Assembly (NCBI GenBank): GCA_902574475.1
Contig: CACGNZ010000007.1
Coordinates: 1 to 61,667 of the forward strand
Source of the DNA: an uncultured Alphaproteobacteria bacterium
GTDB lineage: Bacteria; Pseudomonadota; Alphaproteobacteria; HIMB59; GCA-002718135
Length of the DNA stretch: 61,667 nt
Direction: 5' to 3'
Of this stretch, positions 1 through 61,667 are shown in pieces. Position 1 is the first letter of the stretch. Each line of letters starts with the position of its first letter. Made by a program: the position numbers and the translations under genes. Below the pieces are notes generated by a model that did no database searches, was not told the DNA's origin, and saw nothing but the letters and a program-made list of their open reading frames with translations.

Positions 1-213
1 TACCGCCAATCCATGTCCAAAAATCAGGATTTTCATTAAATGCAAAATAACCAAATGCAGATCCAAAAATTAAACCAGTAAACCAAACAGGCTGAGTTAC
101 AGAAAGATCTGCATATTTATAAGATAATGCTAGAGCCAGATGTAAAATTGTTCCAGAAATTGCAGCCACAAAAACGTATATAAATGAAGTTAGAGAAGGC
201 ATTTGCCAAAAAT
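1..213 (-). CDS. EamA/DMT-family transporter, C-terminal fragment
   Basis: The reverse strand is open across this stretch and encodes about 70 residues of two to three hydrophobic helices, ending in FNENPDFWTWIGG. That pattern (last loop with a G/N-E-x-P-D-x-W-T-W-I-G motif followed by the final helix) is typical of the second EamA repeat of drug/metabolite-type inner-membrane permeases. The C-terminus runs off the left window edge. The N-terminal part is missing because the sequence switches near 214 into a copy of the sugar-binding-protein gene. It is not a copy of the other EamA gene at 53229-54164, whose last loop differs. The substrate cannot be deduced. Confidence 0.6.
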
Positions 214-680
214 ATATTGCAATGATTGGTACAGGTAACTTCATGATTAATGTTGTTAAAGATCACACTGAAAAAGTAGATGCTGGATTTACAGCATTTA
301 TGGGTAGTGATGGTTCAAGAAATTCAGCATTTATTGGAGGTGACTTAATTGCAATTCCAGTTACAACTGGTGCAAAAGAAGCAGCTCTTGAATATATAGA
401 ATATGTATTATCTGAAGCTGGTCAAATCGAAGTGTATACTAAAAACGGTGGTATACCAATTCGAGCAGATCTATTTGAAGGTAATCCATACTTAACTGAT
501 GATCACATGGTATTTGCAAATGCATCTACTGTTGGAGATGTTCCTTATACAACTGTTTATCAGGAGTTAATGGATCCATGGCAAGTAGCAAACCAACGAA
601 TTTTTGCTGGCGAAGATGTGCAGACAGTTCTTGATGAACAAAATGCAATCATGCAAAAAATCATTGATGCTGGTCATTAA
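214..680 (+). pseudogene. Duplicated 3' fragment of the sugar-binding-protein gene
   Basis: This encodes the last 152 residues (from MIGTGNFMIN at 222) of the binding protein at 1147-2355 and is identical to it. The N-terminal two thirds, including the signal peptide, are absent and replaced by EamA sequence on the opposite strand. No ribosome binding site precedes 222. Any product would lack a lobe of the binding protein and would stay in the cytoplasm, so it is treated as a non-functional fragment created with the repeat. Confidence 0.8.
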
Positions 681-1126
681 TAGATAAAACATTGTAGGCG
701 AAACTTGTGAGTAGATTACGAAAAGAACAACTCGTTGGTCTTTTAATGGTTTCGCCTGCATTAATCTTACTTGCAGTTTTCTTTCTTTATCCTCTTGTAA
801 ATTCATTTTACATGTCATTTCACAAATGGCCACTTTTTGGAAAACCAAAGTGGGTAGGTCTTGATAATTATATTTTTATGTTCCAGGATGAACGTTTCTG
901 GGAGTCATTGAAATTTACATTCGTTTATACTTTAACTGTTACACCAATGTTATTTGTTGTAGCTATGGGAACTGCACTATTGTGTAATGCAAAAGCTTGG
1001 GGAACAACTTTTTTTAGAAGTATCTATTTTTTACCTGTAGTTATGTCTTTTGCTACTGCTAGTTATGTCTGGTTATGGCTCTACAGTGAAATGTATGGGG
1101 TTATCGTTTATGCATTAGAATTTTTT
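214..1126. repeat. Direct repeat, left copy (913 bp, matches 1889-2801)
   Basis: Bases 214-1126 match 1889-2801 with an offset of 1675 bp, with no difference noticed, wobble positions included. The copy starts inside the binding-protein gene and ends inside the MalF-type permease gene. At its right end a run of T (1121-1127) is followed directly by the natural upstream region of the intact binding-protein gene. Read together, 1127-2801 behaves as a 1675-bp unit in tandem after a truncated left copy. The left junction lies at an attgcaat-like microhomology with the EamA reading frame. A recent tandem duplication and an amplification or assembly chimera are both possible. Confidence 0.9.
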
Positions 1127-1150
1127 TATTATTATTGGGAGGTAATATGA
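707..1150 (+). pseudogene. Truncated duplicate of the MalF-type permease gene
   Basis: It is identical to the first 140 codons of the permease at 2382-3260, including the GTG start and the stem-loop around it. After the junction at 1126/1127 it reads about seven foreign codons (YYYWEVI) and stops within the upstream region of SBP1. The remaining membrane helices and the EAA loop that contacts the ATPase are missing, so it cannot form a working permease. It belongs to the 913-bp repeat. Confidence 0.8.
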
Positions 1151-2355
1151 AATTACTAGTAAAATTATTTTTAATTTCTTTAACTATTCTTCCATTCGCT
1201 AAAACTACTTCTGCAGAAGAATTAATCATTTGGAGTAGAGGTGGATGGTCAGACTGGATGGTTGAAGGGTTTAATAAAAAAATGGCTGACGAAGGAAAAG
1301 ATATCGTTGCTATTAACAACCTTATTGGTCATGCTGACTTTCAGGTTAAATTTACAGCTGCACTTGCTGCAGGTGAAAGAGTTGATGTTGCAAACATCGA
1401 CTTAATTAACGTCCCTTATTATGCTGCAATAGGTGCATTAGAAGATATGACTGACTTTTTAAAGTCACAACCATATTATGATCAATTAAATGGTCCAATG
1501 CTTGCTTTAGGATCTTATGATGGAACACACTTTGCTGCACCAAATGCTGCTGATGTTTCTGGTTATGTTTATAATAAAAAACTTATGCCAAACCCACCAA
1601 AAGATTGGGCAGAGATGACAAGTATGTGTGAAGACTTTGCTGCTAGAGGACAACTCATGATGGCTTGGCCTTCAAAAAGTTATGGCGGTATGATCTTTAC
1701 AGGTATGCCAGTTGCTTGGGCAAATGGCGGTTCATGGGTAAGTAAAGATGGTAAAACAGCTGAGTTAAATCATCCAAAAACAGTTGAATGGTTTAAGCAT
1801 TACCAAAATTTAATTAATATTGGTTGTGTGCCAGAAAACGTTGATGTTTGGGATTGGCCAGATAAACAAGATGGTTTCCTAGCAGGTGATATTGCAATGA
1901 TTGGTACAGGTAACTTCATGATTAATGTTGTTAAAGATCACACTGAAAAAGTAGATGCTGGATTTACAGCATTTATGGGTAGTGATGGTTCAAGAAATTC
2001 AGCATTTATTGGAGGTGACTTAATTGCAATTCCAGTTACAACTGGTGCAAAAGAAGCAGCTCTTGAATATATAGAATATGTATTATCTGAAGCTGGTCAA
2101 ATCGAAGTGTATACTAAAAACGGTGGTATACCAATTCGAGCAGATCTATTTGAAGGTAATCCATACTTAACTGATGATCACATGGTATTTGCAAATGCAT
2201 CTACTGTTGGAGATGTTCCTTATACAACTGTTTATCAGGAGTTAATGGATCCATGGCAAGTAGCAAACCAACGAATTTTTGCTGGCGAAGATGTGCAGAC
2301 AGTTCTTGATGAACAAAATGCAATCATGCAAAAAATCATTGATGCTGGTCATTAA
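1147..2355 (+). CDS. Sugar ABC transporter substrate-binding protein (SBP1, CUT1 type)
   Basis: A 402-residue extracytoplasmic solute-binding protein of family 1. An export signal covers residues 1-23, with a K-containing start, a hydrophobic core and likely cleavage after TSA. The rest shows the family pattern: an EELIIWSR opening strand, an AAPNAADVSGYVYNK segment and the AMIGTGNF segment. I chose ATG 1147, with a strong GGGAGG Shine-Dalgarno at 1137-1142, over an upstream TTG. It is 42-60% similar by eye to the proteins at 12036 and 16182, so the three are paralogs. It should capture an oligosaccharide in the periplasm and deliver it to the permeases downstream. Nearby GH127 and GH51 genes point to arabinose-containing ligands, but that is inference. 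Its promoter is not visible because the upstream DNA is the rearranged repeat. Confidence 0.93.
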   Translation: MKLLVKLFLISLTILPFAKTTSAEELIIWSRGGWSDWMVEGFNKKMADEGKDIVAINNLIGHADFQVKFTAALAAGERVDVANIDLINVPYYAAIGALEDMTDFLKSQPYYDQLNGPMLALGSYDGTHFAAPNAADVSGYVYNKKLMPNPPKDWAEMTSMCEDFAARGQLMMAWPSKSYGGMIFTGMPVAWANGGSWVSKDGKTAELNHPKTVEWFKHYQNLINIGCVPENVDVWDWPDKQDGFLAGDIAMIGTGNFMINVVKDHTEKVDAGFTAFMGSDGSRNSAFIGGDLIAIPVTTGAKEAALEYIEYVLSEAGQIEVYTKNGGIPIRADLFEGNPYLTDDHMVFANASTVGDVPYTTVYQELMDPWQVANQRIFAGEDVQTVLDEQNAIMQKIIDAGH

Positions 2356-2801
2356 TAGATAAAACATTGTAGGCGAAACTTGTGAGTAGATTACGAAAAG
2401 AACAACTCGTTGGTCTTTTAATGGTTTCGCCTGCATTAATCTTACTTGCAGTTTTCTTTCTTTATCCTCTTGTAAATTCATTTTACATGTCATTTCACAA
2501 ATGGCCACTTTTTGGAAAACCAAAGTGGGTAGGTCTTGATAATTATATTTTTATGTTCCAGGATGAACGTTTCTGGGAGTCATTGAAATTTACATTCGTT
2601 TATACTTTAACTGTTACACCAATGTTATTTGTTGTAGCTATGGGAACTGCACTATTGTGTAATGCAAAAGCTTGGGGAACAACTTTTTTTAGAAGTATCT
2701 ATTTTTTACCTGTAGTTATGTCTTTTGCTACTGCTAGTTATGTCTGGTTATGGCTCTACAGTGAAATGTATGGGGTTATCGTTTATGCATTAGAATTTTT
2801 T
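1889..2801. repeat. Direct repeat, right copy (inside the intact genes)
   Basis: This is the second copy of the 214-1126 sequence, in its natural context. It covers the last third of the binding-protein gene, the junction with its stem-loop, and the first 140 codons of the MalF-type gene. The flanks on both sides read through intact genes, so this copy is taken as the original. Confidence 0.9.
2368..2435 (+). promoter_or_regulatory. Stem-loop spanning the MalF-type start codon (locus 1)
   Basis: The 5' arm at 2368-2380 (core aggcgaaac) pairs with the 3' arm at 2423-2435 (core gtttcgcct), giving 13 pairs with two G-U. The loop of about 42 nt holds the GTG start at 2382, and the 5' arm contains the AGG that could serve as Shine-Dalgarno 8 nt before the GTG. 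The SBP1 stop codon lies only 12 nt before the stem, so a terminating ribosome could open it. Loci 2 and 3 have the same arrangement with compensating base changes (see 13257 and 17415). The left repeat copy carries it too (693-760). Confidence 0.7.
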
Positions 2802-3260
2802 GGTTTTGGTGGTGAAAATAAAAATCTAAATGTTTGGAAAACAGGAACATCATCAATGTGGGCCGTTAATGCTATGGTTACATGGAAGTTTTCAGGTATC
2901 CAAATGATTATTTTGATAGCCGGATTACAAGCTATAAGAGATGATTATTACGAAGCATCTAAATTAATGGGAGCCTCAAGATGGCAGACAATTTGGAATG
3001 TAACACTTCCTCTTCTACGACCTTCAATTGCTCTAGCATTAATTTTATCAATAGCAGGTTCAATTCAAGCATATGAACAATTTGTAATCATGACAAGAGG
3101 TGGTCCTTCAAATTCAACAAAAACACTTGTTATGCATACGGTTGATATGGGATTTGATTATTTCAAATTAGGTCCAGCAGCCTCACTTGGCGTAATCATT
3201 ATGATAATACTTTTTGTTCTAACCGTTATTCAACTACGTTTATTTAGAAAGAATTACTAA
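2382..3260 (+). CDS. Sugar ABC transporter permease, MalF/UgpA type (locus 1)
   Basis: A 292-residue inner-membrane protein with six predicted helices. The cytoplasmic coupling loop, EASKLMGASRWQTIW near residues 191-205 followed by LPLL, is the EAA motif that docks on the ATPase. It starts with GTG (MSRLRKEQLV), as in its paralogs at 13271 and 17429, and lies 26 bp after SBP1. Its stop is immediately followed by the MalG-type gene. It should form the heterodimeric pore with a MalG-type subunit. Translation may be limited by the stem-loop over its start. Confidence 0.93.
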   Translation: MSRLRKEQLVGLLMVSPALILLAVFFLYPLVNSFYMSFHKWPLFGKPKWVGLDNYIFMFQDERFWESLKFTFVYTLTVTPMLFVVAMGTALLCNAKAWGTTFFRSIYFLPVVMSFATASYVWLWLYSEMYGVIVYALEFFGFGGENKNLNVWKTGTSSMWAVNAMVTWKFSGIQMIILIAGLQAIRDDYYEASKLMGASRWQTIWNVTLPLLRPSIALALILSIAGSIQAYEQFVIMTRGGPSNSTKTLVMHTVDMGFDYFKLGPAASLGVIIMIILFVLTVIQLRLFRKNY

Positions 3261-4187
3261 GTGAGACGTTACTCATCAGATTGGTATTGGTATTATGCAA
3301 TTAACTATTCTTTAGTTATAATAATTATTTTTCCAATCTATTGGACTTTAATCTCATCATTTAAAAAACCAAGTGAATTGATTACAAGTGAACCTACTTT
3401 CTATCCTCATGATTTAACTCTACAGTATTATGATCAAATTTGGAATTTTGATAGAATTAAAGTACTTCAAGATACCGAAACTGAAGATACTAATTCTTCC
3501 GGTGTTGAAGTTGAAGAAAAATTTCGTCTTGATGGTGAAGGTGTTAAAAGACCATTTATAAATAGTGCAATAGTTTCAGCTGGAACAATTATACTAACTA
3601 TTATTGTTTGTACCTTAGGTGGATACGCACTTACTGTTTTAAATACTCCTTTTAAAAATTTTTTTTTCTTATTAGTAATATTACCAATTTTAATACCAGG
3701 TATTTCTCTAATAATCCCACTTTATAAATTACTAAAAGAAATTGGACTTACTAATTCACATTTAGGTTTAATCTTGATACATACTTGTGGTATGTTACCT
3801 TTAGGTATCTTTATGATGAGAAATGCTTTTAATAGCATACCTACTTCATTAAGAGAGGTGGCAATGCTTGAAGGCTCAAGTGAATTAAAAATTATTACTT
3901 CTGTAATGTTACCACTCGCAATTCCTGGACTTTTAACTGTTATGGTTTTTGCTATGTATGTTTCGTGGAATGATTATATTTATGCTTTTATATTTATAAA
4001 TTCACCTGAAAATACAATGTTAAACATTTCATTAATGAAAATTGCATTAGGTGGATCTCAATTTGAAATGAAATGGGGGAGTTTAACAGCTGGTTCAATT
4101 GTTAGTTTTCTTCCAATAATAATTTTTTATACTTTTCTTCAACAATATTTTGTAAGAGGAGTTACAGGAAGCGCAGTAAAAGAATAG
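3261..4187 (+). CDS. Sugar ABC transporter permease, MalG type (locus 1, copy G1)
   Basis: A 308-residue six-helix permease that begins with GTG (MRRYSSDWYWYY) in the base after the previous stop, so the two genes are translationally coupled. The EAA loop reads SLREVAMLEGSSELKI, and the C-terminus is the FVRGVTGSAVKE motif shared by most MalG paralogs here. Between the first and second helices there is a hydrophilic, acidic periplasmic insert (around residues 68-95) whose length differs in each paralog. It should pair with the MalF-type protein at 2382. Confidence 0.93.
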   Translation: MRRYSSDWYWYYAINYSLVIIIIFPIYWTLISSFKKPSELITSEPTFYPHDLTLQYYDQIWNFDRIKVLQDTETEDTNSSGVEVEEKFRLDGEGVKRPFINSAIVSAGTIILTIIVCTLGGYALTVLNTPFKNFFFLLVILPILIPGISLIIPLYKLLKEIGLTNSHLGLILIHTCGMLPLGIFMMRNAFNSIPTSLREVAMLEGSSELKIITSVMLPLAIPGLLTVMVFAMYVSWNDYIYAFIFINSPENTMLNISLMKIALGGSQFEMKWGSLTAGSIVSFLPIIIFYTFLQQYFVRGVTGSAVKE

Positions 4188-4195
4188 GAGGTTTT

Positions 4196-5251
4196 ATGTA
4201 TTCTGTAAATTTAAATAATGTAACAAAAAAATGGGGTGATGTTACAGCTGTTGATCAAGTAAATCTCCATATTAATGAAGGAGAATTTGTAGTTCTTCTT
4301 GGTCCATCTGGATGTGGTAAAACAACTACGATGCGTCTTGTAGCAGGCTTAGAAGAAATAACTGATGGTGAAATTAAAATTGGTAATGAAATAGTTAATG
4401 ACGTAGATCCAAGAAAAAGAGATGTATCAATGGTATTTCAAAATTATAGTCTTTTCCCCCACATGACTGTTAGAAATAATATCGCTTATCCTCTTAAAAT
4501 GAAAAAAATTCCTAATTCAGAACATGATAAACTTATTAAAGAAGTTTCTTCTCTTGTAGAATTACAGGATTTATTACACCGTAAACCAGCAGAATTATCA
4601 GGTGGTCAAAGGCAACGTGTTGCGCTTGCCAGAGCAATTGTACGTCAACCACGAGTTTTTTTAATGGATGAACCATTATCAAATCTTGATGCAATTTTAA
4701 GAGTTACAACGAGAGCAGAATTAAAAAATCTACATCACAGACTTGGCGTTACAACAATTTATGTAACACACGATCAAGTTGAAGCTATGACATTAGCAAA
4801 TAGAATTGCTGTTATGAACCACGGTAAACTTTTGCAGTTTGATAAACCACAGGTAATATTTGATGATCCTTCTTCTAAATTTGTTGCTGGTTTTATTGGT
4901 TCACCTGCCATGAATTTGATTGATGGCCGTATAGAAAACAAAAAATTTATTTCTGATAGTCTTACGACATCTTTTGATATTGATTATGAAGGTGATATTA
5001 CCCTTGGAGTCAGACCTGATAAAATTCAAATAGTTAATGATACTGATACAAATAATGGATCTGCTAAGGTTTATTCTGTCGAATTAACCGGTGAAGCAAA
5101 TCTAGTAACATTCAAATCAAATAATCAAAATCTAATTGTCAAAACAGATAAAAATACACAGTATGATATTGATTCTGTTTTAAAATTAAACTTCAATAAG
5201 GAAGACTGTTACTTTTTTGATATTAATAGTGAAGAAAGGTTAAGAATATGA
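4196..5251 (+). CDS. Sugar ABC transporter ATP-binding protein (MalK/UgpC/MsmX family)
   Basis: A 351-residue ATPase with Walker A GPSGCGKT at 36-43, signature LSGGQ at 134-138, Walker B VFLMDE at 154-159, and the switch histidine in THDQ near 192. A TOBE/OB-type regulatory domain follows residue 240 and is at the short end for MalK proteins. It has a strong AGGAGG before the ATG. It overlaps the GH127 gene by ATGA. It is the only importer-type ATPase in the window although four SBP/permease loci are present, so it probably energises several of them, as MsmX and UgpC-like ATPases are known to do. Confidence 0.95.
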   Translation: MYSVNLNNVTKKWGDVTAVDQVNLHINEGEFVVLLGPSGCGKTTTMRLVAGLEEITDGEIKIGNEIVNDVDPRKRDVSMVFQNYSLFPHMTVRNNIAYPLKMKKIPNSEHDKLIKEVSSLVELQDLLHRKPAELSGGQRQRVALARAIVRQPRVFLMDEPLSNLDAILRVTTRAELKNLHHRLGVTTIYVTHDQVEAMTLANRIAVMNHGKLLQFDKPQVIFDDPSSKFVAGFIGSPAMNLIDGRIENKKFISDSLTTSFDIDYEGDITLGVRPDKIQIVNDTDTNNGSAKVYSVELTGEANLVTFKSNNQNLIVKTDKNTQYDIDSVLKLNFNKEDCYFFDINSEERLRI

Positions 5252-7194
5252 ATATCATAGATACAAAAATAAATGGCGGTTTTTGGAAAAAAAGAAAAGA
5301 ATTAAATAAAAATACTTCATTATTTGCAGTTATGAAATCCTTTGAAGACACTGGAAGAGTTAAAGCAATGACTGGTGATAATGATCCTGTGAAACAAAGA
5401 CCACACATTTTTTGGGAATCAGATTTAGCTAAATTAATGGAAGGTGCTTTTTTCTCCATGCAACAAGAAAAAGATGAAGATTTAGAAAAAAAAATGGATT
5501 CTATAATTGATAAAATTATCGCTAACCAAGAAGAGGATGGATATTTAAATTATTTTTTTTCACGACATGAACCAGATAATAAATTTACCAATTTAAGAGA
5601 TAGGCATGAATTATATTGTGCTGGCCATTTGCTTGAGTCTGCAATTGAGCATCACAAAGCAACAGGTAATTCTAAATTTTTTGATGCAATGGAAAGATAT
5701 GTAGATCATATAATTTCTAAATTTGGAAGAGAAGAGGGTAAGATGAGGGGCTATCCTGGTCATCAGGAAATTGAATTAGCACTTGTAAAAGCTTACGAGC
5801 ACACAAATAAGAAAAAATTTCTTGATCTTGCGACTTACTTTATAGACGAACGTGGAACCCACGATAAACCTGAAGATCATTATTATGTAAAAGAAAAAAA
5901 GAAATTGATGGAAAAAGAAGGAGACATAGACGTCTCAAAATTACCATCTAATATGAGAGATTTCATGGCATTTGATGCTGATTTCATGGGTAAAACTTTT
6001 AGAGATCTCCATTATTGGCAGGCTCATGAAAGACCTGTTGATCAAAAAACAGCAGAAGGACATTCAGTTAGAGCACTTTATATGTTTACGGCTATGGCTG
6101 ATTTAGCAAGATTAAATAACGATAGTAAATTGTTAAATGCATGTAAGACTCTATGGAGAAACATCGTTGACAAGAGAATGTATGTCCATAGTGGAGTTGG
6201 CAGTGCACACATTGGAGAAAGATTTACATATGATTATGATTTACCCAATGATATGGCATATGCTGAAACATGTGCAACTATAGCTCTTATTTATTTTGCA
6301 AACAGAATGTCAAAGATGGAATTAAATAGTGAGTATGGTGATATTATTGAAAATAGTTTATATAATTTGCTTTTAGCAAGTACTTCTTTAGATGGTGAAG
6401 GCTTCTTTTATGATAATTATTTAGAATGTGTTCCTGGATATCTTCATTCACAAGGCAGACGTCATGGCATTAGAGATAAATATCATATGTGTTCCTGCTG
6501 TCCGCCAAATATAACTCGTCTCTTTGCAAGTATGGATATGTATATTTATAATTCATATCAAGATTCATTAATTGTTGATCAATATATTTCTTCTGAAATA
6601 GATTTAATGAATAAAACTCAAGGTATCAAAATTAATCAAACAAGTGATTTCCCACATAAAGGATACTCTAAAATTGAAGTAATAGAATCTAAAAATAATG
6701 AAACTACAATTTATTTTAGAATTCCTTCATGGGATAAAAATATGAAGATTAAACTTAATGGGTCAAAAATTGATTATGAAGTTGTAAATGGTTATGCCAA
6801 AATTAACAAAAAATGGCAAAAAGGTGATGTAATTGAGTTATCTTTTGATTTTTCACCACGATATGTTCGAACTAATCCAAATGTTCGATACAATGTAAGA
6901 AGAGCATGTTTATTTAGAGGCCCACTTCTTTATTGTTTAGAGGAAAAAGACAATGGTAAAGATCTTAATAAATTAATATTAAATACAAATAATAATTTTG
7001 ATGAAAAAGATGAAAAAATAAGTTCAGAAAATATTATTTCTTTAACAGCAAATGGATTTAAATTTAAAGATTCTAAAGATCTATATCTAAATGATAAACC
7101 AGACATAACGGAAACATCACTTAAATTTATTCCATATTATTGTTGGTCTAATAGAGGTGAAAATGAAATGTTGGTTTGGGTTAATGAAAATTAA
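5248..7194 (+). CDS. Glycoside hydrolase family 127 (beta-L-arabinofuranosidase-like)
   Basis: A 648-residue protein of the former DUF1680 family. The expected catalytic and zinc residues can be placed: E324 in HIGERF, E340 and C342 in AYAETC, and C417-C418 in CSCCPPN. In the characterised Bifidobacterium enzyme HypBA1 the equivalent cysteine is the nucleophile and the zinc is held by Cys and Glu. An (alpha/alpha) barrel is followed by beta-rich C-terminal domains. No signal peptide is present, so it should act in the cytoplasm on imported L-arabinofuranosyl (or related) oligosaccharides. It overlaps the ATPase gene (ATGA), placing hydrolysis in the transport operon. GH127 members with other specificities exist. 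Confidence 0.88.
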   Translation: MNIIDTKINGGFWKKRKELNKNTSLFAVMKSFEDTGRVKAMTGDNDPVKQRPHIFWESDLAKLMEGAFFSMQQEKDEDLEKKMDSIIDKIIANQEEDGYLNYFFSRHEPDNKFTNLRDRHELYCAGHLLESAIEHHKATGNSKFFDAMERYVDHIISKFGREEGKMRGYPGHQEIELALVKAYEHTNKKKFLDLATYFIDERGTHDKPEDHYYVKEKKKLMEKEGDIDVSKLPSNMRDFMAFDADFMGKTFRDLHYWQAHERPVDQKTAEGHSVRALYMFTAMADLARLNNDSKLLNACKTLWRNIVDKRMYVHSGVGSAHIGERFTYDYDLPNDMAYAETCATIALIYFANRMSKMELNSEYGDIIENSLYNLLLASTSLDGEGFFYDNYLECVPGYLHSQGRRHGIRDKYHMCSCCPPNITRLFASMDMYIYNSYQDSLIVDQYISSEIDLMNKTQGIKINQTSDFPHKGYSKIEVIESKNNETTIYFRIPSWDKNMKIKLNGSKIDYEVVNGYAKINKKWQKGDVIELSFDFSPRYVRTNPNVRYNVRRACLFRGPLLYCLEEKDNGKDLNKLILNTNNNFDEKDEKISSENIISLTANGFKFKDSKDLYLNDKPDITETSLKFIPYYCWSNRGENEMLVWVNEN

Positions 7195-7212
7195 TTTCTT
7201 TTAATTTCATTA

Positions 7213-8070
7213 ATGAAAAAATATAAAACAGATTGGTATTTGTATTATCTTATAAATTCCACTTTGATTATCCTTGTTTCATTTCCTATTTATTGGGCTT
7301 TTGTTTCATCTATAAAACCACCTGATGAATTAATAACAAATACCCCAACACTCTTTCCTATCAATCCAACATTTGAAAGTTATGAAAGAATTTGGAACTT
7401 AGAGCCTACTAGCTCTAGAGGTAATGTAAGATCTGCATTTACAAATAGTGCAATTGTTTCAATTGGAACTGTAGTGGTGTCAGCAGTTATTTCTACTTTA
7501 GCTGCATATGCTCTTACCATTTTAAGAACACCATTTAGATATTTTATTTTTTTACTTATAATTATGCCAATATTAATTCCTGGAATATCACTCTTAATTC
7601 CTCTTTATAAATTAGTAAAAGAACTTGGATTAATGAACTCATATTTAGGCTTAATCTTAATTCACTCAACAGGCATGCTAACTTTAGGAGTTTTTTTAAT
7701 GAGAAATGCTTTTATGAGTATACCAACATCTTTACGTGAAGTAGCTTTATTAGAAGGGTCTAGTGAGCTACGCATTATGTTTACTGTGATGTTACCATTA
7801 GCAATTCCTGGTTTATTAACACTTATGGTTTTTGCTCTTTATGGTTCATGGAATGATTTTATTTTGGCGTTTCTCTTTGTAAATACTATTGATATGGAAA
7901 TGTTAAATGTTTTCCTAATGAAATTAACATTTTCAGGATCTCAATTTGATACTTTTTGGGGACTTTTAAATGCTGGAGCAATAATAAGTTTTGTACCAAT
8001 TATAATATTCTATATTTTTCTTCAACAATACTTTGTTAGAGGAGTAACTGGAAGTGCTGTGAAAGAGTAA
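7213..8070 (+). CDS. Sugar ABC transporter permease, MalG type (copy G2)
   Basis: A 285-residue six-helix permease closely related to the product at 3261, with the EAA loop SLREVALLEGSSELRI and the end motif FVRGVTGSAVKE. The periplasmic insert after helix 1 is the shortest of the group (LEPTSSRGNVRSAF). It follows the GH127 gene by 18 bp and has no adjacent MalF-type partner. It is the first of three consecutive orphan MalG-type genes, so it may exchange with G1 as partner of the locus 1 MalF protein. Confidence 0.9.
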   Translation: MKKYKTDWYLYYLINSTLIILVSFPIYWAFVSSIKPPDELITNTPTLFPINPTFESYERIWNLEPTSSRGNVRSAFTNSAIVSIGTVVVSAVISTLAAYALTILRTPFRYFIFLLIIMPILIPGISLLIPLYKLVKELGLMNSYLGLILIHSTGMLTLGVFLMRNAFMSIPTSLREVALLEGSSELRIMFTVMLPLAIPGLLTLMVFALYGSWNDFILAFLFVNTIDMEMLNVFLMKLTFSGSQFDTFWGLLNAGAIISFVPIIIFYIFLQQYFVRGVTGSAVKE

Positions 8071-8071
8071 T

Positions 8072-8968
8072 GTGAAAAGGTATTCATCTGATTGGTATTG
8101 GTACTATGTCATCAACTATTCTTTAGTACTTATAATACTATTCCCTATTTACTGGACTTTCATTTCTTCAGTTAAAGTTCCCGATGAATTAATTACAAGC
8201 AATCCAACTTTCTATCCGCATAATTGGACATGGGAATATTATGATACAACATGGAATTTTGATGACGAAATGAGGACTAAACTTCAAAAAAAAATATCTG
8301 GTAGTACAACAATAACGGCTGGTATTGAGAGAGCTTTTTTTAATAGTGGAATTGTTACATTAGGAACTATTATTTTATCTTTAATTGTTTCCACGCTAGC
8401 TGGTTATTCATTAACTTTTTTTAGAATACCATTTAAAGAAGCTATTTTTATTGCATTAATTTTACCTATTTTAATTCCTGCAGTTTCATTAATTATACCG
8501 ATCTATAAATTATTAAAATCTCTTGGGTTAACAGATACTCATATCGGATTAATATTTTTACACGCAACAGGTATGTTGCCTATTGGTGTTTTTATGATGC
8601 GAAATGCTTTTAGTAGTATTCCTTCATCATTAAGAGAAGTAGCTATGTTGGAGGGAACTTCAGAACTAAGAATTATGACTACAATTATGATACCACTTGC
8701 TGTTCCAGGTTTACTAACTGTTATGGTTTTTGCCTTATATATATCTTGGAATGATTACATTTTAGCTTTCATTTATATAAATAGTCCTGAAAACATTATG
8801 TTGAATACTACACTTGCAAAAATAGCACTTGGTGGTGCTAAGTTTGAAATGAAATGGGGAAACCTTACTGCAGGATCGATTATTAGTTTTATCCCAATAA
8901 TTATTATATACTCTATCTTACAAAGATATTTTATTAGAGGTATTACAGGAAGCGCTGTAAAAGAATAA
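8072..8968 (+). CDS. Sugar ABC transporter permease, MalG type (copy G3)
   Basis: A 298-residue permease starting with GTG (MKRYSSDWYWYY) one base after the previous stop. The EAA loop is SLREVAMLEGTSELRI and the C-terminus FIRGITGSAVKE. Its periplasmic insert (DDEMRTKLQKKISGSTTITAG) differs in length and charge from those of its neighbours. It is closer by eye to G1 (3261) than to G2, which suggests the array grew by repeated duplication. Confidence 0.9.
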   Translation: MKRYSSDWYWYYVINYSLVLIILFPIYWTFISSVKVPDELITSNPTFYPHNWTWEYYDTTWNFDDEMRTKLQKKISGSTTITAGIERAFFNSGIVTLGTIILSLIVSTLAGYSLTFFRIPFKEAIFIALILPILIPAVSLIIPIYKLLKSLGLTDTHIGLIFLHATGMLPIGVFMMRNAFSSIPSSLREVAMLEGTSELRIMTTIMIPLAVPGLLTVMVFALYISWNDYILAFIYINSPENIMLNTTLAKIALGGAKFEMKWGNLTAGSIISFIPIIIIYSILQRYFIRGITGSAVKE

Positions 8969-8973
8969 ATTTA

Positions 8974-9795
8974 GTGAATTATCTATTGAAAGATAAATTT
9001 TGGTTTTATACTGTATCTTTTATTTTAGTTATAATAATTAGTTTTCCTATTATAATAATTTTATTACTTTCTTTTAAAACTAGTACAGAAATAAGTTTTG
9101 AAAACTTTTTTAATCAATTTAGTTTTGATACTTATTTATCTATTTGGAAATATGAATTTAGAAACAATAATAATACGTTTAAGCAATCATTTTTTAATAG
9201 TATAATTGTTACTTCTGGTACAGTTCTTATTTCTGTAATTATTAATGTTCTAGCTGGTTACTCAATCTCTTTGTTAAAGGTACCTTTAAAGAATATTATA
9301 TTTGTATTATTAATATTACCTTTTTTAATTCCAATATATTCAATTTTTCTACCGTTATATGTTTTCTTGTATACAATTAATTTAAATGATTCTTATTTAG
9401 GATTAATTTTAGTTTATTCAGTCTACGTTCTTCCAATAGGTTTTTTTCTTATGTATAATTCTTTTATTAGTATTCCTAAGTCATTGAGAGAAGTTGCAAT
9501 TTTAAATGGCAGTTCTGAAATTAAAATTCTTTTCTTTATTATGTTACCTTTAGCCATTCCCGGTATAGTTACATTAATAATTTTTTCTGTTTATATTTCT
9601 TGGACTGATTATTTATTTGCTTATATAGTTATGAATTCAAATGATATGCAAATGCTAAATGTAACACTATCTAAAATTGGTTTTAGATCAAATTATCCGT
9701 ATGCTGGTTATGTAATTTCTTATTTACCATTTATGATTTTGTTTGTTATTCTTCAAAAGTTTTATTTTAAAAGTATTTTAAATTCTATCAAATAG
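8974..9795 (+). CDS. Divergent MalG-type permease (copy G4)
   Basis: A 273-residue six-helix protein starting with GTG at 8974. The EAA loop (SLREVAILNGSSEIKI) is recognisable, but a Glu common in the paralogs is Asn. The C-terminal GSAVKE motif is replaced by KFYFKSILNSIK, the YSSDWYWYY start is lost, and the protein is richer in Phe, Ile and Asn. It ends the operon and converges with the desaturase gene at 9804. It may be a degenerating or specialised subunit. Confidence 0.8.
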   Translation: MNYLLKDKFWFYTVSFILVIIISFPIIIILLLSFKTSTEISFENFFNQFSFDTYLSIWKYEFRNNNNTFKQSFFNSIIVTSGTVLISVIINVLAGYSISLLKVPLKNIIFVLLILPFLIPIYSIFLPLYVFLYTINLNDSYLGLILVYSVYVLPIGFFLMYNSFISIPKSLREVAILNGSSEIKILFFIMLPLAIPGIVTLIIFSVYISWTDYLFAYIVMNSNDMQMLNVTLSKIGFRSNYPYAGYVISYLPFMILFVILQKFYFKSILNSIK

Positions 9796-9803
9796 ATCAA
9801 AAA

Positions 9804-10808
9804 CTAGTTTGTCGGGAGTTCAACTTTAATATAATAATTAGGATCTGTCTTCTTTTTTATAATTCCTTTTATAATATCTTTATGTGCAGATAGAATTGTT
9901 TTAGGTTTAGGTAGTTGATCTTTAATTACTTCGTATAACTTAGGTAAATTATATGATGGAATCATTGGAAACATATGATGTTCGACATGATACTCCATTT
10001 TCCAATATATAAAACTAAAAATTGGGTTAAGCCGAATTGATCTAGTCGTTACTCTATGATCTTTGACATTACCTCTTAATCCAGTATGTTGAGTCATTCC
10101 CCAAAGATTAGCAAAGTTTGCAAAAAATCTAGGAACAAGAAATAATAAAATAGGAAGTAATGATTGCAAATAGATTGATATTATAATTATAGTTATCCAA
10201 ATTAACACAAATACTCTAGAACTATTAATACAGTTTTGTATTTTATCTTTTGGTATACAATCTATCATAACTTTTGTTCTTATTCCAAGAGCATGTTTAA
10301 TAATTTCAACAAATATAGATTTATGAATTCTTAAAAAAAGGATCCCAGGTATAAAACCAGTAAAATAACTAAATAATGTTTTTTCTTGATAAATCATTTC
10401 TTCAGTTTCGTAATCGTGAGGATCTAAAGATGCCGTATAACTGTGATGTAGTGAGTGACTCCATCTCCAACGAACAGGCTCAAAAGAATTCATATAACTA
10501 CCAATTAAGTAAAAAAAATCATTAAGTTTTCTCGTCTTAAATGCAGTTCTATGGCCACATTCATGCCAAATTGGATCTCCTCCTGCATGTAAAGTACAAT
10601 ATGCTAAATATGCAGGTATAAACCACCATGTGCCCCATGATAAAAAACAAGCAATACCTAAAATCATTAGTGAAAAGAAGAATATTATCATATGCTTCCA
10701 AGCTTCATAATCACTTCTTTTAGCAAGTTTTTTTAATGTTTTTCTATCTATTTCAGCTTTAAACCATCCACTTGCTACACTCATTGATTCTTTATTTGCT
10801 TCAATCAT
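9804..10808 (-). CDS. Membrane fatty acid desaturase (copy 1)
   Basis: A protein of about 334 residues of the diiron membrane desaturase family. Three histidine boxes are visible: HECGH, HSLHH and, near the C-terminus, HVEHH within EYHVEHHMFP. Hydrophobic helices lie between them. I prefer the ATG at 10808; an upstream TTG would add two residues. It would introduce double bonds into (or hydroxylate) acyl chains at the membrane using O2. It is a paralog of the next gene on the same strand. The pair sits inverted between importer loci 1 and 2 and looks functionally separate from them. Confidence 0.88.
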   Translation of the reverse strand: MIEANKESMSVASGWFKAEIDRKTLKKLAKRSDYEAWKHMIIFFFSLMILGIACFLSWGTWWFIPAYLAYCTLHAGGDPIWHECGHRTAFKTRKLNDFFYLIGSYMNSFEPVRWRWSHSLHHSYTASLDPHDYETEEMIYQEKTLFSYFTGFIPGILFLRIHKSIFVEIIKHALGIRTKVMIDCIPKDKIQNCINSSRVFVLIWITIIIISIYLQSLLPILLFLVPRFFANFANLWGMTQHTGLRGNVKDHRVTTRSIRLNPIFSFIYWKMEYHVEHHMFPMIPSYNLPKLYEVIKDQLPKPKTILSAHKDIIKGIIKKKTDPNYYIKVELPTN

Positions 10809-10891
10809 CACCAATAAATATAATATTTAAATATTAAAATCAATATTTGGTATTTAATAAAAAAACTAATTTTTTTAATTTAATTTTTTAT

Positions 10892-11878
10892 TTAAACTTC
10901 TGCAGGTATTTCAACCTTAATTTTATAATTAGCATTTTTTGATTGCTTAATAAGAGCTGGTATGATTTCTTTATAAGCTCCCCATAATCCTTTTCGTACT
11001 GGAGGCATTTGATCTTTAACTAAAGCATGTAATTTTGGTAAGTTGTAAGATGGTACTTGTGGAAACATGTGATGCTCAATGTGATATTCCATATGCCAAT
11101 ATAGAAAACTAAAAAATGGATTTAAATAAACTGTTCTTGTACTTCTTCTATGATCTTTAATATCTTCTTCTAATCCAGCATGTTGTGTGTTTGCCATACA
11201 GATAATCAGTAATCGTCCATAAAAATTTGGAACTAGAATATAAAGTATTGGCAACCAAGTATAAAAATAAATCGAGCTTATTATAGTTACAAGCCATATA
11301 AGCATATGACTTCTTGCAGACCATCGACATTTTGATCTCTCTTTTTCTGGAATACAAACTTTCATTACGTCAGTTGTAATTCCAAATGAATGTTTAATTG
11401 TTTCAAGTTGTAATGAATTTTTAAATAACAATATAGTTGATGGAGGTATGAATGTTAAAAAAAACATTAATAAGTCAGTTGGTTTTTTAACTTGTATTTC
11501 ATAGTCAAGTGGATCATTAAATATTGTATACGTGTGATGACGAAAATGTGAATACCTCCATCTAATGGGTTCAAATTCACTCATAAAACTTGAAATGTAA
11601 TAAAAAAAGTTATTCCAAAAATTTGATTTAAATGCAGTACGATGACCAGTTTCATGCCAAATAGAATTACTACAACTCCAGATATTTCCATAAATAAAAA
11701 AGAAAAGAACTGACCACCAAGTTCCCCAAGTTATATAACCTAAATAACCTGAAAAAATTAAAAGAATAAAATATATTGTTACATGTTTAAAACCTTGCAA
11801 ATCAGATTTTTTACATAATTTCTTAAATTCTTTTTTATCAATTTTACATTTATACCATTCAGTTAATTCAATTTTCAT
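10892..11878 (-). CDS. Membrane fatty acid desaturase (copy 2)
   Basis: A 328-residue paralog of the previous gene with the same three histidine boxes (HETGH, HFRHH and HIEHH in EYHIEHHMFP) and matching length. It is transcribed first of the pair, 83 bp upstream of copy 1. The ATG at 11878 gives the start MKIELTEWYKC, aligned with the sister protein. Two adjacent copies suggest different positional or substrate specificity, for example in adjusting membrane fluidity, but which position each attacks cannot be read from sequence. Confidence 0.88.
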   Translation of the reverse strand: MKIELTEWYKCKIDKKEFKKLCKKSDLQGFKHVTIYFILLIFSGYLGYITWGTWWSVLFFFIYGNIWSCSNSIWHETGHRTAFKSNFWNNFFYYISSFMSEFEPIRWRYSHFRHHTYTIFNDPLDYEIQVKKPTDLLMFFLTFIPPSTILLFKNSLQLETIKHSFGITTDVMKVCIPEKERSKCRWSARSHMLIWLVTIISSIYFYTWLPILYILVPNFYGRLLIICMANTQHAGLEEDIKDHRRSTRTVYLNPFFSFLYWHMEYHIEHHMFPQVPSYNLPKLHALVKDQMPPVRKGLWGAYKEIIPALIKQSKNANYKIKVEIPAEV

Positions 11879-11985
11879 ATTCTTAATTTTATAAGGAAAA
11901 TCTAAGATATTTCAATTTTTTTGAATTAAAACCTTTTTTCATTATCAAAAAAATCATTTTTTAAACTAAAATAGATTGAAAAATA

Positions 11986-12013
11986 TTGATATATTTATTC
12001 ATTAATTTAACAT
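11986..12013 (+). promoter_or_regulatory. Candidate sigma70-type promoter for locus 2
   Basis: TTGATA at 11986-11991 and TAACAT at 12008-12013 are 16 bp apart and end 22 bp before the SBP2 start. Similar TTGAxx-N16-TAxxAT arrangements precede SBP3 and SBP4. In DNA this AT-rich chance matches are common, so support comes mainly from the shared position. Confidence 0.35.
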
Positions 12014-12035
12014 TATTCTAAAATAGGGAGGTAAC

Positions 12036-13244
12036 ATGAAATTACTATTTAAAATTATTTTAGCAGTGTTTACACTTCTTCCTATAACTAAAATTTCTTT
12101 TGCAAACGATGATACTTTAATTGTTTGGAATAGAGGAGGTTGGGGAGAATGGGTTGTTGAAGGATTTAACAAAAAAATGGAAGCTGAGGGAAGAGCTCTT
12201 AGAGCGACAAGTACTCTTAATCCAGAATTTGTTTTAAAATTTAATGCTGCTATGTCTTCAGGAGAGCGAATTGATATAGTTGCTATGGGTACAAATGATT
12301 TACCTAACTATGCAGCTATGGGTGCATTAACTGACATAACTGACTTTGTGACAGGTTTTGATTATTTTGATAACCTGAATCCAATTCATCTTAAACAAGG
12401 TACTCTTGATGGTAGATATTACGCAATACCTAATGCAGCAGATGTATCTGGATTTGTTTATAATAAAAAATTAATGCCAACACCGCCAAAAGATTGGGCT
12501 GAGATGTTAAGTATGTGTAAAGATTTTGCTGCCAAAGATCAGATAATGATTGCATGGCCAACAAAAAATCCTGGAGGTATGAGGTTTACAGGTTTACCAA
12601 TGGCTTGGGCAAATGGTGGAAGTTATACGAGTGATGATGGAAAAACAGCACAATTTAATCACCCTAAAAATATTGAATGGATAATGCATTACAAAGATTT
12701 GTATGATGCTGGATGTGTGCCAGAAAACGTATCTGTTTGGGATTGGGGAGATAAACAAGATGGTTTTCTAGCTGGTGATATTGCTATGATTGGAACTGGT
12801 AATTTCTTGATGAATGTGGTTAAAGATCATACCGAAAAAGTAGATGCTGGATTTACTCCTTTTATGTCTAAAGACGGTTCTATGACTTCCTCTTATGTAG
12901 GTGGCGATGGAATTTCAATTCCGGTTACAGTTGGTAATATGGAAGGTGCAAAGGAATATTTACAATATGCATTATCTCCAGAAGTACAAATTGAAATCTA
13001 CAGTAAAAATGGAGGATTACCTGTTCGCTCCGATTTGGTGGATAATAATCCTTATTTAACTGAAGATTCTAAGATGTTTCTTGTAGAGTCTAGACGTGGT
13101 TATGCGCCATATCTAAAACCATATCATGAAATTTCTGAAGTAATCGTTACTGCTTTTCAAAGAGTTTTGGCTGGAGAGGATGCTCAAGAAGTCTTTGATG
13201 AAGCAAACGTTACATTTCAGGCAATCTTAGATGCTGCTAATTAA
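12036..13244 (+). CDS. Sugar ABC transporter substrate-binding protein (SBP2, CUT1 type)
   Basis: A 402-residue paralog of SBP1. The signal peptide is residues 1-23 (MKLLFKII to ISFA, then NDD). It shares the IVWNRGGWGEWVVEGFNKKME opening in pieces, the NAADVSGFVYNKK segment and AMIGTGNF. A strong GGGAGG at 12026-12031 precedes the ATG. Permeases follow directly, so it forms an importer with 13271 and 14147 and must borrow an ATPase. Differences from SBP1 are spread through both lobes, so the ligand may differ. Confidence 0.93.
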   Translation: MKLLFKIILAVFTLLPITKISFANDDTLIVWNRGGWGEWVVEGFNKKMEAEGRALRATSTLNPEFVLKFNAAMSSGERIDIVAMGTNDLPNYAAMGALTDITDFVTGFDYFDNLNPIHLKQGTLDGRYYAIPNAADVSGFVYNKKLMPTPPKDWAEMLSMCKDFAAKDQIMIAWPTKNPGGMRFTGLPMAWANGGSYTSDDGKTAQFNHPKNIEWIMHYKDLYDAGCVPENVSVWDWGDKQDGFLAGDIAMIGTGNFLMNVVKDHTEKVDAGFTPFMSKDGSMTSSYVGGDGISIPVTVGNMEGAKEYLQYALSPEVQIEIYSKNGGLPVRSDLVDNNPYLTEDSKMFLVESRRGYAPYLKPYHEISEVIVTAFQRVLAGEDAQEVFDEANVTFQAILDAAN

Positions 13245-13256
13245 AAAATAATAGAT

Positions 13257-13324
13257 AGTAGGCGAAACTTATGAATTTTGTTCGTAAAGAAAAAATCATT
13301 TTCGTTCTAATGGTTTCGCCTGCT
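13257..13324 (+). promoter_or_regulatory. Stem-loop spanning the MalF-type start codon (locus 2)
   Basis: The arms at 13257-13269 and 13312-13324 pair over 13 positions with two G-U. The loop is 42 nt as in locus 1 and contains the ATG at 13271. The arm cores are the same as in locus 1 (aggcgaaac and gtttcgcct), while the outermost pair is A-T here and T-A in locus 1. The loop sequence and surrounding codons have diverged, so the arms are more conserved than their surroundings. Confidence 0.7.
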
Positions 13325-14146
13325 TTACTTTTACTCTCTGTTTTTTTTATATGGCCTTTATTTAATTCTTTTTGGATATCATTTCATACATGGCCAATGT
13401 TTGGTAAACCTAAATGGGTTGGTTTGGATAATTATATCTATACATTAAATGACCCTCGTTTTTGGGAAACATTAAAGTTTACAACAATCTATACTTTTAC
13501 TGCTACTCCTATGTTATTTATTGTTGCTCTCATTACAGCATTATTATGTAACGTTAGGACATGGGGGACAACTTTTTTCAGAGCAATGTATTTTTTACCA
13601 GTGGTATTATCATTTGCTACTGCAAGTTATATCTGGTTGTGGTTATACAGTGAATTATACGGCATTATTATTTATGTTTTAGAATTATTTGGTTTTGGTG
13701 GTCCAGATAAAAACCTAAACGTTTGGACTACACCTACATCAGGTTTATGGGCTGTTAATACCATGGTGACATGGAAATTTTCTGGTATTCAAATGATAAT
13801 TTTAATAGCAGGTCTTCAAGCTATCAGAGATGATTACAATGAAGCTTCTACATTAATGGGTGCCTCAAGATGGCAAACTATTTGGCACGTGACACTACCA
13901 CTATTAAGACCTTCTATTGCTCTTTGTCTCATACTTTGTATTGCTGGAGGTTATCAAGCATACGAACAATTTTTAATAATGACGCAAGGAGGACCACAAG
14001 GTGCTACAAGAACTATTTTGATGCATACAACGGATATGGGATTTACATGGTTTAAATTAGGGCCTGCAGCATCAGTTGGTATTTTTGTTATGGTTATTAT
14101 ATTTGTGCTTACAGCTATTCAACTTCGTTTATTTAAACCTCATTAA
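13271..14146 (+). CDS. Sugar ABC transporter permease, MalF/UgpA type (locus 2)
   Basis: A 291-residue six-helix permease that aligns end to end with the product at 2382. The EAA coupling loop is NEASTLMGASRWQTIW followed by LPLL. It starts 26 bp after SBP2, with the same stem-loop over its ATG, and its stop codon abuts the MalG-type gene. It should pair with the permease at 14147. Confidence 0.93.
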   Translation: MNFVRKEKIIFVLMVSPALLLLSVFFIWPLFNSFWISFHTWPMFGKPKWVGLDNYIYTLNDPRFWETLKFTTIYTFTATPMLFIVALITALLCNVRTWGTTFFRAMYFLPVVLSFATASYIWLWLYSELYGIIIYVLELFGFGGPDKNLNVWTTPTSGLWAVNTMVTWKFSGIQMIILIAGLQAIRDDYNEASTLMGASRWQTIWHVTLPLLRPSIALCLILCIAGGYQAYEQFLIMTQGGPQGATRTILMHTTDMGFTWFKLGPAASVGIFVMVIIFVLTAIQLRLFKPH

Positions 14147-15088
14147 ATGAAAAGATTTTCTTCAGATTGGTATTGGTATTATGTTATCAATTATACTTTA
14201 GTAATTTTAATTATTTTTCCAATTTATTGGACATTTATTTCTTCTGTAAAAACACCCGCTGAACTTATTACTAGTGATCCCACTTATTTTCCTGAAACCT
14301 GGACATGGAAATACTATTTTCAAATTTGGAACTATGATTTGTCAAGTACTTGGCAATTAAGCAGTGATGATTATATGAGATTAGAAACTAAATCTTTAAA
14401 AGAAAGTATAATTAATTTTTTTATACCTAATGAAAAAAAATCAATAGGTAGAGCTTTTTGGAATAGTTGTTTTGTCTCCTTTGGAACGATACTTTTAACT
14501 ACTATAGTGTGTACGTTTGCAGGCTATGCCTTAGCTATTTTACGAGGGCCTTTTAAAAATATAATTTTTTTACTCATTATTACTCCCATTCTTTTTCCCG
14601 GAGTGTCTTTACTAATACCCTTGTATAAAATTTTAAAAGATATTGGCTTACTTAATAACTTGTATGGTTTGATTTTTTTACATTCCACTTTTATGTTACC
14701 ACTAGGAGTATTCATGATGCGTAATGCTTTTATAAGTATACCAAGCTCACTGAGAGAAGTAGCCATACTAGAAGGTACTTCTGAGTTACAAATTATTTTA
14801 CGAGTATTGCTTCCTTTGTGCATCCCAGGTCTTTTAACTGTCATGGTTTTTGCCATGTATGTTTCGTGGAATGATTATATTTTTGCTTATGTATTCGTCA
14901 CCACAGGTGAAAGAGAAGTGCTTAATGTTGCATTAGCAAAAATTGCCCTTGGAGGTAATGAATTTGATATGAAGTGGGGCTCTATTACTGCAGGTTCAGT
15001 TATAAGTTTTATTCCTATCATAATTTTTTATACATTTCTGCAGCAATACTTTGTTCGAGGAGTAACAGGAAGTGCTGTTAAAGAATAA
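14147..15088 (+). CDS. Sugar ABC transporter permease, MalG type (locus 2)
   Basis: A 313-residue MalG paralog whose ATG directly follows the previous stop. The EAA loop is SLREVAILEGTSELQI, and the C-terminus is the common FVRGVTGSAVKE. It has the longest periplasmic insert of the group (roughly residues 65-105, with several Ser, Lys and Asp). That loop lies on the side that meets the binding protein, so it may tune SBP2 docking; this is inference. Confidence 0.93.
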   Translation: MKRFSSDWYWYYVINYTLVILIIFPIYWTFISSVKTPAELITSDPTYFPETWTWKYYFQIWNYDLSSTWQLSSDDYMRLETKSLKESIINFFIPNEKKSIGRAFWNSCFVSFGTILLTTIVCTFAGYALAILRGPFKNIIFLLIITPILFPGVSLLIPLYKILKDIGLLNNLYGLIFLHSTFMLPLGVFMMRNAFISIPSSLREVAILEGTSELQIILRVLLPLCIPGLLTVMVFAMYVSWNDYIFAYVFVTTGEREVLNVALAKIALGGNEFDMKWGSITAGSVISFIPIIIFYTFLQQYFVRGVTGSAVKE

Positions 15089-15211
15089 ACAATTTCTCAA
15101 GAAAAATGAAAAAACTCATGAGCCTAAATTATGGTTTCATTATATATATAGAGTAGATAAGTCACCATATAATAAAAATGAGATTAATTTATTTAAACAA
15201 AAGATAATTTC

Positions 15212-16027
15212 ATGAAAGAAATCTTTACATGGGGTAGTGGTCAAAGATCAAAAAGAAATTTTACTATTTATGATCTACTAAATTTAAAAGGTAAGAAAAA
15301 ATTAACTCAAGTAAACTGTGGAAATGAAATTGAAGTACAAGCAGCAGTAGAAGCAAATATAGATCTTTTAATTTGCCTTGGTAGAGATATTAAAATGATT
15401 AGAGCAAATGCTCCAAACCATTTTATAACTGGCGCTATTTTAGAGCATGAATATTATAATAAAGATGATCTCTTAAAGGCATCTATGCGTACTCTAGAAA
15501 ATGGTGCTGATGCAATTTATACATCCAAAAATCCTCATGTTGTTGAATATTTAGCAAAAGAATCTGTTCCAGTTATGGCACACCTTGGTTTTATTCCAGT
15601 TAAATCAAGTTGGACGGGTGGAATTAGGGGTACTGCTAAAACTTCTAAAGAAGCATATAAACTTTATCAGCAATTTAAAGACATGGAAAATGCTGGTGCT
15701 GTTTTAGTAGAAGCAGAAGTTATAGCTGGTGATGTCTTATCAGAAATTTCTAAAAGAACGAGTATGATAACAGTATCACTTGGTTCTGGTAATGGTGGTG
15801 ATGTAAATTATTTATTCATGTGTGATATTTGTGGAGAGAATGAAGACTTGCCTAGACATGCTATTCAGTATGGAAATCTTTTATTATTGAATCAAAAAAT
15901 ACAAAAAGAAAGGGTAAAAGCACTGAAAAAATTTAATGCTGATGCCAAAAAAAATAATTTTGCAAAAAAAGGTAATATTGTTTCCATCTCTAAATCAGAA
16001 CTAGATATTTTCCTTAAAAAAATTTAA
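15212..16027 (+). CDS. PanB-like TIM-barrel protein (divergent ketopantoate hydroxymethyltransferase family)
   Basis: A 271-residue protein whose second half follows PanB: VPVMAHLGFIP matches the PVxGHLGLTP segment, AGAVLVEAEVI matches the AGAxxLVLExVP segment with its Glu, and a G-S-G-x-G-G-D turn follows. The two Asp that bind Mg2+ in PanB (in GDSLGM and ADLPFM) appear to be replaced (LGRDIKM and GAILEHE). So it is probably not an ordinary ketopantoate synthase. It follows the locus 2 permeases by about 120 bp on the same strand, so a role as lyase or aldolase for a keto-acid from the imported sugar is plausible. Function is unproven. Confidence 0.6.
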   Translation: MKEIFTWGSGQRSKRNFTIYDLLNLKGKKKLTQVNCGNEIEVQAAVEANIDLLICLGRDIKMIRANAPNHFITGAILEHEYYNKDDLLKASMRTLENGADAIYTSKNPHVVEYLAKESVPVMAHLGFIPVKSSWTGGIRGTAKTSKEAYKLYQQFKDMENAGAVLVEAEVIAGDVLSEISKRTSMITVSLGSGNGGDVNYLFMCDICGENEDLPRHAIQYGNLLLLNQKIQKERVKALKKFNADAKKNNFAKKGNIVSISKSELDIFLKKI

Positions 16028-16124
16028 GTTATTTATCTTTGTTAACATTGATCAAATTGAAGAAAAATCACAAAAAAATACATTTTTTATATAAAATAAC
16101 AAAAATTACATATTACTCTTTATG

Positions 16125-16152
16125 TTGATAACCCTTTAAATATAGTTAAAAT
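16125..16152 (+). promoter_or_regulatory. Candidate sigma70-type promoter for locus 3
   Basis: TTGATA at 16125-16130, a 16-bp spacer and TAAAAT at 16147-16152 end 29 bp before the SBP3 ATG. It is the best such match in the 154-bp gap after the PanB-like gene. Confidence 0.4.
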
Positions 16153-16181
16153 ATTTCTTATAATATTTAATGGGAGGTTTT

Positions 16182-17405
16182 ATGAAAATTATATTAAAAT
16201 TTTTTTTAGTACTCTCTACTTTAATTCCTTTAGTAACTTTTTCTTCTCAAGTATTTTCAAGAGAATTAGTTGTTTGGAGTAGACATTCTCCATCACAGAA
16301 TTTGGTAGATGCGTTTAATAAAAAAATGGAAGCAGAAGGTAAAGATTTACGAGCTGTTAATAGCGTACTTGGTGGTGACTTTGTGCCTAAATTTACTGCT
16401 GCTTTAGCTGCGGGTGAAAGAGTGGATGTTGCCGCAATAGACTTAATATATGTTCCTTATTATGCTTCTATAGGAGCTTTGGAGGATATGACTGAGTTTC
16501 TAAAGGGAAAAGATTATTATAATAATCTAAATGGCCCTATGATGCATTTAGGTAGTATAGATGGTAGGCATTATTCTGCTCCAAATGATTTAGGTATATC
16601 AGGTTTTGCTTATAATAAAAAATTGTTACCTAATCCTCCAACAACATGGGCTGAAATGACAACTATGTGTGAAGAATTTGCAAGCAGAGGTAAATTTCTT
16701 ACCGGTTGGCCAACGGTCAGTGGTGGCGGTATGATATACACACACGCACCATGGGGATGGGCTGAAGGTGGAGCACATTCTGGTTGGGTAAACGAAGATG
16801 GCTCTACTGCTAATTTAAATGACTCAACGATGCAAGCGGCTTTTGACCATTTTACTAATTTGCAGAAAATAGGTTGTGTTCCAAAAAATGTTGCTGCGTG
16901 GGATTGGGCAGACAAACAAGATGCATTCCTAAGAGGTGAACTTGCCATGATTGGTACAGGAAACTTCATAATAGGTATGATGGGTGACTATCCAGATATT
17001 GATTGGGGTTTTTTTGCAATGTTTTCATCTGATGGAACTCGCAAATCAGCTTTTGTTGGTGGTGATTTAATTGGTATACCTGTTACTACAGGTGATAAAG
17101 AAGGTGCAATGGAATACATTGAATTCATTTTATCTGCTGAAGGGCAAAGTGTTTATACTCGCCAAAATGGTGGTTTACCAATTCGTTCTGATCTTTTTAA
17201 TACAGATCCTTGTATGACAGATAATCACCGTGTTTTCTTAAATGCTGGTGACACAGGGCATGTTCCTTATACAGTTGTTTATAATGAACTTATGGAACCT
17301 TGGGGTGTTGCTATCCAAGAAATTTACGGTGGAGGCAATCCTGGTAGTGTTTTAGCTAAGCATAATGCTAGAATGCAAGAGATTATAGACGAAGGACCTG
17401 AATAA
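16182..17405 (+). CDS. Sugar ABC transporter substrate-binding protein (SBP3, CUT1 type)
   Basis: A 407-residue paralog of SBP1 and SBP2 with an export signal of about 26 residues (to QVFS, then RELVVW). ATG 16182 is preceded by TGGGAGGTTT, so it is preferred to an in-frame TTG 12 bp upstream. The LAMIGTGNF segment is kept. Compared with SBP1, the binding region around the middle (GWAEGGAHSGWVNEDG) has an insertion. It starts a locus with its own MalF and MalG permeases and a set of oxidative enzymes. Confidence 0.93.
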   Translation: MKIILKFFLVLSTLIPLVTFSSQVFSRELVVWSRHSPSQNLVDAFNKKMEAEGKDLRAVNSVLGGDFVPKFTAALAAGERVDVAAIDLIYVPYYASIGALEDMTEFLKGKDYYNNLNGPMMHLGSIDGRHYSAPNDLGISGFAYNKKLLPNPPTTWAEMTTMCEEFASRGKFLTGWPTVSGGGMIYTHAPWGWAEGGAHSGWVNEDGSTANLNDSTMQAAFDHFTNLQKIGCVPKNVAAWDWADKQDAFLRGELAMIGTGNFIIGMMGDYPDIDWGFFAMFSSDGTRKSAFVGGDLIGIPVTTGDKEGAMEYIEFILSAEGQSVYTRQNGGLPIRSDLFNTDPCMTDNHRVFLNAGDTGHVPYTVVYNELMEPWGVAIQEIYGGGNPGSVLAKHNARMQEIIDEGPE

Positions 17406-17414
17406 AATAATTAA

Positions 17415-17482
17415 AGTAGGCAGTATTAATGAGAAGATCTGATAAAGAACAAATAATCGGTTATCTCCTTATACTGCCTGCT
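17415..17482 (+). promoter_or_regulatory. Stem-loop spanning the MalF-type start codon (locus 3), covarying with loci 1 and 2
   Basis: The arm at 17415-17426 (gtaggcagtat core) pairs with 17471-17482 (atactgcctgc) over 12 positions with one G-U. Outer pairs aggc/gcct are as in loci 1 and 2, but four inner pairs differ on both sides at once (G-C to A-T, A-T to G-C, A-T to T-A, C-G to T-A), so pairing is preserved. The 3' arm lies in codons for ILPA here and VSPA in loci 1 and 2. The loop is 44 nt and holds the ATG at 17429. Confidence 0.7.
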
Positions 17483-18304
17483 GTTCTGTTAGTACTTATC
17501 TTTTTAGTCTATCCTTTTTTAAATTCATTTTACATGTCATTTCATAAATGGCCTGTATTTGGGGATGCAAAATTTGTGGGATTTAAAAATTACATTAAAG
17601 TTTGGAAAGATGATCAATTTTGGAACTCTCTATATTTTACTTTTCTTTATACTATTACAGTGACGCCAATGCTATTTGCATTAGCAATTCCAATAGCTTT
17701 ATTATGTAATATAAAAGCAAAAGGATCAACTCTTTTTAGAAGTGTATATTTTTTCCCTGTAGTTCTATCTTTTGCGGTTTCTGCATATGTATGGATGTGG
17801 TTGTACAATGAATCAAACGGAGTATTTATGTATGGTCTTAGATATTTTAGTATCGTATCAGATGATTATAATATTTGGTTAGAAAGAAATTCATCACTCT
17901 TAGCAGTTAATATTCAAATAACGTGGAAATTTTTTGGCATTTCAATGATTATATTGCTTGCGGGTTTGCAATCAATTAGTGATGATTATTATGAAGCCTC
18001 AAAATTAATGGGAGCTTCACGTATGCAAACCATATGGAATGTGACTCTACCTCTTATTAAAACATCAATTGTGTTATGTTTAATTTTATCAATTGCTGGT
18101 TCAATGCAGGTATATGAACCATTTTTAATCATGACACAAGGAAGTCCTGCAAATTCAACGAAAACATTAGTTATGCATATAGTCGATGTTGGTCTTGATT
18201 ATTATAAGCTTGGTCCTTCTGCTGCCATGGGCACTACATTAATGATAATATTACTTATTATTACTTCTTTGCAATTATCAATTTTACGAAAAGATAACAA
18301 ATGA
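17429..18304 (+). CDS. Sugar ABC transporter permease, MalF/UgpA type (locus 3)
   Basis: A 291-residue paralog of 2382 and 13271, with the EAA loop YEASKLMGASRMQTIW and LPLI. It starts 23 bp after SBP3 inside the covarying stem-loop and ends with an ATGA overlap onto the MalG-type gene. It is expected to form the pore with the product at 18301. Confidence 0.93.
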   Translation: MRRSDKEQIIGYLLILPAVLLVLIFLVYPFLNSFYMSFHKWPVFGDAKFVGFKNYIKVWKDDQFWNSLYFTFLYTITVTPMLFALAIPIALLCNIKAKGSTLFRSVYFFPVVLSFAVSAYVWMWLYNESNGVFMYGLRYFSIVSDDYNIWLERNSSLLAVNIQITWKFFGISMIILLAGLQSISDDYYEASKLMGASRMQTIWNVTLPLIKTSIVLCLILSIAGSMQVYEPFLIMTQGSPANSTKTLVMHIVDVGLDYYKLGPSAAMGTTLMIILLIITSLQLSILRKDNK

Positions 18305-19200
18305 AAAGATTTTCTAGTGATTATTATCTGTATTATTTATTAAATATTTCATTAGTTATTATTATTTTATTTCCAATATATTGGACTATTATATCTTCTC
18401 TCAAAACACCACCTGAATTAATTAGTAAGCAACAAACGTTTTATCCACATACAATTACTTTTGAATATTATGAAAGAATATTAACATATGGGTTTAAAGA
18501 AGTTGATGAGTCCGAAAATGTAACACTAGAGGACGGGCTTTTAAGTGCTGGAAATATATTTATTGCTTTTAAAAATAGTTTTATAGTTACTATAGGCACT
18601 ATCATTTTATCTTTAATTGTTTCAACTTTAGGAGGTTATGCTTTTACATTTTACAAATTTAAATTTAAAGAATATTTTTTTGTCTTTCTTCTTTTGCCTA
18701 TTCTAATTCCTAGTATTTCTTTAATTATTCCAATATACATATTACTCAAAAATTTAAATTTACTTGATACATATACAGCATTAATTTTTTTACACTCCAT
18801 GTCTATGGTGCCTCTAGGTATCTTTATGATGAGAAATGCCTTCAGTAGTATACCTAAATCTTTAAGGGAAGTGGCAATTTTAGAAGGATCTAATGATTTT
18901 AAAATTCTTTTAACAGTTCTAATGCCTCTAACTATTCCTGGAATTTTAACTGTTACTGTTTTTGCGATGTATGTATCGTGGAATGATTTCATATTAGCTT
19001 TTTTATTTATAAGTTCTGAAGATATGAAAATGCTTAATGTTGCACTTAAACATATAGCAACAGGTGCAAATCAATGGGAGATGAAATGGGGAGATCTTAC
19101 AGCTGGTTCTGTTGTAAGTTTCATTCCCCTAATAATTTTCTATGCTTTTCTTCAACAATACTTTGTCAGAGGTATTACGGGAGGCGCAGTGAAAGAATAA
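18301..19200 (+). CDS. Sugar ABC transporter permease, MalG type (locus 3)
   Basis: A 299-residue MalG paralog overlapping the MalF stop by four bases. The EAA loop is SLREVAILEGSNDFKI, and the end motif is slightly changed (FVRGITGGAVKE). The variable periplasmic insert is acidic (GFKEVDESENVTLEDGLL). The next gene begins 17 bp later, so the locus continues into the oxygenase and dehydrogenase genes. Confidence 0.93.
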   Translation: MKRFSSDYYLYYLLNISLVIIILFPIYWTIISSLKTPPELISKQQTFYPHTITFEYYERILTYGFKEVDESENVTLEDGLLSAGNIFIAFKNSFIVTIGTIILSLIVSTLGGYAFTFYKFKFKEYFFVFLLLPILIPSISLIIPIYILLKNLNLLDTYTALIFLHSMSMVPLGIFMMRNAFSSIPKSLREVAILEGSNDFKILLTVLMPLTIPGILTVTVFAMYVSWNDFILAFLFISSEDMKMLNVALKHIATGANQWEMKWGDLTAGSVVSFIPLIIFYAFLQQYFVRGITGGAVKE

Positions 19201-19217
19201 ATGAAAGGATATTTATA

Positions 19218-20219
19218 ATGTTTACTCAATCACAAATAGACCAATTCCATCATGATGGAACAATTATTGCTAAAAATTTAATTAAAGGTGAAGAATTAGA
19301 AAAACTTCAAGAGGCTGCAGACAAAGTTGTTAATAAGGGAATTGAAAATGCCCCTGAAGATATTCCAAATAATGAAAAGGAAAAACAATTTATATGGAAA
19401 GGTCTTGATGGATACATGCTCAAAAAAGATGGAAAACATATATATAGAAGAAGTCAAAATATGTTTGATAGAGATCCTGTCTTTAAAGCAGTTTGCACAA
19501 ATCCAGAAATTTTAAAACATTATGGACAACTTATTGGTCATTCTTTTATGCCTGCTGATGATGCAATGGTTGTTAAAGTACCTCACGGTGATGTTCCTGT
19601 ATTATGGCATCAAGATCCTCCTTATTTAAAAAAAGATTGGGATAAACTTCAACGTATTCCAAATATAGATTGTGACATTTATTTGGACCATTCAACAAAA
19701 GAAAATGGATGTCTCTGGGGGATTCCTGATCATCATTTAGTTGGTCATATAGAAATTGAAAATTTTTCAGAAGAACAGTTATTTAATTGTCCAGGCATTA
19801 TACCTTTTGAAACTGAACCAGGAGATGTTATTTTCCATTCTTTATCTGCACCACATGGATCTGCAGGAAATAAAACAGATGGTCTTAGAAGAACTTTTTA
19901 CATTCATTTCAATAATAAAGAAATTTATGAACAATGTTATAAGGATGATCCTCAAGTTATTAAAAGAAAAGAACAAAGAGATGGTTGGTTTTACGATTTT
20001 AATGAAAAAACAAAAAATAAACTTATTGAAATGAATGAATTACGACGTTCTATGGGATTTGAAATGCTCAATGAAAATGAAATATCAATTAGTAATGAAG
20101 GGTTTGAATATGTAGGTGGTGGCCCTAAAACACCGCAATTTCATTGGGAAACTCTAACAAATAAAATTGATCCTGAAAGAAGAAAATCATTAAAGGCACT
20201 TGATATTGTTCCTAAATAA
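19218..20219 (+). CDS. Phytanoyl-CoA dioxygenase (PhyH) family protein
   Basis: A 333-residue Fe(II)/2-oxoglutarate oxygenase of the PhyH family. Iron ligands H131 and D133 (WHQD) and H213 (PHGSAG) are visible, as is an Arg (224 or 225 in DGLRR) that would bind 2-oxoglutarate. I chose ATG 19218, with AAAGGA before it, over an upstream start that would overlap the permease. It is co-directional and tightly spaced with locus 3, so it probably hydroxylates or demethylates a compound brought in by SBP3. PhyH substrates vary widely. Confidence 0.85.
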   Translation: MFTQSQIDQFHHDGTIIAKNLIKGEELEKLQEAADKVVNKGIENAPEDIPNNEKEKQFIWKGLDGYMLKKDGKHIYRRSQNMFDRDPVFKAVCTNPEILKHYGQLIGHSFMPADDAMVVKVPHGDVPVLWHQDPPYLKKDWDKLQRIPNIDCDIYLDHSTKENGCLWGIPDHHLVGHIEIENFSEEQLFNCPGIIPFETEPGDVIFHSLSAPHGSAGNKTDGLRRTFYIHFNNKEIYEQCYKDDPQVIKRKEQRDGWFYDFNEKTKNKLIEMNELRRSMGFEMLNENEISISNEGFEYVGGGPKTPQFHWETLTNKIDPERRKSLKALDIVPK

Positions 20220-20240
20220 TGATGTATTTTGAGTAATATT

Positions 20241-21275
20241 ATGAAAAATGAATTTATGAATGTTCCAATCTTTACCGGAAAAGGTAAAGTACATTTTGAA
20301 GAAAGAAAAATTCCAACTCCAGGTGATAATCAACTTTTGATTCAAGCAAAAGCAAATTTATTGTGTGGCTCAGACAGAAATCAATTTTATAATGGAAGTC
20401 CTCAATGTATTCCAGGACATGAAGGGGCAGGTGTAATTGTCGATAAAGGAAAAAATGCAAAATTTGATATTGGCATGAAAGGTGCTGTATACCTATATGA
20501 TTATTGCCATAAATGTCGAAGTTGCCAATTAGGTTTAACTAATCAATGTTTACATAAAAACTGTGATTATGGTTTTAACGTTGATGGTGCTTTTTGTGAA
20601 TATTACCTTGTAAATGATTATGTTTTTTTTCCAGTTGATGAAAGTGTAGATGTAGTCAATGCAACTCTGTTACTAGATGTAATGGGTACAGGTGGTCATG
20701 CTACAAAAAGAGCTCAGTTAGTCCATAAAGATATTCAATCTGTACTAATAAATGGAGCGGGACCTATCGGTCTTGGACTTTTAGCGATGAGTAAATTAAC
20801 TTTTGCAAAAGATTTACCTGTTCTGATTAATGATGTTAAATCATCTAGATTGCCATTAGCGGAAAAGATGGGTGGCTTACCTATAGACTTATCAAAACAA
20901 TCTTTAGAAGAGGGAATGGAACAACATGGAATTAAAAATCCAGATGTTGCTATTGATGCCACAGGCAAAGCAATAGCCAGAAAAAATGCTCTTCAAGCTT
21001 TAGCTAAAAGAGGTGTGCTAGTTATGGTTGGTAATGGTGAAGGTTTGGAATTTGAGCAATATCCAGATATGGGAGGTCCTGAAAGAAGCATTCTTGGTAG
21101 TGAATATTTTTCTTACAATGAGATGGAAGCAAATCATGAATTACTTAAAAATAACCAAGAATATTTATCTCAAATAATTACACATCAATATAGCATTGAA
21201 GATGTTCAAAAATCTTACGAACATTTTTTCTCTCCTGAATCTGATGCAGGTAAAATAGCTGTTGTTCATAATTAA
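20241..21275 (+). CDS. Zinc-dependent medium-chain alcohol/polyol dehydrogenase
   Basis: An MDR-superfamily protein of about 344 residues. It shows the catalytic-zinc region (CGSD, GHEGAG), the four-cysteine structural zinc loop (C-x2-C-x2-C-x7-C in CHKCRSCQLGLTNQC) and the Rossmann motif NGAGPIGLG. It would oxidise an alcohol or polyol carbon with NAD(P). The start is uncertain: ATG 20241 is chosen, TTG 20229 and ATG 20256 are possible. It lies between PhyH and a Gfo/Idh/MocA gene with very short gaps, so it is likely part of one catabolic operon. Confidence 0.88.
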   Translation: MKNEFMNVPIFTGKGKVHFEERKIPTPGDNQLLIQAKANLLCGSDRNQFYNGSPQCIPGHEGAGVIVDKGKNAKFDIGMKGAVYLYDYCHKCRSCQLGLTNQCLHKNCDYGFNVDGAFCEYYLVNDYVFFPVDESVDVVNATLLLDVMGTGGHATKRAQLVHKDIQSVLINGAGPIGLGLLAMSKLTFAKDLPVLINDVKSSRLPLAEKMGGLPIDLSKQSLEEGMEQHGIKNPDVAIDATGKAIARKNALQALAKRGVLVMVGNGEGLEFEQYPDMGGPERSILGSEYFSYNEMEANHELLKNNQEYLSQIITHQYSIEDVQKSYEHFFSPESDAGKIAVVHN

Positions 21276-21278
21276 TTT

Positions 21279-22259
21279 ATGAAAAAGATAAAAGTTGCAC
21301 TTATTGGGACTGGAAATTGGTCTTTACAACATTGCCGTATTCTTTCACAAAGCCCTCAAGTGGAGTTCTGTGGCATTTTAGGAAGAAATAAAGAAAGAAC
21401 TAAAAACAGAGCCAAACTTTATGATGTTCCATATTATATTGATTTCAAAGAACTAATAAAAAATCAAAAACCTGATTTAATAAATATAAGTCTTCCAAAT
21501 GAGCATCATTACGACATGACAATGAAAGTGATTAAATCTAACACTCCTTTATTTGTTGAGAAGCCTCTTGTTTTTAAAATGAGTGAAGCAAATAAACTTT
21601 TAACTGAAGCTAAAAAAAGAAATCTCTTTTTTGGAATTAATTTTAATTGGCATTATTCTACTCCAGTAAAAAAAGCGATTAAAGCAATTAAAAATAATCA
21701 GTTAGGAGAAATTAATTTTATTACATGGAGATTTGGAGGTGGAGGAGGTGGAAAAAATTTAGATCCTAACGGGAACTTAATTGAAACTCAATGCCATGGA
21801 TTTGATATGCTTGAATATTTAAATGGACCAATAAAATCGGTTCATTCATTTATGACAGATAAAACAAAAAAAGGTTTTAGTACGATGGTTGTATCAATGA
21901 ATTTCAAAAACAAATCAATTGGAAGCTTGCTTGGATCATATGATACATCTTATCAATATCCTAATTCTCATTATGTAGAAATAAATGGGTCAAAGGGAAG
22001 AATTTTAATAGAGGATCAGGTACAAAAATATACATTTAATAAGAAAGATAGTGAAACCGCTGAAGTGTGGAAAGCAGGATTTTTTAATGATTACGAAAGA
22101 GAGTTTTTGCGAACGTTTGATGAGCATTATAAAGAAGTAATTAATAATTTCATAAAAGGGAAGAACCCTCCAATACATGCTAAGGCTGGAAAACGAGCTC
22201 TAGAACTTGCACTTGCATCAATTAAATCTTTTAAGTTAAAAAAAGTTATAAATATTTAG
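21279..22259 (+). CDS. Gfo/Idh/MocA-family oxidoreductase
   Basis: A 326-residue NAD(P)-dependent oxidoreductase. The N-terminal Rossmann fold has GTGNWSLQHC, and the family EKP motif (FVEKPLVF, about residue 97) carries the catalytic Lys. The C-terminal alpha/beta domain follows. These enzymes oxidise or epimerise sugars, inositols and their derivatives. Its ATG is 4 bp after the dehydrogenase stop. Its stop codon overlaps the stop of the convergent PhyH gene. In context it probably acts on the locus 3 sugar. Confidence 0.88.
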   Translation: MKKIKVALIGTGNWSLQHCRILSQSPQVEFCGILGRNKERTKNRAKLYDVPYYIDFKELIKNQKPDLINISLPNEHHYDMTMKVIKSNTPLFVEKPLVFKMSEANKLLTEAKKRNLFFGINFNWHYSTPVKKAIKAIKNNQLGEINFITWRFGGGGGGKNLDPNGNLIETQCHGFDMLEYLNGPIKSVHSFMTDKTKKGFSTMVVSMNFKNKSIGSLLGSYDTSYQYPNSHYVEINGSKGRILIEDQVQKYTFNKKDSETAEVWKAGFFNDYEREFLRTFDEHYKEVINNFIKGKNPPIHAKAGKRALELALASIKSFKLKKVINI

Positions 22260-23056
22260 CGCTGATAAACAATTTTGTTCATCGGATGATCTGCTATTTC
22301 TCCTGCTTTTTTTCCACCAAGAAATAATTCAGCATCTCCTTTTCTATCTTTTGTATCAAGTTTACCTACACGAGATCCATCTGCATAGTATGTTACAACC
22401 ATTGCTTCACGTATTTTGTCTGATTTATTTAATCCAGCTCCGTGAATAGTCCAACCAAAGTGGAAAGTGCAATCTCCTGCATTTATTGAATCTAATTCTA
22501 CAATTTCTAAATTTTGTTCTTCAATTATTTTATCATAATGATCTTCAGATTTTTGATTAATCGATATTCCCATTAAATCACCCATGTTATGTGATTGTTT
22601 GACAAATCGCATAATACCCATGTCTTTACTGCAATCAATTAAAGGCATCCACATTCCAATATGAAGATTTGTATCAAGTGGCCAAAAAAACTGATCTTGA
22701 TGCCAGTATGATTTTGTATCTCCTGGATGTTTAAAAATCGCTTGCTCATGAAATATTCGAACAGCATCAACCTTCATTAAATCAGCAGCAATTTTCCCTA
22801 AACGTTTTGATAAACAAAATTTTTCAACACCTTTAGAATCATAGCGGATATTAAGTGCTTGATAAAAAGCACCACCAAATTCTTTATCTTTATCTTTATT
22901 TCTTTCTTCTGCTACTTTTTTTATTTCATCTCTATATGCAGAAATTTCACTTTTTGATAAAACGTTTTTTAAAACCACAAAACCATTCTGCCAAAAATAG
23001 TCAACGTTTTCGTTGGAAATTAGGTATGAGTTATCAAGATTTGGTAAATTATTCAT
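22256..23056 (-). CDS. Phytanoyl-CoA dioxygenase (PhyH) family protein, second copy
   Basis: A protein of about 266 residues with iron ligands H119, D121 (YWHQD) and H205 (IHGAG), and R216 for 2-oxoglutarate. It is only distantly related to the product at 19218 and shorter. ATG 23056 is preferred to a TTG at 23092, which would extend into the promoter region of SBP4. It is the only reverse-strand gene between loci 3 and 4. Its TAA overlaps the TAG of the Gfo/Idh/MocA gene by two bases. Confidence 0.83.
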   Translation of the reverse strand: MNNLPNLDNSYLISNENVDYFWQNGFVVLKNVLSKSEISAYRDEIKKVAEERNKDKDKEFGGAFYQALNIRYDSKGVEKFCLSKRLGKIAADLMKVDAVRIFHEQAIFKHPGDTKSYWHQDQFFWPLDTNLHIGMWMPLIDCSKDMGIMRFVKQSHNMGDLMGISINQKSEDHYDKIIEEQNLEIVELDSINAGDCTFHFGWTIHGAGLNKSDKIREAMVVTYYADGSRVGKLDTKDRKGDAELFLGGKKAGEIADHPMNKIVYQR

Positions 23057-23098
23057 ATAAATCAACAATATATTATCTTTTATTTTATCCAAAATCTA

Positions 23099-23126
23099 TT
23101 GAATTTTACTTTCATTCAGATAGAAT
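23099..23126 (+). promoter_or_regulatory. Candidate sigma70-type promoter for locus 4
   Basis: TTGAAT at 23099-23104, a 16-bp spacer and TAGAAT at 23121-23126 end 28 bp before the SBP4 ATG. The layout is the same as for SBP3. Confidence 0.4.
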
Positions 23127-23154
23127 TTTTTCATAAATATAATTGGGAGGTTAT

Positions 23155-24435
23155 ATGAAGAAAATAATTTTATCTATTTTCGCTTCCATAATTTTATCAG
23201 TTACTTCTTTTAGTGCTTTTGCTAAAACTGAAGTTATTTGGTGGGATCTACTTGGTGGTGGAGATGGTGTAAGAATGTCTCAAATGATTGATGCATTTGA
23301 AAAAGAAAATCCTGACATTGATATTGTGAACTCTACTTTAGAGTGGGGCCCACCATATTATGCAAAACTACAAACATCAGCTGCAATTGGTGAGCAGCCT
23401 GACATTGCGATTTATCATATTTCAAGATATCAAATGGCAAAAGGTACAAATATTTTTAGTCCTATATCTGTAGATGAATTAGCAAGTGTTGGCGTTACAG
23501 CGGATCAGTATTATGAACCAATCTGGAATAAAGCTAAAGCTGATGACGATGGTTATCTGTTCGGTCTTCCATTAGATAATCCATTATATGTTATGCATAT
23601 AAATTTGGATATGTTTGAAGAGGCTGGATTGCTTGATGAAAATGGTCATCCAACTGCATTGAATGGCGATTTTGATAATTTTATGGCTCAAATGGAAAAA
23701 CTTAAAGCTATAACTGGTGATACACCACCAATTAGTTTTGTTAACTCAAGCCAATATGCAATTTATTGGTGGATGTTATCTATTATTTATCAAATAGGAG
23801 GAGAAATTTGGAATCCTGATGATGGATATTGCCCTGGTGATCAATGCGAAAAATCAATGCAATTCTTAGCTGACCTTGTAGATAAAGGTTATATGAATAG
23901 AAACGCTGATGGCGCTACAGAACAAGGTAACTTTGTAAGTGGTAAATCTGCTATATATATTGACGGTGGATGGAATACTCCAACTCATGTTGATTTGGCA
24001 AGAAAAAATGAATTACCATTCAAATACGGAGCATTTAAAATACCTCAACTTGGGCCAACAATGGCAGCAATGTTGCACTCTCATACTTTTATAATTCCTC
24101 ATAGTGATGTTGATCCAATTTCTGATGAAAAAAGAGCAGCAGTTCTAAGAATAATGGGATGGTTCTCTAAGAATAGTTTGTACTGGGCTACAGCTGGTCA
24201 CTATTTACCTCATAGACCAACCGTTGAGTCACCGTTCTTCCAGAATATGTGGCCTAATAGTGGTTACGCTGATGTAGGTGAAGTTGGTTTCTTTGAACCA
24301 AATCATCCAATTTTTGGAATAGCAGGACCTTCTTACGATGTAATGGGCAACTGGTTTCCAGGTGGAGTTAATGGTGATATTAGTGTTGAAGAAGCAATTC
24401 AAGGCGCTAGAGAAGAAATGAATGCCATGATGTAA
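23155..24435 (+). CDS. Sugar ABC transporter substrate-binding protein (SBP4, CUT1 type)
   Basis: A 426-residue family 1 binding protein with signal peptide 1-23 (to AFA, then KTEVIWWDLLGG). A TGGGAGGTT Shine-Dalgarno precedes ATG 23155. It is clearly less related to SBP1-3: the AMIGTGNF segment is replaced by AIYIDGGWNTP. It heads a locus with two permeases and a GH51 arabinofuranosidase overlapping the last one, so an arabinose-containing oligosaccharide is the likely ligand. Confidence 0.93.
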   Translation: MKKIILSIFASIILSVTSFSAFAKTEVIWWDLLGGGDGVRMSQMIDAFEKENPDIDIVNSTLEWGPPYYAKLQTSAAIGEQPDIAIYHISRYQMAKGTNIFSPISVDELASVGVTADQYYEPIWNKAKADDDGYLFGLPLDNPLYVMHINLDMFEEAGLLDENGHPTALNGDFDNFMAQMEKLKAITGDTPPISFVNSSQYAIYWWMLSIIYQIGGEIWNPDDGYCPGDQCEKSMQFLADLVDKGYMNRNADGATEQGNFVSGKSAIYIDGGWNTPTHVDLARKNELPFKYGAFKIPQLGPTMAAMLHSHTFIIPHSDVDPISDEKRAAVLRIMGWFSKNSLYWATAGHYLPHRPTVESPFFQNMWPNSGYADVGEVGFFEPNHPIFGIAGPSYDVMGNWFPGGVNGDISVEEAIQGAREEMNAMM

Positions 24436-24445
24436 TTTAAAATTT

Positions 24446-24472
24446 AGGCTGCAGTGTATTTGACTGCAGCCT
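24446..24472 (+). terminator. Hairpin between SBP4 and the MalF-type gene (possible attenuator)
   Basis: A perfect 10-bp stem (aggctgcagt with actgcagcct), a 7-nt loop and a following T-rich stretch lie 10 bp after the SBP4 stop and 21 bp before the permease ATG. It has the form of an intrinsic terminator but sits inside an operon, so partial termination or 3'-end protection of the SBP4 mRNA is likely. Confidence 0.7.
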
Positions 24473-24493
24473 TATTTTATTTAATATATAAAT

Positions 24494-25381
24494 ATGAATA
24501 GAAATATACAATCCAATTTGACAGCATGGGTATTAATTTTTCCATTTGTATTTTTTTTTACAGTTTTTCTAATATATCCGTTTGCATATACAGTAGTTCA
24601 TAGTTTTACAGATTCTCCTTTAATTGGTTGGGGTAATTGGGTTGGTTTAGAAAATTATCAAAAAATTTTAAAAGATAAACTTTTTGGTAAATCGATTTAT
24701 CAGACATTTATTTTTGTTGTTTGGACTGTAATTCCAAATACTGTTCTTGGTTTAGCAATTGCAATGATGATACACCGAATACAGTCAACTATATATGCAG
24801 CAATTATTTTAGGATGTTTTTTTATTCCTCATATTTTGCCAGTGACAGTTGTAACAGATTTATGGACATCTATGACATCAAATGATTTAGGAATTATTCA
24901 ATGGATTGTTAAAATGTTTCAAGATGATCCAATTCCTTTTTTTAGACATAAGGTTTGGGCTATGCCATCAGTTGCACTTATTACAGTTTGGTGGACAGTT
25001 GGTTTTAATGTCCTTCTTTTTCTAGCGGGATTAAAAATGATTAATCCTGAAATTTATGAAGCTTCTGAAATTGATGGAGCAAATAGATGGCATAAATTTA
25101 GATTTATTACATGGCCTCTTATTTGGCCAATTACAGCTCTAGTATTAACATTACAGTTAATTTTTCAATTAAAAATCTTTGATCAAATGTTCTTATTAAC
25201 TGGAGGAGGTCCTTATAATAAAACCATGGTTGTTCTTTACCATGTGTACAAACAATCTTTTATGATGAACAAAGGTGGATATGCTTCCGCAATTGCCTTA
25301 CTAATTTTCCTTTTTATAATTTTTGTCTCCGTAGCAAATTATTATATGCTTAGAGCAGTAGATTTAGATAAGCAGAGATAG
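24494..25381 (+). CDS. Sugar ABC transporter permease, MalF/UgpA type (locus 4)
   Basis: A 295-residue six-helix permease with the EAA loop YEASEIDGANRWHKFRFITWP. It begins 58 bp after SBP4 with no good Shine-Dalgarno, downstream of the hairpin. It is not a close paralog of the locus 1-3 MalF proteins; its sequence fits the more usual CUT1 permeases. No ATPase gene accompanies it. Confidence 0.92.
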   Translation: MNRNIQSNLTAWVLIFPFVFFFTVFLIYPFAYTVVHSFTDSPLIGWGNWVGLENYQKILKDKLFGKSIYQTFIFVVWTVIPNTVLGLAIAMMIHRIQSTIYAAIILGCFFIPHILPVTVVTDLWTSMTSNDLGIIQWIVKMFQDDPIPFFRHKVWAMPSVALITVWWTVGFNVLLFLAGLKMINPEIYEASEIDGANRWHKFRFITWPLIWPITALVLTLQLIFQLKIFDQMFLLTGGGPYNKTMVVLYHVYKQSFMMNKGGYASAIALLIFLFIIFVSVANYYMLRAVDLDKQR

Positions 25382-25384
25382 AAT

Positions 25385-26221
25385 ATGAAAAAAACAGATA
25401 TAACAATAAGTTGGTTTTTATTAGGGTTACTTACTCTTATTACTGCATATATTTTTATATTTCCTATGCTTTGGGGGATATCAACTTCTTTAAAAAGTGA
25501 AGTAGAATTTTTAGATGTTGAAAGTTGGGGCATTATTCCAGATAATATCACATTTGAGCATTTTGTTTATATGTTCACTAAATCATCAATGATGACTTGG
25601 TATATAAATTCCATGATGACTTCTGTTGGTGTGACCTTACTTGTTATTATTATCAGTATGCCTTGTGGTTATGCTTTGTCACAAATTCAATTTACAGGAA
25701 AAAATTTTATTTTCGTGTGTGTTGTTTTAAGTATAATGGTTCCAGGAACAGCCCTTGTTATTGCCTTATTTATTTTTGTTGCTGAATTACGTTTAATAAA
25801 TACCTGGACAGGCATTATTTTACCTCAAGTTATTTCCCCTGTCTGTGTAATTGTTTATAAACAATTTTTTGATCAAGTCCCAAAAGAATTACGCGAAGCA
25901 TCTTTAATTGATGGGGCTAGTGAATTTCAAATTCTTTTAAGGGTATATATGCCTTTAAATTGGGGAATCACTGCAGCTTTAGCATTAGTAACTTTTATAG
26001 GCGCATGGAATAATTTTTTCTGGCCATTCATTATGACAACAAAAACTGAAATGTATACAATTACAGCAGGCATGTCTCAGGTTGATGAAGCCTGGGGTGT
26101 AAAAAATGCTTATATGATGGCCGTTGCAATGGCTGCCTCTTTACCAGTTGTTTTAGCGTATATAATTTTTCAAAGAAGAATAACACAAGCTATAATGTTA
26201 ACTTCTGGTATTAAGGGCTAA
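25385..26221 (+). CDS. Sugar ABC transporter permease, MalG type (locus 4)
   Basis: A 278-residue permease with the EAA loop ELREASLIDGASEFQILLRVYMP. It starts 3 bp after the MalF-type stop and shares one base (TAATG) with the GH51 gene, so translation is probably coupled. It lacks the GSAVKE ending and the periplasmic insert of the locus 1-3 MalG proteins, and ends in RRITQAIMLTSGIKG. Confidence 0.92.
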   Translation: MKKTDITISWFLLGLLTLITAYIFIFPMLWGISTSLKSEVEFLDVESWGIIPDNITFEHFVYMFTKSSMMTWYINSMMTSVGVTLLVIIISMPCGYALSQIQFTGKNFIFVCVVLSIMVPGTALVIALFIFVAELRLINTWTGIILPQVISPVCVIVYKQFFDQVPKELREASLIDGASEFQILLRVYMPLNWGITAALALVTFIGAWNNFFWPFIMTTKTEMYTITAGMSQVDEAWGVKNAYMMAVAMAASLPVVLAYIIFQRRITQAIMLTSGIKG

Positions 26222-27768
26222 TGCAAGTAAGATTAGTTGCTCATAAAGATTATATCATAAGTAAAATTGATAAAAGAATTTATGGTTCTTTCTTAGAACA
26301 TTTAGGAAGAGCTGTTTATGAAGGTGTGTACGAACCTAAACATCCAGACTCGGATGAAAATGGTTTTAGAAAAGATGTAATGAATTTGGTTTCCGATTTA
26401 CATATGCCAGCTGTTAGGTACCCAGGAGGAAATTTTGTTTCAGCTTTCAATTGGGAAGATTCAATTGGCCCAAAAGAAAATAGACCTACAAGATTAGATT
26501 TAGCCTGGAAAAGTAAAGAGACCAATGAATTTGGTTTAAATGAATTTATTACATGGTGTAGAAAAGTAAATACTGAACCGATTTATGCTATAAATCTTGG
26601 AACTAGAGGAATTGATGCAGCTAGAAATATTATAGAATATTGTAATCACCCGAGTGGTTCGTATTGGAGTGATTTGAGAATAAAACATGGATTCAAAGAA
26701 CCTCATAATATTAAAATGTGGTGTTTAGGTAATGAGATGGATGGTGAGTGGCAAGTTGGCCATAAAACTGCATACGAATATGGTAGATTGGCCCACGAAG
26801 CAGCAAAGGCTATGCGTTTGTTTGATAAAAACATTGAGTTAGTAGCTTGCGGAAGCTCACAAGATACTATGTCTACTTTTCCTGAATGGGAAAGAGAGGT
26901 ATTAGATCAATCTTATGAGTCAGTTGATTATATTTCTATGCACAAATATTGGAGCAATTCAGATAAAAGATCTGATGATAGAGAATTAGGAAAACATAGT
27001 ACAACAAACTATCTAACGAATAGTATTGGATTACAAAAATATATATCTGATGTTGAGAGTACTATTAATTTTATAAAATCAAAAAAACGATCAAAAAAAG
27101 ATGTCAAAATTAGCTTTGATGAATATCAGCCCTGGTATCATAGTATAGAATTTATGAATGAGCACTTAAATGCAGATTTAAAAGATTGGCCAAAAGCACA
27201 TCCAATTTTAGAGGATCAGTACAATCTTCTTGATTGCTTGCTTGTAGGTACAGTTCTAAATACTTTCATCAATAATTCACATATTGTTAAAATTGCATGT
27301 ATGGCTCAACTCGTGAATGTTATTCCAGCCATTTCAACAGTCAAAAATGGTATTAGTTGGAGGCAATCAGTTTATTACCCTCTTTATTTTGCATCATTGT
27401 ATGGAAGAGGGGAGTCTTTAAAACTTAAAATTGATTCACCTAAATATTCCAGTGATAATGCAGATGATGTTGATTTCATAGATGCTTCGGCAGTAATTAA
27501 CAATGAAGAAAAAACATTATCTTTCTTTATTATAAATAGATCTGAAAAAGAAAATTCAGAGTTAAGCTTTGATTTATATAATTTAGATATTGAAAAAATT
27601 ATTGATCAGCAAATTATCAATCATGAAAATATTTATATTAGTAATACTAAAGACAATCCCAATGCTATAATTCCAAAAAATACTACTATTGTATCTTATC
27701 AGAATAATGAATTAAAAGCTGATATACCGCCTTTATCCTATTTATTTGTTCGATTAAAATTAAAGTAA
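26221..27768 (+). CDS. Alpha-L-arabinofuranosidase, glycoside hydrolase family 51
   Basis: A 515-residue GH51 enzyme: a TIM barrel with acid/base E172 in CLGNEMDG and nucleophile E301 in ISFDEYQPWY, the GGNFVSAFNWED segment near 69-80, and a C-terminal beta-sandwich. Family members remove terminal alpha-L-arabinofuranosyl groups. No signal peptide is present, so it should act in the cytoplasm on material imported by SBP4. The one-base overlap with the permease gene supports that link. Confidence 0.93.
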   Translation: MQVRLVAHKDYIISKIDKRIYGSFLEHLGRAVYEGVYEPKHPDSDENGFRKDVMNLVSDLHMPAVRYPGGNFVSAFNWEDSIGPKENRPTRLDLAWKSKETNEFGLNEFITWCRKVNTEPIYAINLGTRGIDAARNIIEYCNHPSGSYWSDLRIKHGFKEPHNIKMWCLGNEMDGEWQVGHKTAYEYGRLAHEAAKAMRLFDKNIELVACGSSQDTMSTFPEWEREVLDQSYESVDYISMHKYWSNSDKRSDDRELGKHSTTNYLTNSIGLQKYISDVESTINFIKSKKRSKKDVKISFDEYQPWYHSIEFMNEHLNADLKDWPKAHPILEDQYNLLDCLLVGTVLNTFINNSHIVKIACMAQLVNVIPAISTVKNGISWRQSVYYPLYFASLYGRGESLKLKIDSPKYSSDNADDVDFIDASAVINNEEKTLSFFIINRSEKENSELSFDLYNLDIEKIIDQQIINHENIYISNTKDNPNAIIPKNTTIVSYQNNELKADIPPLSYLFVRLKLK

Positions 27769-27778
27769 TTAATAATAA

Positions 27779-28789
27779 TTAAAGATAATGTGCTTTGTCT
27801 TTAATACGAGCCATTATTTTTTTAGTGGCACCGTCTGATCCATCATGAAAAGTTCCAAATATCTCATCTAGAATACTAACTCCAGCTCCAGCATAATTAC
27901 ATTCAAAATATTTATGGTGCAAATAATGATTGTAATCACCTGATGGCATACTTTTCCCATTTTTGAAAATCATTTTTTCATATCCAGAATGACCACCTAT
28001 TGGTGAAAGAGCTGAGAAAAAAAGATACCACATTGCAATAATTGGATTAGATGGAATTATCCAAAATAAAAAGATCCCAGAAAAAAATAGCAAATGTTCA
28101 ATAGGATGAAATGATAAGCCGCTAAATGGACCAGTATTAACATTGCGGTGATGAACTGCATGTACATATTTATATAATGGTTTCCAGTGAAGTAGTCGAT
28201 GAACAAAATAAAATTGTGCACCTTGAAAAGTTGTTACTAAAAGAAATACAATAAGACAGTAAATTGGTGCTTCTTCCCATGTTATATAATTAATAAAATT
28301 ATTTGCATAAGCCCATAATGTTAAGACTTCGTAAAAAGTCCATATTGGAACACCCCAGCATAAAGTATAAAATAAATTATCTATTAATTGATTATTAAAA
28401 AAAAATTTTTTATTATCTTTATCTAAAGGTTTTGGATTATATTTAAATTCATTTCCCTGAGTATTAAAAGTATACAATCGTAAATGAAAAAAACCAAAGA
28501 AAATTAAAATTATTGCTAAATTCCTTATAAAAATAAAAAGTATCCAGCCTATTTCAAAATTTTTTACTGTATCAAGATCAGGGCTTAAAAATAACCAGCA
28601 AAGAATAGGCATGGCAATAAATATATAGCCCATAAATCCAAATATAAATTTATCTTTAATAAATTTAAAAAGAAATTTAGAAAAATGAAAAGGGAGTAAA
28701 TATTCTGGATTTATAGTTAATTTTTTAAAAGGAGACCAATGACCTCTTTTATCTCTAATGCCATAATCAGTATCTTTAACCGTTTTCAT
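27779..28789 (-). CDS. Sterol desaturase / fatty acid hydroxylase family membrane protein
   Basis: A 336-residue multi-helix membrane protein of the fatty acid hydroxylase superfamily (PF04116 type). Histidine clusters that would bind the diiron centre are visible: HRLLH, HAVHH, HPIEH and HYLHH. It is convergent with the GH51 gene and divergent from the isomerase-like gene. The substrate is unknown; a lipid or hopanoid-type molecule would be usual for the family. Confidence 0.85.
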   Translation of the reverse strand: MKTVKDTDYGIRDKRGHWSPFKKLTINPEYLLPFHFSKFLFKFIKDKFIFGFMGYIFIAMPILCWLFLSPDLDTVKNFEIGWILFIFIRNLAIILIFFGFFHLRLYTFNTQGNEFKYNPKPLDKDNKKFFFNNQLIDNLFYTLCWGVPIWTFYEVLTLWAYANNFINYITWEEAPIYCLIVFLLVTTFQGAQFYFVHRLLHWKPLYKYVHAVHHRNVNTGPFSGLSFHPIEHLLFFSGIFLFWIIPSNPIIAMWYLFFSALSPIGGHSGYEKMIFKNGKSMPSGDYNHYLHHKYFECNYAGAGVSILDEIFGTFHDGSDGATKKIMARIKDKAHYL

Positions 28790-28856
28790 TATAATTTATA
28801 ATATATATATAAAACTTTATTTTTGTTATATATTTTTATATTTGTAGAGCAATAAT

Positions 28857-29660
28857 ATGAAAAATATATCATTAGCTTTAAATCAAATAATATTACCTGA
28901 AGCGCCATTTTCTGATTTTATTTATTTTGCAAAAAAATTAGATGTTGATGCAATAGAAATTAGAAACGATATCAGAACCAATCTTATTAAAGAAAATGAT
29001 CCATTACAAGTAAAGGAAGAATGTGAAAAAAATTCTATCAAAATTCTATCTATAAATGCTCTTCAAAAATTTAATATATGGAATTCAGACAGGAAAGAAG
29101 AATTAATTATACTATGTGAATATGCTCAAAAAGCTAATATAAACTCTATAGTTTTAGTGCCTCTAAATGATGGTTCAATAAAGTCTGAAAAAGATAAAAA
29201 AAAATTATTAGAAGTTTCGTTAAATTCAATTAATAATATTCTTCAAGATTATAATGTAAAAGGGTTGGTTGAGCCATTAGGTTTTAAGAAGTCTTCATTA
29301 CAATTTAAATCACTAGCTGTTGAAATAATAAATAGTTTGCAAAAAAATAAATTACAGCTTGTTCATGATACTTTTCACCATAAATTATCAAATGAAAATA
29401 ATTTTTTCTCTTCTCTAACTGGATTGGTACATTTTTCTGGAGTTTCTAATAAGTATGACAATATTGATTTACAAGATGATCATAGATCTATTGTTGATGA
29501 AGTAGATATTATAGATAACATTACTCAAATTAAAAAAATAATAAAAGAAAATTATAATGGTTATTTTTCTTTTGAACCATTTTCGAATGAATTAATTTCT
29601 AATATAAACATTTTTGAAATTACTAGAAATTGTTTAAGTTTTATCAAAAAACAAATTTAA
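28857..29660 (+). CDS. Sugar isomerase/epimerase-like TIM-barrel protein (IolI/IolE type)
   Basis: A 267-residue protein of the xylose-isomerase-like TIM-barrel superfamily. The opening (LALNQIILPEAPFSDFIYF) and DAIEIRND match inosose isomerase-like members, and metal-ligand candidates occur in VEPLG, HDTFHH and FEPF. It would isomerise or epimerise a keto-sugar or inosose. It begins a run of forward-strand carbohydrate genes that continues to 33317. Confidence 0.75.
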   Translation: MKNISLALNQIILPEAPFSDFIYFAKKLDVDAIEIRNDIRTNLIKENDPLQVKEECEKNSIKILSINALQKFNIWNSDRKEELIILCEYAQKANINSIVLVPLNDGSIKSEKDKKKLLEVSLNSINNILQDYNVKGLVEPLGFKKSSLQFKSLAVEIINSLQKNKLQLVHDTFHHKLSNENNFFSSLTGLVHFSGVSNKYDNIDLQDDHRSIVDEVDIIDNITQIKKIIKENYNGYFSFEPFSNELISNINIFEITRNCLSFIKKQI

Positions 29661-29733
29661 TAATTACTATAAATTGTTAATAAATTTTAATTATTAATAT
29701 AGAAATTTGTTCTAATAATATTATAATAATCAG

Positions 29734-31563
29734 ATGAGGAAAGAACACCCAAGACCTATTTTTTACCGCAAAGATTGGTTAAATTTAAATGGTAAATGGT
29801 CATGCGAATTCTCAAAAGACATAAAAGGTTTTTCAAATACAAAATTAAATAAAAAACAATTTTCAAAAAAAATAAATGTTCCCTTTTGCCCTGAAAGTAA
29901 ATTATCTGGAATTGGGCATACTGATTTTATCCAAGAAATGTATTATCAAAAATCTTTTGATATTCCTAATTCGTGGAAAAATAAAAAAATATTATTACAT
30001 TTTGGGGGAGTTGATTATGAAACTTCAGTTTATGTAAATAAAAAGAAAGTTGGATCCAATACTGGTGGTTCTACTCCTTTTAGTTTCGATATTACAAATG
30101 CAATTTTAGAAAATAAAACTAATGATTTAAAGTTACACGTAATTGATAAAAGATGTCAAGGTAGTATAGGTCCCACACCTTGGTATTTTGGTGATGGTAC
30201 TTTTGATAACGAAAAATTAATTAAAAAATGGGTTCTCAATAAAAAAAGAATACAGCCAAGAGGGAAACAGTCGCCTCATCAACATTCTTGGGGTTGTTTT
30301 TATACAAGAACCACTGGAATATGGCAGACAGTTTGGTTAGAAGCTGTAAATAAGGATAATATTAAAAATATTACAATTCAACCTAATGTAAAATCTTCAA
30401 GCTTTATCTTTATTCCCGAATATTCAAGAAATTTATCTTGTAATTTAAAAATTGATATTTCTTTTAATAACAAAAAAATAATTTCAAAAATTCAACCAAC
30501 ATCAAGTAAAAAATTCTCTATAAAAATTTCTCAACCTAAACTTTGGTCTATTGGAAAACCAAATCTTTATAATTTCACATTTACATTATTAAACAAAGAT
30601 AACAAAACTCTTGATGTTGTTAAAAGTTATGGGGGAATGCGATCTATAGAAATAAAAAGAAATAAAATTTATCTAAATGGAAAACCTCTCTATCAACGTC
30701 TTGTCCTTGATCAAGGATTTTATCCTAAAGGGATATGGACGGCACCTTCTGATAAAGATTTAAAAAATGATATTCTATTATCTATGAAAGCTGGATTTAA
30801 TGGAGCTAGGTTACATGAAAAAGTGTTTGAAGATCGTTTTCATTATTGGGCAGATAAACTTGGTTATCTAACATGGGCGGAGTTTCCAAATTGGGGATTG
30901 AATGAAAATGCTAAAGGTTCTGAAATATCTTTTATGAAAGAGTGGCCTCGCATTGTAAACTATTTGAAAAATCACCCTTCAATTATTACTTGGACACCTT
31001 TTAATGAAACAAATACACTAGAATGTAATTCCCAACATAAAAATTTGATGCGTAAAGCTTACAATGTTACGAAAAAAATTGATCCCACACGACCTGTAAA
31101 TGAAACCAGTGGTTATCAACATCAAAAAACAGATATTTGGACGGTACATCATTATGAGCCCATTCCCGAAATGTTAAATAAGGCGCTTAATCCAAAAAAA
31201 GGTGTTTACAGAAATTTTCCACACTTTGAGACGAGTTACAAAAATGAACCTTATATTATTGATGAGTATGGAGGGGTATGGTGGCTTCCAATAAAATTGA
31301 GAAAGAAAATTAAATCCTGGGGCCATGGAGATAAAGTAAGACCAAAGACGATAAAAGAAGTTTATGAACGTATGGAAAAACTTACCGAGGTAGTTTTAAA
31401 AACAAAACACATACAAGGTTTCTGCTACACTCAACTAACTGATGTTGAACAAGAAACAAATGGTGTTTATCTATATGATAGAACAAATAAATTTAATGTT
31501 AAAAAACTAAGTAAAATTTTTAAAGATATGTCTCTAAAACTTAAAAAAGGTTATATTCAATAA
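29734..31563 (+). CDS. Glycoside hydrolase family 2 protein (beta-galactosidase/beta-glucuronidase-like)
   Basis: A 609-residue GH2 enzyme. Sugar-binding jelly-roll and immunoglobulin-like domains occupy residues 1-310, followed by a TIM barrel with acid/base E425 in TPFNET and nucleophile E511 in IIDEYGG. It starts at the conserved HPRPxFxRxxWxxLNGxW-like segment, so the N-terminus is complete. No signal peptide is present. The exact sugar (galactose, glucuronate, mannose or arabinopyranose) cannot be read. It fits the intracellular oligosaccharide-cutting set. Confidence 0.88.
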   Translation: MRKEHPRPIFYRKDWLNLNGKWSCEFSKDIKGFSNTKLNKKQFSKKINVPFCPESKLSGIGHTDFIQEMYYQKSFDIPNSWKNKKILLHFGGVDYETSVYVNKKKVGSNTGGSTPFSFDITNAILENKTNDLKLHVIDKRCQGSIGPTPWYFGDGTFDNEKLIKKWVLNKKRIQPRGKQSPHQHSWGCFYTRTTGIWQTVWLEAVNKDNIKNITIQPNVKSSSFIFIPEYSRNLSCNLKIDISFNNKKIISKIQPTSSKKFSIKISQPKLWSIGKPNLYNFTFTLLNKDNKTLDVVKSYGGMRSIEIKRNKIYLNGKPLYQRLVLDQGFYPKGIWTAPSDKDLKNDILLSMKAGFNGARLHEKVFEDRFHYWADKLGYLTWAEFPNWGLNENAKGSEISFMKEWPRIVNYLKNHPSIITWTPFNETNTLECNSQHKNLMRKAYNVTKKIDPTRPVNETSGYQHQKTDIWTVHHYEPIPEMLNKALNPKKGVYRNFPHFETSYKNEPYIIDEYGGVWWLPIKLRKKIKSWGHGDKVRPKTIKEVYERMEKLTEVVLKTKHIQGFCYTQLTDVEQETNGVYLYDRTNKFNVKKLSKIFKDMSLKLKKGYIQ

Positions 31564-31581
31564 AATTATATTAATTCTTTA

Positions 31582-32352
31582 GTGTTGAAAAAAAGAAAAA
31601 AAACTTCTCAATCTAAGAATTGTAAAAAATTTCCATCTAGAGAAAGAATTCAGCCAATCAAATATAAAAAACATATAAACGTAACATCTAATAAAGATAT
31701 TATTGTTTTATTTGGACAATCTAACTCAGCAAATTCAGTAATAAGTAAAGAATATAGTAAATCTAAACATTTAAATTATTTTAATAAAAAATTTTACCCT
31801 TTATCTAACCCTGCACTTGGCGCGAATGGTGATAAAGATTCTGTTGCACCAGCCATTGCAGCAAAGTTACAATCTAAAAATCCATATATTTTTTTAACAA
31901 ATGGATGGGGAGGAACTTCAATTTATGATTGGTCTCATCCAAATAGTATGTTGGTTAAATATGTTAAAAAAAATTTAAAAGAATTATTAAAAAAACACCA
32001 ATTAAGATATTTAATTTGGATACAGGGTGAAAGTGATAATAATACTGATGTTGATTATATAAAAGAATTTAACATTTTTCGAAAAAATTTACTTTCAGAT
32101 TTTTCATTTGAAAAATTAAAAGATATAAAATGGATTATTACCCAGACTTCTATTTGTGGAAATGAAAGAGATTATATTCTTAATAATCAACAAAAGAAAT
32201 TAGCTGAAAGACATAAAGTTTATGTAACAAATGTAACTGATAATCTAGATATTAACTATCGTTTCGATGAGTGTCATTTTAATAAATTTGGTACAGAAGA
32301 AATAGCAAATGAAATTGCTAAGATTATTAATCAACAAAATAAAAAATCATAA
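31582..32352 (+). CDS. SGNH carbohydrate acetylesterase (SASA / CE6-like)
   Basis: A 256-residue protein with the SASA-type SGNH hydrolase signature: nucleophile S47 in FGQSNSA, the WGGTSI block, WIQGESDN, and a C-terminal DECHFNKFG holding the Asp-His pair. It probably removes acetyl groups from sugars before the GH2 enzyme acts. The start is GTG 31582 or TTG 31585; no ATG is near. The first 30 residues are very Lys-rich and are not a signal peptide. Confidence 0.75.
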   Translation: MLKKRKKTSQSKNCKKFPSRERIQPIKYKKHINVTSNKDIIVLFGQSNSANSVISKEYSKSKHLNYFNKKFYPLSNPALGANGDKDSVAPAIAAKLQSKNPYIFLTNGWGGTSIYDWSHPNSMLVKYVKKNLKELLKKHQLRYLIWIQGESDNNTDVDYIKEFNIFRKNLLSDFSFEKLKDIKWIITQTSICGNERDYILNNQQKKLAERHKVYVTNVTDNLDINYRFDECHFNKFGTEEIANEIAKIINQQNKKS

Positions 32353-32399
32353 ATTAAATCTTTTGAAAATGATTAAATTCTTATAAAGTTTTAAATATA

Positions 32400-33317
32400 A
32401 TGAAAAATAACTACAAATATAAGGGTATGTGGCCAGTTGCTCCAACACCATTTCATGAAAATGGTGATGTTGATTATGAGGGAATGGAGAGAGTAATTGA
32501 CTGCATGGTTGATCAAAAAGTTGAAGGCATTTGTATTTTAGCTAATTATTCCGAGCAATTTTTACTTTCTGATGATGAAAGAGAAAAATTAACAAAACTT
32601 TGCATGAAAAAAATTGATGGAAGAGTTAAAACTATAGTTACTGTAAGTCATTTTGCAACCGACATTGTTCGTCCAAGAGCTGAATTAGCCAAGTCTCTTG
32701 GCGCAGATATAATAATGATGATGCCTCCCTATCATGGCGCGTTACTTAAAGGTAATTCAGACCAAATATTCGATCAATTTAACGAAATAAGCAAAGTTGG
32801 TATACCAATTATGATTCAAGATGCTCCATTATCAGGTATTGAGCTAACTGTACCTATTTTAACTAAAATGATAAATGAAATTGAACAATTAACATGTTTT
32901 AAAATTGAAAGTGCGCAAGCTGCATCAAAAATAAGAGCACTTATAAAAAATTGTAGTTCAAGATTAGATGCACCATTTGATGGAGAGGAAAGTATTACTC
33001 TTTACGCAGATTTAGAAGCTGGGATCTCAGGAAGTATGAGTTCAGCTTTGCTACCTGAAAAAATAGCACCTGTAATCGACCACTTTTGGAATGATGAAAA
33101 AGAAAAAGCAGAAGAAATTTATAATAATATTCTACCCTTGATTAATTTTGAAAACAGACAATGTGGTTTTAGGGCTACTAAAACTGTAATGAAAGAGGGC
33201 GGGGTAATAAAATCTGACTTCTGTAGAGATCCTATTAAGCCATTAGATCAAGATACAAAAAATTTATTATTAAATTTTGCAAAAAGGTATGATTTAGTCA
33301 GCTATAAATGGGGGTAA
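32400..33317 (+). CDS. DapA/NAL-family lyase or dehydratase (possible 2-keto-3-deoxy-sugar-acid enzyme)
   Basis: A 305-residue class I TIM-barrel protein. The Schiff-base lysine is K168 in CFKIES. The Tyr that DapA has in LYNVP is Gln here (IQDAP, Q140), so it is not a standard dihydrodipicolinate synthase. From memory, QDAP at this place occurs in L-2-keto-3-deoxyarabonate dehydratases of the non-phosphorylated L-arabinose route, which fits GH51 and GH127 nearby. That assignment is inference. It follows the acetylesterase and precedes an acyltransferase by 9 bp. Confidence 0.75.
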   Translation: MKNNYKYKGMWPVAPTPFHENGDVDYEGMERVIDCMVDQKVEGICILANYSEQFLLSDDEREKLTKLCMKKIDGRVKTIVTVSHFATDIVRPRAELAKSLGADIIMMMPPYHGALLKGNSDQIFDQFNEISKVGIPIMIQDAPLSGIELTVPILTKMINEIEQLTCFKIESAQAASKIRALIKNCSSRLDAPFDGEESITLYADLEAGISGSMSSALLPEKIAPVIDHFWNDEKEKAEEIYNNILPLINFENRQCGFRATKTVMKEGGVIKSDFCRDPIKPLDQDTKNLLLNFAKRYDLVSYKWG

Positions 33318-33326
33318 TTACTTCTA

Positions 33327-35369
33327 ATGAAGATTAATTACAGACCTGAAATTGATGGCTTACGTGCAATAGCAGTTTTATCTGTAATATTTTATCATGC
33401 ACGATTAAATATATTTGATTATAATTTTTTTAATGGCGGATATTTTGGTGTAGATATATTTTTCGTAATATCTGGATATCTAATAACCTCAATAATTTAT
33501 AAAGAATTATATTTTAAAAAATCTTTTTCATTTTTAACTTTTTATCAAAGGAGAATAAGGCGAATATTACCCGCTTTGTTATGCGTATTTATTGTAACTA
33601 TTCCTTTTGCATGGATTTATATACTACCTAATAGATTTATAGAATATTCTGAATCAATACTCTATGCTTTGGGATTTTCATCTAATTTTTATTTTTATTA
33701 CTCTGGCTTAGAATATGCTTCAGAGAACGCTCTTTTAAAACCTTTTTTACATACTTGGTCATTATCCATCGAAGAGCAATTTTATATTATTTTTCCTATA
33801 ATATTATATTTCAGTTTTAAATATTTACATAAATATACTTTTATTATTTTAGTCATTTTATTTATAAGTAGCTTTTTATTATCATATTATGGATCTATAA
33901 ACTTTGCTTCACTCAATTTTTATTTACTTCCTACAAGAGCTTGGGAATTATTAGCTGGATCACTGTTAGCTTATATAGAAATTAATTCAGGTCACAGAAG
34001 TAAAAATAAATTATTAAATATTATTTTTCCTTTTTTTGGATTATTTTTAATTATTTTTTCAGTTTATTATTTTGATGATAAAATAATAAATCCATCTTTT
34101 TATACTTTAGTCCCTGTAATTGGAGTAATGTTAATTATTTGGTTTTCTAATAGCAATGATATCACTACAAAAATTTTATCATTTCAGCCATTGGTTGGCA
34201 TAGGTTTAATCTCTTACTCTCTCTATCTTATTCATTATCCAGTTTTTGCATTTGCTAGAATTAATTTGGGTAAGTCCCCTATGTGGAAAGATACAGTTTT
34301 AACTCACTATGATAAAATTGAATTAATTTTTTTAATAATAATCTTATCTACAATTAGCTATTTATTTGTTGAAAGACCATTTAGAAATAAAAACATTAGA
34401 TTTAAATACGTCTTTTTAATAACCTCTATTACAATCTTATTAATATTATTTTTTAATTTAAGTAATATTTTTAATAAAGGGTATCAAAATAGATTACCCG
34501 AAGTAATTGCAGATTCTTTGAATGTTACTCCAACATTTGAAATGTTGTTGGATGATAAATCTAAAAAATGTATTAATAATACTTGTTTTTTTAATACACA
34601 AAGAGAGAAAAAGATTGTTTTATTTGGAGACAGCCATGCAGGATCTCTTTCAATTGGCTTAAAAGAATACTTTGATAATTCTGAATATCAATTTGTAACC
34701 AAATTTAATAATTGTTTTAATTTTAGAGGTATAGATCAAATACATAGAAGAACTAAAAGAATTCATCCTAATTGTAATATTGAGAAATCTAATATTGATA
34801 AAATTTTTTTTGATAAAACTTTTGATAGTACAATTATTATTGTTGGAAGATTTCCAGCATTCTTGAGTAATATGGGTTTTAATAATTTAGAGGGCGGTGT
34901 TGAAAGAGATTGGGATGGTGACATTAAGCTTAGATATCCTTTTAAAAAATCTGAAATTATTGATTCTTTTAATAATTTTGTTGAGTCATTATTAAAAAAT
35001 AATAATAAAATTATTCTTGTATATCCAATTCCAGAAGTAGGTTTTGAACCTGCAAAAGAAATTTTGAAAATGTATATTGATAATCCTAATAAATATCTAA
35101 ATGGGGGATTTAATTACATGCACAATACATCTTATGATGTGTATAAAAAAAGAACAAAAAAAACTTTTGAATTATTTGATAATATTAAATCAGATAATAT
35201 TTCTAGAGTGTATCCTCATAAGTTATTTTGCGATAATTTTGTTGAAGGTAGATGTATAACACATGACGATAATAATATATTTTATTGTGATAATGATCAT
35301 CCATCATTAGCAGGTGCTGAAATGATAAATAATCTAATTTTAGATAAAATAAATAACTTAAAAGAATAA
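33327..35369 (+). CDS. Acyltransferase 3 with C-terminal SGNH domain (OafA-like O-acetylase)
   Basis: A 680-residue inner-membrane protein. Residues 1 to about 380 form the ten-helix acyltransferase 3 domain (RPEIDGLRAIAVL, GGYFGVDIFFVISGYL, RRIRRILP, LSIEEQFY). A periplasmic SGNH domain follows, with GDSHAGS near residue 437 and DNDHPS near the end. Such fusions acetylate LPS O-antigen, capsule or other surface glycans. It is the last gene of the forward carbohydrate run. Confidence 0.9.
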   Translation: MKINYRPEIDGLRAIAVLSVIFYHARLNIFDYNFFNGGYFGVDIFFVISGYLITSIIYKELYFKKSFSFLTFYQRRIRRILPALLCVFIVTIPFAWIYILPNRFIEYSESILYALGFSSNFYFYYSGLEYASENALLKPFLHTWSLSIEEQFYIIFPIILYFSFKYLHKYTFIILVILFISSFLLSYYGSINFASLNFYLLPTRAWELLAGSLLAYIEINSGHRSKNKLLNIIFPFFGLFLIIFSVYYFDDKIINPSFYTLVPVIGVMLIIWFSNSNDITTKILSFQPLVGIGLISYSLYLIHYPVFAFARINLGKSPMWKDTVLTHYDKIELIFLIIILSTISYLFVERPFRNKNIRFKYVFLITSITILLILFFNLSNIFNKGYQNRLPEVIADSLNVTPTFEMLLDDKSKKCINNTCFFNTQREKKIVLFGDSHAGSLSIGLKEYFDNSEYQFVTKFNNCFNFRGIDQIHRRTKRIHPNCNIEKSNIDKIFFDKTFDSTIIIVGRFPAFLSNMGFNNLEGGVERDWDGDIKLRYPFKKSEIIDSFNNFVESLLKNNNKIILVYPIPEVGFEPAKEILKMYIDNPNKYLNGGFNYMHNTSYDVYKKRTKKTFELFDNIKSDNISRVYPHKLFCDNFVEGRCITHDDNNIFYCDNDHPSLAGAEMINNLILDKINNLKE

Positions 35370-35440
35370 TAATTTTTTATAATTTATAGTTTTCAATAAT
35401 TTAATTGACAATTAATCAAATAAATTTAGATATTTAAATA

Positions 35441-35959
35441 ATGAAAAGAATGTTTGAAACATTATTAGAAAGAGCCATGTTTTCGAGCAGATGGGCATTA
35501 GCTCCTGTTTATGTTGCTCTATGTCTTACTCTACTAGTTATTACATACAAAGTTATTGCATTATTTATTTATGAAATCACACACTTAAACGACTTAACTT
35601 TAAATGAACTTCTTGTCTTTGTATTACATATTGTTGACTTAGCTCTTGTAGGAAATTTAGTTTTAATGGTTATATTTGCTGGATATGAAAATTTTGTTTC
35701 AAAAATTGATATTGCAAATCAATCTGAAGATAAGCCAGAGTGGATGGGTAAACTAGATTTTTCAGGTTTGAAATTAAAACTTATTGCTTCAATAGTAGCT
35801 ATCTCAAGTATTGGTTTGCTTGAAGCTTTTATTGATGTTGGCTCAAAAACATCAGAAGAAATTTACTTAATGATATTTATTCATGCTGTATTTATTTTAT
35901 CAGGATTAGTTATAGCAATAATGGATTATATTAGCGGAATTACTAAACATCACCCATAA
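35441..35959 (+). CDS. YqhA family (UPF0114) inner-membrane protein
   Basis: A 172-residue membrane protein with about four helices. It begins with a YqhA-like FETLLERAMFSSRWALAPVYVAL-type segment and keeps the family's DLALVGNL and GLLEAFID stretches. The family's function is not known. It lies 11 bp before a class III cyclase gene on the same strand, which suggests cotranscription. Confidence 0.8.
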   Translation: MKRMFETLLERAMFSSRWALAPVYVALCLTLLVITYKVIALFIYEITHLNDLTLNELLVFVLHIVDLALVGNLVLMVIFAGYENFVSKIDIANQSEDKPEWMGKLDFSGLKLKLIASIVAISSIGLLEAFIDVGSKTSEEIYLMIFIHAVFILSGLVIAIMDYISGITKHHP

Positions 35960-35970
35960 TTAAATAAAAA

Positions 35971-37257
35971 ATGAAACTTGATAAGTTTTTTGATGAAAAA
36001 ACTGTCATAGATTTAAGTTTTTTTAATTTCTCTAATGCTGTAACTGCAGCTTATTTTGCCAACCGAAACTTAGAAGTTTTGCGAGTAAATAAAAATTTTA
36101 AAAAATTTTTTCCAATCCTTAAAACTGTCAATAATATTCCCTTTACTAGTATTTTAGAGCAACTTGGAGTTGGGGATGAATATATTAAAAATTTTCAACA
36201 AAATTTAGAAAAAAATGGTTTTGTTATTATTCCTAAAATACAAATCAAAATTGGTGATGAAATTAGAGTATATTCTTTACTTTCTGCATATACTGAAAAC
36301 AAAGATTTCCCTTTTTTAAATGGTATTCAAGGACAATTTGTTGATCGAACAGATGAATATAATCTTCGAAGGGAGAAGGAAGAATTACTTGATCAAAAAT
36401 TAAAAGATAGAGAATTGATTGAAGAAAAAACTAAAAGATTAGAAAATATTGCTAATAGGTTATCAAAATATCTTTCACCACAAGTATATAAGTCTATTTT
36501 TGATGAAGAAGAGTCAGGCAAAAAAACAAAAGAAAATTATGTAAGAAAAAATTTAACAATATTTTTCTCTGATATTGTAAATTTTACTGATTTATCTGAT
36601 GCATTAGAAGCAGAAAAACTTGCTTTAATCTTAAATAATTATCTAAGTGAAATGAGTTTAATTGCAATAAATTCAAATGCTACGATTGATAAATTTATAG
36701 GTGATGCGATACTTTCTTTTCATGGTGCTCCAGAAACACTGGGAGATGAGAATGATGCTATTAATTGTATAAGCATGGCTTTAGAAATGAAAGAACGAGT
36801 TAAAGAATTGCAATCTTTCTGGATCAGACAGGGTGTTAAAGGCGGATTAAAGGTAAGATATGGAATCTCTTCAGGTTTTGCAAATGTTGGTGATTTTGGA
36901 TCTAGCGTAATGAGTGATTATACAGCAATAGGTTCTTCTGTAAATTTAGCCTCTAGATTGCAATCCATTGCTCCAGAAAATGAAATTATTATTTCTGATA
37001 CAACATATAATTTAGTTAAAAATCAAATAAACTGCGAAGAGTATGAAGAAATAACCCCTAAAGGTTTTGTAAGACCTGTTAAAACTTACAAGGTAATTGA
37101 TTTTAAAAATAAAAAAAATAGCAAAACAAAAAAATCATATTCGAAAAAAGGTAACCACGTGGATATTCAAATATTTGATAGTTCTGATATGAAGGCTGCA
37201 ATGAAGGAATTAAAAAAACTACAAGAAGATTTTAGTAAAGAAATTGACGAAGAGTAG
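35971..37257 (+). CDS. Class III adenylate/guanylate cyclase with N-terminal sensor-like region
   Basis: A 428-residue cytoplasmic protein. A PAS-like region (about 20-130) is followed by a helical linker (130-165) and a class III cyclase domain (190-370). Metal-binding D201 (FFSDIVNF) and D245 (KFIGDAIL) are present, as are N325 and R329 in GSSVNLASRL. K241 and T318 at the base-selecting positions favour ATP, so the product is probably cAMP. A likely target is the convergent MscS-type channel with a cyclic-nucleotide domain, whose stop is 10 bp away. Confidence 0.88.
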   Translation: MKLDKFFDEKTVIDLSFFNFSNAVTAAYFANRNLEVLRVNKNFKKFFPILKTVNNIPFTSILEQLGVGDEYIKNFQQNLEKNGFVIIPKIQIKIGDEIRVYSLLSAYTENKDFPFLNGIQGQFVDRTDEYNLRREKEELLDQKLKDRELIEEKTKRLENIANRLSKYLSPQVYKSIFDEEESGKKTKENYVRKNLTIFFSDIVNFTDLSDALEAEKLALILNNYLSEMSLIAINSNATIDKFIGDAILSFHGAPETLGDENDAINCISMALEMKERVKELQSFWIRQGVKGGLKVRYGISSGFANVGDFGSSVMSDYTAIGSSVNLASRLQSIAPENEIIISDTTYNLVKNQINCEEYEEITPKGFVRPVKTYKVIDFKNKKNSKTKKSYSKKGNHVDIQIFDSSDMKAAMKELKKLQEDFSKEIDEE

Positions 37258-37267
37258 GGGAATTATT

Positions 37268-38938
37268 CTATTTTAAAAAATTTATTATTGCATTCTTAAT
37301 ATCATTAACAAGATTTTTATTTTCATCTTTAGTTAATTGACTTTCATTTTTTTTCTTATCAAGTTTTAACTTTCTTTGAGCTAAAATATTTGCAACATAA
37401 TCATAAACATTAGGATTTTTAGAAAATATATCTTTTATTATATCCTTACTTACTTTTATAACTATGCAAGGAGTTTCAGCTATAACATTAGCAGATCTAG
37501 GTTCACCAGTAAGAAGACTTCCTTCACCAACAAAATCTCCAACACCAAGTTTGGCTAAAAATACTTTATCTTTATTTTCATTATCTAAATAAACAGATAC
37601 TACTCCGTCATTTATAACGTAAAGAGAATCTCCAGAATCATTTTGTTTAATAATGTAATCGTCTTTTTCAAAATGGAGTCTTTCTGCATTTTCAGCAATT
37701 TCATCTAAATCTTCAGAATTTAAAGACATAAAAATAGGAATTTTTTGGAGTAGGACTCTATTTTTTACTGACTCATTATAAGGATTAAATTCACTAACCT
37801 GTCTTTTTTCAAAATCCTCTCGACTTCTGTGCGTGTCAAGAGCATGTAGTCCTGTATCTTCTTCAAGTTTTCCATAAAGTTTACCCGCTGACATTTGAAC
37901 GCCTGCATGTCTTAAAGTTTTATGTATTTCCATCATCACACTATCTTGCATCGAATTTTTTAAAATTCTTTTTGTGCAATCAAAAGCAACGACAAATTCT
38001 AATCCAAATTCATTAGCACCTATAAATCGAACCCACTGTAAATTTAATTGCTCTCTACCATCAACTGGCTTAGCTTTTTTAAGAGCATTATAGAGTAATT
38101 TAGAAATGTTTTCAGGATCATGAGAGGGATGAAAATATAATTTATTAAAAATATGAAATCCTTCACTCATTTTTTCTTTATCTTGTTTGCTCCAATTAGT
38201 TAAAATTGAATCTGCAACAATTTCATTTGGAATGATTACTTCAGTATTTTGAAATGTTCTTATCCTTGTACTTCTCCAGGTAATATTTTCTACATAACCT
38301 GTTTTATCATCAACAGTAATCCAGTCATTTATTGCAAATGGTCTTTCAATATTTACAAAAATTCCTTTAATTAAATCTGATAAGCTTGATTGTAAAGAAA
38401 GTGCAATAGCAGCAAAAACTATACCACCTGCAGCAAGAATACTTGTAAGTTCTAAATTAAAAACAAATGATAAAACTAAAAATGCAGGTATCGCAAATAA
38501 TAAAAACTGAAAAAGAAATGTTATTATTTCAGGTATTGTTGTTCCTGATTTATCATTTAGTGATAATACTTCGTATTTATAAAACATCATTATGAATATT
38601 GATGGAATAAAATATAAAGTTATCAGTAAGATTTTATCTGTAAGGCTACTTACTGTTTCATTAATTAAAAAAAATTCCTTTTGAATAACTATATCATAGG
38701 AAAAATTTACCATTAGATATGATAAAATAGGAAGTATAATGATAGTAAATAGTACTCGTTTAAATTTCTTTAATTTGTTTAGTTGTATTACAGAACCAAT
38801 AATGAATACAGAAATGAGTATATATAAAGAATTTAAAGTAACGGCATTATTATAAAATAATAGAATAGATAAAATACATAATAAGCTTATTAAAATAATG
38901 CTAATCTTAGATAGTAGGTAAAAAATGTTAATTTTCAT
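37268..38938 (-). CDS. MscS-type channel with C-terminal cyclic nucleotide-binding domain (bCNG type)
   Basis: A 556-residue membrane protein. Several N-terminal helices lead to the MscS pore helix and beta domain (about 165-250, with AAGGIVFAAIALSLQSS). A CNB domain covers roughly 393-515, and its phosphate-binding cassette FVGEGSLLTGEPRSANV is intact (Gly-Glu and Arg-Ser). Such bacterial cyclic nucleotide-gated (bCNG) proteins are a known MscS subgroup. It is flanked by a cyclase on each side within 3 kb, so cAMP control of ion flux is likely. Confidence 0.9.
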   Translation of the reverse strand: MKINIFYLLSKISIILISLLCILSILLFYNNAVTLNSLYILISVFIIGSVIQLNKLKKFKRVLFTIIILPILSYLMVNFSYDIVIQKEFFLINETVSSLTDKILLITLYFIPSIFIMMFYKYEVLSLNDKSGTTIPEIITFLFQFLLFAIPAFLVLSFVFNLELTSILAAGGIVFAAIALSLQSSLSDLIKGIFVNIERPFAINDWITVDDKTGYVENITWRSTRIRTFQNTEVIIPNEIVADSILTNWSKQDKEKMSEGFHIFNKLYFHPSHDPENISKLLYNALKKAKPVDGREQLNLQWVRFIGANEFGLEFVVAFDCTKRILKNSMQDSVMMEIHKTLRHAGVQMSAGKLYGKLEEDTGLHALDTHRSREDFEKRQVSEFNPYNESVKNRVLLQKIPIFMSLNSEDLDEIAENAERLHFEKDDYIIKQNDSGDSLYVINDGVVSVYLDNENKDKVFLAKLGVGDFVGEGSLLTGEPRSANVIAETPCIVIKVSKDIIKDIFSKNPNVYDYVANILAQRKLKLDKKKNESQLTKDENKNLVNDIKNAIINFLK

Positions 38939-38972
38939 TTTGTAATTTTTGCTATAAAGAATTTATATAAAA

Positions 38973-39710
38973 ATGAATTCATTTTCAAAGTATTTATTCG
39001 AACACTTGCATTTTGGTCTTGAAGAGAAGGATTTTACTCTTATTGAAAAAATTATATTCTTTCTCATTATATTGAACTGTATTTTTGTTGTTATTGAGTC
39101 AGAAAAATTGATTTATGAGCAATATAATCAGCTCTTTGACTCAGCAAAACTTTTTTTTGGTATTGTATTTTTAATTGAGTATATTTGTAGGTTAATTGCC
39201 GTAGATCAAATTGATAAATTTAAAGGATTGAGAGGCAAGATAAAGTATATTTTTACAGTACCTGCTTTAATTGATGCAATTGCACTTATTCCATTATTTT
39301 TAATTGGTATCAATGAAGGTTTCTTAGTACGATTGTTAAGAGCTATAAGAATATTTAGCATTCTTCGTTTTGGTCGCTTTAGTGAGTCAGTAGATTTTAT
39401 ACTTCATGCAATATATGATAGACGTCATGAATTAATATTCTCACTGCTGCTTACTTTAAGTTTAATGTTATTGTCTGCAACTTTACTTTATGTTGTAGAA
39501 GGGGATTTACAACCTGAAGCATTTGGCTCAATTCCAAGATCTCTTTGGGTTAGTTCTGCTGCTTTATTGTCCACTGGTTATGGTGATTATACGCCTATTA
39601 CTTTTTTAGGAAGGTTTGCTGCAGTATGCACAGCATTATTTGGAATAGGGGCGGTTGCTTTACCAGCAGGTATATTGGCTAGTGCTTTTACGGAGAGAAA
39701 AAGAAAATAG
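38973..39710 (+). CDS. Voltage-gated-type potassium channel
   Basis: A 245-residue six-helix channel. The S4-like helix has spaced arginines (LVRLLRAIRIFSILRFGRF, about 118-136), and the pore has the K+ filter TGYGD at 201-205. The short C-terminus has no regulatory domain. It diverges from the bCNG gene with only 34 bp between starts and ends 2 bp before the convergent cyclase gene, so it belongs to the signalling group. Confidence 0.9.
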   Translation: MNSFSKYLFEHLHFGLEEKDFTLIEKIIFFLIILNCIFVVIESEKLIYEQYNQLFDSAKLFFGIVFLIEYICRLIAVDQIDKFKGLRGKIKYIFTVPALIDAIALIPLFLIGINEGFLVRLLRAIRIFSILRFGRFSESVDFILHAIYDRRHELIFSLLLTLSLMLLSATLLYVVEGDLQPEAFGSIPRSLWVSSAALLSTGYGDYTPITFLGRFAAVCTALFGIGAVALPAGILASAFTERKRK

Positions 39711-39712
39711 GA

Positions 39713-41539
39713 TTAAGCAGTTTTTTCTACAATTTTTATATTAGGAAACATTTTATTAGAAAATTCTAAAAGATTATTATGTTTTGTATCTTCAGGTCTA
39801 AAGTGCATATTATGTATTGTTTTTTCCCAATTTGTTTCCTTAAAATCATTTTCATATTTTTTGTAAATACTATGTTCTTTAACTTTACTAATGTCATCAT
39901 TTTTAGAAATAGAATATAAAATTGCTAACCAAGTAGAAGGTCCCATGTATTGTATTTTTTCACCCCAAGAAATACATTTTTCAAAATCTTCTTTACAAAA
40001 ATAACCAATTGTTAATGCGTCATAACGTGAACATGATGTTGCTGCACCTTGGGGAATTGGATCAAGTTCTAATGCTTTATGAAGATGCTTTAAACCTTCA
40101 TCAACATTATCAAGTTTAACTAAGCAAGTACCATATCTATCTAAAATTCTTGGGTCATTAGGATTAATAGAATGTCCTTTTTTTGCATGTTCAATTGATT
40201 TATTAAAATCTTTATTGCCTTGAGCTATAGCAGATGAGATTCTTAATACTTCAAAATCATTTTCATCAGCTTCTAGACTTTTCTTGACGTGTTCAAGACC
40301 CATATCCATCATCTTATCTGGATCTTCATAATAACCTTTGCCGTATCCACCACCAATAGTACACGCTTTTAAAGCATGAGCTCTTGCATTTGTTTCATCG
40401 GTTTCAATTGCTTTGTCGAGTGCTTCAATAGCTTTTAAATTATTTTCTTTTCCTGATCGAACATGATGATAAGTTCCTTTTATTAACCATTCATAAGAAT
40501 TTAAATTTTCTGATGGTTTTCTTTTAATCCTTTGTAAGCTACTTATTTCAATATTACCAAGTAATTGTCGAGACATTTTCATTACGATTTCATCTTGTAA
40601 ATCAAAAATATCTTCTATTACTCTATCGTATTTTTCACCCCATAAATTGGAACCATCGCTCGCATCAGTTAAGTCAACACTAACTCTTATTCTCTTACCT
40701 GCAGATCTAATATTTCCACCAATTAAATAATCAACTAAGTGTTTCTTTGCAAATCCAAGTGCGTCTTCATCACTTTTTTTAAAATCCATCGATGTTTGAT
40801 GTGAAAGTATTTCAAATTCTTGCATTCGCGAAAATTCTTGTATTAAATCTCTAAATACTCCTTCTACTAAAAATTCTGAATCTTCATCTTTACTTAAATT
40901 TTCAAAAGGAAGAATAGCTAGTTTAATTTTTTTTGCTTTATTGATTTTAGTTTGAGCTATTGGTTCTTTAATTTTATTGTTTGTTGGTTTTTCTTCTTTT
41001 AAAAAATCATCTTCATGAATAAGTAAATTAGAAATTTTATAAACTTCAAAATTTTCACTTATATTTTTTAAATTTCTCGTGCCATCATTTTCAATTTTAG
41101 CATCCAATCTTTTATTGACTTGATCTTTAACAATAGTTGAAATTAAAATTCCACCAGGTTCACATTCGCTCTCAAGTCTAGCTGATACATTTACTCCTGA
41201 ACCCATTATATTATCACCTTCAACTATTACATCATCTACATGTATTCCAACTCGCCATTCTAATTTTAATTCTGTGATAGAATGATCATTTCTTTTATAA
41301 ATTTCATTTTGAAATTCTATTGCTGCTTTTAAGCAATTTACAGGTGAAGCAAACTCACATACAACACTATCACCCTCAGTTTTAAATATTCGTCCTCCAA
41401 ATTCTGTGATTTTAGCATCTATTATTTTGCGACATTCATTTAAATTTCGAAGAGTTTTTTCTTCGCTTTCTTCCATATGTTTACTAAAATTTACACAATC
41501 AGTTGCAAGAATAGTCGCTAATTTTCTATCAGAATTCAT
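39713..41539 (-). CDS. Class III cyclase with TolB-like domain and TPR repeats
   Basis: A 608-residue protein. The cyclase domain (1 to about 170) has metal ligands D14 and D57, K53 and GVNVSARLES (115-124). A TolB-type N-terminal-like domain (about 205-335) starts at KLAILPFENLS, and TPR-like helices fill 345-590. This order is common in alphaproteobacterial cyclases. The protein is predicted to be cytoplasmic. It is a second cAMP source beside the bCNG and K+ channel genes. Confidence 0.87.
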   Translation of the reverse strand: MNSDRKLATILATDCVNFSKHMEESEEKTLRNLNECRKIIDAKITEFGGRIFKTEGDSVVCEFASPVNCLKAAIEFQNEIYKRNDHSITELKLEWRVGIHVDDVIVEGDNIMGSGVNVSARLESECEPGGILISTIVKDQVNKRLDAKIENDGTRNLKNISENFEVYKISNLLIHEDDFLKEEKPTNNKIKEPIAQTKINKAKKIKLAILPFENLSKDEDSEFLVEGVFRDLIQEFSRMQEFEILSHQTSMDFKKSDEDALGFAKKHLVDYLIGGNIRSAGKRIRVSVDLTDASDGSNLWGEKYDRVIEDIFDLQDEIVMKMSRQLLGNIEISSLQRIKRKPSENLNSYEWLIKGTYHHVRSGKENNLKAIEALDKAIETDETNARAHALKACTIGGGYGKGYYEDPDKMMDMGLEHVKKSLEADENDFEVLRISSAIAQGNKDFNKSIEHAKKGHSINPNDPRILDRYGTCLVKLDNVDEGLKHLHKALELDPIPQGAATSCSRYDALTIGYFCKEDFEKCISWGEKIQYMGPSTWLAILYSISKNDDISKVKEHSIYKKYENDFKETNWEKTIHNMHFRPEDTKHNNLLEFSNKMFPNIKIVEKTA

Positions 41540-41640
41540 ATATATTTTTTAGCTAATTTTAGATATTATTTCTACTAAAATGTGTCAACTTGAGTCAGAG
41601 AATCTAGAAAAAATATTATATTATTGATTTAGGAGTATTT

Positions 41641-42057
41641 ATGGTTGAAAATTTTAATGGTATTTTTTATTTGATTTTGTACATAATTAACATTGCGTTA
41701 GCTGGTTATTATTCATTTACATTTTTATTTAATAAAGAAAAAGAATTCGCAAAATATAACACAGATTCAAGTGCTGCACCTGCAGCAAATTTTGGAATTT
41801 TTTGGGTTACTGCTTTTTTCTTTGTTGGTCTTTATATTTTATTTACTGGACCGGATGGTACTTGGCCTTTCTTTATAATTAATGTTATTGTCTTTGCAAT
41901 GGCAACTGTCTACAATTTTTGTTTTCATTTTAAAATAGCTTTCCTTTTTGGAAGAGATAAAGTTAATTCGACAATAGAACAACCAATTGTATCAGCAGTA
42001 GTTCTAGTATTAAACTTAATTATAATTTATGGTTTATCCGATAAAATTTATTTATAA
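41641..42057 (+). CDS. Small four-helix membrane protein (paralog pair, member 1)
   Basis: A 138-residue protein of four predicted membrane helices. It shares the layout and the YILFTGPDGTWPFFIIN-type block (G-P-x-G-x-W-x-F-x-x-x-N) with the next gene, so the two arose by tandem duplication. I do not recognise the family. It is divergent from the TPR cyclase gene and preceded by a GGAG-type site. Confidence 0.75.
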   Translation: MVENFNGIFYLILYIINIALAGYYSFTFLFNKEKEFAKYNTDSSAAPAANFGIFWVTAFFFVGLYILFTGPDGTWPFFIINVIVFAMATVYNFCFHFKIAFLFGRDKVNSTIEQPIVSAVVLVLNLIIIYGLSDKIYL

Positions 42058-42093
42058 TTATAATTTGATCGAATATTCAATGAAGGAGAAAAT

Positions 42094-42498
42094 ATGATCG
42101 AAGCTTGGGGAGGTACTCTAAATCTAATTTTATATCTAATTAGTATGTTGGGTTTAGGATACTATGCATTTCTTACAGTTTTAAGTCCTAATACATTAGT
42201 CACTAGATATGATTTAGGAGAAAAATCAGTTCCTATTATAAGAATTGTTGGAACTTTTGTATTGCCAATTTTAATTTTGGGAATTTATTTACTTTTTCGA
42301 GGACCTGAAGGTGCTTGGATTTTTCTTGTATTAAATTTTCTTGTTTCAACACATCAGGTAATTTTAGGCTGGGCTACCAGGTTTAAAATTATAGACCCTG
42401 ATTCAAAGCAAGATGTTGGTGATGAGATAGTAGGGCACGTATTTGTTATTATAGCAATTGTTCTGATCTACAGACTTTCTTATACAATATACACTTAG
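42094..42498 (+). CDS. Small four-helix membrane protein (paralog pair, member 2)
   Basis: A 134-residue paralog of the preceding protein with LLFRGPEGAWIFLVLN at the matching place and four helices. A GAAGGAGAAA site precedes its ATG. A strong terminator follows the stop. The product is probably a homo- or hetero-oligomer with member 1. Function unknown. Confidence 0.75.
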   Translation: MIEAWGGTLNLILYLISMLGLGYYAFLTVLSPNTLVTRYDLGEKSVPIIRIVGTFVLPILILGIYLLFRGPEGAWIFLVLNFLVSTHQVILGWATRFKIIDPDSKQDVGDEIVGHVFVIIAIVLIYRLSYTIYT

Positions 42499-42505
42499 TT
42501 ATATT

Positions 42506-42536
42506 AAGCTGGGATTTAAATCCCAGCTTTTTATCT
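42506..42536. terminator. Bidirectional intrinsic terminator
   Basis: Bases 42506-42529 form a perfect 12-bp palindrome (aagctgggattt with its complement), with a T-run on the forward side and A/T-rich DNA on the other. It lies between convergent genes ending at 42498 and 42531. Confidence 0.85.
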
Positions 42537-43067
42537 TAATGAAAATTCTTTAATTTCTGAAAATTCAAAACCATCAAAAGCATCTTTTTCAGAGTATTTA
42601 GACCTTATTACAACTCCTTCTTTATCAAGAAAGAAATCTGCAGTCATTATATCTAAGTAGCCGCCAAGTTTAATAGGAATATAACCCTTGAGCATAGCAG
42701 AAAGTGCTTTTGGGAATTTAAAAATAAATGCATTCATTAATTTAGTCATTGATCTATCAATTTCATATTTTTTGTAATAGGTAAAATCTGGATCAGCAAG
42801 AACTGTAAATGGAAGAGGTCCGTGTTTTTTCATTTGTTTATTTAAAAACTCAACACTAGAATGAAATACTAAAACAATTTCAAAATCTTTTCCAAATTCA
42901 CTATGCTTATTTTTTAAAAGATTAACTTCTAAATTACAAAACATACAAGAAGCAAATCTCATGTATTTTAAATATACTTTTTTTCCTTTAAAATTATTAA
43001 GATCAAAATCTGATCCATCCATTTTCTTTAATTTTAGTTCTGGTGCATCACCTTTTTTTATTTTCAT
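42531..43067 (-). CDS. Peroxiredoxin-like (AhpC/TSA superfamily) protein
   Basis: A 178-residue thioredoxin-fold protein. The active-site region ASCMFCNLEV (about residues 40-45) holds a CxxC pair rather than the TxxC of typical peroxiredoxins, and later parts (TVLADPDFTYYKKYEID) match AhpC/TSA-like proteins. It has no signal peptide, so it should act as a cytoplasmic thiol peroxidase or oxidoreductase. Start at ATG 43067. Confidence 0.78.
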   Translation of the reverse strand: MKIKKGDAPELKLKKMDGSDFDLNNFKGKKVYLKYMRFASCMFCNLEVNLLKNKHSEFGKDFEIVLVFHSSVEFLNKQMKKHGPLPFTVLADPDFTYYKKYEIDRSMTKLMNAFIFKFPKALSAMLKGYIPIKLGGYLDIMTADFFLDKEGVVIRSKYSEKDAFDGFEFSEIKEFSLR

Positions 43068-43115
43068 ATTAAAACTTTAATACTATAATTACATAAAAAG
43101 TAATATTTAATTTTA

Positions 43116-43541
43116 ATGACATTAATAATAACACTTAAATTTATACACTACCTTGCAATTGTTTTTTCAGGTGGAGTTTTAGTTGGTGGTGGAGTTATTC
43201 AATCTGTTTATGCTAAAGCAAATCAAATTCCTGATTTAAATACAGCAAAGATATTGAAGTTACTTGGCTATATTGGTCTAATATCCTTAATTGTTTTATG
43301 GATATCCGGAATTGTACTATCAATTAATCTCTATGGCGGTTTTATAATCAACAGTGCATTTACAATTAAAATAATTGCAGCAGGTATACTTTTAGGGTTG
43401 TCTACTTTTGTAAATTTTCATGTATTTAATTCCTCAAAAAATAATTTACCGCCAAATAAAACTATAATGAAAATAGCAACAATGAGTGGAAGAGGGTTAC
43501 TGATAATAGTACTGATATCTGCTGCTATAGCTTTTTATTAA
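43116..43541 (+). CDS. Small four-helix membrane protein, CopD/DUF2269-like
   Basis: A 141-residue protein with four helices. The first helix reads KFIHYLAIVFSGGVLVGGG, with a His like that of CopD or DUF2269 proteins, and a second His occurs in helix 3. The family assignment is weak. It diverges from the peroxiredoxin-like gene and converges with the secreted protein gene. Confidence 0.6.
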   Translation: MTLIITLKFIHYLAIVFSGGVLVGGGVIQSVYAKANQIPDLNTAKILKLLGYIGLISLIVLWISGIVLSINLYGGFIINSAFTIKIIAAGILLGLSTFVNFHVFNSSKNNLPPNKTIMKIATMSGRGLLIIVLISAAIAFY

Positions 43542-43557
43542 ATTACATTATTATATT

Positions 43558-44076
43558 TTATTTAAAAAAATCTTCTAATTTATTTAGAGAACTTTCATTA
43601 TTTAGAGTTTCATTAAAAATTTCTTCAACTAAATACTTTCCATCTTGAAACTCAGATATGAGAGTTAAAGTATAAGGTTTAATATCTGCACATATTTTTT
43701 GCCTATTTTTAGGATCTTTAACAATACCAGTAGTACATGAAACTAACCACTGCATTCGCATGTCACTAATATCAACATCATGTGTGGGAGTAATTTGAAG
43801 TTCATCTGTATGGTTTGTTATTAAAGTTTTATAAGTTTCACTATTAATTTTTGCATCGTTTAAAATATTAACTATTCTTTTACACTTTGATTTATCTCCA
43901 TCTAAAACATGAACTACTGCGTTAATTCTTATATCTCGTACAATCGGTGTTTCTCCAAAGCCAAAATATTGCATGCCACACATACAGACTCTATTCTCCA
44001 CATCACAATTTCCAGCATTTGAGACATTAAAAAAGCTTATGCATAGCAAAACAATTAAAGAGTAAAAAATTTTCAT
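43558..44076 (-). CDS. Secreted cysteine-containing protein of unknown function
   Basis: A 172-residue protein with a clear signal peptide (residues 1-21, ending SNA). The mature N-terminus carries four Cys in a short stretch (NCDVENRVCMCGMQ), plus Cys at about 61, 112 and 130. I do not recognise the family. The periplasmic location and paired Cys suggest disulfides. It lies next to the recombinase on the same strand. Confidence 0.65.
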   Translation of the reverse strand: MKIFYSLIVLLCISFFNVSNAGNCDVENRVCMCGMQYFGFGETPIVRDIRINAVVHVLDGDKSKCKRIVNILNDAKINSETYKTLITNHTDELQITPTHDVDISDMRMQWLVSCTTGIVKDPKNRQKICADIKPYTLTLISEFQDGKYLVEEIFNETLNNESSLNKLEDFFK

Positions 44077-44155
44077 ATATTTTCTTTAAATATTGTTACT
44101 AATAATAAGAAAATATTTAAATTTAATATTTATAATTTTTATTTAAATTTAATAG

Positions 44156-45214
44156 TTATAATTTTTTTGCTGCACTTGTCTCTTTAATATTTGTTAGCTT
44201 TGTATATCTATCTATCATTTGTGTTGTTTTATGACCGCTTTGAGCCATAATTTCATGAGTGGGTACTCCATTCATTCTAGCCTGAGTAATTGAACCTATT
44301 CTTAGACTATGGCCAGAAATTTTATCACAATTTTCTATGCCTGCGTCTTCGGCTCTTTTCTTTAAAATTAAAACAAAACTTGTGTCAGTCAAACTTACTT
44401 TTTGATTTTTATTATTAAGAATATATTTTTCTATATTGTTAGCTTTGTTAATTTTATAAAAGAGGGAACCAGAGTCAATTAATGCAACGTCTAACCAATT
44501 CTTTAACGCAGATACAGGACAATAAGGTGAGTTATTTTTAGGTAAATAGATCATTCTCCCTTCACCTTTTTGATCAGTTTTAGAAAAAGGAATTAAAACC
44601 TGAACACCATCATCTTCAAAATTTAAATGCTCATATTTCATTCCTAACAATTCTGATCTTCTGCAAAAACTATAAAATCCAATTAATATTAGAGCTTTAT
44701 CTCTTATGTTTCTAAAATCATCATTATCCTCTGGAATTTTATTAATTATTTTCTCAATATCTGCTTTCAAAAGCTCCTTTGCTTGACCAGATTTATTATT
44801 TCTTTCATCTCTTACAATTGCACTTATTGTTTCTGATATGTTGGGATTTTTTCTATCAAACTGAAAACCATTAATTCTATATTTGTAAGTTATAGAGGCT
44901 AAAATTCTTTGTATAGTTGACGCTTTATAGGCTGATGAAGAGTAGGGGTTATTATTTAACTTTTCTCTTCCTGGAATATTGCTTGTTCCTTTCAATATTT
45001 TTGCTTCTGGATCTTCATGAAGCCAATCCATATAATTAGCAGTTAAAGCATATGCACTTTCTAAATCATCAACATCTAATGGACTGCAATTGTATTTATT
45101 TTTGCAATAGTCGATAAATTTAAGCCAATCTCCGTTGTATTTATCCTGAGTATTCTTTGCCTTAGACTTTTCCTTTAATTTATTAACGTTATCATTTAGT
45201 GATATTTTAACCAT
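44156..45214 (-). CDS. Tyrosine recombinase / site-specific integrase
   Basis: A 352-residue recombinase. The N-terminal SAM-like core-binding domain covers 1-130, and the catalytic domain carries R185/R186 (FCRRSELLG), K212, H302 and R305 (GHSLRIG), H328 (SGHKTTQM) and the nucleophile Y337 (DRYTK). All catalytic positions are present, so it should be active. It begins with ATG 45214, six bases from a 28-bp dif-like sequence. No other mobile-element genes or flanking repeats were seen, so it may be a solitary integrase or a chromosomal Xer-like enzyme. Confidence 0.9.
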   Translation of the reverse strand: MVKISLNDNVNKLKEKSKAKNTQDKYNGDWLKFIDYCKNKYNCSPLDVDDLESAYALTANYMDWLHEDPEAKILKGTSNIPGREKLNNNPYSSSAYKASTIQRILASITYKYRINGFQFDRKNPNISETISAIVRDERNNKSGQAKELLKADIEKIINKIPEDNDDFRNIRDKALILIGFYSFCRRSELLGMKYEHLNFEDDGVQVLIPFSKTDQKGEGRMIYLPKNNSPYCPVSALKNWLDVALIDSGSLFYKINKANNIEKYILNNKNQKVSLTDTSFVLILKKRAEDAGIENCDKISGHSLRIGSITQARMNGVPTHEIMAQSGHKTTQMIDRYTKLTNIKETSAAKKL

Positions 45215-45220
45215 ATTATA

Positions 45221-45248
45221 TATTACGATAATTACAGTTATCGTAAAT
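45221..45248. other. dif-like 28-bp recombination site or integrase operator
   Basis: Two 11-bp arms, TATTACGATAA and TTATCGTAAAT, flank a 6-bp centre TTACAG. Nine bases of each arm are perfectly inverted. The 11-6-11 layout equals that of XerCD dif sites, and the right arm matches TTATGTTAAAT at 9 of 11 positions. It adjoins the integrase start, so it may also control that gene. Confidence 0.5.
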
Positions 45249-45375
45249 AATAGTCAAGTTATAAATTTAATAACTATTTATCAATAATTTATTTATATTA
45301 TCTAAATACATTTATAATATTACAAACTAGATATAGATTTTCACGTGTAATAAAATACTGTATATAGTGTATCAA

Positions 45376-46101
45376 ATGGAAAAATTACCGCAGATTTCAG
45401 CTGATTCCCAGATCTTTGTATTAACCGGTGCCGGTATAAGTAAAGAGTCTGGGATTGAAACATTCAGAGACTCTGATGGACTATGGAATAATCATAGGAT
45501 TGAAGATGTTGCTAGTCCCGAAGGATTCTATAAAAACCCTACTCTTGTCTATGATTTTTATAATAAACGTCGAAAAGAACTAAATTCAGGAATTAAGCCA
45601 AATAAGGCTCATATTCTTCTTTATGAATTAGAAAAAACATATAAAATTCATATAGTTACACAAAATATCGATAATTTGCATGAGATTGGAGGATCATCAT
45701 CAATAATTCATATGCATGGTGAGCTAAATAAAGCGAGATGTATAATGAATGATAATCATGTATTTGAATGGCTAGAGGATCTAAATGAGACCGATAAATG
45801 CCCTAAATGTGGCTCTCAAATGAGACCTCACATTGTATGGTTTGGTGAAATGCCCATGCAAATGGATGAAATTCACGATTTAGCTGAACAATCTAGTCTG
45901 TTTGTTTCTATAGGCACTTCAGGACAAGTCTACCCTGCTGCCGGTTTCGTTTCGATGTTTAAAGATATGCGTAAACCAACAATTGAATTAAATCTTGAAC
46001 CATCAAGTAATCAAGATCAATTTGATTTTGCCATTCATAAACCTGCGACAGTTGCTGTTGAAGAATTTAAAAATTTACTTTTAAGCAATTTAAAAAATTA
46101 A
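45376..46101 (+). CDS. cobB: NAD-dependent protein deacylase, sirtuin class III (CobB-like)
   Basis: A sirtuin of about 241 residues. It shows the NAD-binding GAGISKESGI and TFRD, QNIDNLH, catalytic H114 in HMHGE, and zinc cysteines at 122, 142 and 145. RPHIVWFGEMP and YPAAGF closely follow E. coli CobB. Y62 and R65 (FYNKRR) match the residues that favour succinyl-lysine. ATG 45376 is chosen; a GTG at 45367 is possible. It stands alone between the integrase region and small barrel proteins. Confidence 0.9.
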   Translation: MEKLPQISADSQIFVLTGAGISKESGIETFRDSDGLWNNHRIEDVASPEGFYKNPTLVYDFYNKRRKELNSGIKPNKAHILLYELEKTYKIHIVTQNIDNLHEIGGSSSIIHMHGELNKARCIMNDNHVFEWLEDLNETDKCPKCGSQMRPHIVWFGEMPMQMDEIHDLAEQSSLFVSIGTSGQVYPAAGFVSMFKDMRKPTIELNLEPSSNQDQFDFAIHKPATVAVEEFKNLLLSNLKN

Positions 46102-46223
46102 TTTATTTACGTTGGTAAATTTTTTTAACAAAAAAATTTTTAAAAGAAGCATTTTATATAATTCAATAAATGTATTTAAAATATAATTAAAAACTATTAT
46201 TATTAAATTGAGAAGGAACAATA

Positions 46224-46562
46224 ATGAATTTAGGAGAGAAATATAAAAAAGCTTGGTTTGATTATATGAACAATTTAGATCGTGAAACTTTACCAAGTTT
46301 GATGGATGATAAATTTGAGATGCGATCTCTTACAAAAGGTCCACAAAAAACTGTAGAATCTAAAAAAGAAATTTTAGAAAGAATAAGTAGCATAGGTACG
46401 TCAATAAAATTAACACCAGAAGTTCACCTTTCATCAGATGACTTACTTGTAATAAGCGTATTACAGGAGTGGGATACTGGAAAAGGTATAGTTATGTGGT
46501 TTGTTAAATTTAGAGATGGTAAGGCGATTCAACAAATTACTGCTAAAGGTGATCCAGCTTAA
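46224..46562 (+). CDS. NTF2/SnoaL-like protein
   Basis: A 112-residue alpha+beta protein with the NTF2-like order: helix, LPSLMDDKFEMRS, then four strands, including ISVLQEWDTGKGIVMWFVKFRDGKAIQQ in pieces. A GAAGGA site precedes the ATG. Such folds bind small ligands or catalyse isomerisations; no specific reaction can be named. It starts a run of four small genes. Confidence 0.65.
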   Translation: MNLGEKYKKAWFDYMNNLDRETLPSLMDDKFEMRSLTKGPQKTVESKKEILERISSIGTSIKLTPEVHLSSDDLLVISVLQEWDTGKGIVMWFVKFRDGKAIQQITAKGDPA

Positions 46563-46590
46563 GTGATAATTGAACTATTACTATTAGATT

Positions 46591-46980
46591 ATGTCTAATC
46601 CTTTTATTTTAATAGCTAGAATACGTGTAAAAGAAGGTAAGATTGAAGAGTATCTCAAGATAGCAAAAGAAGCTGATGACGCCGTTAATGCATCAGAACC
46701 AGATATGCTGATCCATACTTTTGATCAAGACCCAACAGATCCCTTAGAGTTTACCTGGAGTGAAGTCTACCGTACAAGTGAGGCAATGGTTAATCACATT
46801 AATAACCCTCCTGTTGTAGCATATGTAGAAAAACATCAAGAAATAGCCGATAAATTCGAAATAGAAGTTTACGGTAATATTACTGATGAAACAATCAATG
46901 CAATTAAGGCTCTAAATGTACCCTTCAAACACTTCAAAACAACAGAAGTTGGCTACATTAGAACAGAAAAGTTCAGTTAA
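46591..46980 (+). CDS. Antibiotic biosynthesis monooxygenase (ABM)-like protein
   Basis: A 129-residue ferredoxin-like barrel. It opens with FILIARIRVKEGKIEEYL and continues with HTFDQDPTDPLEFTWSEVY and a helix with H and E, as in quinol monooxygenases and heme-degrading ABM proteins. It is probably a dimer in the cytoplasm. It follows the NTF2-like gene by 28 bp. Confidence 0.72.
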   Translation: MSNPFILIARIRVKEGKIEEYLKIAKEADDAVNASEPDMLIHTFDQDPTDPLEFTWSEVYRTSEAMVNHINNPPVVAYVEKHQEIADKFEIEVYGNITDETINAIKALNVPFKHFKTTEVGYIRTEKFS

Positions 46981-47097
46981 AATTGCTGTTTATTTATAAT
47001 AATAATTTTTTTACTTAAATTTAATTTAACTGAATAATACAATCTTCATAAATTTGTAAAATTATAATTTTAGATTTTACTAAACAAAAGGAGTTTT

Positions 47098-47418
47098 ATG
47101 TTATTTGAAAAATTACAAAAAGCATTTCAAGAAAAAGATGCAAAAGCTCACAGAGCTCTTTTCCATGAAGATCATGAATTTATTAGTCATAAGCAAAATA
47201 AAGTTTTTAAAAAAAGTGACGGAAGTGAAGAACAAACATTAGAAATGTTCAATAATATTACTCAAGATAAAGTTCGTTGTATTTATGAAAATGATGAAAT
47301 TTTAGTTACACATCGCTTTAATACTTATGCGTCTGGAGATAAAGAAGCCTTAATGATGGTTGCATTAAAAAAAGATGGATTAATTTGGAGAACAGAGACT
47401 GGTGCTACAGAAATGTAA
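47098..47418 (+). CDS. NTF2/SnoaL-like small protein
   Basis: A 106-residue protein of NTF2-like layout (FEKLQKAFQEKDAKAHRALFHEDHEFI, then strands). It is distinct from the protein at 46224. AAAGGAG precedes the ATG. Function unknown. Confidence 0.68.
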   Translation: MLFEKLQKAFQEKDAKAHRALFHEDHEFISHKQNKVFKKSDGSEEQTLEMFNNITQDKVRCIYENDEILVTHRFNTYASGDKEALMMVALKKDGLIWRTETGATEM

Positions 47419-47442
47419 GTAAACTTATTTTAAGGAGGAATT

Positions 47443-47712
47443 ATGAAAATAATTATGAATGTTAAATTAAAAGAAGGTTATGAAAAATGGAAAAATCTTT
47501 TTCTCAGTGTTGATACACATAGAGAAAAATATGGAATAAAAGTTTTAGCATATGGCCATCCGAAAGATGATGAAACTAAAATTTATCAAGTTTTAGAGAT
47601 TGAATCGATGGAAAAAATGCAACAAGCTATGCAAGATCCAGAATTAGCAAAACTTAGAACCGATGCAGGTGTGGATTTAGATAGCCAGGAATTAGTTTTT
47701 TTAGTTGAGTAG
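47443..47712 (+). CDS. Small dimeric alpha/beta-barrel-like protein (DUF3764-like)
   Basis: An 89-residue protein: strand MKIIMNVKLK, helix YEKWKNLFLSV, strand KVLAYGH, strand YQVLEIE, helix MEKMQQAMQDPELAKLR, last strand QELVFLV. This one-domain ferredoxin-like pattern resembles DUF3764-type proteins. It has AAGGAGG before the ATG. The frameshifted gene at 57436 appears to have the same fold. Function unknown. Confidence 0.68.
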   Translation: MKIIMNVKLKEGYEKWKNLFLSVDTHREKYGIKVLAYGHPKDDETKIYQVLEIESMEKMQQAMQDPELAKLRTDAGVDLDSQELVFLVE

Positions 47713-47723
47713 ATTTAATTTTA

Positions 47724-47757
47724 TTGAGGGTAATAATTATTTTGCCCTCAATTTTAT
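47724..47757. terminator. Bidirectional intrinsic terminator
   Basis: TTGAGGG (47724-47730) pairs with CCCTCAA (47745-47751), with a partly self-pairing A/T centre and a T-rich tail. It separates convergent genes ending at 47712 and 47754. Confidence 0.75.
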
Positions 47758-48980
47758 TCATATCTTAACGCATCAATAGGATTAAGGTTTGCCGCTTTTC
47801 TTGCTGGATAAAAACCAAATATAATTCCAATTGACGATGAAAAAACAAAAGAGAGTACGATAGACATATAATCAAGGCTCATTTTCCATTTAAAATATTC
47901 ACTGACGCCAAATATTACCCCTAAACCTAAAGCAATACCTATGAGCCCTCCAATAAGAGAAATCATTAATGATTCAATTAAGAATTGAAGGAGTATATCT
48001 CTTTTTTTTGCACCAACAGACATACAAACACCAATTTCTTTCGTCCTCTCTGTAACAGTAACAAGCATTATATTCATAATACCTATGCCCCCTACTATTA
48101 ATGAAATACCTGCAACAGTAGCTAAAAGAATAGACATAACTCTTGAAGACTCTTGTCTGGCATTTAAGAATTGTGCGTAGTTTCTAATTACAAAGTCAGG
48201 ATTACCATTAGCCGAAATTTTATGAAGTTTTCGCATAACCGTATCAACATCTTTTTCTGTTTTAAAAAGTAAATCAGAAGATCTAACATTAATTGTCATG
48301 CTGCGAATTTGATCGCCTGGAAATTTTTTAGCTACTAGTCGCTGTTTAGCCGTTTTTAAAGGTACTATAACTGTATCATCTAAATCAGCCCATGCCGTTC
48401 CTCCTTTTGCATCTAATAATCCAATAACAGTAAAAGGAACTTTATTAATTCGTATTACTTCATCAATGGGACTATCAGTATCAAATAAATTTTTTTGAAC
48501 AGTTTTTCCTATAATGGCAACTCTTGAACCTGAATTGAGTTCTTCTTCTTCAAAACTTCTTCCGTTTTCAAATTTCCAATTACCTAAATCAAAATAATCA
48601 TTTGTTGTCCCTGTAACAGTAGCAAGCCAGTTATTTCCATTAGCAACAATTTGTGTACTTAAACTTACTCTTGGTGCGATAGCTTTAATTGCTGGTAATT
48701 CTTCTTTAAGAGCTTCCATATCTTTTAAAGTTAACGTGTTAACTGAATTAGCACCCATCGATACACCTCTATTAGAAGAGCTCTGTGATCTAACAATTAA
48801 GTTGTTCGATCCAAATCTTTCAATTTGTTGCTCAACTTCAATTCTTGCTCCTGAACCAATTGAGATCATAGTAATAACTGAACTAACACCAATAATGATA
48901 CCAAGAGAAGTTAAAATACTTCTTAAGATGTTGGAGCGTAAACTTTTTTGTGAAAGATATATAAGATCAGTTATTGACAT
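47754..48980 (-). CDS. ABC transporter permease, MacB/FtsX type
   Basis: A 408-residue protein. Helix 1 covers about 20-40. A periplasmic MacB-PCD domain lies between about 45 and 280, and three C-terminal helices form the FtsX domain (GIGIMNIMLVTVTERTKEIGV and so on). It is encoded separately from its ATPase, unlike E. coli MacB, which fuses them. Its start overlaps the ATPase gene by 14 bp. With the genes at 48967 and 49652 it would form a tripartite-type exporter. Confidence 0.9.
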   Translation of the reverse strand: MSITDLIYLSQKSLRSNILRSILTSLGIIIGVSSVITMISIGSGARIEVEQQIERFGSNNLIVRSQSSSNRGVSMGANSVNTLTLKDMEALKEELPAIKAIAPRVSLSTQIVANGNNWLATVTGTTNDYFDLGNWKFENGRSFEEEELNSGSRVAIIGKTVQKNLFDTDSPIDEVIRINKVPFTVIGLLDAKGGTAWADLDDTVIVPLKTAKQRLVAKKFPGDQIRSMTINVRSSDLLFKTEKDVDTVMRKLHKISANGNPDFVIRNYAQFLNARQESSRVMSILLATVAGISLIVGGIGIMNIMLVTVTERTKEIGVCMSVGAKKRDILLQFLIESLMISLIGGLIGIALGLGVIFGVSEYFKWKMSLDYMSIVLSFVFSSSIGIIFGFYPARKAANLNPIDALRYE

Positions 48981-49650
48981 TTTTTTTATCCTCTAAAATT
49001 TTACCATCTTTCATTTTAATTATTCTTGAACCATATTTTGCTATATCATCTTCATGTGTAACAAGAACGATCGTTATACCTTTTGAATTTAGATCATTTA
49101 GAATTTTCATAATTTCTAAACCTGTTTTACTATCTAAAGCTCCTGTTGGTTCATCTGCTAAGATTAATTTTGGAGATCCAGCTATTGCTCTTGCAATTGA
49201 TACTCTTTGTTGTTGACCACCAGATAACTGATTAGGTCTATGATGAACTCGATCTTTTAATCCAACACTTTCTAGAGCCTCTATTGCTAATTGATTTCTT
49301 TCTTTTAAATTTTTACCAGAATATAATAATGGCAGCACAACATTTTCTTGTGCATTCAATCTTGGCAGTAAATTAAAATTTTGAAAAACAAAACCTATAT
49401 CTTTGTTACGTAATTCAGCTAATTTATTCGAATTTAAATTTGATACATTATTATCCCTAAAATGATATTCCCCACTAGATGGCACATCTAAACATCCTAT
49501 AATATTCATTAAGGTTGATTTTCCAGAGCCAGATGAACCCATAATACTAACAAAATCACCTTTATTGATTGAAAGATCAATATTATCGAGTGCTAATAGC
49601 TTGTTATCTCCCATAATATATTCTTTTGAGAGAGAATTGATATTAATCAT
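48967..49650 (-). CDS. ABC transporter ATP-binding protein, MacB/LolD type
   Basis: A 227-residue ATPase with Walker A GSSGSGKST (about 37-45), signature LSGGQQQR, Walker B LILADEPTGALD and the switch His in THEDD. The family includes LolD, MacB and FtsE. Its stop is just inside the permease gene, and it starts 1 bp after the adaptor gene's stop, so the three genes form one transcript. Confidence 0.92.
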   Translation of the reverse strand: MININSLSKEYIMGDNKLLALDNIDLSINKGDFVSIMGSSGSGKSTLMNIIGCLDVPSSGEYHFRDNNVSNLNSNKLAELRNKDIGFVFQNFNLLPRLNAQENVVLPLLYSGKNLKERNQLAIEALESVGLKDRVHHRPNQLSGGQQQRVSIARAIAGSPKLILADEPTGALDSKTGLEIMKILNDLNSKGITIVLVTHEDDIAKYGSRIIKMKDGKILEDKKNVNN

Positions 49651-49651
49651 C

Positions 49652-51226
49652 TTAAAATAGACGTAGAGCTTTTTTTTCTGATGTTTCGATAATAACTTTG
49701 GAGATTACTTCATCGCCTTCTTGTATCTCACCTTTTATTATTTCTGTATAACCACCAGAATTAAGACCTGTAACCAAATCAATCTGTTCATGAGAACCAT
49801 CAACTAATTTGTATACTTTTTTGACATTTAAAGATTCTTTTAAAGAGAAATATTTATTTCTTTGTTCATCAGTTAATAACTCTACTAAAGCGTTCTCAAT
49901 ATATAACTGAATTTCTTTTCTTATTTTTTCTGGCGATAAGTTTTTTGCTTCTAGAGAGCCTCTTACCTTGCCTAGTTTTGGGTAAACACTTCTCATTTTA
50001 TTTTGTTGATCAGCAGTCATGTTTATTTGAGCCATGATTTCTTGCATTTGAGATGCGCCTCCTCCACCCCATCTACTTCCACCTGAGTTTTGTTTAGGTT
50101 TTTGATTGAGTTTTACAGAGAGTGCTGAATTTTTAACTTTTAAAACTTCTTCTTTATTTTGAACAATAATATCAACGTTAGCAGTCATGCCAGGTAAAAG
50201 AAGATTTTCTGGGTTGTCAAAAGAAGCAATTACTTCATAAGTGATAACATTCTGATCATCTATTGGTGAATAACGTATTTGGCTAATAGTAGCATTTAAT
50301 TTTCTATCAGGAAAAGCATCGGTAGAAAATTCGACAACCTGATTTAATTGAATGTTTCCAATATCTGATTCATCAATAAATATTTCGATATTCATATTGG
50401 ATAGTGTTTCTGCAATAGTAAACATTATAGAGTCTTTTTGATAAGCTCCAAGAACATCACCGACACTAATATGTCTATCTAAAATAAAACCATCTATTGG
50501 TGATACTATTTTAGTTTTTGTTAAGTCTAGTTTTTCACTTTCTAATGTCAGTTCAGATTGTTGAATTATTTTTTCAACTTCTTCAATTTCTGCTTTAATA
50601 ATTTCAATTTGAGCCTTTCTTGAGCTGATAATTGCATCCAAAGATGATATTTCTGATTTTATAGTAGCATTTTGAATAATACCACTTTCATAATCAAAAT
50701 TCGTGTTATCAAATTCTTTTTTAGAAATAAATTTTTTGTCAAATAAAGCTTTTCGTTCTTCAAGATTTTCTTCTAGCTTACTTAAATATAAATTAGAGTC
50801 TTCTAATCGTGATTCAGCACCGTATTTATTTGCAACTGAGTTATTTAATTCTGATTTTGCTTTTTCAAGACTTGCTTGTTTTTGTTTTAACTTAGATTTT
50901 GATATGTCTACAGAAGTTTGAGATTCTTTTACGCTTAAAGTAAAAGGATTTTGATCAAAGATTGCTAGAACTTCACCTTTGCTAATTTGTTCGTTAAAGT
51001 CTTTATTAATTTCAACTATTTTTCCAGATATCTCTGATGATAATGTTAATGTAGAGGTTGGAATAATTTTACCAGTAGCAGAAACAGTTTTCTTTATATT
51101 TCCTTTTTCTATTTTTATATATTCATAGCTGGTAGTTGCTACTTCTGTATTATTACTCACAAAGAAATAGTAGTAACCCCCTCCTGCTATAATTATTACC
51201 AAAATTAATAAGATAAATTTTTTCAT
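49652..51226 (-). CDS. MacA-like periplasmic adaptor with an inserted Spy/CpxP-like helical domain
   Basis: A 524-residue membrane-fusion protein. The N-terminal anchor is residues 5-22, the lipoyl half-motifs lie near 50-95 and 240-270, a long coiled-coil hairpin covers about 100-235, and a beta-barrel covers 275-370. An extra segment follows at about 376-468. A Gly-rich linker (SRWGGGG) leads to helices with MTADQQNKM and LTDEQRNKY, resembling the LTxxQ repeats of Spy/CpxP. The C-terminal membrane-proximal domain then resumes. It is first in the operon with the ATPase and permease. Confidence 0.88.
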   Translation of the reverse strand: MKKFILLILVIIIAGGGYYYFFVSNNTEVATTSYEYIKIEKGNIKKTVSATGKIIPTSTLTLSSEISGKIVEINKDFNEQISKGEVLAIFDQNPFTLSVKESQTSVDISKSKLKQKQASLEKAKSELNNSVANKYGAESRLEDSNLYLSKLEENLEERKALFDKKFISKKEFDNTNFDYESGIIQNATIKSEISSLDAIISSRKAQIEIIKAEIEEVEKIIQQSELTLESEKLDLTKTKIVSPIDGFILDRHISVGDVLGAYQKDSIMFTIAETLSNMNIEIFIDESDIGNIQLNQVVEFSTDAFPDRKLNATISQIRYSPIDDQNVITYEVIASFDNPENLLLPGMTANVDIIVQNKEEVLKVKNSALSVKLNQKPKQNSGGSRWGGGGASQMQEIMAQINMTADQQNKMRSVYPKLGKVRGSLEAKNLSPEKIRKEIQLYIENALVELLTDEQRNKYFSLKESLNVKKVYKLVDGSHEQIDLVTGLNSGGYTEIIKGEIQEGDEVISKVIIETSEKKALRLF

Positions 51227-51286
51227 TTTTTAATAATGTAAGCCGAATATAGTTTTAGAAAAGAAAAAGATACAATATAATTAGTT

Positions 51287-51324
51287 GGGGTATAAAGCCC
51301 TCTCCACTGAGGGAGTTTTGCCCC
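51287..51324. other. Long stem-loop upstream of the MacA-like gene
   Basis: GGGG (51287-51290) pairs with CCCC (51321-51324), and CCCTC (51298-51302) with GAGGG (51309-51313), with a mixed middle. It lies 61 bp upstream of the adaptor start and 35 bp beyond the GMC gene's stop. No T-run follows in the reverse direction, so it may be a leader or mRNA-end structure rather than a plain terminator. Confidence 0.5.
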
Positions 51325-51358
51325 ATTAATATTAACTATTTACTATTTTCTTTAAAAA

Positions 51359-52966
51359 TTAGTGGTTTGATCTCAATAATAAGTCTGTAGCTTTATCAGC
51401 TATTGCCATTGCTGGAGCATTAGTATTAGCACCGACAATTGTTGGCATCATCGACACATCAAAAACTCTTAAATTCTTTATTCCCTTAACTTCAAGTTTT
51501 GTATTTAAAACCGCCATATCATCATTATCTTTACCCATTTTACATGTGCCAACAGGGTGCCAATTAGTTTTGATCATTTTTTTTGAATAATTAATGAGAT
51601 CTTCATCTGAATTAATGGATTGACCAGGAACTGTTTCTTCCAACACAATATCAGATAAAGGTTTTGTCTGAATTACCTTTCTTGCAAGCTTTACGGCATT
51701 TAACATAACATTCATATCATCTTCATGACTTAAAAAATTTGGATCAATAAGAGGTAAATCTAATGGATTAGAAGATTGAATTTTAACCTCTCCTCTTGAT
51801 TTTGGATTCATTAAGCAAGATGTAAGTGTTAATCCGTGATCAGGTTTTATACCTCTTGTATCTCTATCGGTATACATTATGGGCACACAATACAGTTTAA
51901 TTTTAGGATCAATTTTATCTTCTAAATTTTCTGGATTAAAAAAAGAACAACTATCAACGCCTTGCGAACGGACAGGTCCTGAATTAAATAATAAATATTG
52001 AATTCCATTTTTTATCATTCGCCAACCTTGATCTTGTTTAAAGTAACTATATCCTGGCTTAACTCTAGAAATAACAGGAACTTCATGATGGTCCTGTAAA
52101 TTTTTACCTACACCTTTTAAATTTTCAATCACAGGAATATTAAACTCGTTTAATTGCTTTTCTTCCCCTATACCCGAATGCATTAATATTTTAGGAGTAA
52201 CATAAGCACCTGCAGTTAAAATAATATCATTTGCAAAATATTTAGTTAAGTTACCATTTGATACACACTCAACACCAATTGCTTTTTTTTGATGAAGGAT
52301 AATTTTTGTAACAACAGAACTAGTTTTAATATCTAAATTCTTGTTTTTTGTTTTTGAATCTAAAAAAGCACTATACACATCACATCTTTTGCCATTACCA
52401 ATGGTGTATTGCATAGTTCCTACACCATATTGATCACCATCATTAAAATCATCATTATAAGGCAAGCCCATAGCTTGCATTGTTTTGATATATAAGTTTG
52501 ACCCTTCTACGATATAACCGGGATCTGAAACTTTTAAGTTACCTTTATTTCCATGATATTCATTTTGAATACGTTGATTATTTTCAAGTTTAACAAAATG
52601 CTTGAGCAACGAGTTCCAATTCCAATTACTGTCTTCAGTCTCCTCTTCCCATTTATTATAATCTGAAGGTTTCCCCCGCATATAAACCATACCGTTCACT
52701 TTTGATCCTCCACCAAGAGTTTTAGCTTGAGCTATAAAGTGCTGACGATTATTTAATTGTTTTTGTGGAATAGATTCATAGAATTTTAAATATGGACTAT
52801 TCTCTAAACCTTTAATCCAACCAGCAGGCATCGATAAAAGTAAATTATTGGATTTAATTCCTTCTTCTAAAATTAAAACAGAGGCGCCATGCTCAATTAA
52901 TTTTGTTGCTGTAATAATTCCTGATGTTCCACCACCTGCAATTATAAAATCATATTTTTTTGCCAT
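51359..52966 (-). CDS. GMC-family FAD oxidoreductase (choline dehydrogenase-like)
   Basis: A 535-residue GMC flavoprotein. The FAD-binding FIIAGGGTSG is at the N-terminus and continues to ILEEG. The GMC signatures appear (GGGSKVNGMVYMRG near 85-98, and GVGKNLQDHHEVP). The active-site His is in NWHPVGTCKMG near the C-terminus. It oxidises a primary alcohol such as choline or an alkanol; the exact substrate is uncertain. An AlkB gene lies 1.3 kb away on the other strand, so oxidation of medium-chain alcohols is worth considering. Confidence 0.92.
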   Translation of the reverse strand: MAKKYDFIIAGGGTSGIITATKLIEHGASVLILEEGIKSNNLLLSMPAGWIKGLENSPYLKFYESIPQKQLNNRQHFIAQAKTLGGGSKVNGMVYMRGKPSDYNKWEEETEDSNWNWNSLLKHFVKLENNQRIQNEYHGNKGNLKVSDPGYIVEGSNLYIKTMQAMGLPYNDDFNDGDQYGVGTMQYTIGNGKRCDVYSAFLDSKTKNKNLDIKTSSVVTKIILHQKKAIGVECVSNGNLTKYFANDIILTAGAYVTPKILMHSGIGEEKQLNEFNIPVIENLKGVGKNLQDHHEVPVISRVKPGYSYFKQDQGWRMIKNGIQYLLFNSGPVRSQGVDSCSFFNPENLEDKIDPKIKLYCVPIMYTDRDTRGIKPDHGLTLTSCLMNPKSRGEVKIQSSNPLDLPLIDPNFLSHEDDMNVMLNAVKLARKVIQTKPLSDIVLEETVPGQSINSDEDLINYSKKMIKTNWHPVGTCKMGKDNDDMAVLNTKLEVKGIKNLRVFDVSMMPTIVGANTNAPAMAIADKATDLLLRSNH

Positions 52967-53018
52967 ATATAAATTTTTCTATTTTAATTTTTTACGTGTT
53001 TCTATATTTAATATCAAG

Positions 53019-53213
53019 ATGAAAACTTTAATAGTTAAAGCAGATGATGGAAGAGAATACCATGTTGATGACCCCAATGGCTTTTATCAGCACCTTATAG
53101 ATTTTCACTCAGATAATAGTATTGGCAACAACAGTGTTCATGAAGAAAATGGTTATTACTTTACAGTAACACCTTCATTTTATGATACTGTAAAAAAATT
53201 TGTAGAAAAATAA
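53019..53213 (+). CDS. Small hypothetical protein
   Basis: A 64-residue protein (MKTLIVKADDGREYHVDD...FVEK) starting at ATG 53019, divergent from the GMC gene. A longer frame starting at 52848 exists but overlaps the GMC coding region, so the internal ATG is preferred. The composition (mixed charge, strand-helix pattern) looks like a real small soluble protein. Family not recognised. Confidence 0.55.
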   Translation: MKTLIVKADDGREYHVDDPNGFYQHLIDFHSDNSIGNNSVHEENGYYFTVTPSFYDTVKKFVEK

Positions 53214-53228
53214 ATAATTATAAATTTC

Positions 53229-54164
53229 TTATGTTCTAAGAGTAGTTTTGGATACAACTAATTCCTCACGTTTATTTTCTCTGAATACAACAAATATACC
53301 ACTTACCATAATAAGAAAAATACCAATAAATGAGTTTATATCGGGCACTTCAGAAAAAATAATAATTCCTATTATAATCGCAAAAATTAAATGGACATAC
53401 TCAGTTATACTATTAACTAAAGGTGACCCTACTCTGTATGCAGCAATTAAACAAAATATTCCAAGACTTCCAGTTGTAGAGATAAAAAGTATTAATCCAA
53501 TAAATTGAAGATCATTAAGTATCCAAGGATTACTAAGAATAGAAAAAATTGATAAATTAAAATCAGAATTATGTAATAAAATACTAATTGCGCTTCCTCC
53601 AAGAAATGCACCTATATAAATATGAAAAGTTTGTTGAAATAAATTATCATTTTTTGAAGTTTTTTTTGCAAGTGTCATCGATAAAGCGTAGGTAGCAGCA
53701 GCAATGATTGGAAATAACATATAAATATTTATGTCATTAAATTCAGGTTTGATAATTAAAAGGGTACCACTAAAACCAACGAAAATTGAAAATATTCTAT
53801 TCAAGCCAATTTTTATATTCAGAATAAAGTAAGAATAAATAGTAATAAAAAATGGACTCACAAAAAACAAACTTGTTGCTTCTGCTAAAGTAATTTGGCT
53901 TAACGAAATAAAAAACAAGGTAAAGCCAAAGAAGAAGGTGGAACCTCTAAAAATTGCAATATAAGGGTGCGCTGTTCCAAAGAATATTGGTTGTTTTGTA
54001 TAAATTAAATAAAGGCATAACAAAGAAAATCCTATTCCTCCTCTAAATACGAGTATTTGCATTAAAGAGGCATCATGTATGGTGTATTTAATTAAAACAT
54101 CCTGGGTAATGATGAATAACATCCCTACAATAATTAAAATAAGACCTTTTATGTTATTATTCAT
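53229..54164 (-). CDS. EamA/DMT-family transporter
   Basis: A 311-residue inner-membrane protein with ten predicted helices in two EamA repeats. The ends of repeat 1 (ATSLFFVSPFFITIYSYF) and repeat 2 (GSPLVNSITEYVHLIFAIIIG) match the family, and the last loop contains SEVPDINSFIG. Members export or take up amino acids, nucleosides or drugs; this one's substrate is unknown. It ends 16 bp from the small hypothetical gene and diverges from alkB. Confidence 0.88.
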   Translation of the reverse strand: MNNNIKGLILIIVGMLFIITQDVLIKYTIHDASLMQILVFRGGIGFSLLCLYLIYTKQPIFFGTAHPYIAIFRGSTFFFGFTLFFISLSQITLAEATSLFFVSPFFITIYSYFILNIKIGLNRIFSIFVGFSGTLLIIKPEFNDINIYMLFPIIAAATYALSMTLAKKTSKNDNLFQQTFHIYIGAFLGGSAISILLHNSDFNLSIFSILSNPWILNDLQFIGLILFISTTGSLGIFCLIAAYRVGSPLVNSITEYVHLIFAIIIGIIIFSEVPDINSFIGIFLIMVSGIFVVFRENKREELVVSKTTLRT

Positions 54165-54227
54165 ATAAATTTTCTTAGAGTAATTTAGGTATTAGTTTAG
54201 AAAAAAAAATAATATATAATTATTTTG

Positions 54228-55247
54228 ATGATTTTTTATCTTGTAACACCACTAATATTGATTTTCGCTAGTTCTTTAGGATTAATCATTAATCCCTCTT
54301 GGTCAATTTCACCTTTTATTTGGGTTTTCATATTAGTGCCAATTATTGACCTTTTATTACCTTACTTAAGTAAAGATGATGTTGAGTTAAATGAAAGTGT
54401 GTTTCACAATTTTTCTATTTTAATCGTACTCCCCTGCATTTTATTTTTAATTATATTTGGTTTAACTATTGTTTCTGAATCCACTATCACTTTATTAACC
54501 GCTGCAGCTTTAGGGGCAGCTGTAGGTATGTCTGGCGGTTCTATCGGCATTACAACTGCACATGAACTTATTCATCGAAAAAATAAATTTATGCGCGGTA
54601 TTGGAGTATTCTTACTAGTTTTATGTTGTTATGGCCATTTTCGAATTGAGCATATTTATGGTCATCATTTAAATGTAGCTACTAAAGAAGATCCTGCTAC
54701 AGCTAGAAGAGGAGAAAATTTTTATTTTTATTTTATTCGCTGTGTAATCAATAGTGTGATTTCATCATGGAATATTGAAAAAAATATTCTTGATAGAAAA
54801 AATCTAAATACATTTAGTTTCCAAAACAGAATGATTCATTATTTTGTATTAGAATTTTTATTTTTAGTATTTGCTTATTTAATTGCCGGTATGAATGGTT
54901 TAATTTTTGTTATCTTTCATTCTTTTGTTTCCATAATCTTATTGGAGTTAGTAAATTATATTCAGCATTATGGTTTAGAAAGAAAAAAAGAAAATGGAAG
55001 ATATGAAAGATTTACAGATTTACATTCTTGGAATAGTCGTCACATCTCTGCTAATTGGTCGACATTTAATTTAGGTCTTCATGCTGAACATCACCAGAGC
55101 GCATCAAAGCCCTATCCTCTTTTATCTCAAGAAAAAAAAGCAATAGAGATGCCTGCTAATTACTCCATAATGTTAATTATGGCTTTAATCCCTCCTTTGT
55201 GGTTTTTTGTGATGGATAGGAAAATAGATAAATTAAAAACTATTTAA
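54228..55247 (+). CDS. alkB: Alkane 1-monooxygenase (AlkB-like membrane diiron enzyme)
   Basis: A 339-residue membrane hydroxylase. Histidine motifs HELIH (112-116), EHIYGHH (141-147) and LHAEHH near residue 300 are present, as is the AlkB signature NYIQHYGL (usually NYIEHYGL). Those motifs separate it from ordinary desaturases. It would hydroxylate terminal methyl groups of medium-chain alkanes with a rubredoxin partner, which is not in this window. ATG 54228 is chosen over a TTG just upstream. Confidence 0.88.
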   Translation: MIFYLVTPLILIFASSLGLIINPSWSISPFIWVFILVPIIDLLLPYLSKDDVELNESVFHNFSILIVLPCILFLIIFGLTIVSESTITLLTAAALGAAVGMSGGSIGITTAHELIHRKNKFMRGIGVFLLVLCCYGHFRIEHIYGHHLNVATKEDPATARRGENFYFYFIRCVINSVISSWNIEKNILDRKNLNTFSFQNRMIHYFVLEFLFLVFAYLIAGMNGLIFVIFHSFVSIILLELVNYIQHYGLERKKENGRYERFTDLHSWNSRHISANWSTFNLGLHAEHHQSASKPYPLLSQEKKAIEMPANYSIMLIMALIPPLWFFVMDRKIDKLKTI

Positions 55248-55253
55248 TTTAAT

Positions 55254-55938
55254 ATGATAGATTTTTTTTCTAAGTTGAAAGATAATCGTATTTTTCAATT
55301 TTCTGTTGTTGTTATAATTATTTTAAATGCCATTCTAATTGGTGCCACGACATATCAATTAGATCCTATATTTTTAAATACTATTCATTTGCTTGATTAT
55401 GCAATAACTGTTTTCTTTGTTATTGAAATTTTAATTCGTTTTATAGGAGAAAAAGAAAAGAAAAATTTCCTAAAAGATGGTTGGAATGTATTTGATACAA
55501 TCATTGTAGCAATCTCACTCATTCCTATTCCAAATAATTCTAGCTTCTTAGTTTTACGTCTTCTACGTATTTTTAGAGTTTTACGATTGATATCTGTCAT
55601 TCCTGAATTAAAAAAAATTATAGAAGCTATTCTTGCTTCAATAAAAAGAGTATTTTTTGTTAGTCTTCTACTGTTTATAATACTCTATATTTATGCAACA
55701 ATGGGATCAATTTTATTTGGGGAAGATGATCCAGAACGATGGGCCGATCTAGGAATATCCCTAATTACCCTTTTTTCAAGTTTTAACTTTATCTAGTTGG
55801 GAGAATGTCATGCTGCCTATGCAAGCGATTTACTGGTGGGCATGGATTTATTTTTTCAGTTTTATTTCAATTTGCTCAATTACAATATTGAATTTGGTGA
55901 TTGCTATCCTTGTTGACGTTGTAAATCATCAAAAATAA
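55254..55938 (+). pseudogene. NaChBac-like voltage-gated cation channel, interrupted by a frameshift in a T run
   Basis: The first 172 codons give helices S1-S5 with an Arg-rich S4 (LRLLRIFRVLRLI). As read, the frame then ends at 55796. Removing one T from the six at 55771-55776 restores TLFQVLTLSSWENVM, the rest of the pore and helix S6, ending at 55938 in DVVNHQK. So the gene is complete except for one base. The filter would be TLSSW, whereas sodium channels of this family have TLESW. Sequencing error, slippage or true inactivation are all possible. Confidence 0.75.
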
Positions 55939-56048
55939 CCTGTAAAAATTACATAAACCTTCAAATATTTATGCTTATATGTTAAATATCTAAGAATAAT
56001 TATAGCAGTTGTAGATTACCTGCATTAACAAAACTATGGGGAGGTATA

Positions 56049-56498
56049 ATGTTTGATAAAAAAGACGGTAATACAAATTCAACACCTGATGTATTTAGAC
56101 CTGCTAAAGGATCCGCAAAAGTTGTAATTGGTCACGGCGTAACAATTAATGGTGAAATTAAAAAAGCTGATGAAGTTCAGATTGATGGTGAAGCAGATGT
56201 TACTATGAAAACTGATAATGTAGTTATTGGTGCTACTGGAGATTGCAAAGGGAATATAGAAACACATAATGCTGACATCTGGGGAAAGTTTGATGGTGAA
56301 ATAAAAGCTTCTGGTACTTTAACTATCCAAGAGCAGGGAGTTGCTTCTGGTGACATTGAGTATCAAAATTTACAAATTAAGCTTGGCGGCCAAATCAGTG
56401 GTGATATTAAAAAATCTGATAAAATACAGCCTATTAAAAAAGACTCAAAATCATCAGAAGAAAATACTTCATTACAAGAAGCAATTAAAAAAGATTAG
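56049..56498 (+). CDS. Bactofilin (polymer-forming cytoskeletal protein)
   Basis: A 149-residue protein. The core (about 22-120) is a right-handed beta-helix of short repeats such as VTINGEI, VQIDGEADV and VVIGATGDCKGNI, matching bactofilin (formerly DUF583). Disordered, charged tails flank it. The GGGAGG at 56039-56044 precedes the ATG. Bactofilins polymerise at the inner membrane and organise cell-wall synthesis or shape. Confidence 0.9.
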   Translation: MFDKKDGNTNSTPDVFRPAKGSAKVVIGHGVTINGEIKKADEVQIDGEADVTMKTDNVVIGATGDCKGNIETHNADIWGKFDGEIKASGTLTIQEQGVASGDIEYQNLQIKLGGQISGDIKKSDKIQPIKKDSKSSEENTSLQEAIKKD

Positions 56499-56515
56499 TA
56501 ATTATATTTGTTAGT

Positions 56516-56920
56516 ATGAAAGAAAGATTATTTAAACCTCTACATTGGATTATGTTAATCCTTATCTCTCTTGATTTTATTGATACGTCTTATCGAATTA
56601 CGTATGGATATTTTTCCGGTCAAGGTGTGCAACCACCTGTAGGAGATTTTAATGTTCAACTTTCCACTTTAGATTTTATTGTGAGTTTAGTTTTTCAATT
56701 AGCAATCGCTTACACAATTTATATGTTGTATAGTATGAAAAGAAGTGGTGGTTATTATTTAGTAGCTTTAAATATTCTTTTTGTGATTTACGGATTTATT
56801 ATTGGTCCGTTTAGTACAGTGCCAGTTGGAGAAGTATTACCTCTTATTGCCGGCTTTATGGTTTTCTATATTATTTTAGTTATTGGGATACCTTACTTGT
56901 ATTCTGATAAATATGAGTGA
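56516..56920 (+). CDS. Four-helix membrane protein of unknown function
   Basis: A 134-residue protein with helices at about 8-26, 49-70, 77-95 and 105-128 and short loops. It begins 17 bp after the bactofilin stop, so the two may be cotranscribed. No family recognised. Confidence 0.68.
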   Translation: MKERLFKPLHWIMLILISLDFIDTSYRITYGYFSGQGVQPPVGDFNVQLSTLDFIVSLVFQLAIAYTIYMLYSMKRSGGYYLVALNILFVIYGFIIGPFSTVPVGEVLPLIAGFMVFYIILVIGIPYLYSDKYE

Positions 56921-56921
56921 T

Positions 56922-57200
56922 TTATAAAAGTATATCCCTATATTTTTTTTTAAATTGATTTAATTTTTCTCTAACATCGAAATCTAATCTGTAAGAAGTA
57001 TATAAATCTTGCTTTGTTCCCTTGTTAATTTTAGTCTTTTTGACAAATTGCAGGTCCATATCTTCTATGCTATCAACATTTCTTACTAGTAAAGCTAATT
57101 TCCATTCTAATTCCTTACTACGTAAATTATCAGGAATGGTATGTTCTTCTGTTTTATATTTATTATTTAAATTAAATAATTTCGAAATGTTTTGTTTCAT
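56922..57200 (-). CDS. Small hypothetical protein
   Basis: A 92-residue charged soluble protein (MKQNISKLFNLNNKYKTEE...), with ATG 57200 preferred to a longer non-ATG start. It converges with the preceding gene at 1 bp distance. No family recognised; the helical, charged C-terminus suggests a real protein. Confidence 0.55.
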   Translation of the reverse strand: MKQNISKLFNLNNKYKTEEHTIPDNLRSKELEWKLALLVRNVDSIEDMDLQFVKKTKINKGTKQDLYTSYRLDFDVREKLNQFKKKYRDILL

Positions 57201-57385
57201 GATTATTAATAAATTTAGATTTAGTTTTTTATTATTCAATAGGATTAATTTTACTAAGATGAACTAACAAATATTAACAGTATTAATATTTTTAATTGAA
57301 ATGTAATAATTATATAATATTCAATTTATGAACGATTTGACTCTATTGCGGTTTACAAGCAGCTAAAATGAGATACGTATAAATT

Positions 57386-57424
57386 TATCCTCCCATTAAG
57401 AAAAATAGTGAGGATATTTTTTTT
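57386..57424 (+). terminator. Terminator-like hairpin before the small frameshifted gene
   Basis: TATCCTC (57386-57392) pairs with GAGGATA (57410-57416), followed by eight T. It lies 12 bp before the ATG at 57436 and could be a leader attenuator. The rest of 57240-57435 shows no recognisable gene. Confidence 0.5.
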
Positions 57425-57435
57425 AGGAGATAATT

Positions 57436-57694
57436 ATGAATTTATGTGTTGTATCAAAAGGATCTTTTACCAAAGATGATTACATGGAATTATACAATTT
57501 TTTTTAAAGATGATATTGCCAAATATACAGATGCATTTGATATGGCTTTCGTTAAAGATGGCCATGTAATGATTATGTGTAATGTTACTGATGAAGAAAA
57601 ATTTTATGCTTTATTTGATGATCCAAAATCTAAAGAATTTGATTCAAAATTTAATAGTACAGATACGGTCTATTCTTTACAAAAAGTAGAATAA
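57436..57694 (+). pseudogene. Small DUF3764-like protein gene with a frameshift in a T run
   Basis: From ATG 57436 (AGGAG site before it) the frame reads MNLCVVSKGSFTKDDYMELY and then stops after a run of eight T at 57498-57505. With seven T it continues as NFFKDDIAKY and on to QKVE, ending at 57694, an 85-residue protein with the pattern of the one at 47443. As read the gene is broken. It converges with ureG with no gap. Confidence 0.65.
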
Positions 57695-58306
57695 TTATAA
57701 ACCACCTTGAGATATTAAGAAGTCAGAAATTTTTTCAATACCATTATTATTTTTCATTTCACCAAAAATATACGGTAAACCATTTCTGGCTTCATTCACA
57801 TCCTCTTTCATTTGCTCTAAATCAACATTAACATATGGAGCAAGATCAACTTTATTAATTACGAGTAAATCTGACTTTCTAATTGCTGGTGCTTTTTTTC
57901 TAGGTATGTCGGCACCTTGAGCCACATCTATCATATAAATTGTTAAATCAACTAACTCTGGACTAAAAGTTGCTGCTAAATTATCACCACCTGATTCAAT
58001 AAGTATTAACTCTAAATCCGGAAATTTTTTTTTCATTTCATCAACTGCAAGTAAATTAATACTACAATCTTCCCTTATAGCCGTATGTGGACATCCACCA
58101 GTTTCAACACCTTTAATTCTCTCTATAGGTAGTACTTGTGCTTTCATTAAATATTCAGCATCTTCAGTTGTATAAATATCATTTGAAATAACTGCCATAG
58201 AAACTTTTTTAGATAGATAACGACATAATGCTTCTGTTAAACTAGTCTTACCGGTCCCTATCCCACCACCAATACCAACTTTTAAAGGTCCATTTATATT
58301 AGTCAC
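57695..58306 (-). CDS. ureG: Urease accessory GTPase UreG
   Basis: A 203-residue SIMIBI GTPase with P-loop GGIGTGKTS (13-21), the [12 protein letters not shown] switch region ([10 protein letters not shown]) and the metal site in [12 protein letters not shown] (Cys-Pro-His). NKVDLAPYV is the guanine-specificity motif. It delivers nickel to apo-urease with UreE and UreF. It starts with GTG, overlapping the ureF stop (GTGA). Confidence 0.95.
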
Positions 58307-58938
58307 GTTAAATAAATCCTTGAATCTAAATTTTCATGTTTGATTGCAAAAATATCGCCAATAAAAAAAGTCGAACCTATATCTTTAATAGTCAGTTTTT
58401 CTGAATGAGTTAAAAAATCTTGAATTTGATTAATATAAATTACATTTAGACTCTGCCCATCTTTTTGTGACATTGGTATATGTTTTACACATACATTTAT
58501 TAAATTAGAAATAAACGATTGCAGATAAAACTTAATTAAATCATCAAACTTAATATTAAAATGTAATCCAGCTTTAGCTAGACAATATATAAATGATGCA
58601 TTTTCAGGTAAAGATAAACCCCAACTATCATTCATAATTTTACGAAAAGAATTTCCCATATCCTTCATTTCTATTTGCCTTTCTTTCGAAGAAGCGTTTG
58701 CTATAATTAATTCATTAATTTCCTCACCTTTATAAATAGACTTCATAAAAATATAATCATTTCTTAATGTGCCATAAAATAAAAGAGCATCTAAAAATTC
58801 TTTAACATCATCTTTATTTTTAATTTTTTTATCATCTATCAGAGCTTCTAAACCATGAGAGTATGCGTAAGAACCAATGGGAAAAGAGGATGAAAACCAT
58901 ACTTGTAATATTTGATAAGGATCTTTTAATTTTTTCAT
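58303..58938 (-). CDS. ureF: Urease accessory protein UreF
   Basis: A 211-residue all-helical protein with the family start ([21 protein letters not shown]) and the later GLHFNIK and [10 protein letters not shown] segments. It acts as activator of UreG during urease maturation. It starts 1 bp after ureE. Confidence 0.93.
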
Positions 58939-58939
58939 T

Positions 58940-59386
58940 TTAATGTTTATGGCTATGTGTTCTGCCTATACCATAAGCACCACCTTCTGGTTTAAATTTT
59001 TCAAAAACTTTTTTTACATTTCCATGTAATTTTAGAACCATATCAAGAATTACAGCATCATCTTGAATAAGAATTCTATTATCTTCAATTTGACATGGTA
59101 GATGTCTATTTCCTATGTGCCATATTATTTGTTTTAAATTATCACCTGTTATTTCAATTAAATTTTCTTCTTTTGATAATACTTTAATTATTTTACCATT
59201 TTCTAATTCAAAAAAATGATTTTCATCAACACTTACTGTTTCTTCAAGATTAACTAAAAATTCAGTACCATTATTTGCTATAAGTTTTTTTCTACGAATA
59301 AATCTTTCCTCATAAGATAGTGAAATTTCATCTAATAAATCCTTATTATTATGATTGTGATGAATTATTTTTAAAGAAGTTTGCAT
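58940..59386 (-). CDS. ureE: Urease accessory protein UreE
   Basis: A nickel metallochaperone of about 148 residues. ATG 59386 (MQTSLKIIHH) is chosen, since longer frames overlap ureC. The N-terminal peptide-binding region has SYEERFIRRKKL, and the C-terminal domain contains GNRHLPCQIEDNRILIQDD. It ends in GIGRTHSHKH, a short His tail that binds nickel. It starts 1 bp after ureC. Confidence 0.92.
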   Translation of the reverse strand: MQTSLKIIHHNHNNKDLLDEISLSYEERFIRRKKLIANNGTEFLVNLEETVSVDENHFFELENGKIIKVLSKEENLIEITGDNLKQIIWHIGNRHLPCQIEDNRILIQDDAVILDMVLKLHGNVKKVFEKFKPEGGAYGIGRTHSHKH

Positions 59387-59387
59387 T

Positions 59388-61094
59388 TTAATACATAAAA
59401 TAACGTTGAGCCAAAGGTAATGTTTTAGCTGGCTCACAAGTAATTAACTCACCATCTGCTAAAACTTCATAAGTTTCTGGATTAACTTCTATTTTTGGAC
59501 AATAATCATTTAGTACCATATCTTTTTTAGAAATTTTTCTAATATTTTTAACAGGTAATAAAGATTTACTTACTTCAGAGTTTTTAAATGAATTTTTGTC
59601 TATAGAAACTTTACTAACAAAAGTGACAGTAGATTTTTCTAATGATTTTCCAAAGGAAGAAAACATTGGCCTTGAGTAAACAGGTTGTGGTGTTGGAATT
59701 GATGCATTAGGATCACCCATTTGTGCACAAGCAATACTTCCACCTTGTAATACCATTTCAGGTTTAACACCAAAAAAGGCAGTATCCCAAATAACAATAT
59801 CAGCACGTTTATTTTTTTCGATACTTCCAATATGATCAGAAACACCATGTGCTATTGCAGGATTAATTGTATATTTGGCAATGTATCTTTTAACTCTTAC
59901 ATTGTCATTATCACCCTGCTCTTCTTTTAATTGTCCCCGTTGAACTTTCATTTTATGTGCTGTTTGCCATGTTCTAATAATAACCTCGCCAACACGACCC
60001 ATGGCCTGACTATCAGAAGCAATAATTGAAAAAGCACCCATGTCATGAAGTATATCTTCTGCAGCAATTGTTTCTTTTCGAATACGACTTTCAGCAAATG
60101 CCACATCTTCAGGTATTGATTTATCTAAGTGATGGCAAACCATTAACATATCCAAATGTTCTTCAACTGTATTAACTGTATAGGGTCTTGTTGGGTTAGT
60201 AGAAGAAGGAATAACATATTGTTCACCACAAACTTTTATAATATCAGGTGCATGACCTCCACCAGCTCCTTCAGTATGAAAAGCATGAATTGTTCGTCCA
60301 TTAATTGCTTTAATTGTACTTTCGACAAATCCACTTTCATTTAATGTATCTGTATGGATCATTACTTGAATGTCATTATCATCAGCTACATTTAAACAGT
60401 TATCTATTGCTGCTGGGGTTGTGCCCCAATCTTCATGTAATTTTAGTGAGCTTGCTCCAGCAATTACTTGTTCTTCAAGTGCTTGAGGCAATGAACTGTT
60501 TCCTTTTCCTGCAAAAGCTAAGTTCATAGAAAAAGCATCTGCTGATTGTATCATTTTCTCTATATGCCATGGTCCAGGTGTAACTGTAGTAGCTAAAGTA
60601 CCATGTGCTGGACCAGTTCCACCTCCCAACATAGTAGTAATACCAGAATGAAGTGCATCATCTATTTGTTGAGGACAAATAAAATGAATATGACTATCAA
60701 ATCCACCAGCTGTTATAATTTTACCTTCACCAGCAATTATTTCTGTTCCAGGTCCAATAATAATATTTACGTTTGGTTGTGTGTCTGGGTTGCCAGCCTT
60801 ACCAATTTCATTAATTAAGCCATCTTTAAGACCAATATCAGCTTTATAAATTCCATTTATATCTACAATTAAAGCGTTTGTTATAACTGTATCAACAGCG
60901 CCGTCCTTGCGAGATACTTGAGATTGACCCATTCCATCTCGAATAACTTTTCCTCCACCAAATTTTACTTCTTCACCATATGTTGTTAAATCTTTTTCCA
61001 CCTCAATAAAGAGTTCAGTGTCAGCAAGTCTAATTTTATCACCAGTTGTTGGTCCATACATATCGGCATAAGCTTCTCTTTTTATTTTTTTCAT
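59388..61094 (-). CDS. ureC: Urease alpha subunit UreC
   Basis: A 568-residue catalytic subunit that hydrolyses urea to ammonia and carbamate. Nickel ligands H135, H137 (SHIHFICP), K218 ([11 protein letters not shown], carbamylated in urease), H247, H273 and D361 are all present, and the mobile-flap histidine is in MVCHHLDK near 321. Full length, so the enzyme should be active. It overlaps ureB by one base (TAATG). Confidence 0.97.
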
Positions 61095-61402
61095 TATAAT
61101 TGACCCATAACTTTCTTATTAAAACCAAATATCTTTCTATTTCCTGTAATTGGAATTAATTCTACATCTTTTGATTGACCAGGTTCAAACCGAACAGCTG
61201 TTCCAGATGGTATATCTAAACGCATACCGTTTGATTTTTCTCTATCAAATTTCAAATATTCATTTGTTTCAGCAAAGTGATAATGACTACCAACTTGAAT
61301 TGGACGATCACCACTATTTGAAACTTTTAAAGTTATTGATTGTCTTTCATCATTCAAATTAATATCACTATTTTGTTTTGTTATTATTTCACCAGGTTTC
61401 AT
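61094..61402 (-). CDS. ureB: Urease beta subunit UreB
   Basis: A 102-residue subunit beginning MKPGEIIT, with [11 protein letters not shown] and [15 protein letters not shown] as expected. It is a separate polypeptide, not fused to UreA. It overlaps ureA by one base. Confidence 0.96.
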
Positions 61403-61667
61403 TATCTTATTGGTTTATGTACTGTTACTAATTTTGTTCCATCTGGAAATGTTGCTTCAACTTGTACTTCTGGAATCATATCTGGAATACCATCCATACA
61501 ATCCTCTTTTTTTACTACATGTGCACCTGTTTCCATTAATTCTGATACCATTTTTCCATCTCTTGCACCTTCTATGACAAAATCTGTTATCAACGCTATC
61601 GCTTCTGGATAATTAAGTTTAACACCTCTTTCAAGACGTTTTCTAGCAACATTAGCTGCCATACTGA
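61402..61667 (-). CDS. ureA: Urease gamma subunit UreA (N-terminus cut by the window end)
   Basis: At least 88 residues are present ([20 protein letters not shown]... to VTVHKPIR). The family usually has about 12-15 more residues before the SMAA segment, and the frame stays open to the window edge, so the start lies beyond 61667. ureD is not in the window and may lie further upstream. Confidence 0.95.

Follow-up and report, generated by a model that had tools for sequence, protein, structure and literature searches.

A stem across the permease start codon at three sugar-importer loci of a HIMB59 bacterium, a candidate variant of the hairpin that follows binding-protein genes

Binding proteins (SBPs) are needed in excess over permeases, and how this ratio is set in very streamlined ocean bacteria is not settled. 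In translational coupling, the downstream start codon and ribosome site are enclosed in a stem that the upstream ribosome usually overlaps and opens. In the E. coli malE-malF operon, a stable protective REP stem lies right past the SBP gene (Newbury et al. 1987, as described in PMC5927463). In differentially decaying E. coli operons, protected upstream genes end at stable structures; of 26 protective structures, 17 are located within the coding sequence of the downstream gene, with no U-tract and with wobble conservation, and a dual role in blocking both initiation and decay has been suggested (PMC5927463). In cellulolytic Clostridia, stem-loops just past most SBP genes are reported to act as internal terminators that set the ratio of SBP to translocator (PMC9045158), and the 3' stem-loops of Clostridium SRPS have been proposed to set operon stoichiometry via transcript stability (PMC8219983). 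The AEGEAN-169/HIMB59 group consists of streamlined marine bacteria (PMC10308909). Here we analysed a stretch of 61,667 nucleotides (the window), which is contig C7 of a HIMB59 genome (1.30 Mb, 84% complete, 29.5% G+C), and in which three sugar-importer operons (loci 1-3) carry a stem across the start codon of the MalF-type permease gene.

At all three loci, the stem lies exactly where the original prediction had placed it, with 12-13 base pairs enclosing the permease start codon (Table 1). The stems of loci 1 and 2 have 13 pairs each, including 2 G-U pairs, and the stem of locus 3 has 12 pairs, including 1 G-U pair. They begin 12, 12 and 9 nt past the SBP stop codon (loci 1, 2 and 3), in agreement with the expected 9-12 nt. 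The 5' arm was expected to be intergenic and to hold a possible Shine-Dalgarno sequence, and a weak AGG is indeed found there at locus 1. This arm spans about -14 to -2 relative to the permease start, which adjoins it within a loop of 42-44 nt, and the permease ribosome site is enclosed by the stem. The 3' arm is in coding sequence as predicted, although it occupies codons 14-18 (loci 1 and 2) or 15-18 (locus 3) rather than codons 15-19 or so. The locus-1 permease starts with GTG in the window genome (2382) and with ATG in 13 of 13 orthologs.

Table 1. Positions of the stems and neighbouring features in the window
Feature	Position	Strand	Remarks
Locus 1 stem, 5' arm	2368..2380	+	Intergenic; contains weak permease Shine-Dalgarno AGG; basis: fold, pairs, 13 orthologs
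Locus 1 permease start codon	2382..2384	+	GTG, within loop
Locus 1 stem, 3' arm	2423..2435	+	Permease codons 14-18, V-TCG-P-A, rare TCG; basis: fold, pairs, codon usage
Locus 2 stem, 5' arm	13257..13269	+	Basis: fold, pairs
Locus 2 permease start codon	13271..13273	+	
Locus 2 stem, 3' arm	13312..13324	+	Permease codons 14-18; basis: fold, pairs
Locus 3 SBP gene, SBP_bac_8 / SBP_bac_1	16182..17405	+	Pfam; stop 9 nt upstream of stem
Locus 3 stem, 5' arm	17415..17426	+	Basis: fold, pairs
Locus 3 permease start codon	17429..17431	+	
Locus 3 MalF-type permease gene	17429..18304	+	Pfam BPD_transp_1
Locus 3 stem, 3' arm	17471..17482	+	Permease codons 15-18, I-CTG-P-A, rare CTG; basis: fold, pairs, codon usage
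Ordinary SBP 3' hairpin, fourth importer in window	24446..24472	+	10 bp, wholly intergenic, common form

When 87-90 nt around each start were folded, the z-scores were -5.4, -4.2 and -5.2 for loci 1, 2 and 3, and none of 200 dinucleotide shuffles at each locus was equally stable; the stem by itself accounts for -18.4, -18.1 and -16.6 kcal/mol, respectively. When the codons were redrawn by usage under a fixed protein and the spacer was shuffled, 0.12-0.16% of 5,000 trials per locus gave an across-start stem as strong as the real one. An Rfam search found no family matching the stems. At 60662-60941 (plus strand), the window has an Rfam match to 5_ureB_sRNA (126 bits) opposite a 568-aa gene of the minus strand; this antisense match may do no more than reflect conserved urease-type coding sequence.

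Comparison of the three loci shows that the AGGC/GCCT base of the stem is invariant and that exactly four inner pairs are altered on both sides in locus 3, both as originally described. The outer pair does flip between loci 1 and 2, as reported: locus 1 has U-A there, and loci 2 and 3 have A-U. In total, 5 of the 13 pairs changed on both sides between the paralogs with pairing retained, and a U-G step is kept at all three loci. The replacement of V-TCG-P-A by I-CTG-P-A alters the protein (VSPA versus ILPA) and leaves the arms paired, as had been claimed. In a covariation alignment of nine distinct rows (the three paralogs and the distinct locus-1 orthologs), 99.1% of the cells were paired, the observed covariation score was reached by 0 of 500 shuffles, and both-side changes were zero in all six slid registers. 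Only three independent lineages stand behind the covariation, with four of the five covarying pairs coming from locus 3 alone, so that the covariation evidence is good, not deep.

The permeases of loci 1-3 share 53-74% protein identity. A comparison of loci 1 and 2 gives 24 matching positions out of 26 in the arms versus 26 out of 42 in the loop (Fisher p = 0.005), and in the rest of malF the same codon is used for only 54% of the identical residues. The 3' arm of loci 1 and 2 contains TCG, the rarest serine choice (3.2% of serine codons), and that of locus 3 contains CTG, the rarest leucine choice (1.5% of leucine codons). The locus-1 stem is kept in 13 other genomes of the genus, the records of which are single-cell genomes; the ortholog arms are invariant save one C-G to U-G change (L024), and the spacer upstream of the arm is variable. 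Synonymous variation occurs among these orthologs at 136 of 258 invariant-residue codons and at none of codons 15-18, an invariance that is weak alone because only four codons are concerned. Loci 2 and 3 were found in one genome only, with no orthologs among the genomes searched, and the locus-1 orthologs were the only other close relatives of the three permeases that a class-wide search (385 genomes) and a contig scan brought up.

The strand on which pairing is kept was assessed in the 42 hairpins of the survey described below: single non-Watson-Crick steps flanked by pairs were G-U in 16 cases versus A-C in 5 on the sense strand (related sequences counted separately), an excess that points to selection on the mRNA strand. 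Taken together, the five covarying pairs, the rare 3'-arm codons, the pairing in 13 relatives and the preponderance of G-U over A-C steps make selection on the stem as an RNA structure a well supported reading of these sequences, as the original prediction had proposed. Neither of the outcomes that it had set against itself, an absence of covariation and arms that are unpaired in close relatives, was found.

To place the three stems in context, we surveyed 588 same-strand gene junctions in importer-rich stretches of three genomes of the order: the window genome, that of a genus relative (G077, 96% complete) and a complete one from another family of the order (G110). The survey is biased to transporter operons because it was drawn from stretches around importers. 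Gene calls were simple and ORF-based; by a heuristic, a signal-peptide-like gene was taken to be an SBP gene if the gene directly after it was a permease identified through PF00528, and a strong stem was a gapless one with a score of at least 22. A strong hairpin was present at 42 of 46 SBP-to-permease junctions versus 43 of 542 others (Fisher p about 1e-35). The effect is very large, although the p-value overstates the evidence, since junctions that are orthologous between two genomes do not count as independent. The median z was -3.6 at SBP-to-permease junctions versus -0.1 elsewhere. Strong stems were present at 6% of permease-to-permease junctions and in 21% of a gap-matched control, a conservative comparison in that SBP junctions make up the strongest members of this control. 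The SBP hairpins begin a median of 13 nt past the stop codon, and most of them enclose no start codon. Their sequences differ among junctions, and pairing is kept in orthologs. Each remaining SBP-to-permease junction of the window genome has a wholly intergenic hairpin of 10-14 bp.

Hairpins of the same kind were found where the gene after a signal-peptide-like gene was not a PF00528 permease. The 13 best of these scored 26-33 and follow eleven Pfam-named binding proteins (SBP_bac_1/3/6/8, NMT1, NMT1_3, Peripla_BP_4 and OpuAC), one look-alike (L205, unscanned) and one DUF4856 gene; the next gene encodes an ATPase at five of the 13. Lower-ranked junctions mostly follow genes for membrane proteins and enzymes. 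Because the hairpins track SBP genes whatever gene comes next, they would act for the SBP message, and the element would belong to the SBP 3' end rather than to the permease start.

Three binding-protein-type genes had no clear hairpin: one of SBP_bac_5, one of SBP_bac_1 with a 19-nt spacer, and ZnuA. SBP-type genes at which no hairpin was seen are those of L197 and L156 (609-aa SBP genes), L158:456-2243 and L181:9005-10033. At L204:1417-1580, an SBP gene is followed by a 19-nt spacer with a z of -4.2 and a possible stem within the coding part of the gene that comes next, which may be a further example of a coding-embedded stem. A DUF4856 secreted-type gene at L158:10794-12170 (minus strand) is followed by a hairpin that matches the SBP ones in strength and position. 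Among MalF relatives of other phyla, hairpins follow many SBP genes (median z of -2.9 in 41, with more than one third of the loci having no usable gene call or upstream gene), which gives no more than a hint of the pattern extending beyond the order.

Loci 1-3 stand apart from the other hairpin-bearing SBP junctions in the length of the spacer, which is 23-26 nt (23-27 nt counting the G077 ortholog) versus 38 nt or more elsewhere, a ranking that leaves aside one junction with a probably mis-called start. With spacers this short, the 3' arm falls in permease codons. An across-start stem score of 27.5 was reached at 6 of 199 junctions, namely loci 1-3, a contig-end copy of locus 1, the G077 locus-1 ortholog and one unrelated junction (G110). 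A covariance model run over 162 genomes of the order found only loci 1-3 and the locus-1 orthologs, the next matches having E-values of 0.04 or worse. A REP or BIME repeat was considered and rejected, since this model finds nothing else and the other SBP hairpins are unrelated in sequence. Opening the permease ribosome site costs 24.0, 23.5 and 17.9 kcal/mol at loci 1, 2 and 3 versus a median of 9.2; some start-proximal intergenic hairpins are nearly as costly to open, and occlusion is therefore not unique to these loci.

At the contig end, positions 214-1126 of the window are an exact 913-nt copy of 1889-2801, and positions 1-213 can be read as an inverted fragment of the gene that orthologs have immediately before the SBP gene (L029). 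The region 1-1131 looks like an amplification or an assembly chimera, and the stem copy at 691-762 was for this reason not counted as a fourth locus.

We consider it moderately probable that the stem both forms a 3' barrier of the SBP message and closes off the permease ribosome site, with SBP excess as the result. The stem would be an SBP 3'-end hairpin built over a very short spacer, with its 3' arm made of permease codons 14-18. After an endonuclease cut in the permease part, it would halt 3'-to-5' exonucleases, and the SBP part of the message would last longer. Consistent with such a role, loci 1-3 have a stable stem directly after a gene needed in excess, with no U-tract. PNPase is present in all three surveyed genomes; RNase E/G is present in G077 and G110 and was not found in the incomplete window genome. 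Since the 5' arm with its weak Shine-Dalgarno sequence lies inside the 30S footprint, a closed stem would hinder permease initiation, and such occlusion is likely an extra effect at loci 1-3. A ribosome translating the permease would have to unwind the 3' arm, so that a transcript would be either open and making permease, or closed, permease-silent and SBP-protected. As a tentative suggestion, which we hold to be rather doubtful, the stem would be a two-state switch: any one transcript could either be translated for permease or be protected for SBP, because the permease ribosome has to unwind the protecting arm, and the ratio of SBP to permease would depend on whether the 3' arm folds before permease initiation first occurs.

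A purely translational device without a decay role, in which the stem masks the permease start until ribosomes completing the SBP gene open it, or in which initiation occurs only before the 3' arm is transcribed, seems unlikely. It would explain why the stem covers the ribosome site and start codon at such a cost of opening (17.9-24.0 kcal/mol) and why the weak Shine-Dalgarno sequence is located in the arm, but most hairpins of the class enclose no start codon and they also precede ATPase genes. Moreover, judging by ribosome footprints in general, a ribosome terminating at the SBP stop would touch no more than the foot of a stem that begins 9-12 nt beyond it, and this makes coupling to SBP termination the weaker of the two mechanisms first proposed. 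The other, a REP-like barrier to decay, is favoured as the function common to the class, since a hairpin occupies this position after nearly all SBP genes of the order, in most cases with no start codon in it, and is present before non-permease genes too. An internal terminator (attenuator) that stops part of the RNA polymerase after the SBP gene, as reported in Clostridia, is distinctly improbable at loci 1-3. In the survey, the 8 nt past the 3' arm of SBP hairpins are 55% T versus a 40% baseline and about half of the hairpins have 5 or more T within 8 nt after the stem; some SBP hairpins with U-rich tails may therefore be attenuators, and some of the Clostridial stems have poor U-tracts (PMC9045158). 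However, loci 1-3 have the long loop described above and no continuous T-run after the 3' arm, rather than the short-loop GC-rich hairpin and U-rich tract of an intrinsic terminator. A terminator scan made no call at loci 1 and 3, but it was limited to loops of 3-8 nt and hence blind to this stem.

The two explanations that dispense with RNA altogether are both very improbable. Chance pairing, kept by protein conservation and the shared ancestry of the paralogs, could draw on the conserved Pro-Ala encoded by GCCTGC and on the small number of independent lineages. Yet the intergenic arm, which is under no protein constraint, follows the coding arm in five pairs, such stems seldom arise with the protein fixed, and the rarest codons are used. 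We give equally little credence to an inverted repeat that acts at the DNA level, for example as regulator half-sites at an operon: paralog-specific inverted repeats could follow regulator specificity, but the retained U-G step at loci 1-3 and the sense-strand excess of G-U over A-C in the class speak for RNA, and the position of the hairpins tracks SBP stop codons.

If the stem is indeed a barrier at the end of the SBP message, loci 1-3 would be an unusual variant with the protective arm written within the permease gene. For one marine order, the survey yields a simple rule, namely that nearly every SBP gene has a hairpin about 13 nt past it, and this general rule may matter more than loci 1-3 themselves. 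Both the rule and the variant predict exact mRNA 3' ends. In the open-access papers searched, we did not find these hairpins reported for Pelagibacter or HIMB59, nor the start-straddling covarying form or the near-universal SBP rule of the order.

Among the known systems, malE-malF of E. coli, as far as it is described in PMC5927463, is alike in operon type and in the place of the stem before malF, and both stems would be expected to favour the SBP mRNA; the E. coli REP is wholly intergenic, whereas the stems of loci 1-3 are non-repetitive, have a 3' arm of permease coding sequence and enclose the start. The coding-embedded stems of E. coli average 107 nt inside the gene, while those of loci 1-3 straddle the start with one arm in the spacer; unlike in the E. 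coli stems, the pairs of loci 1-3 covary between paralogs. The Clostridial SBP stem-loops have been shown to terminate transcription, in contrast to the long loop and lack of a U-run at loci 1-3, and the SRPS stem-loops, also unlike loci 1-3, are wholly intergenic, Gram-positive and found in several operon types. Stems of translational coupling likewise enclose the start, but here the SBP stop precedes the stem by 9-12 nt. The protective SBP hairpin is a kind already known, and the start-straddling form is a variant of it.
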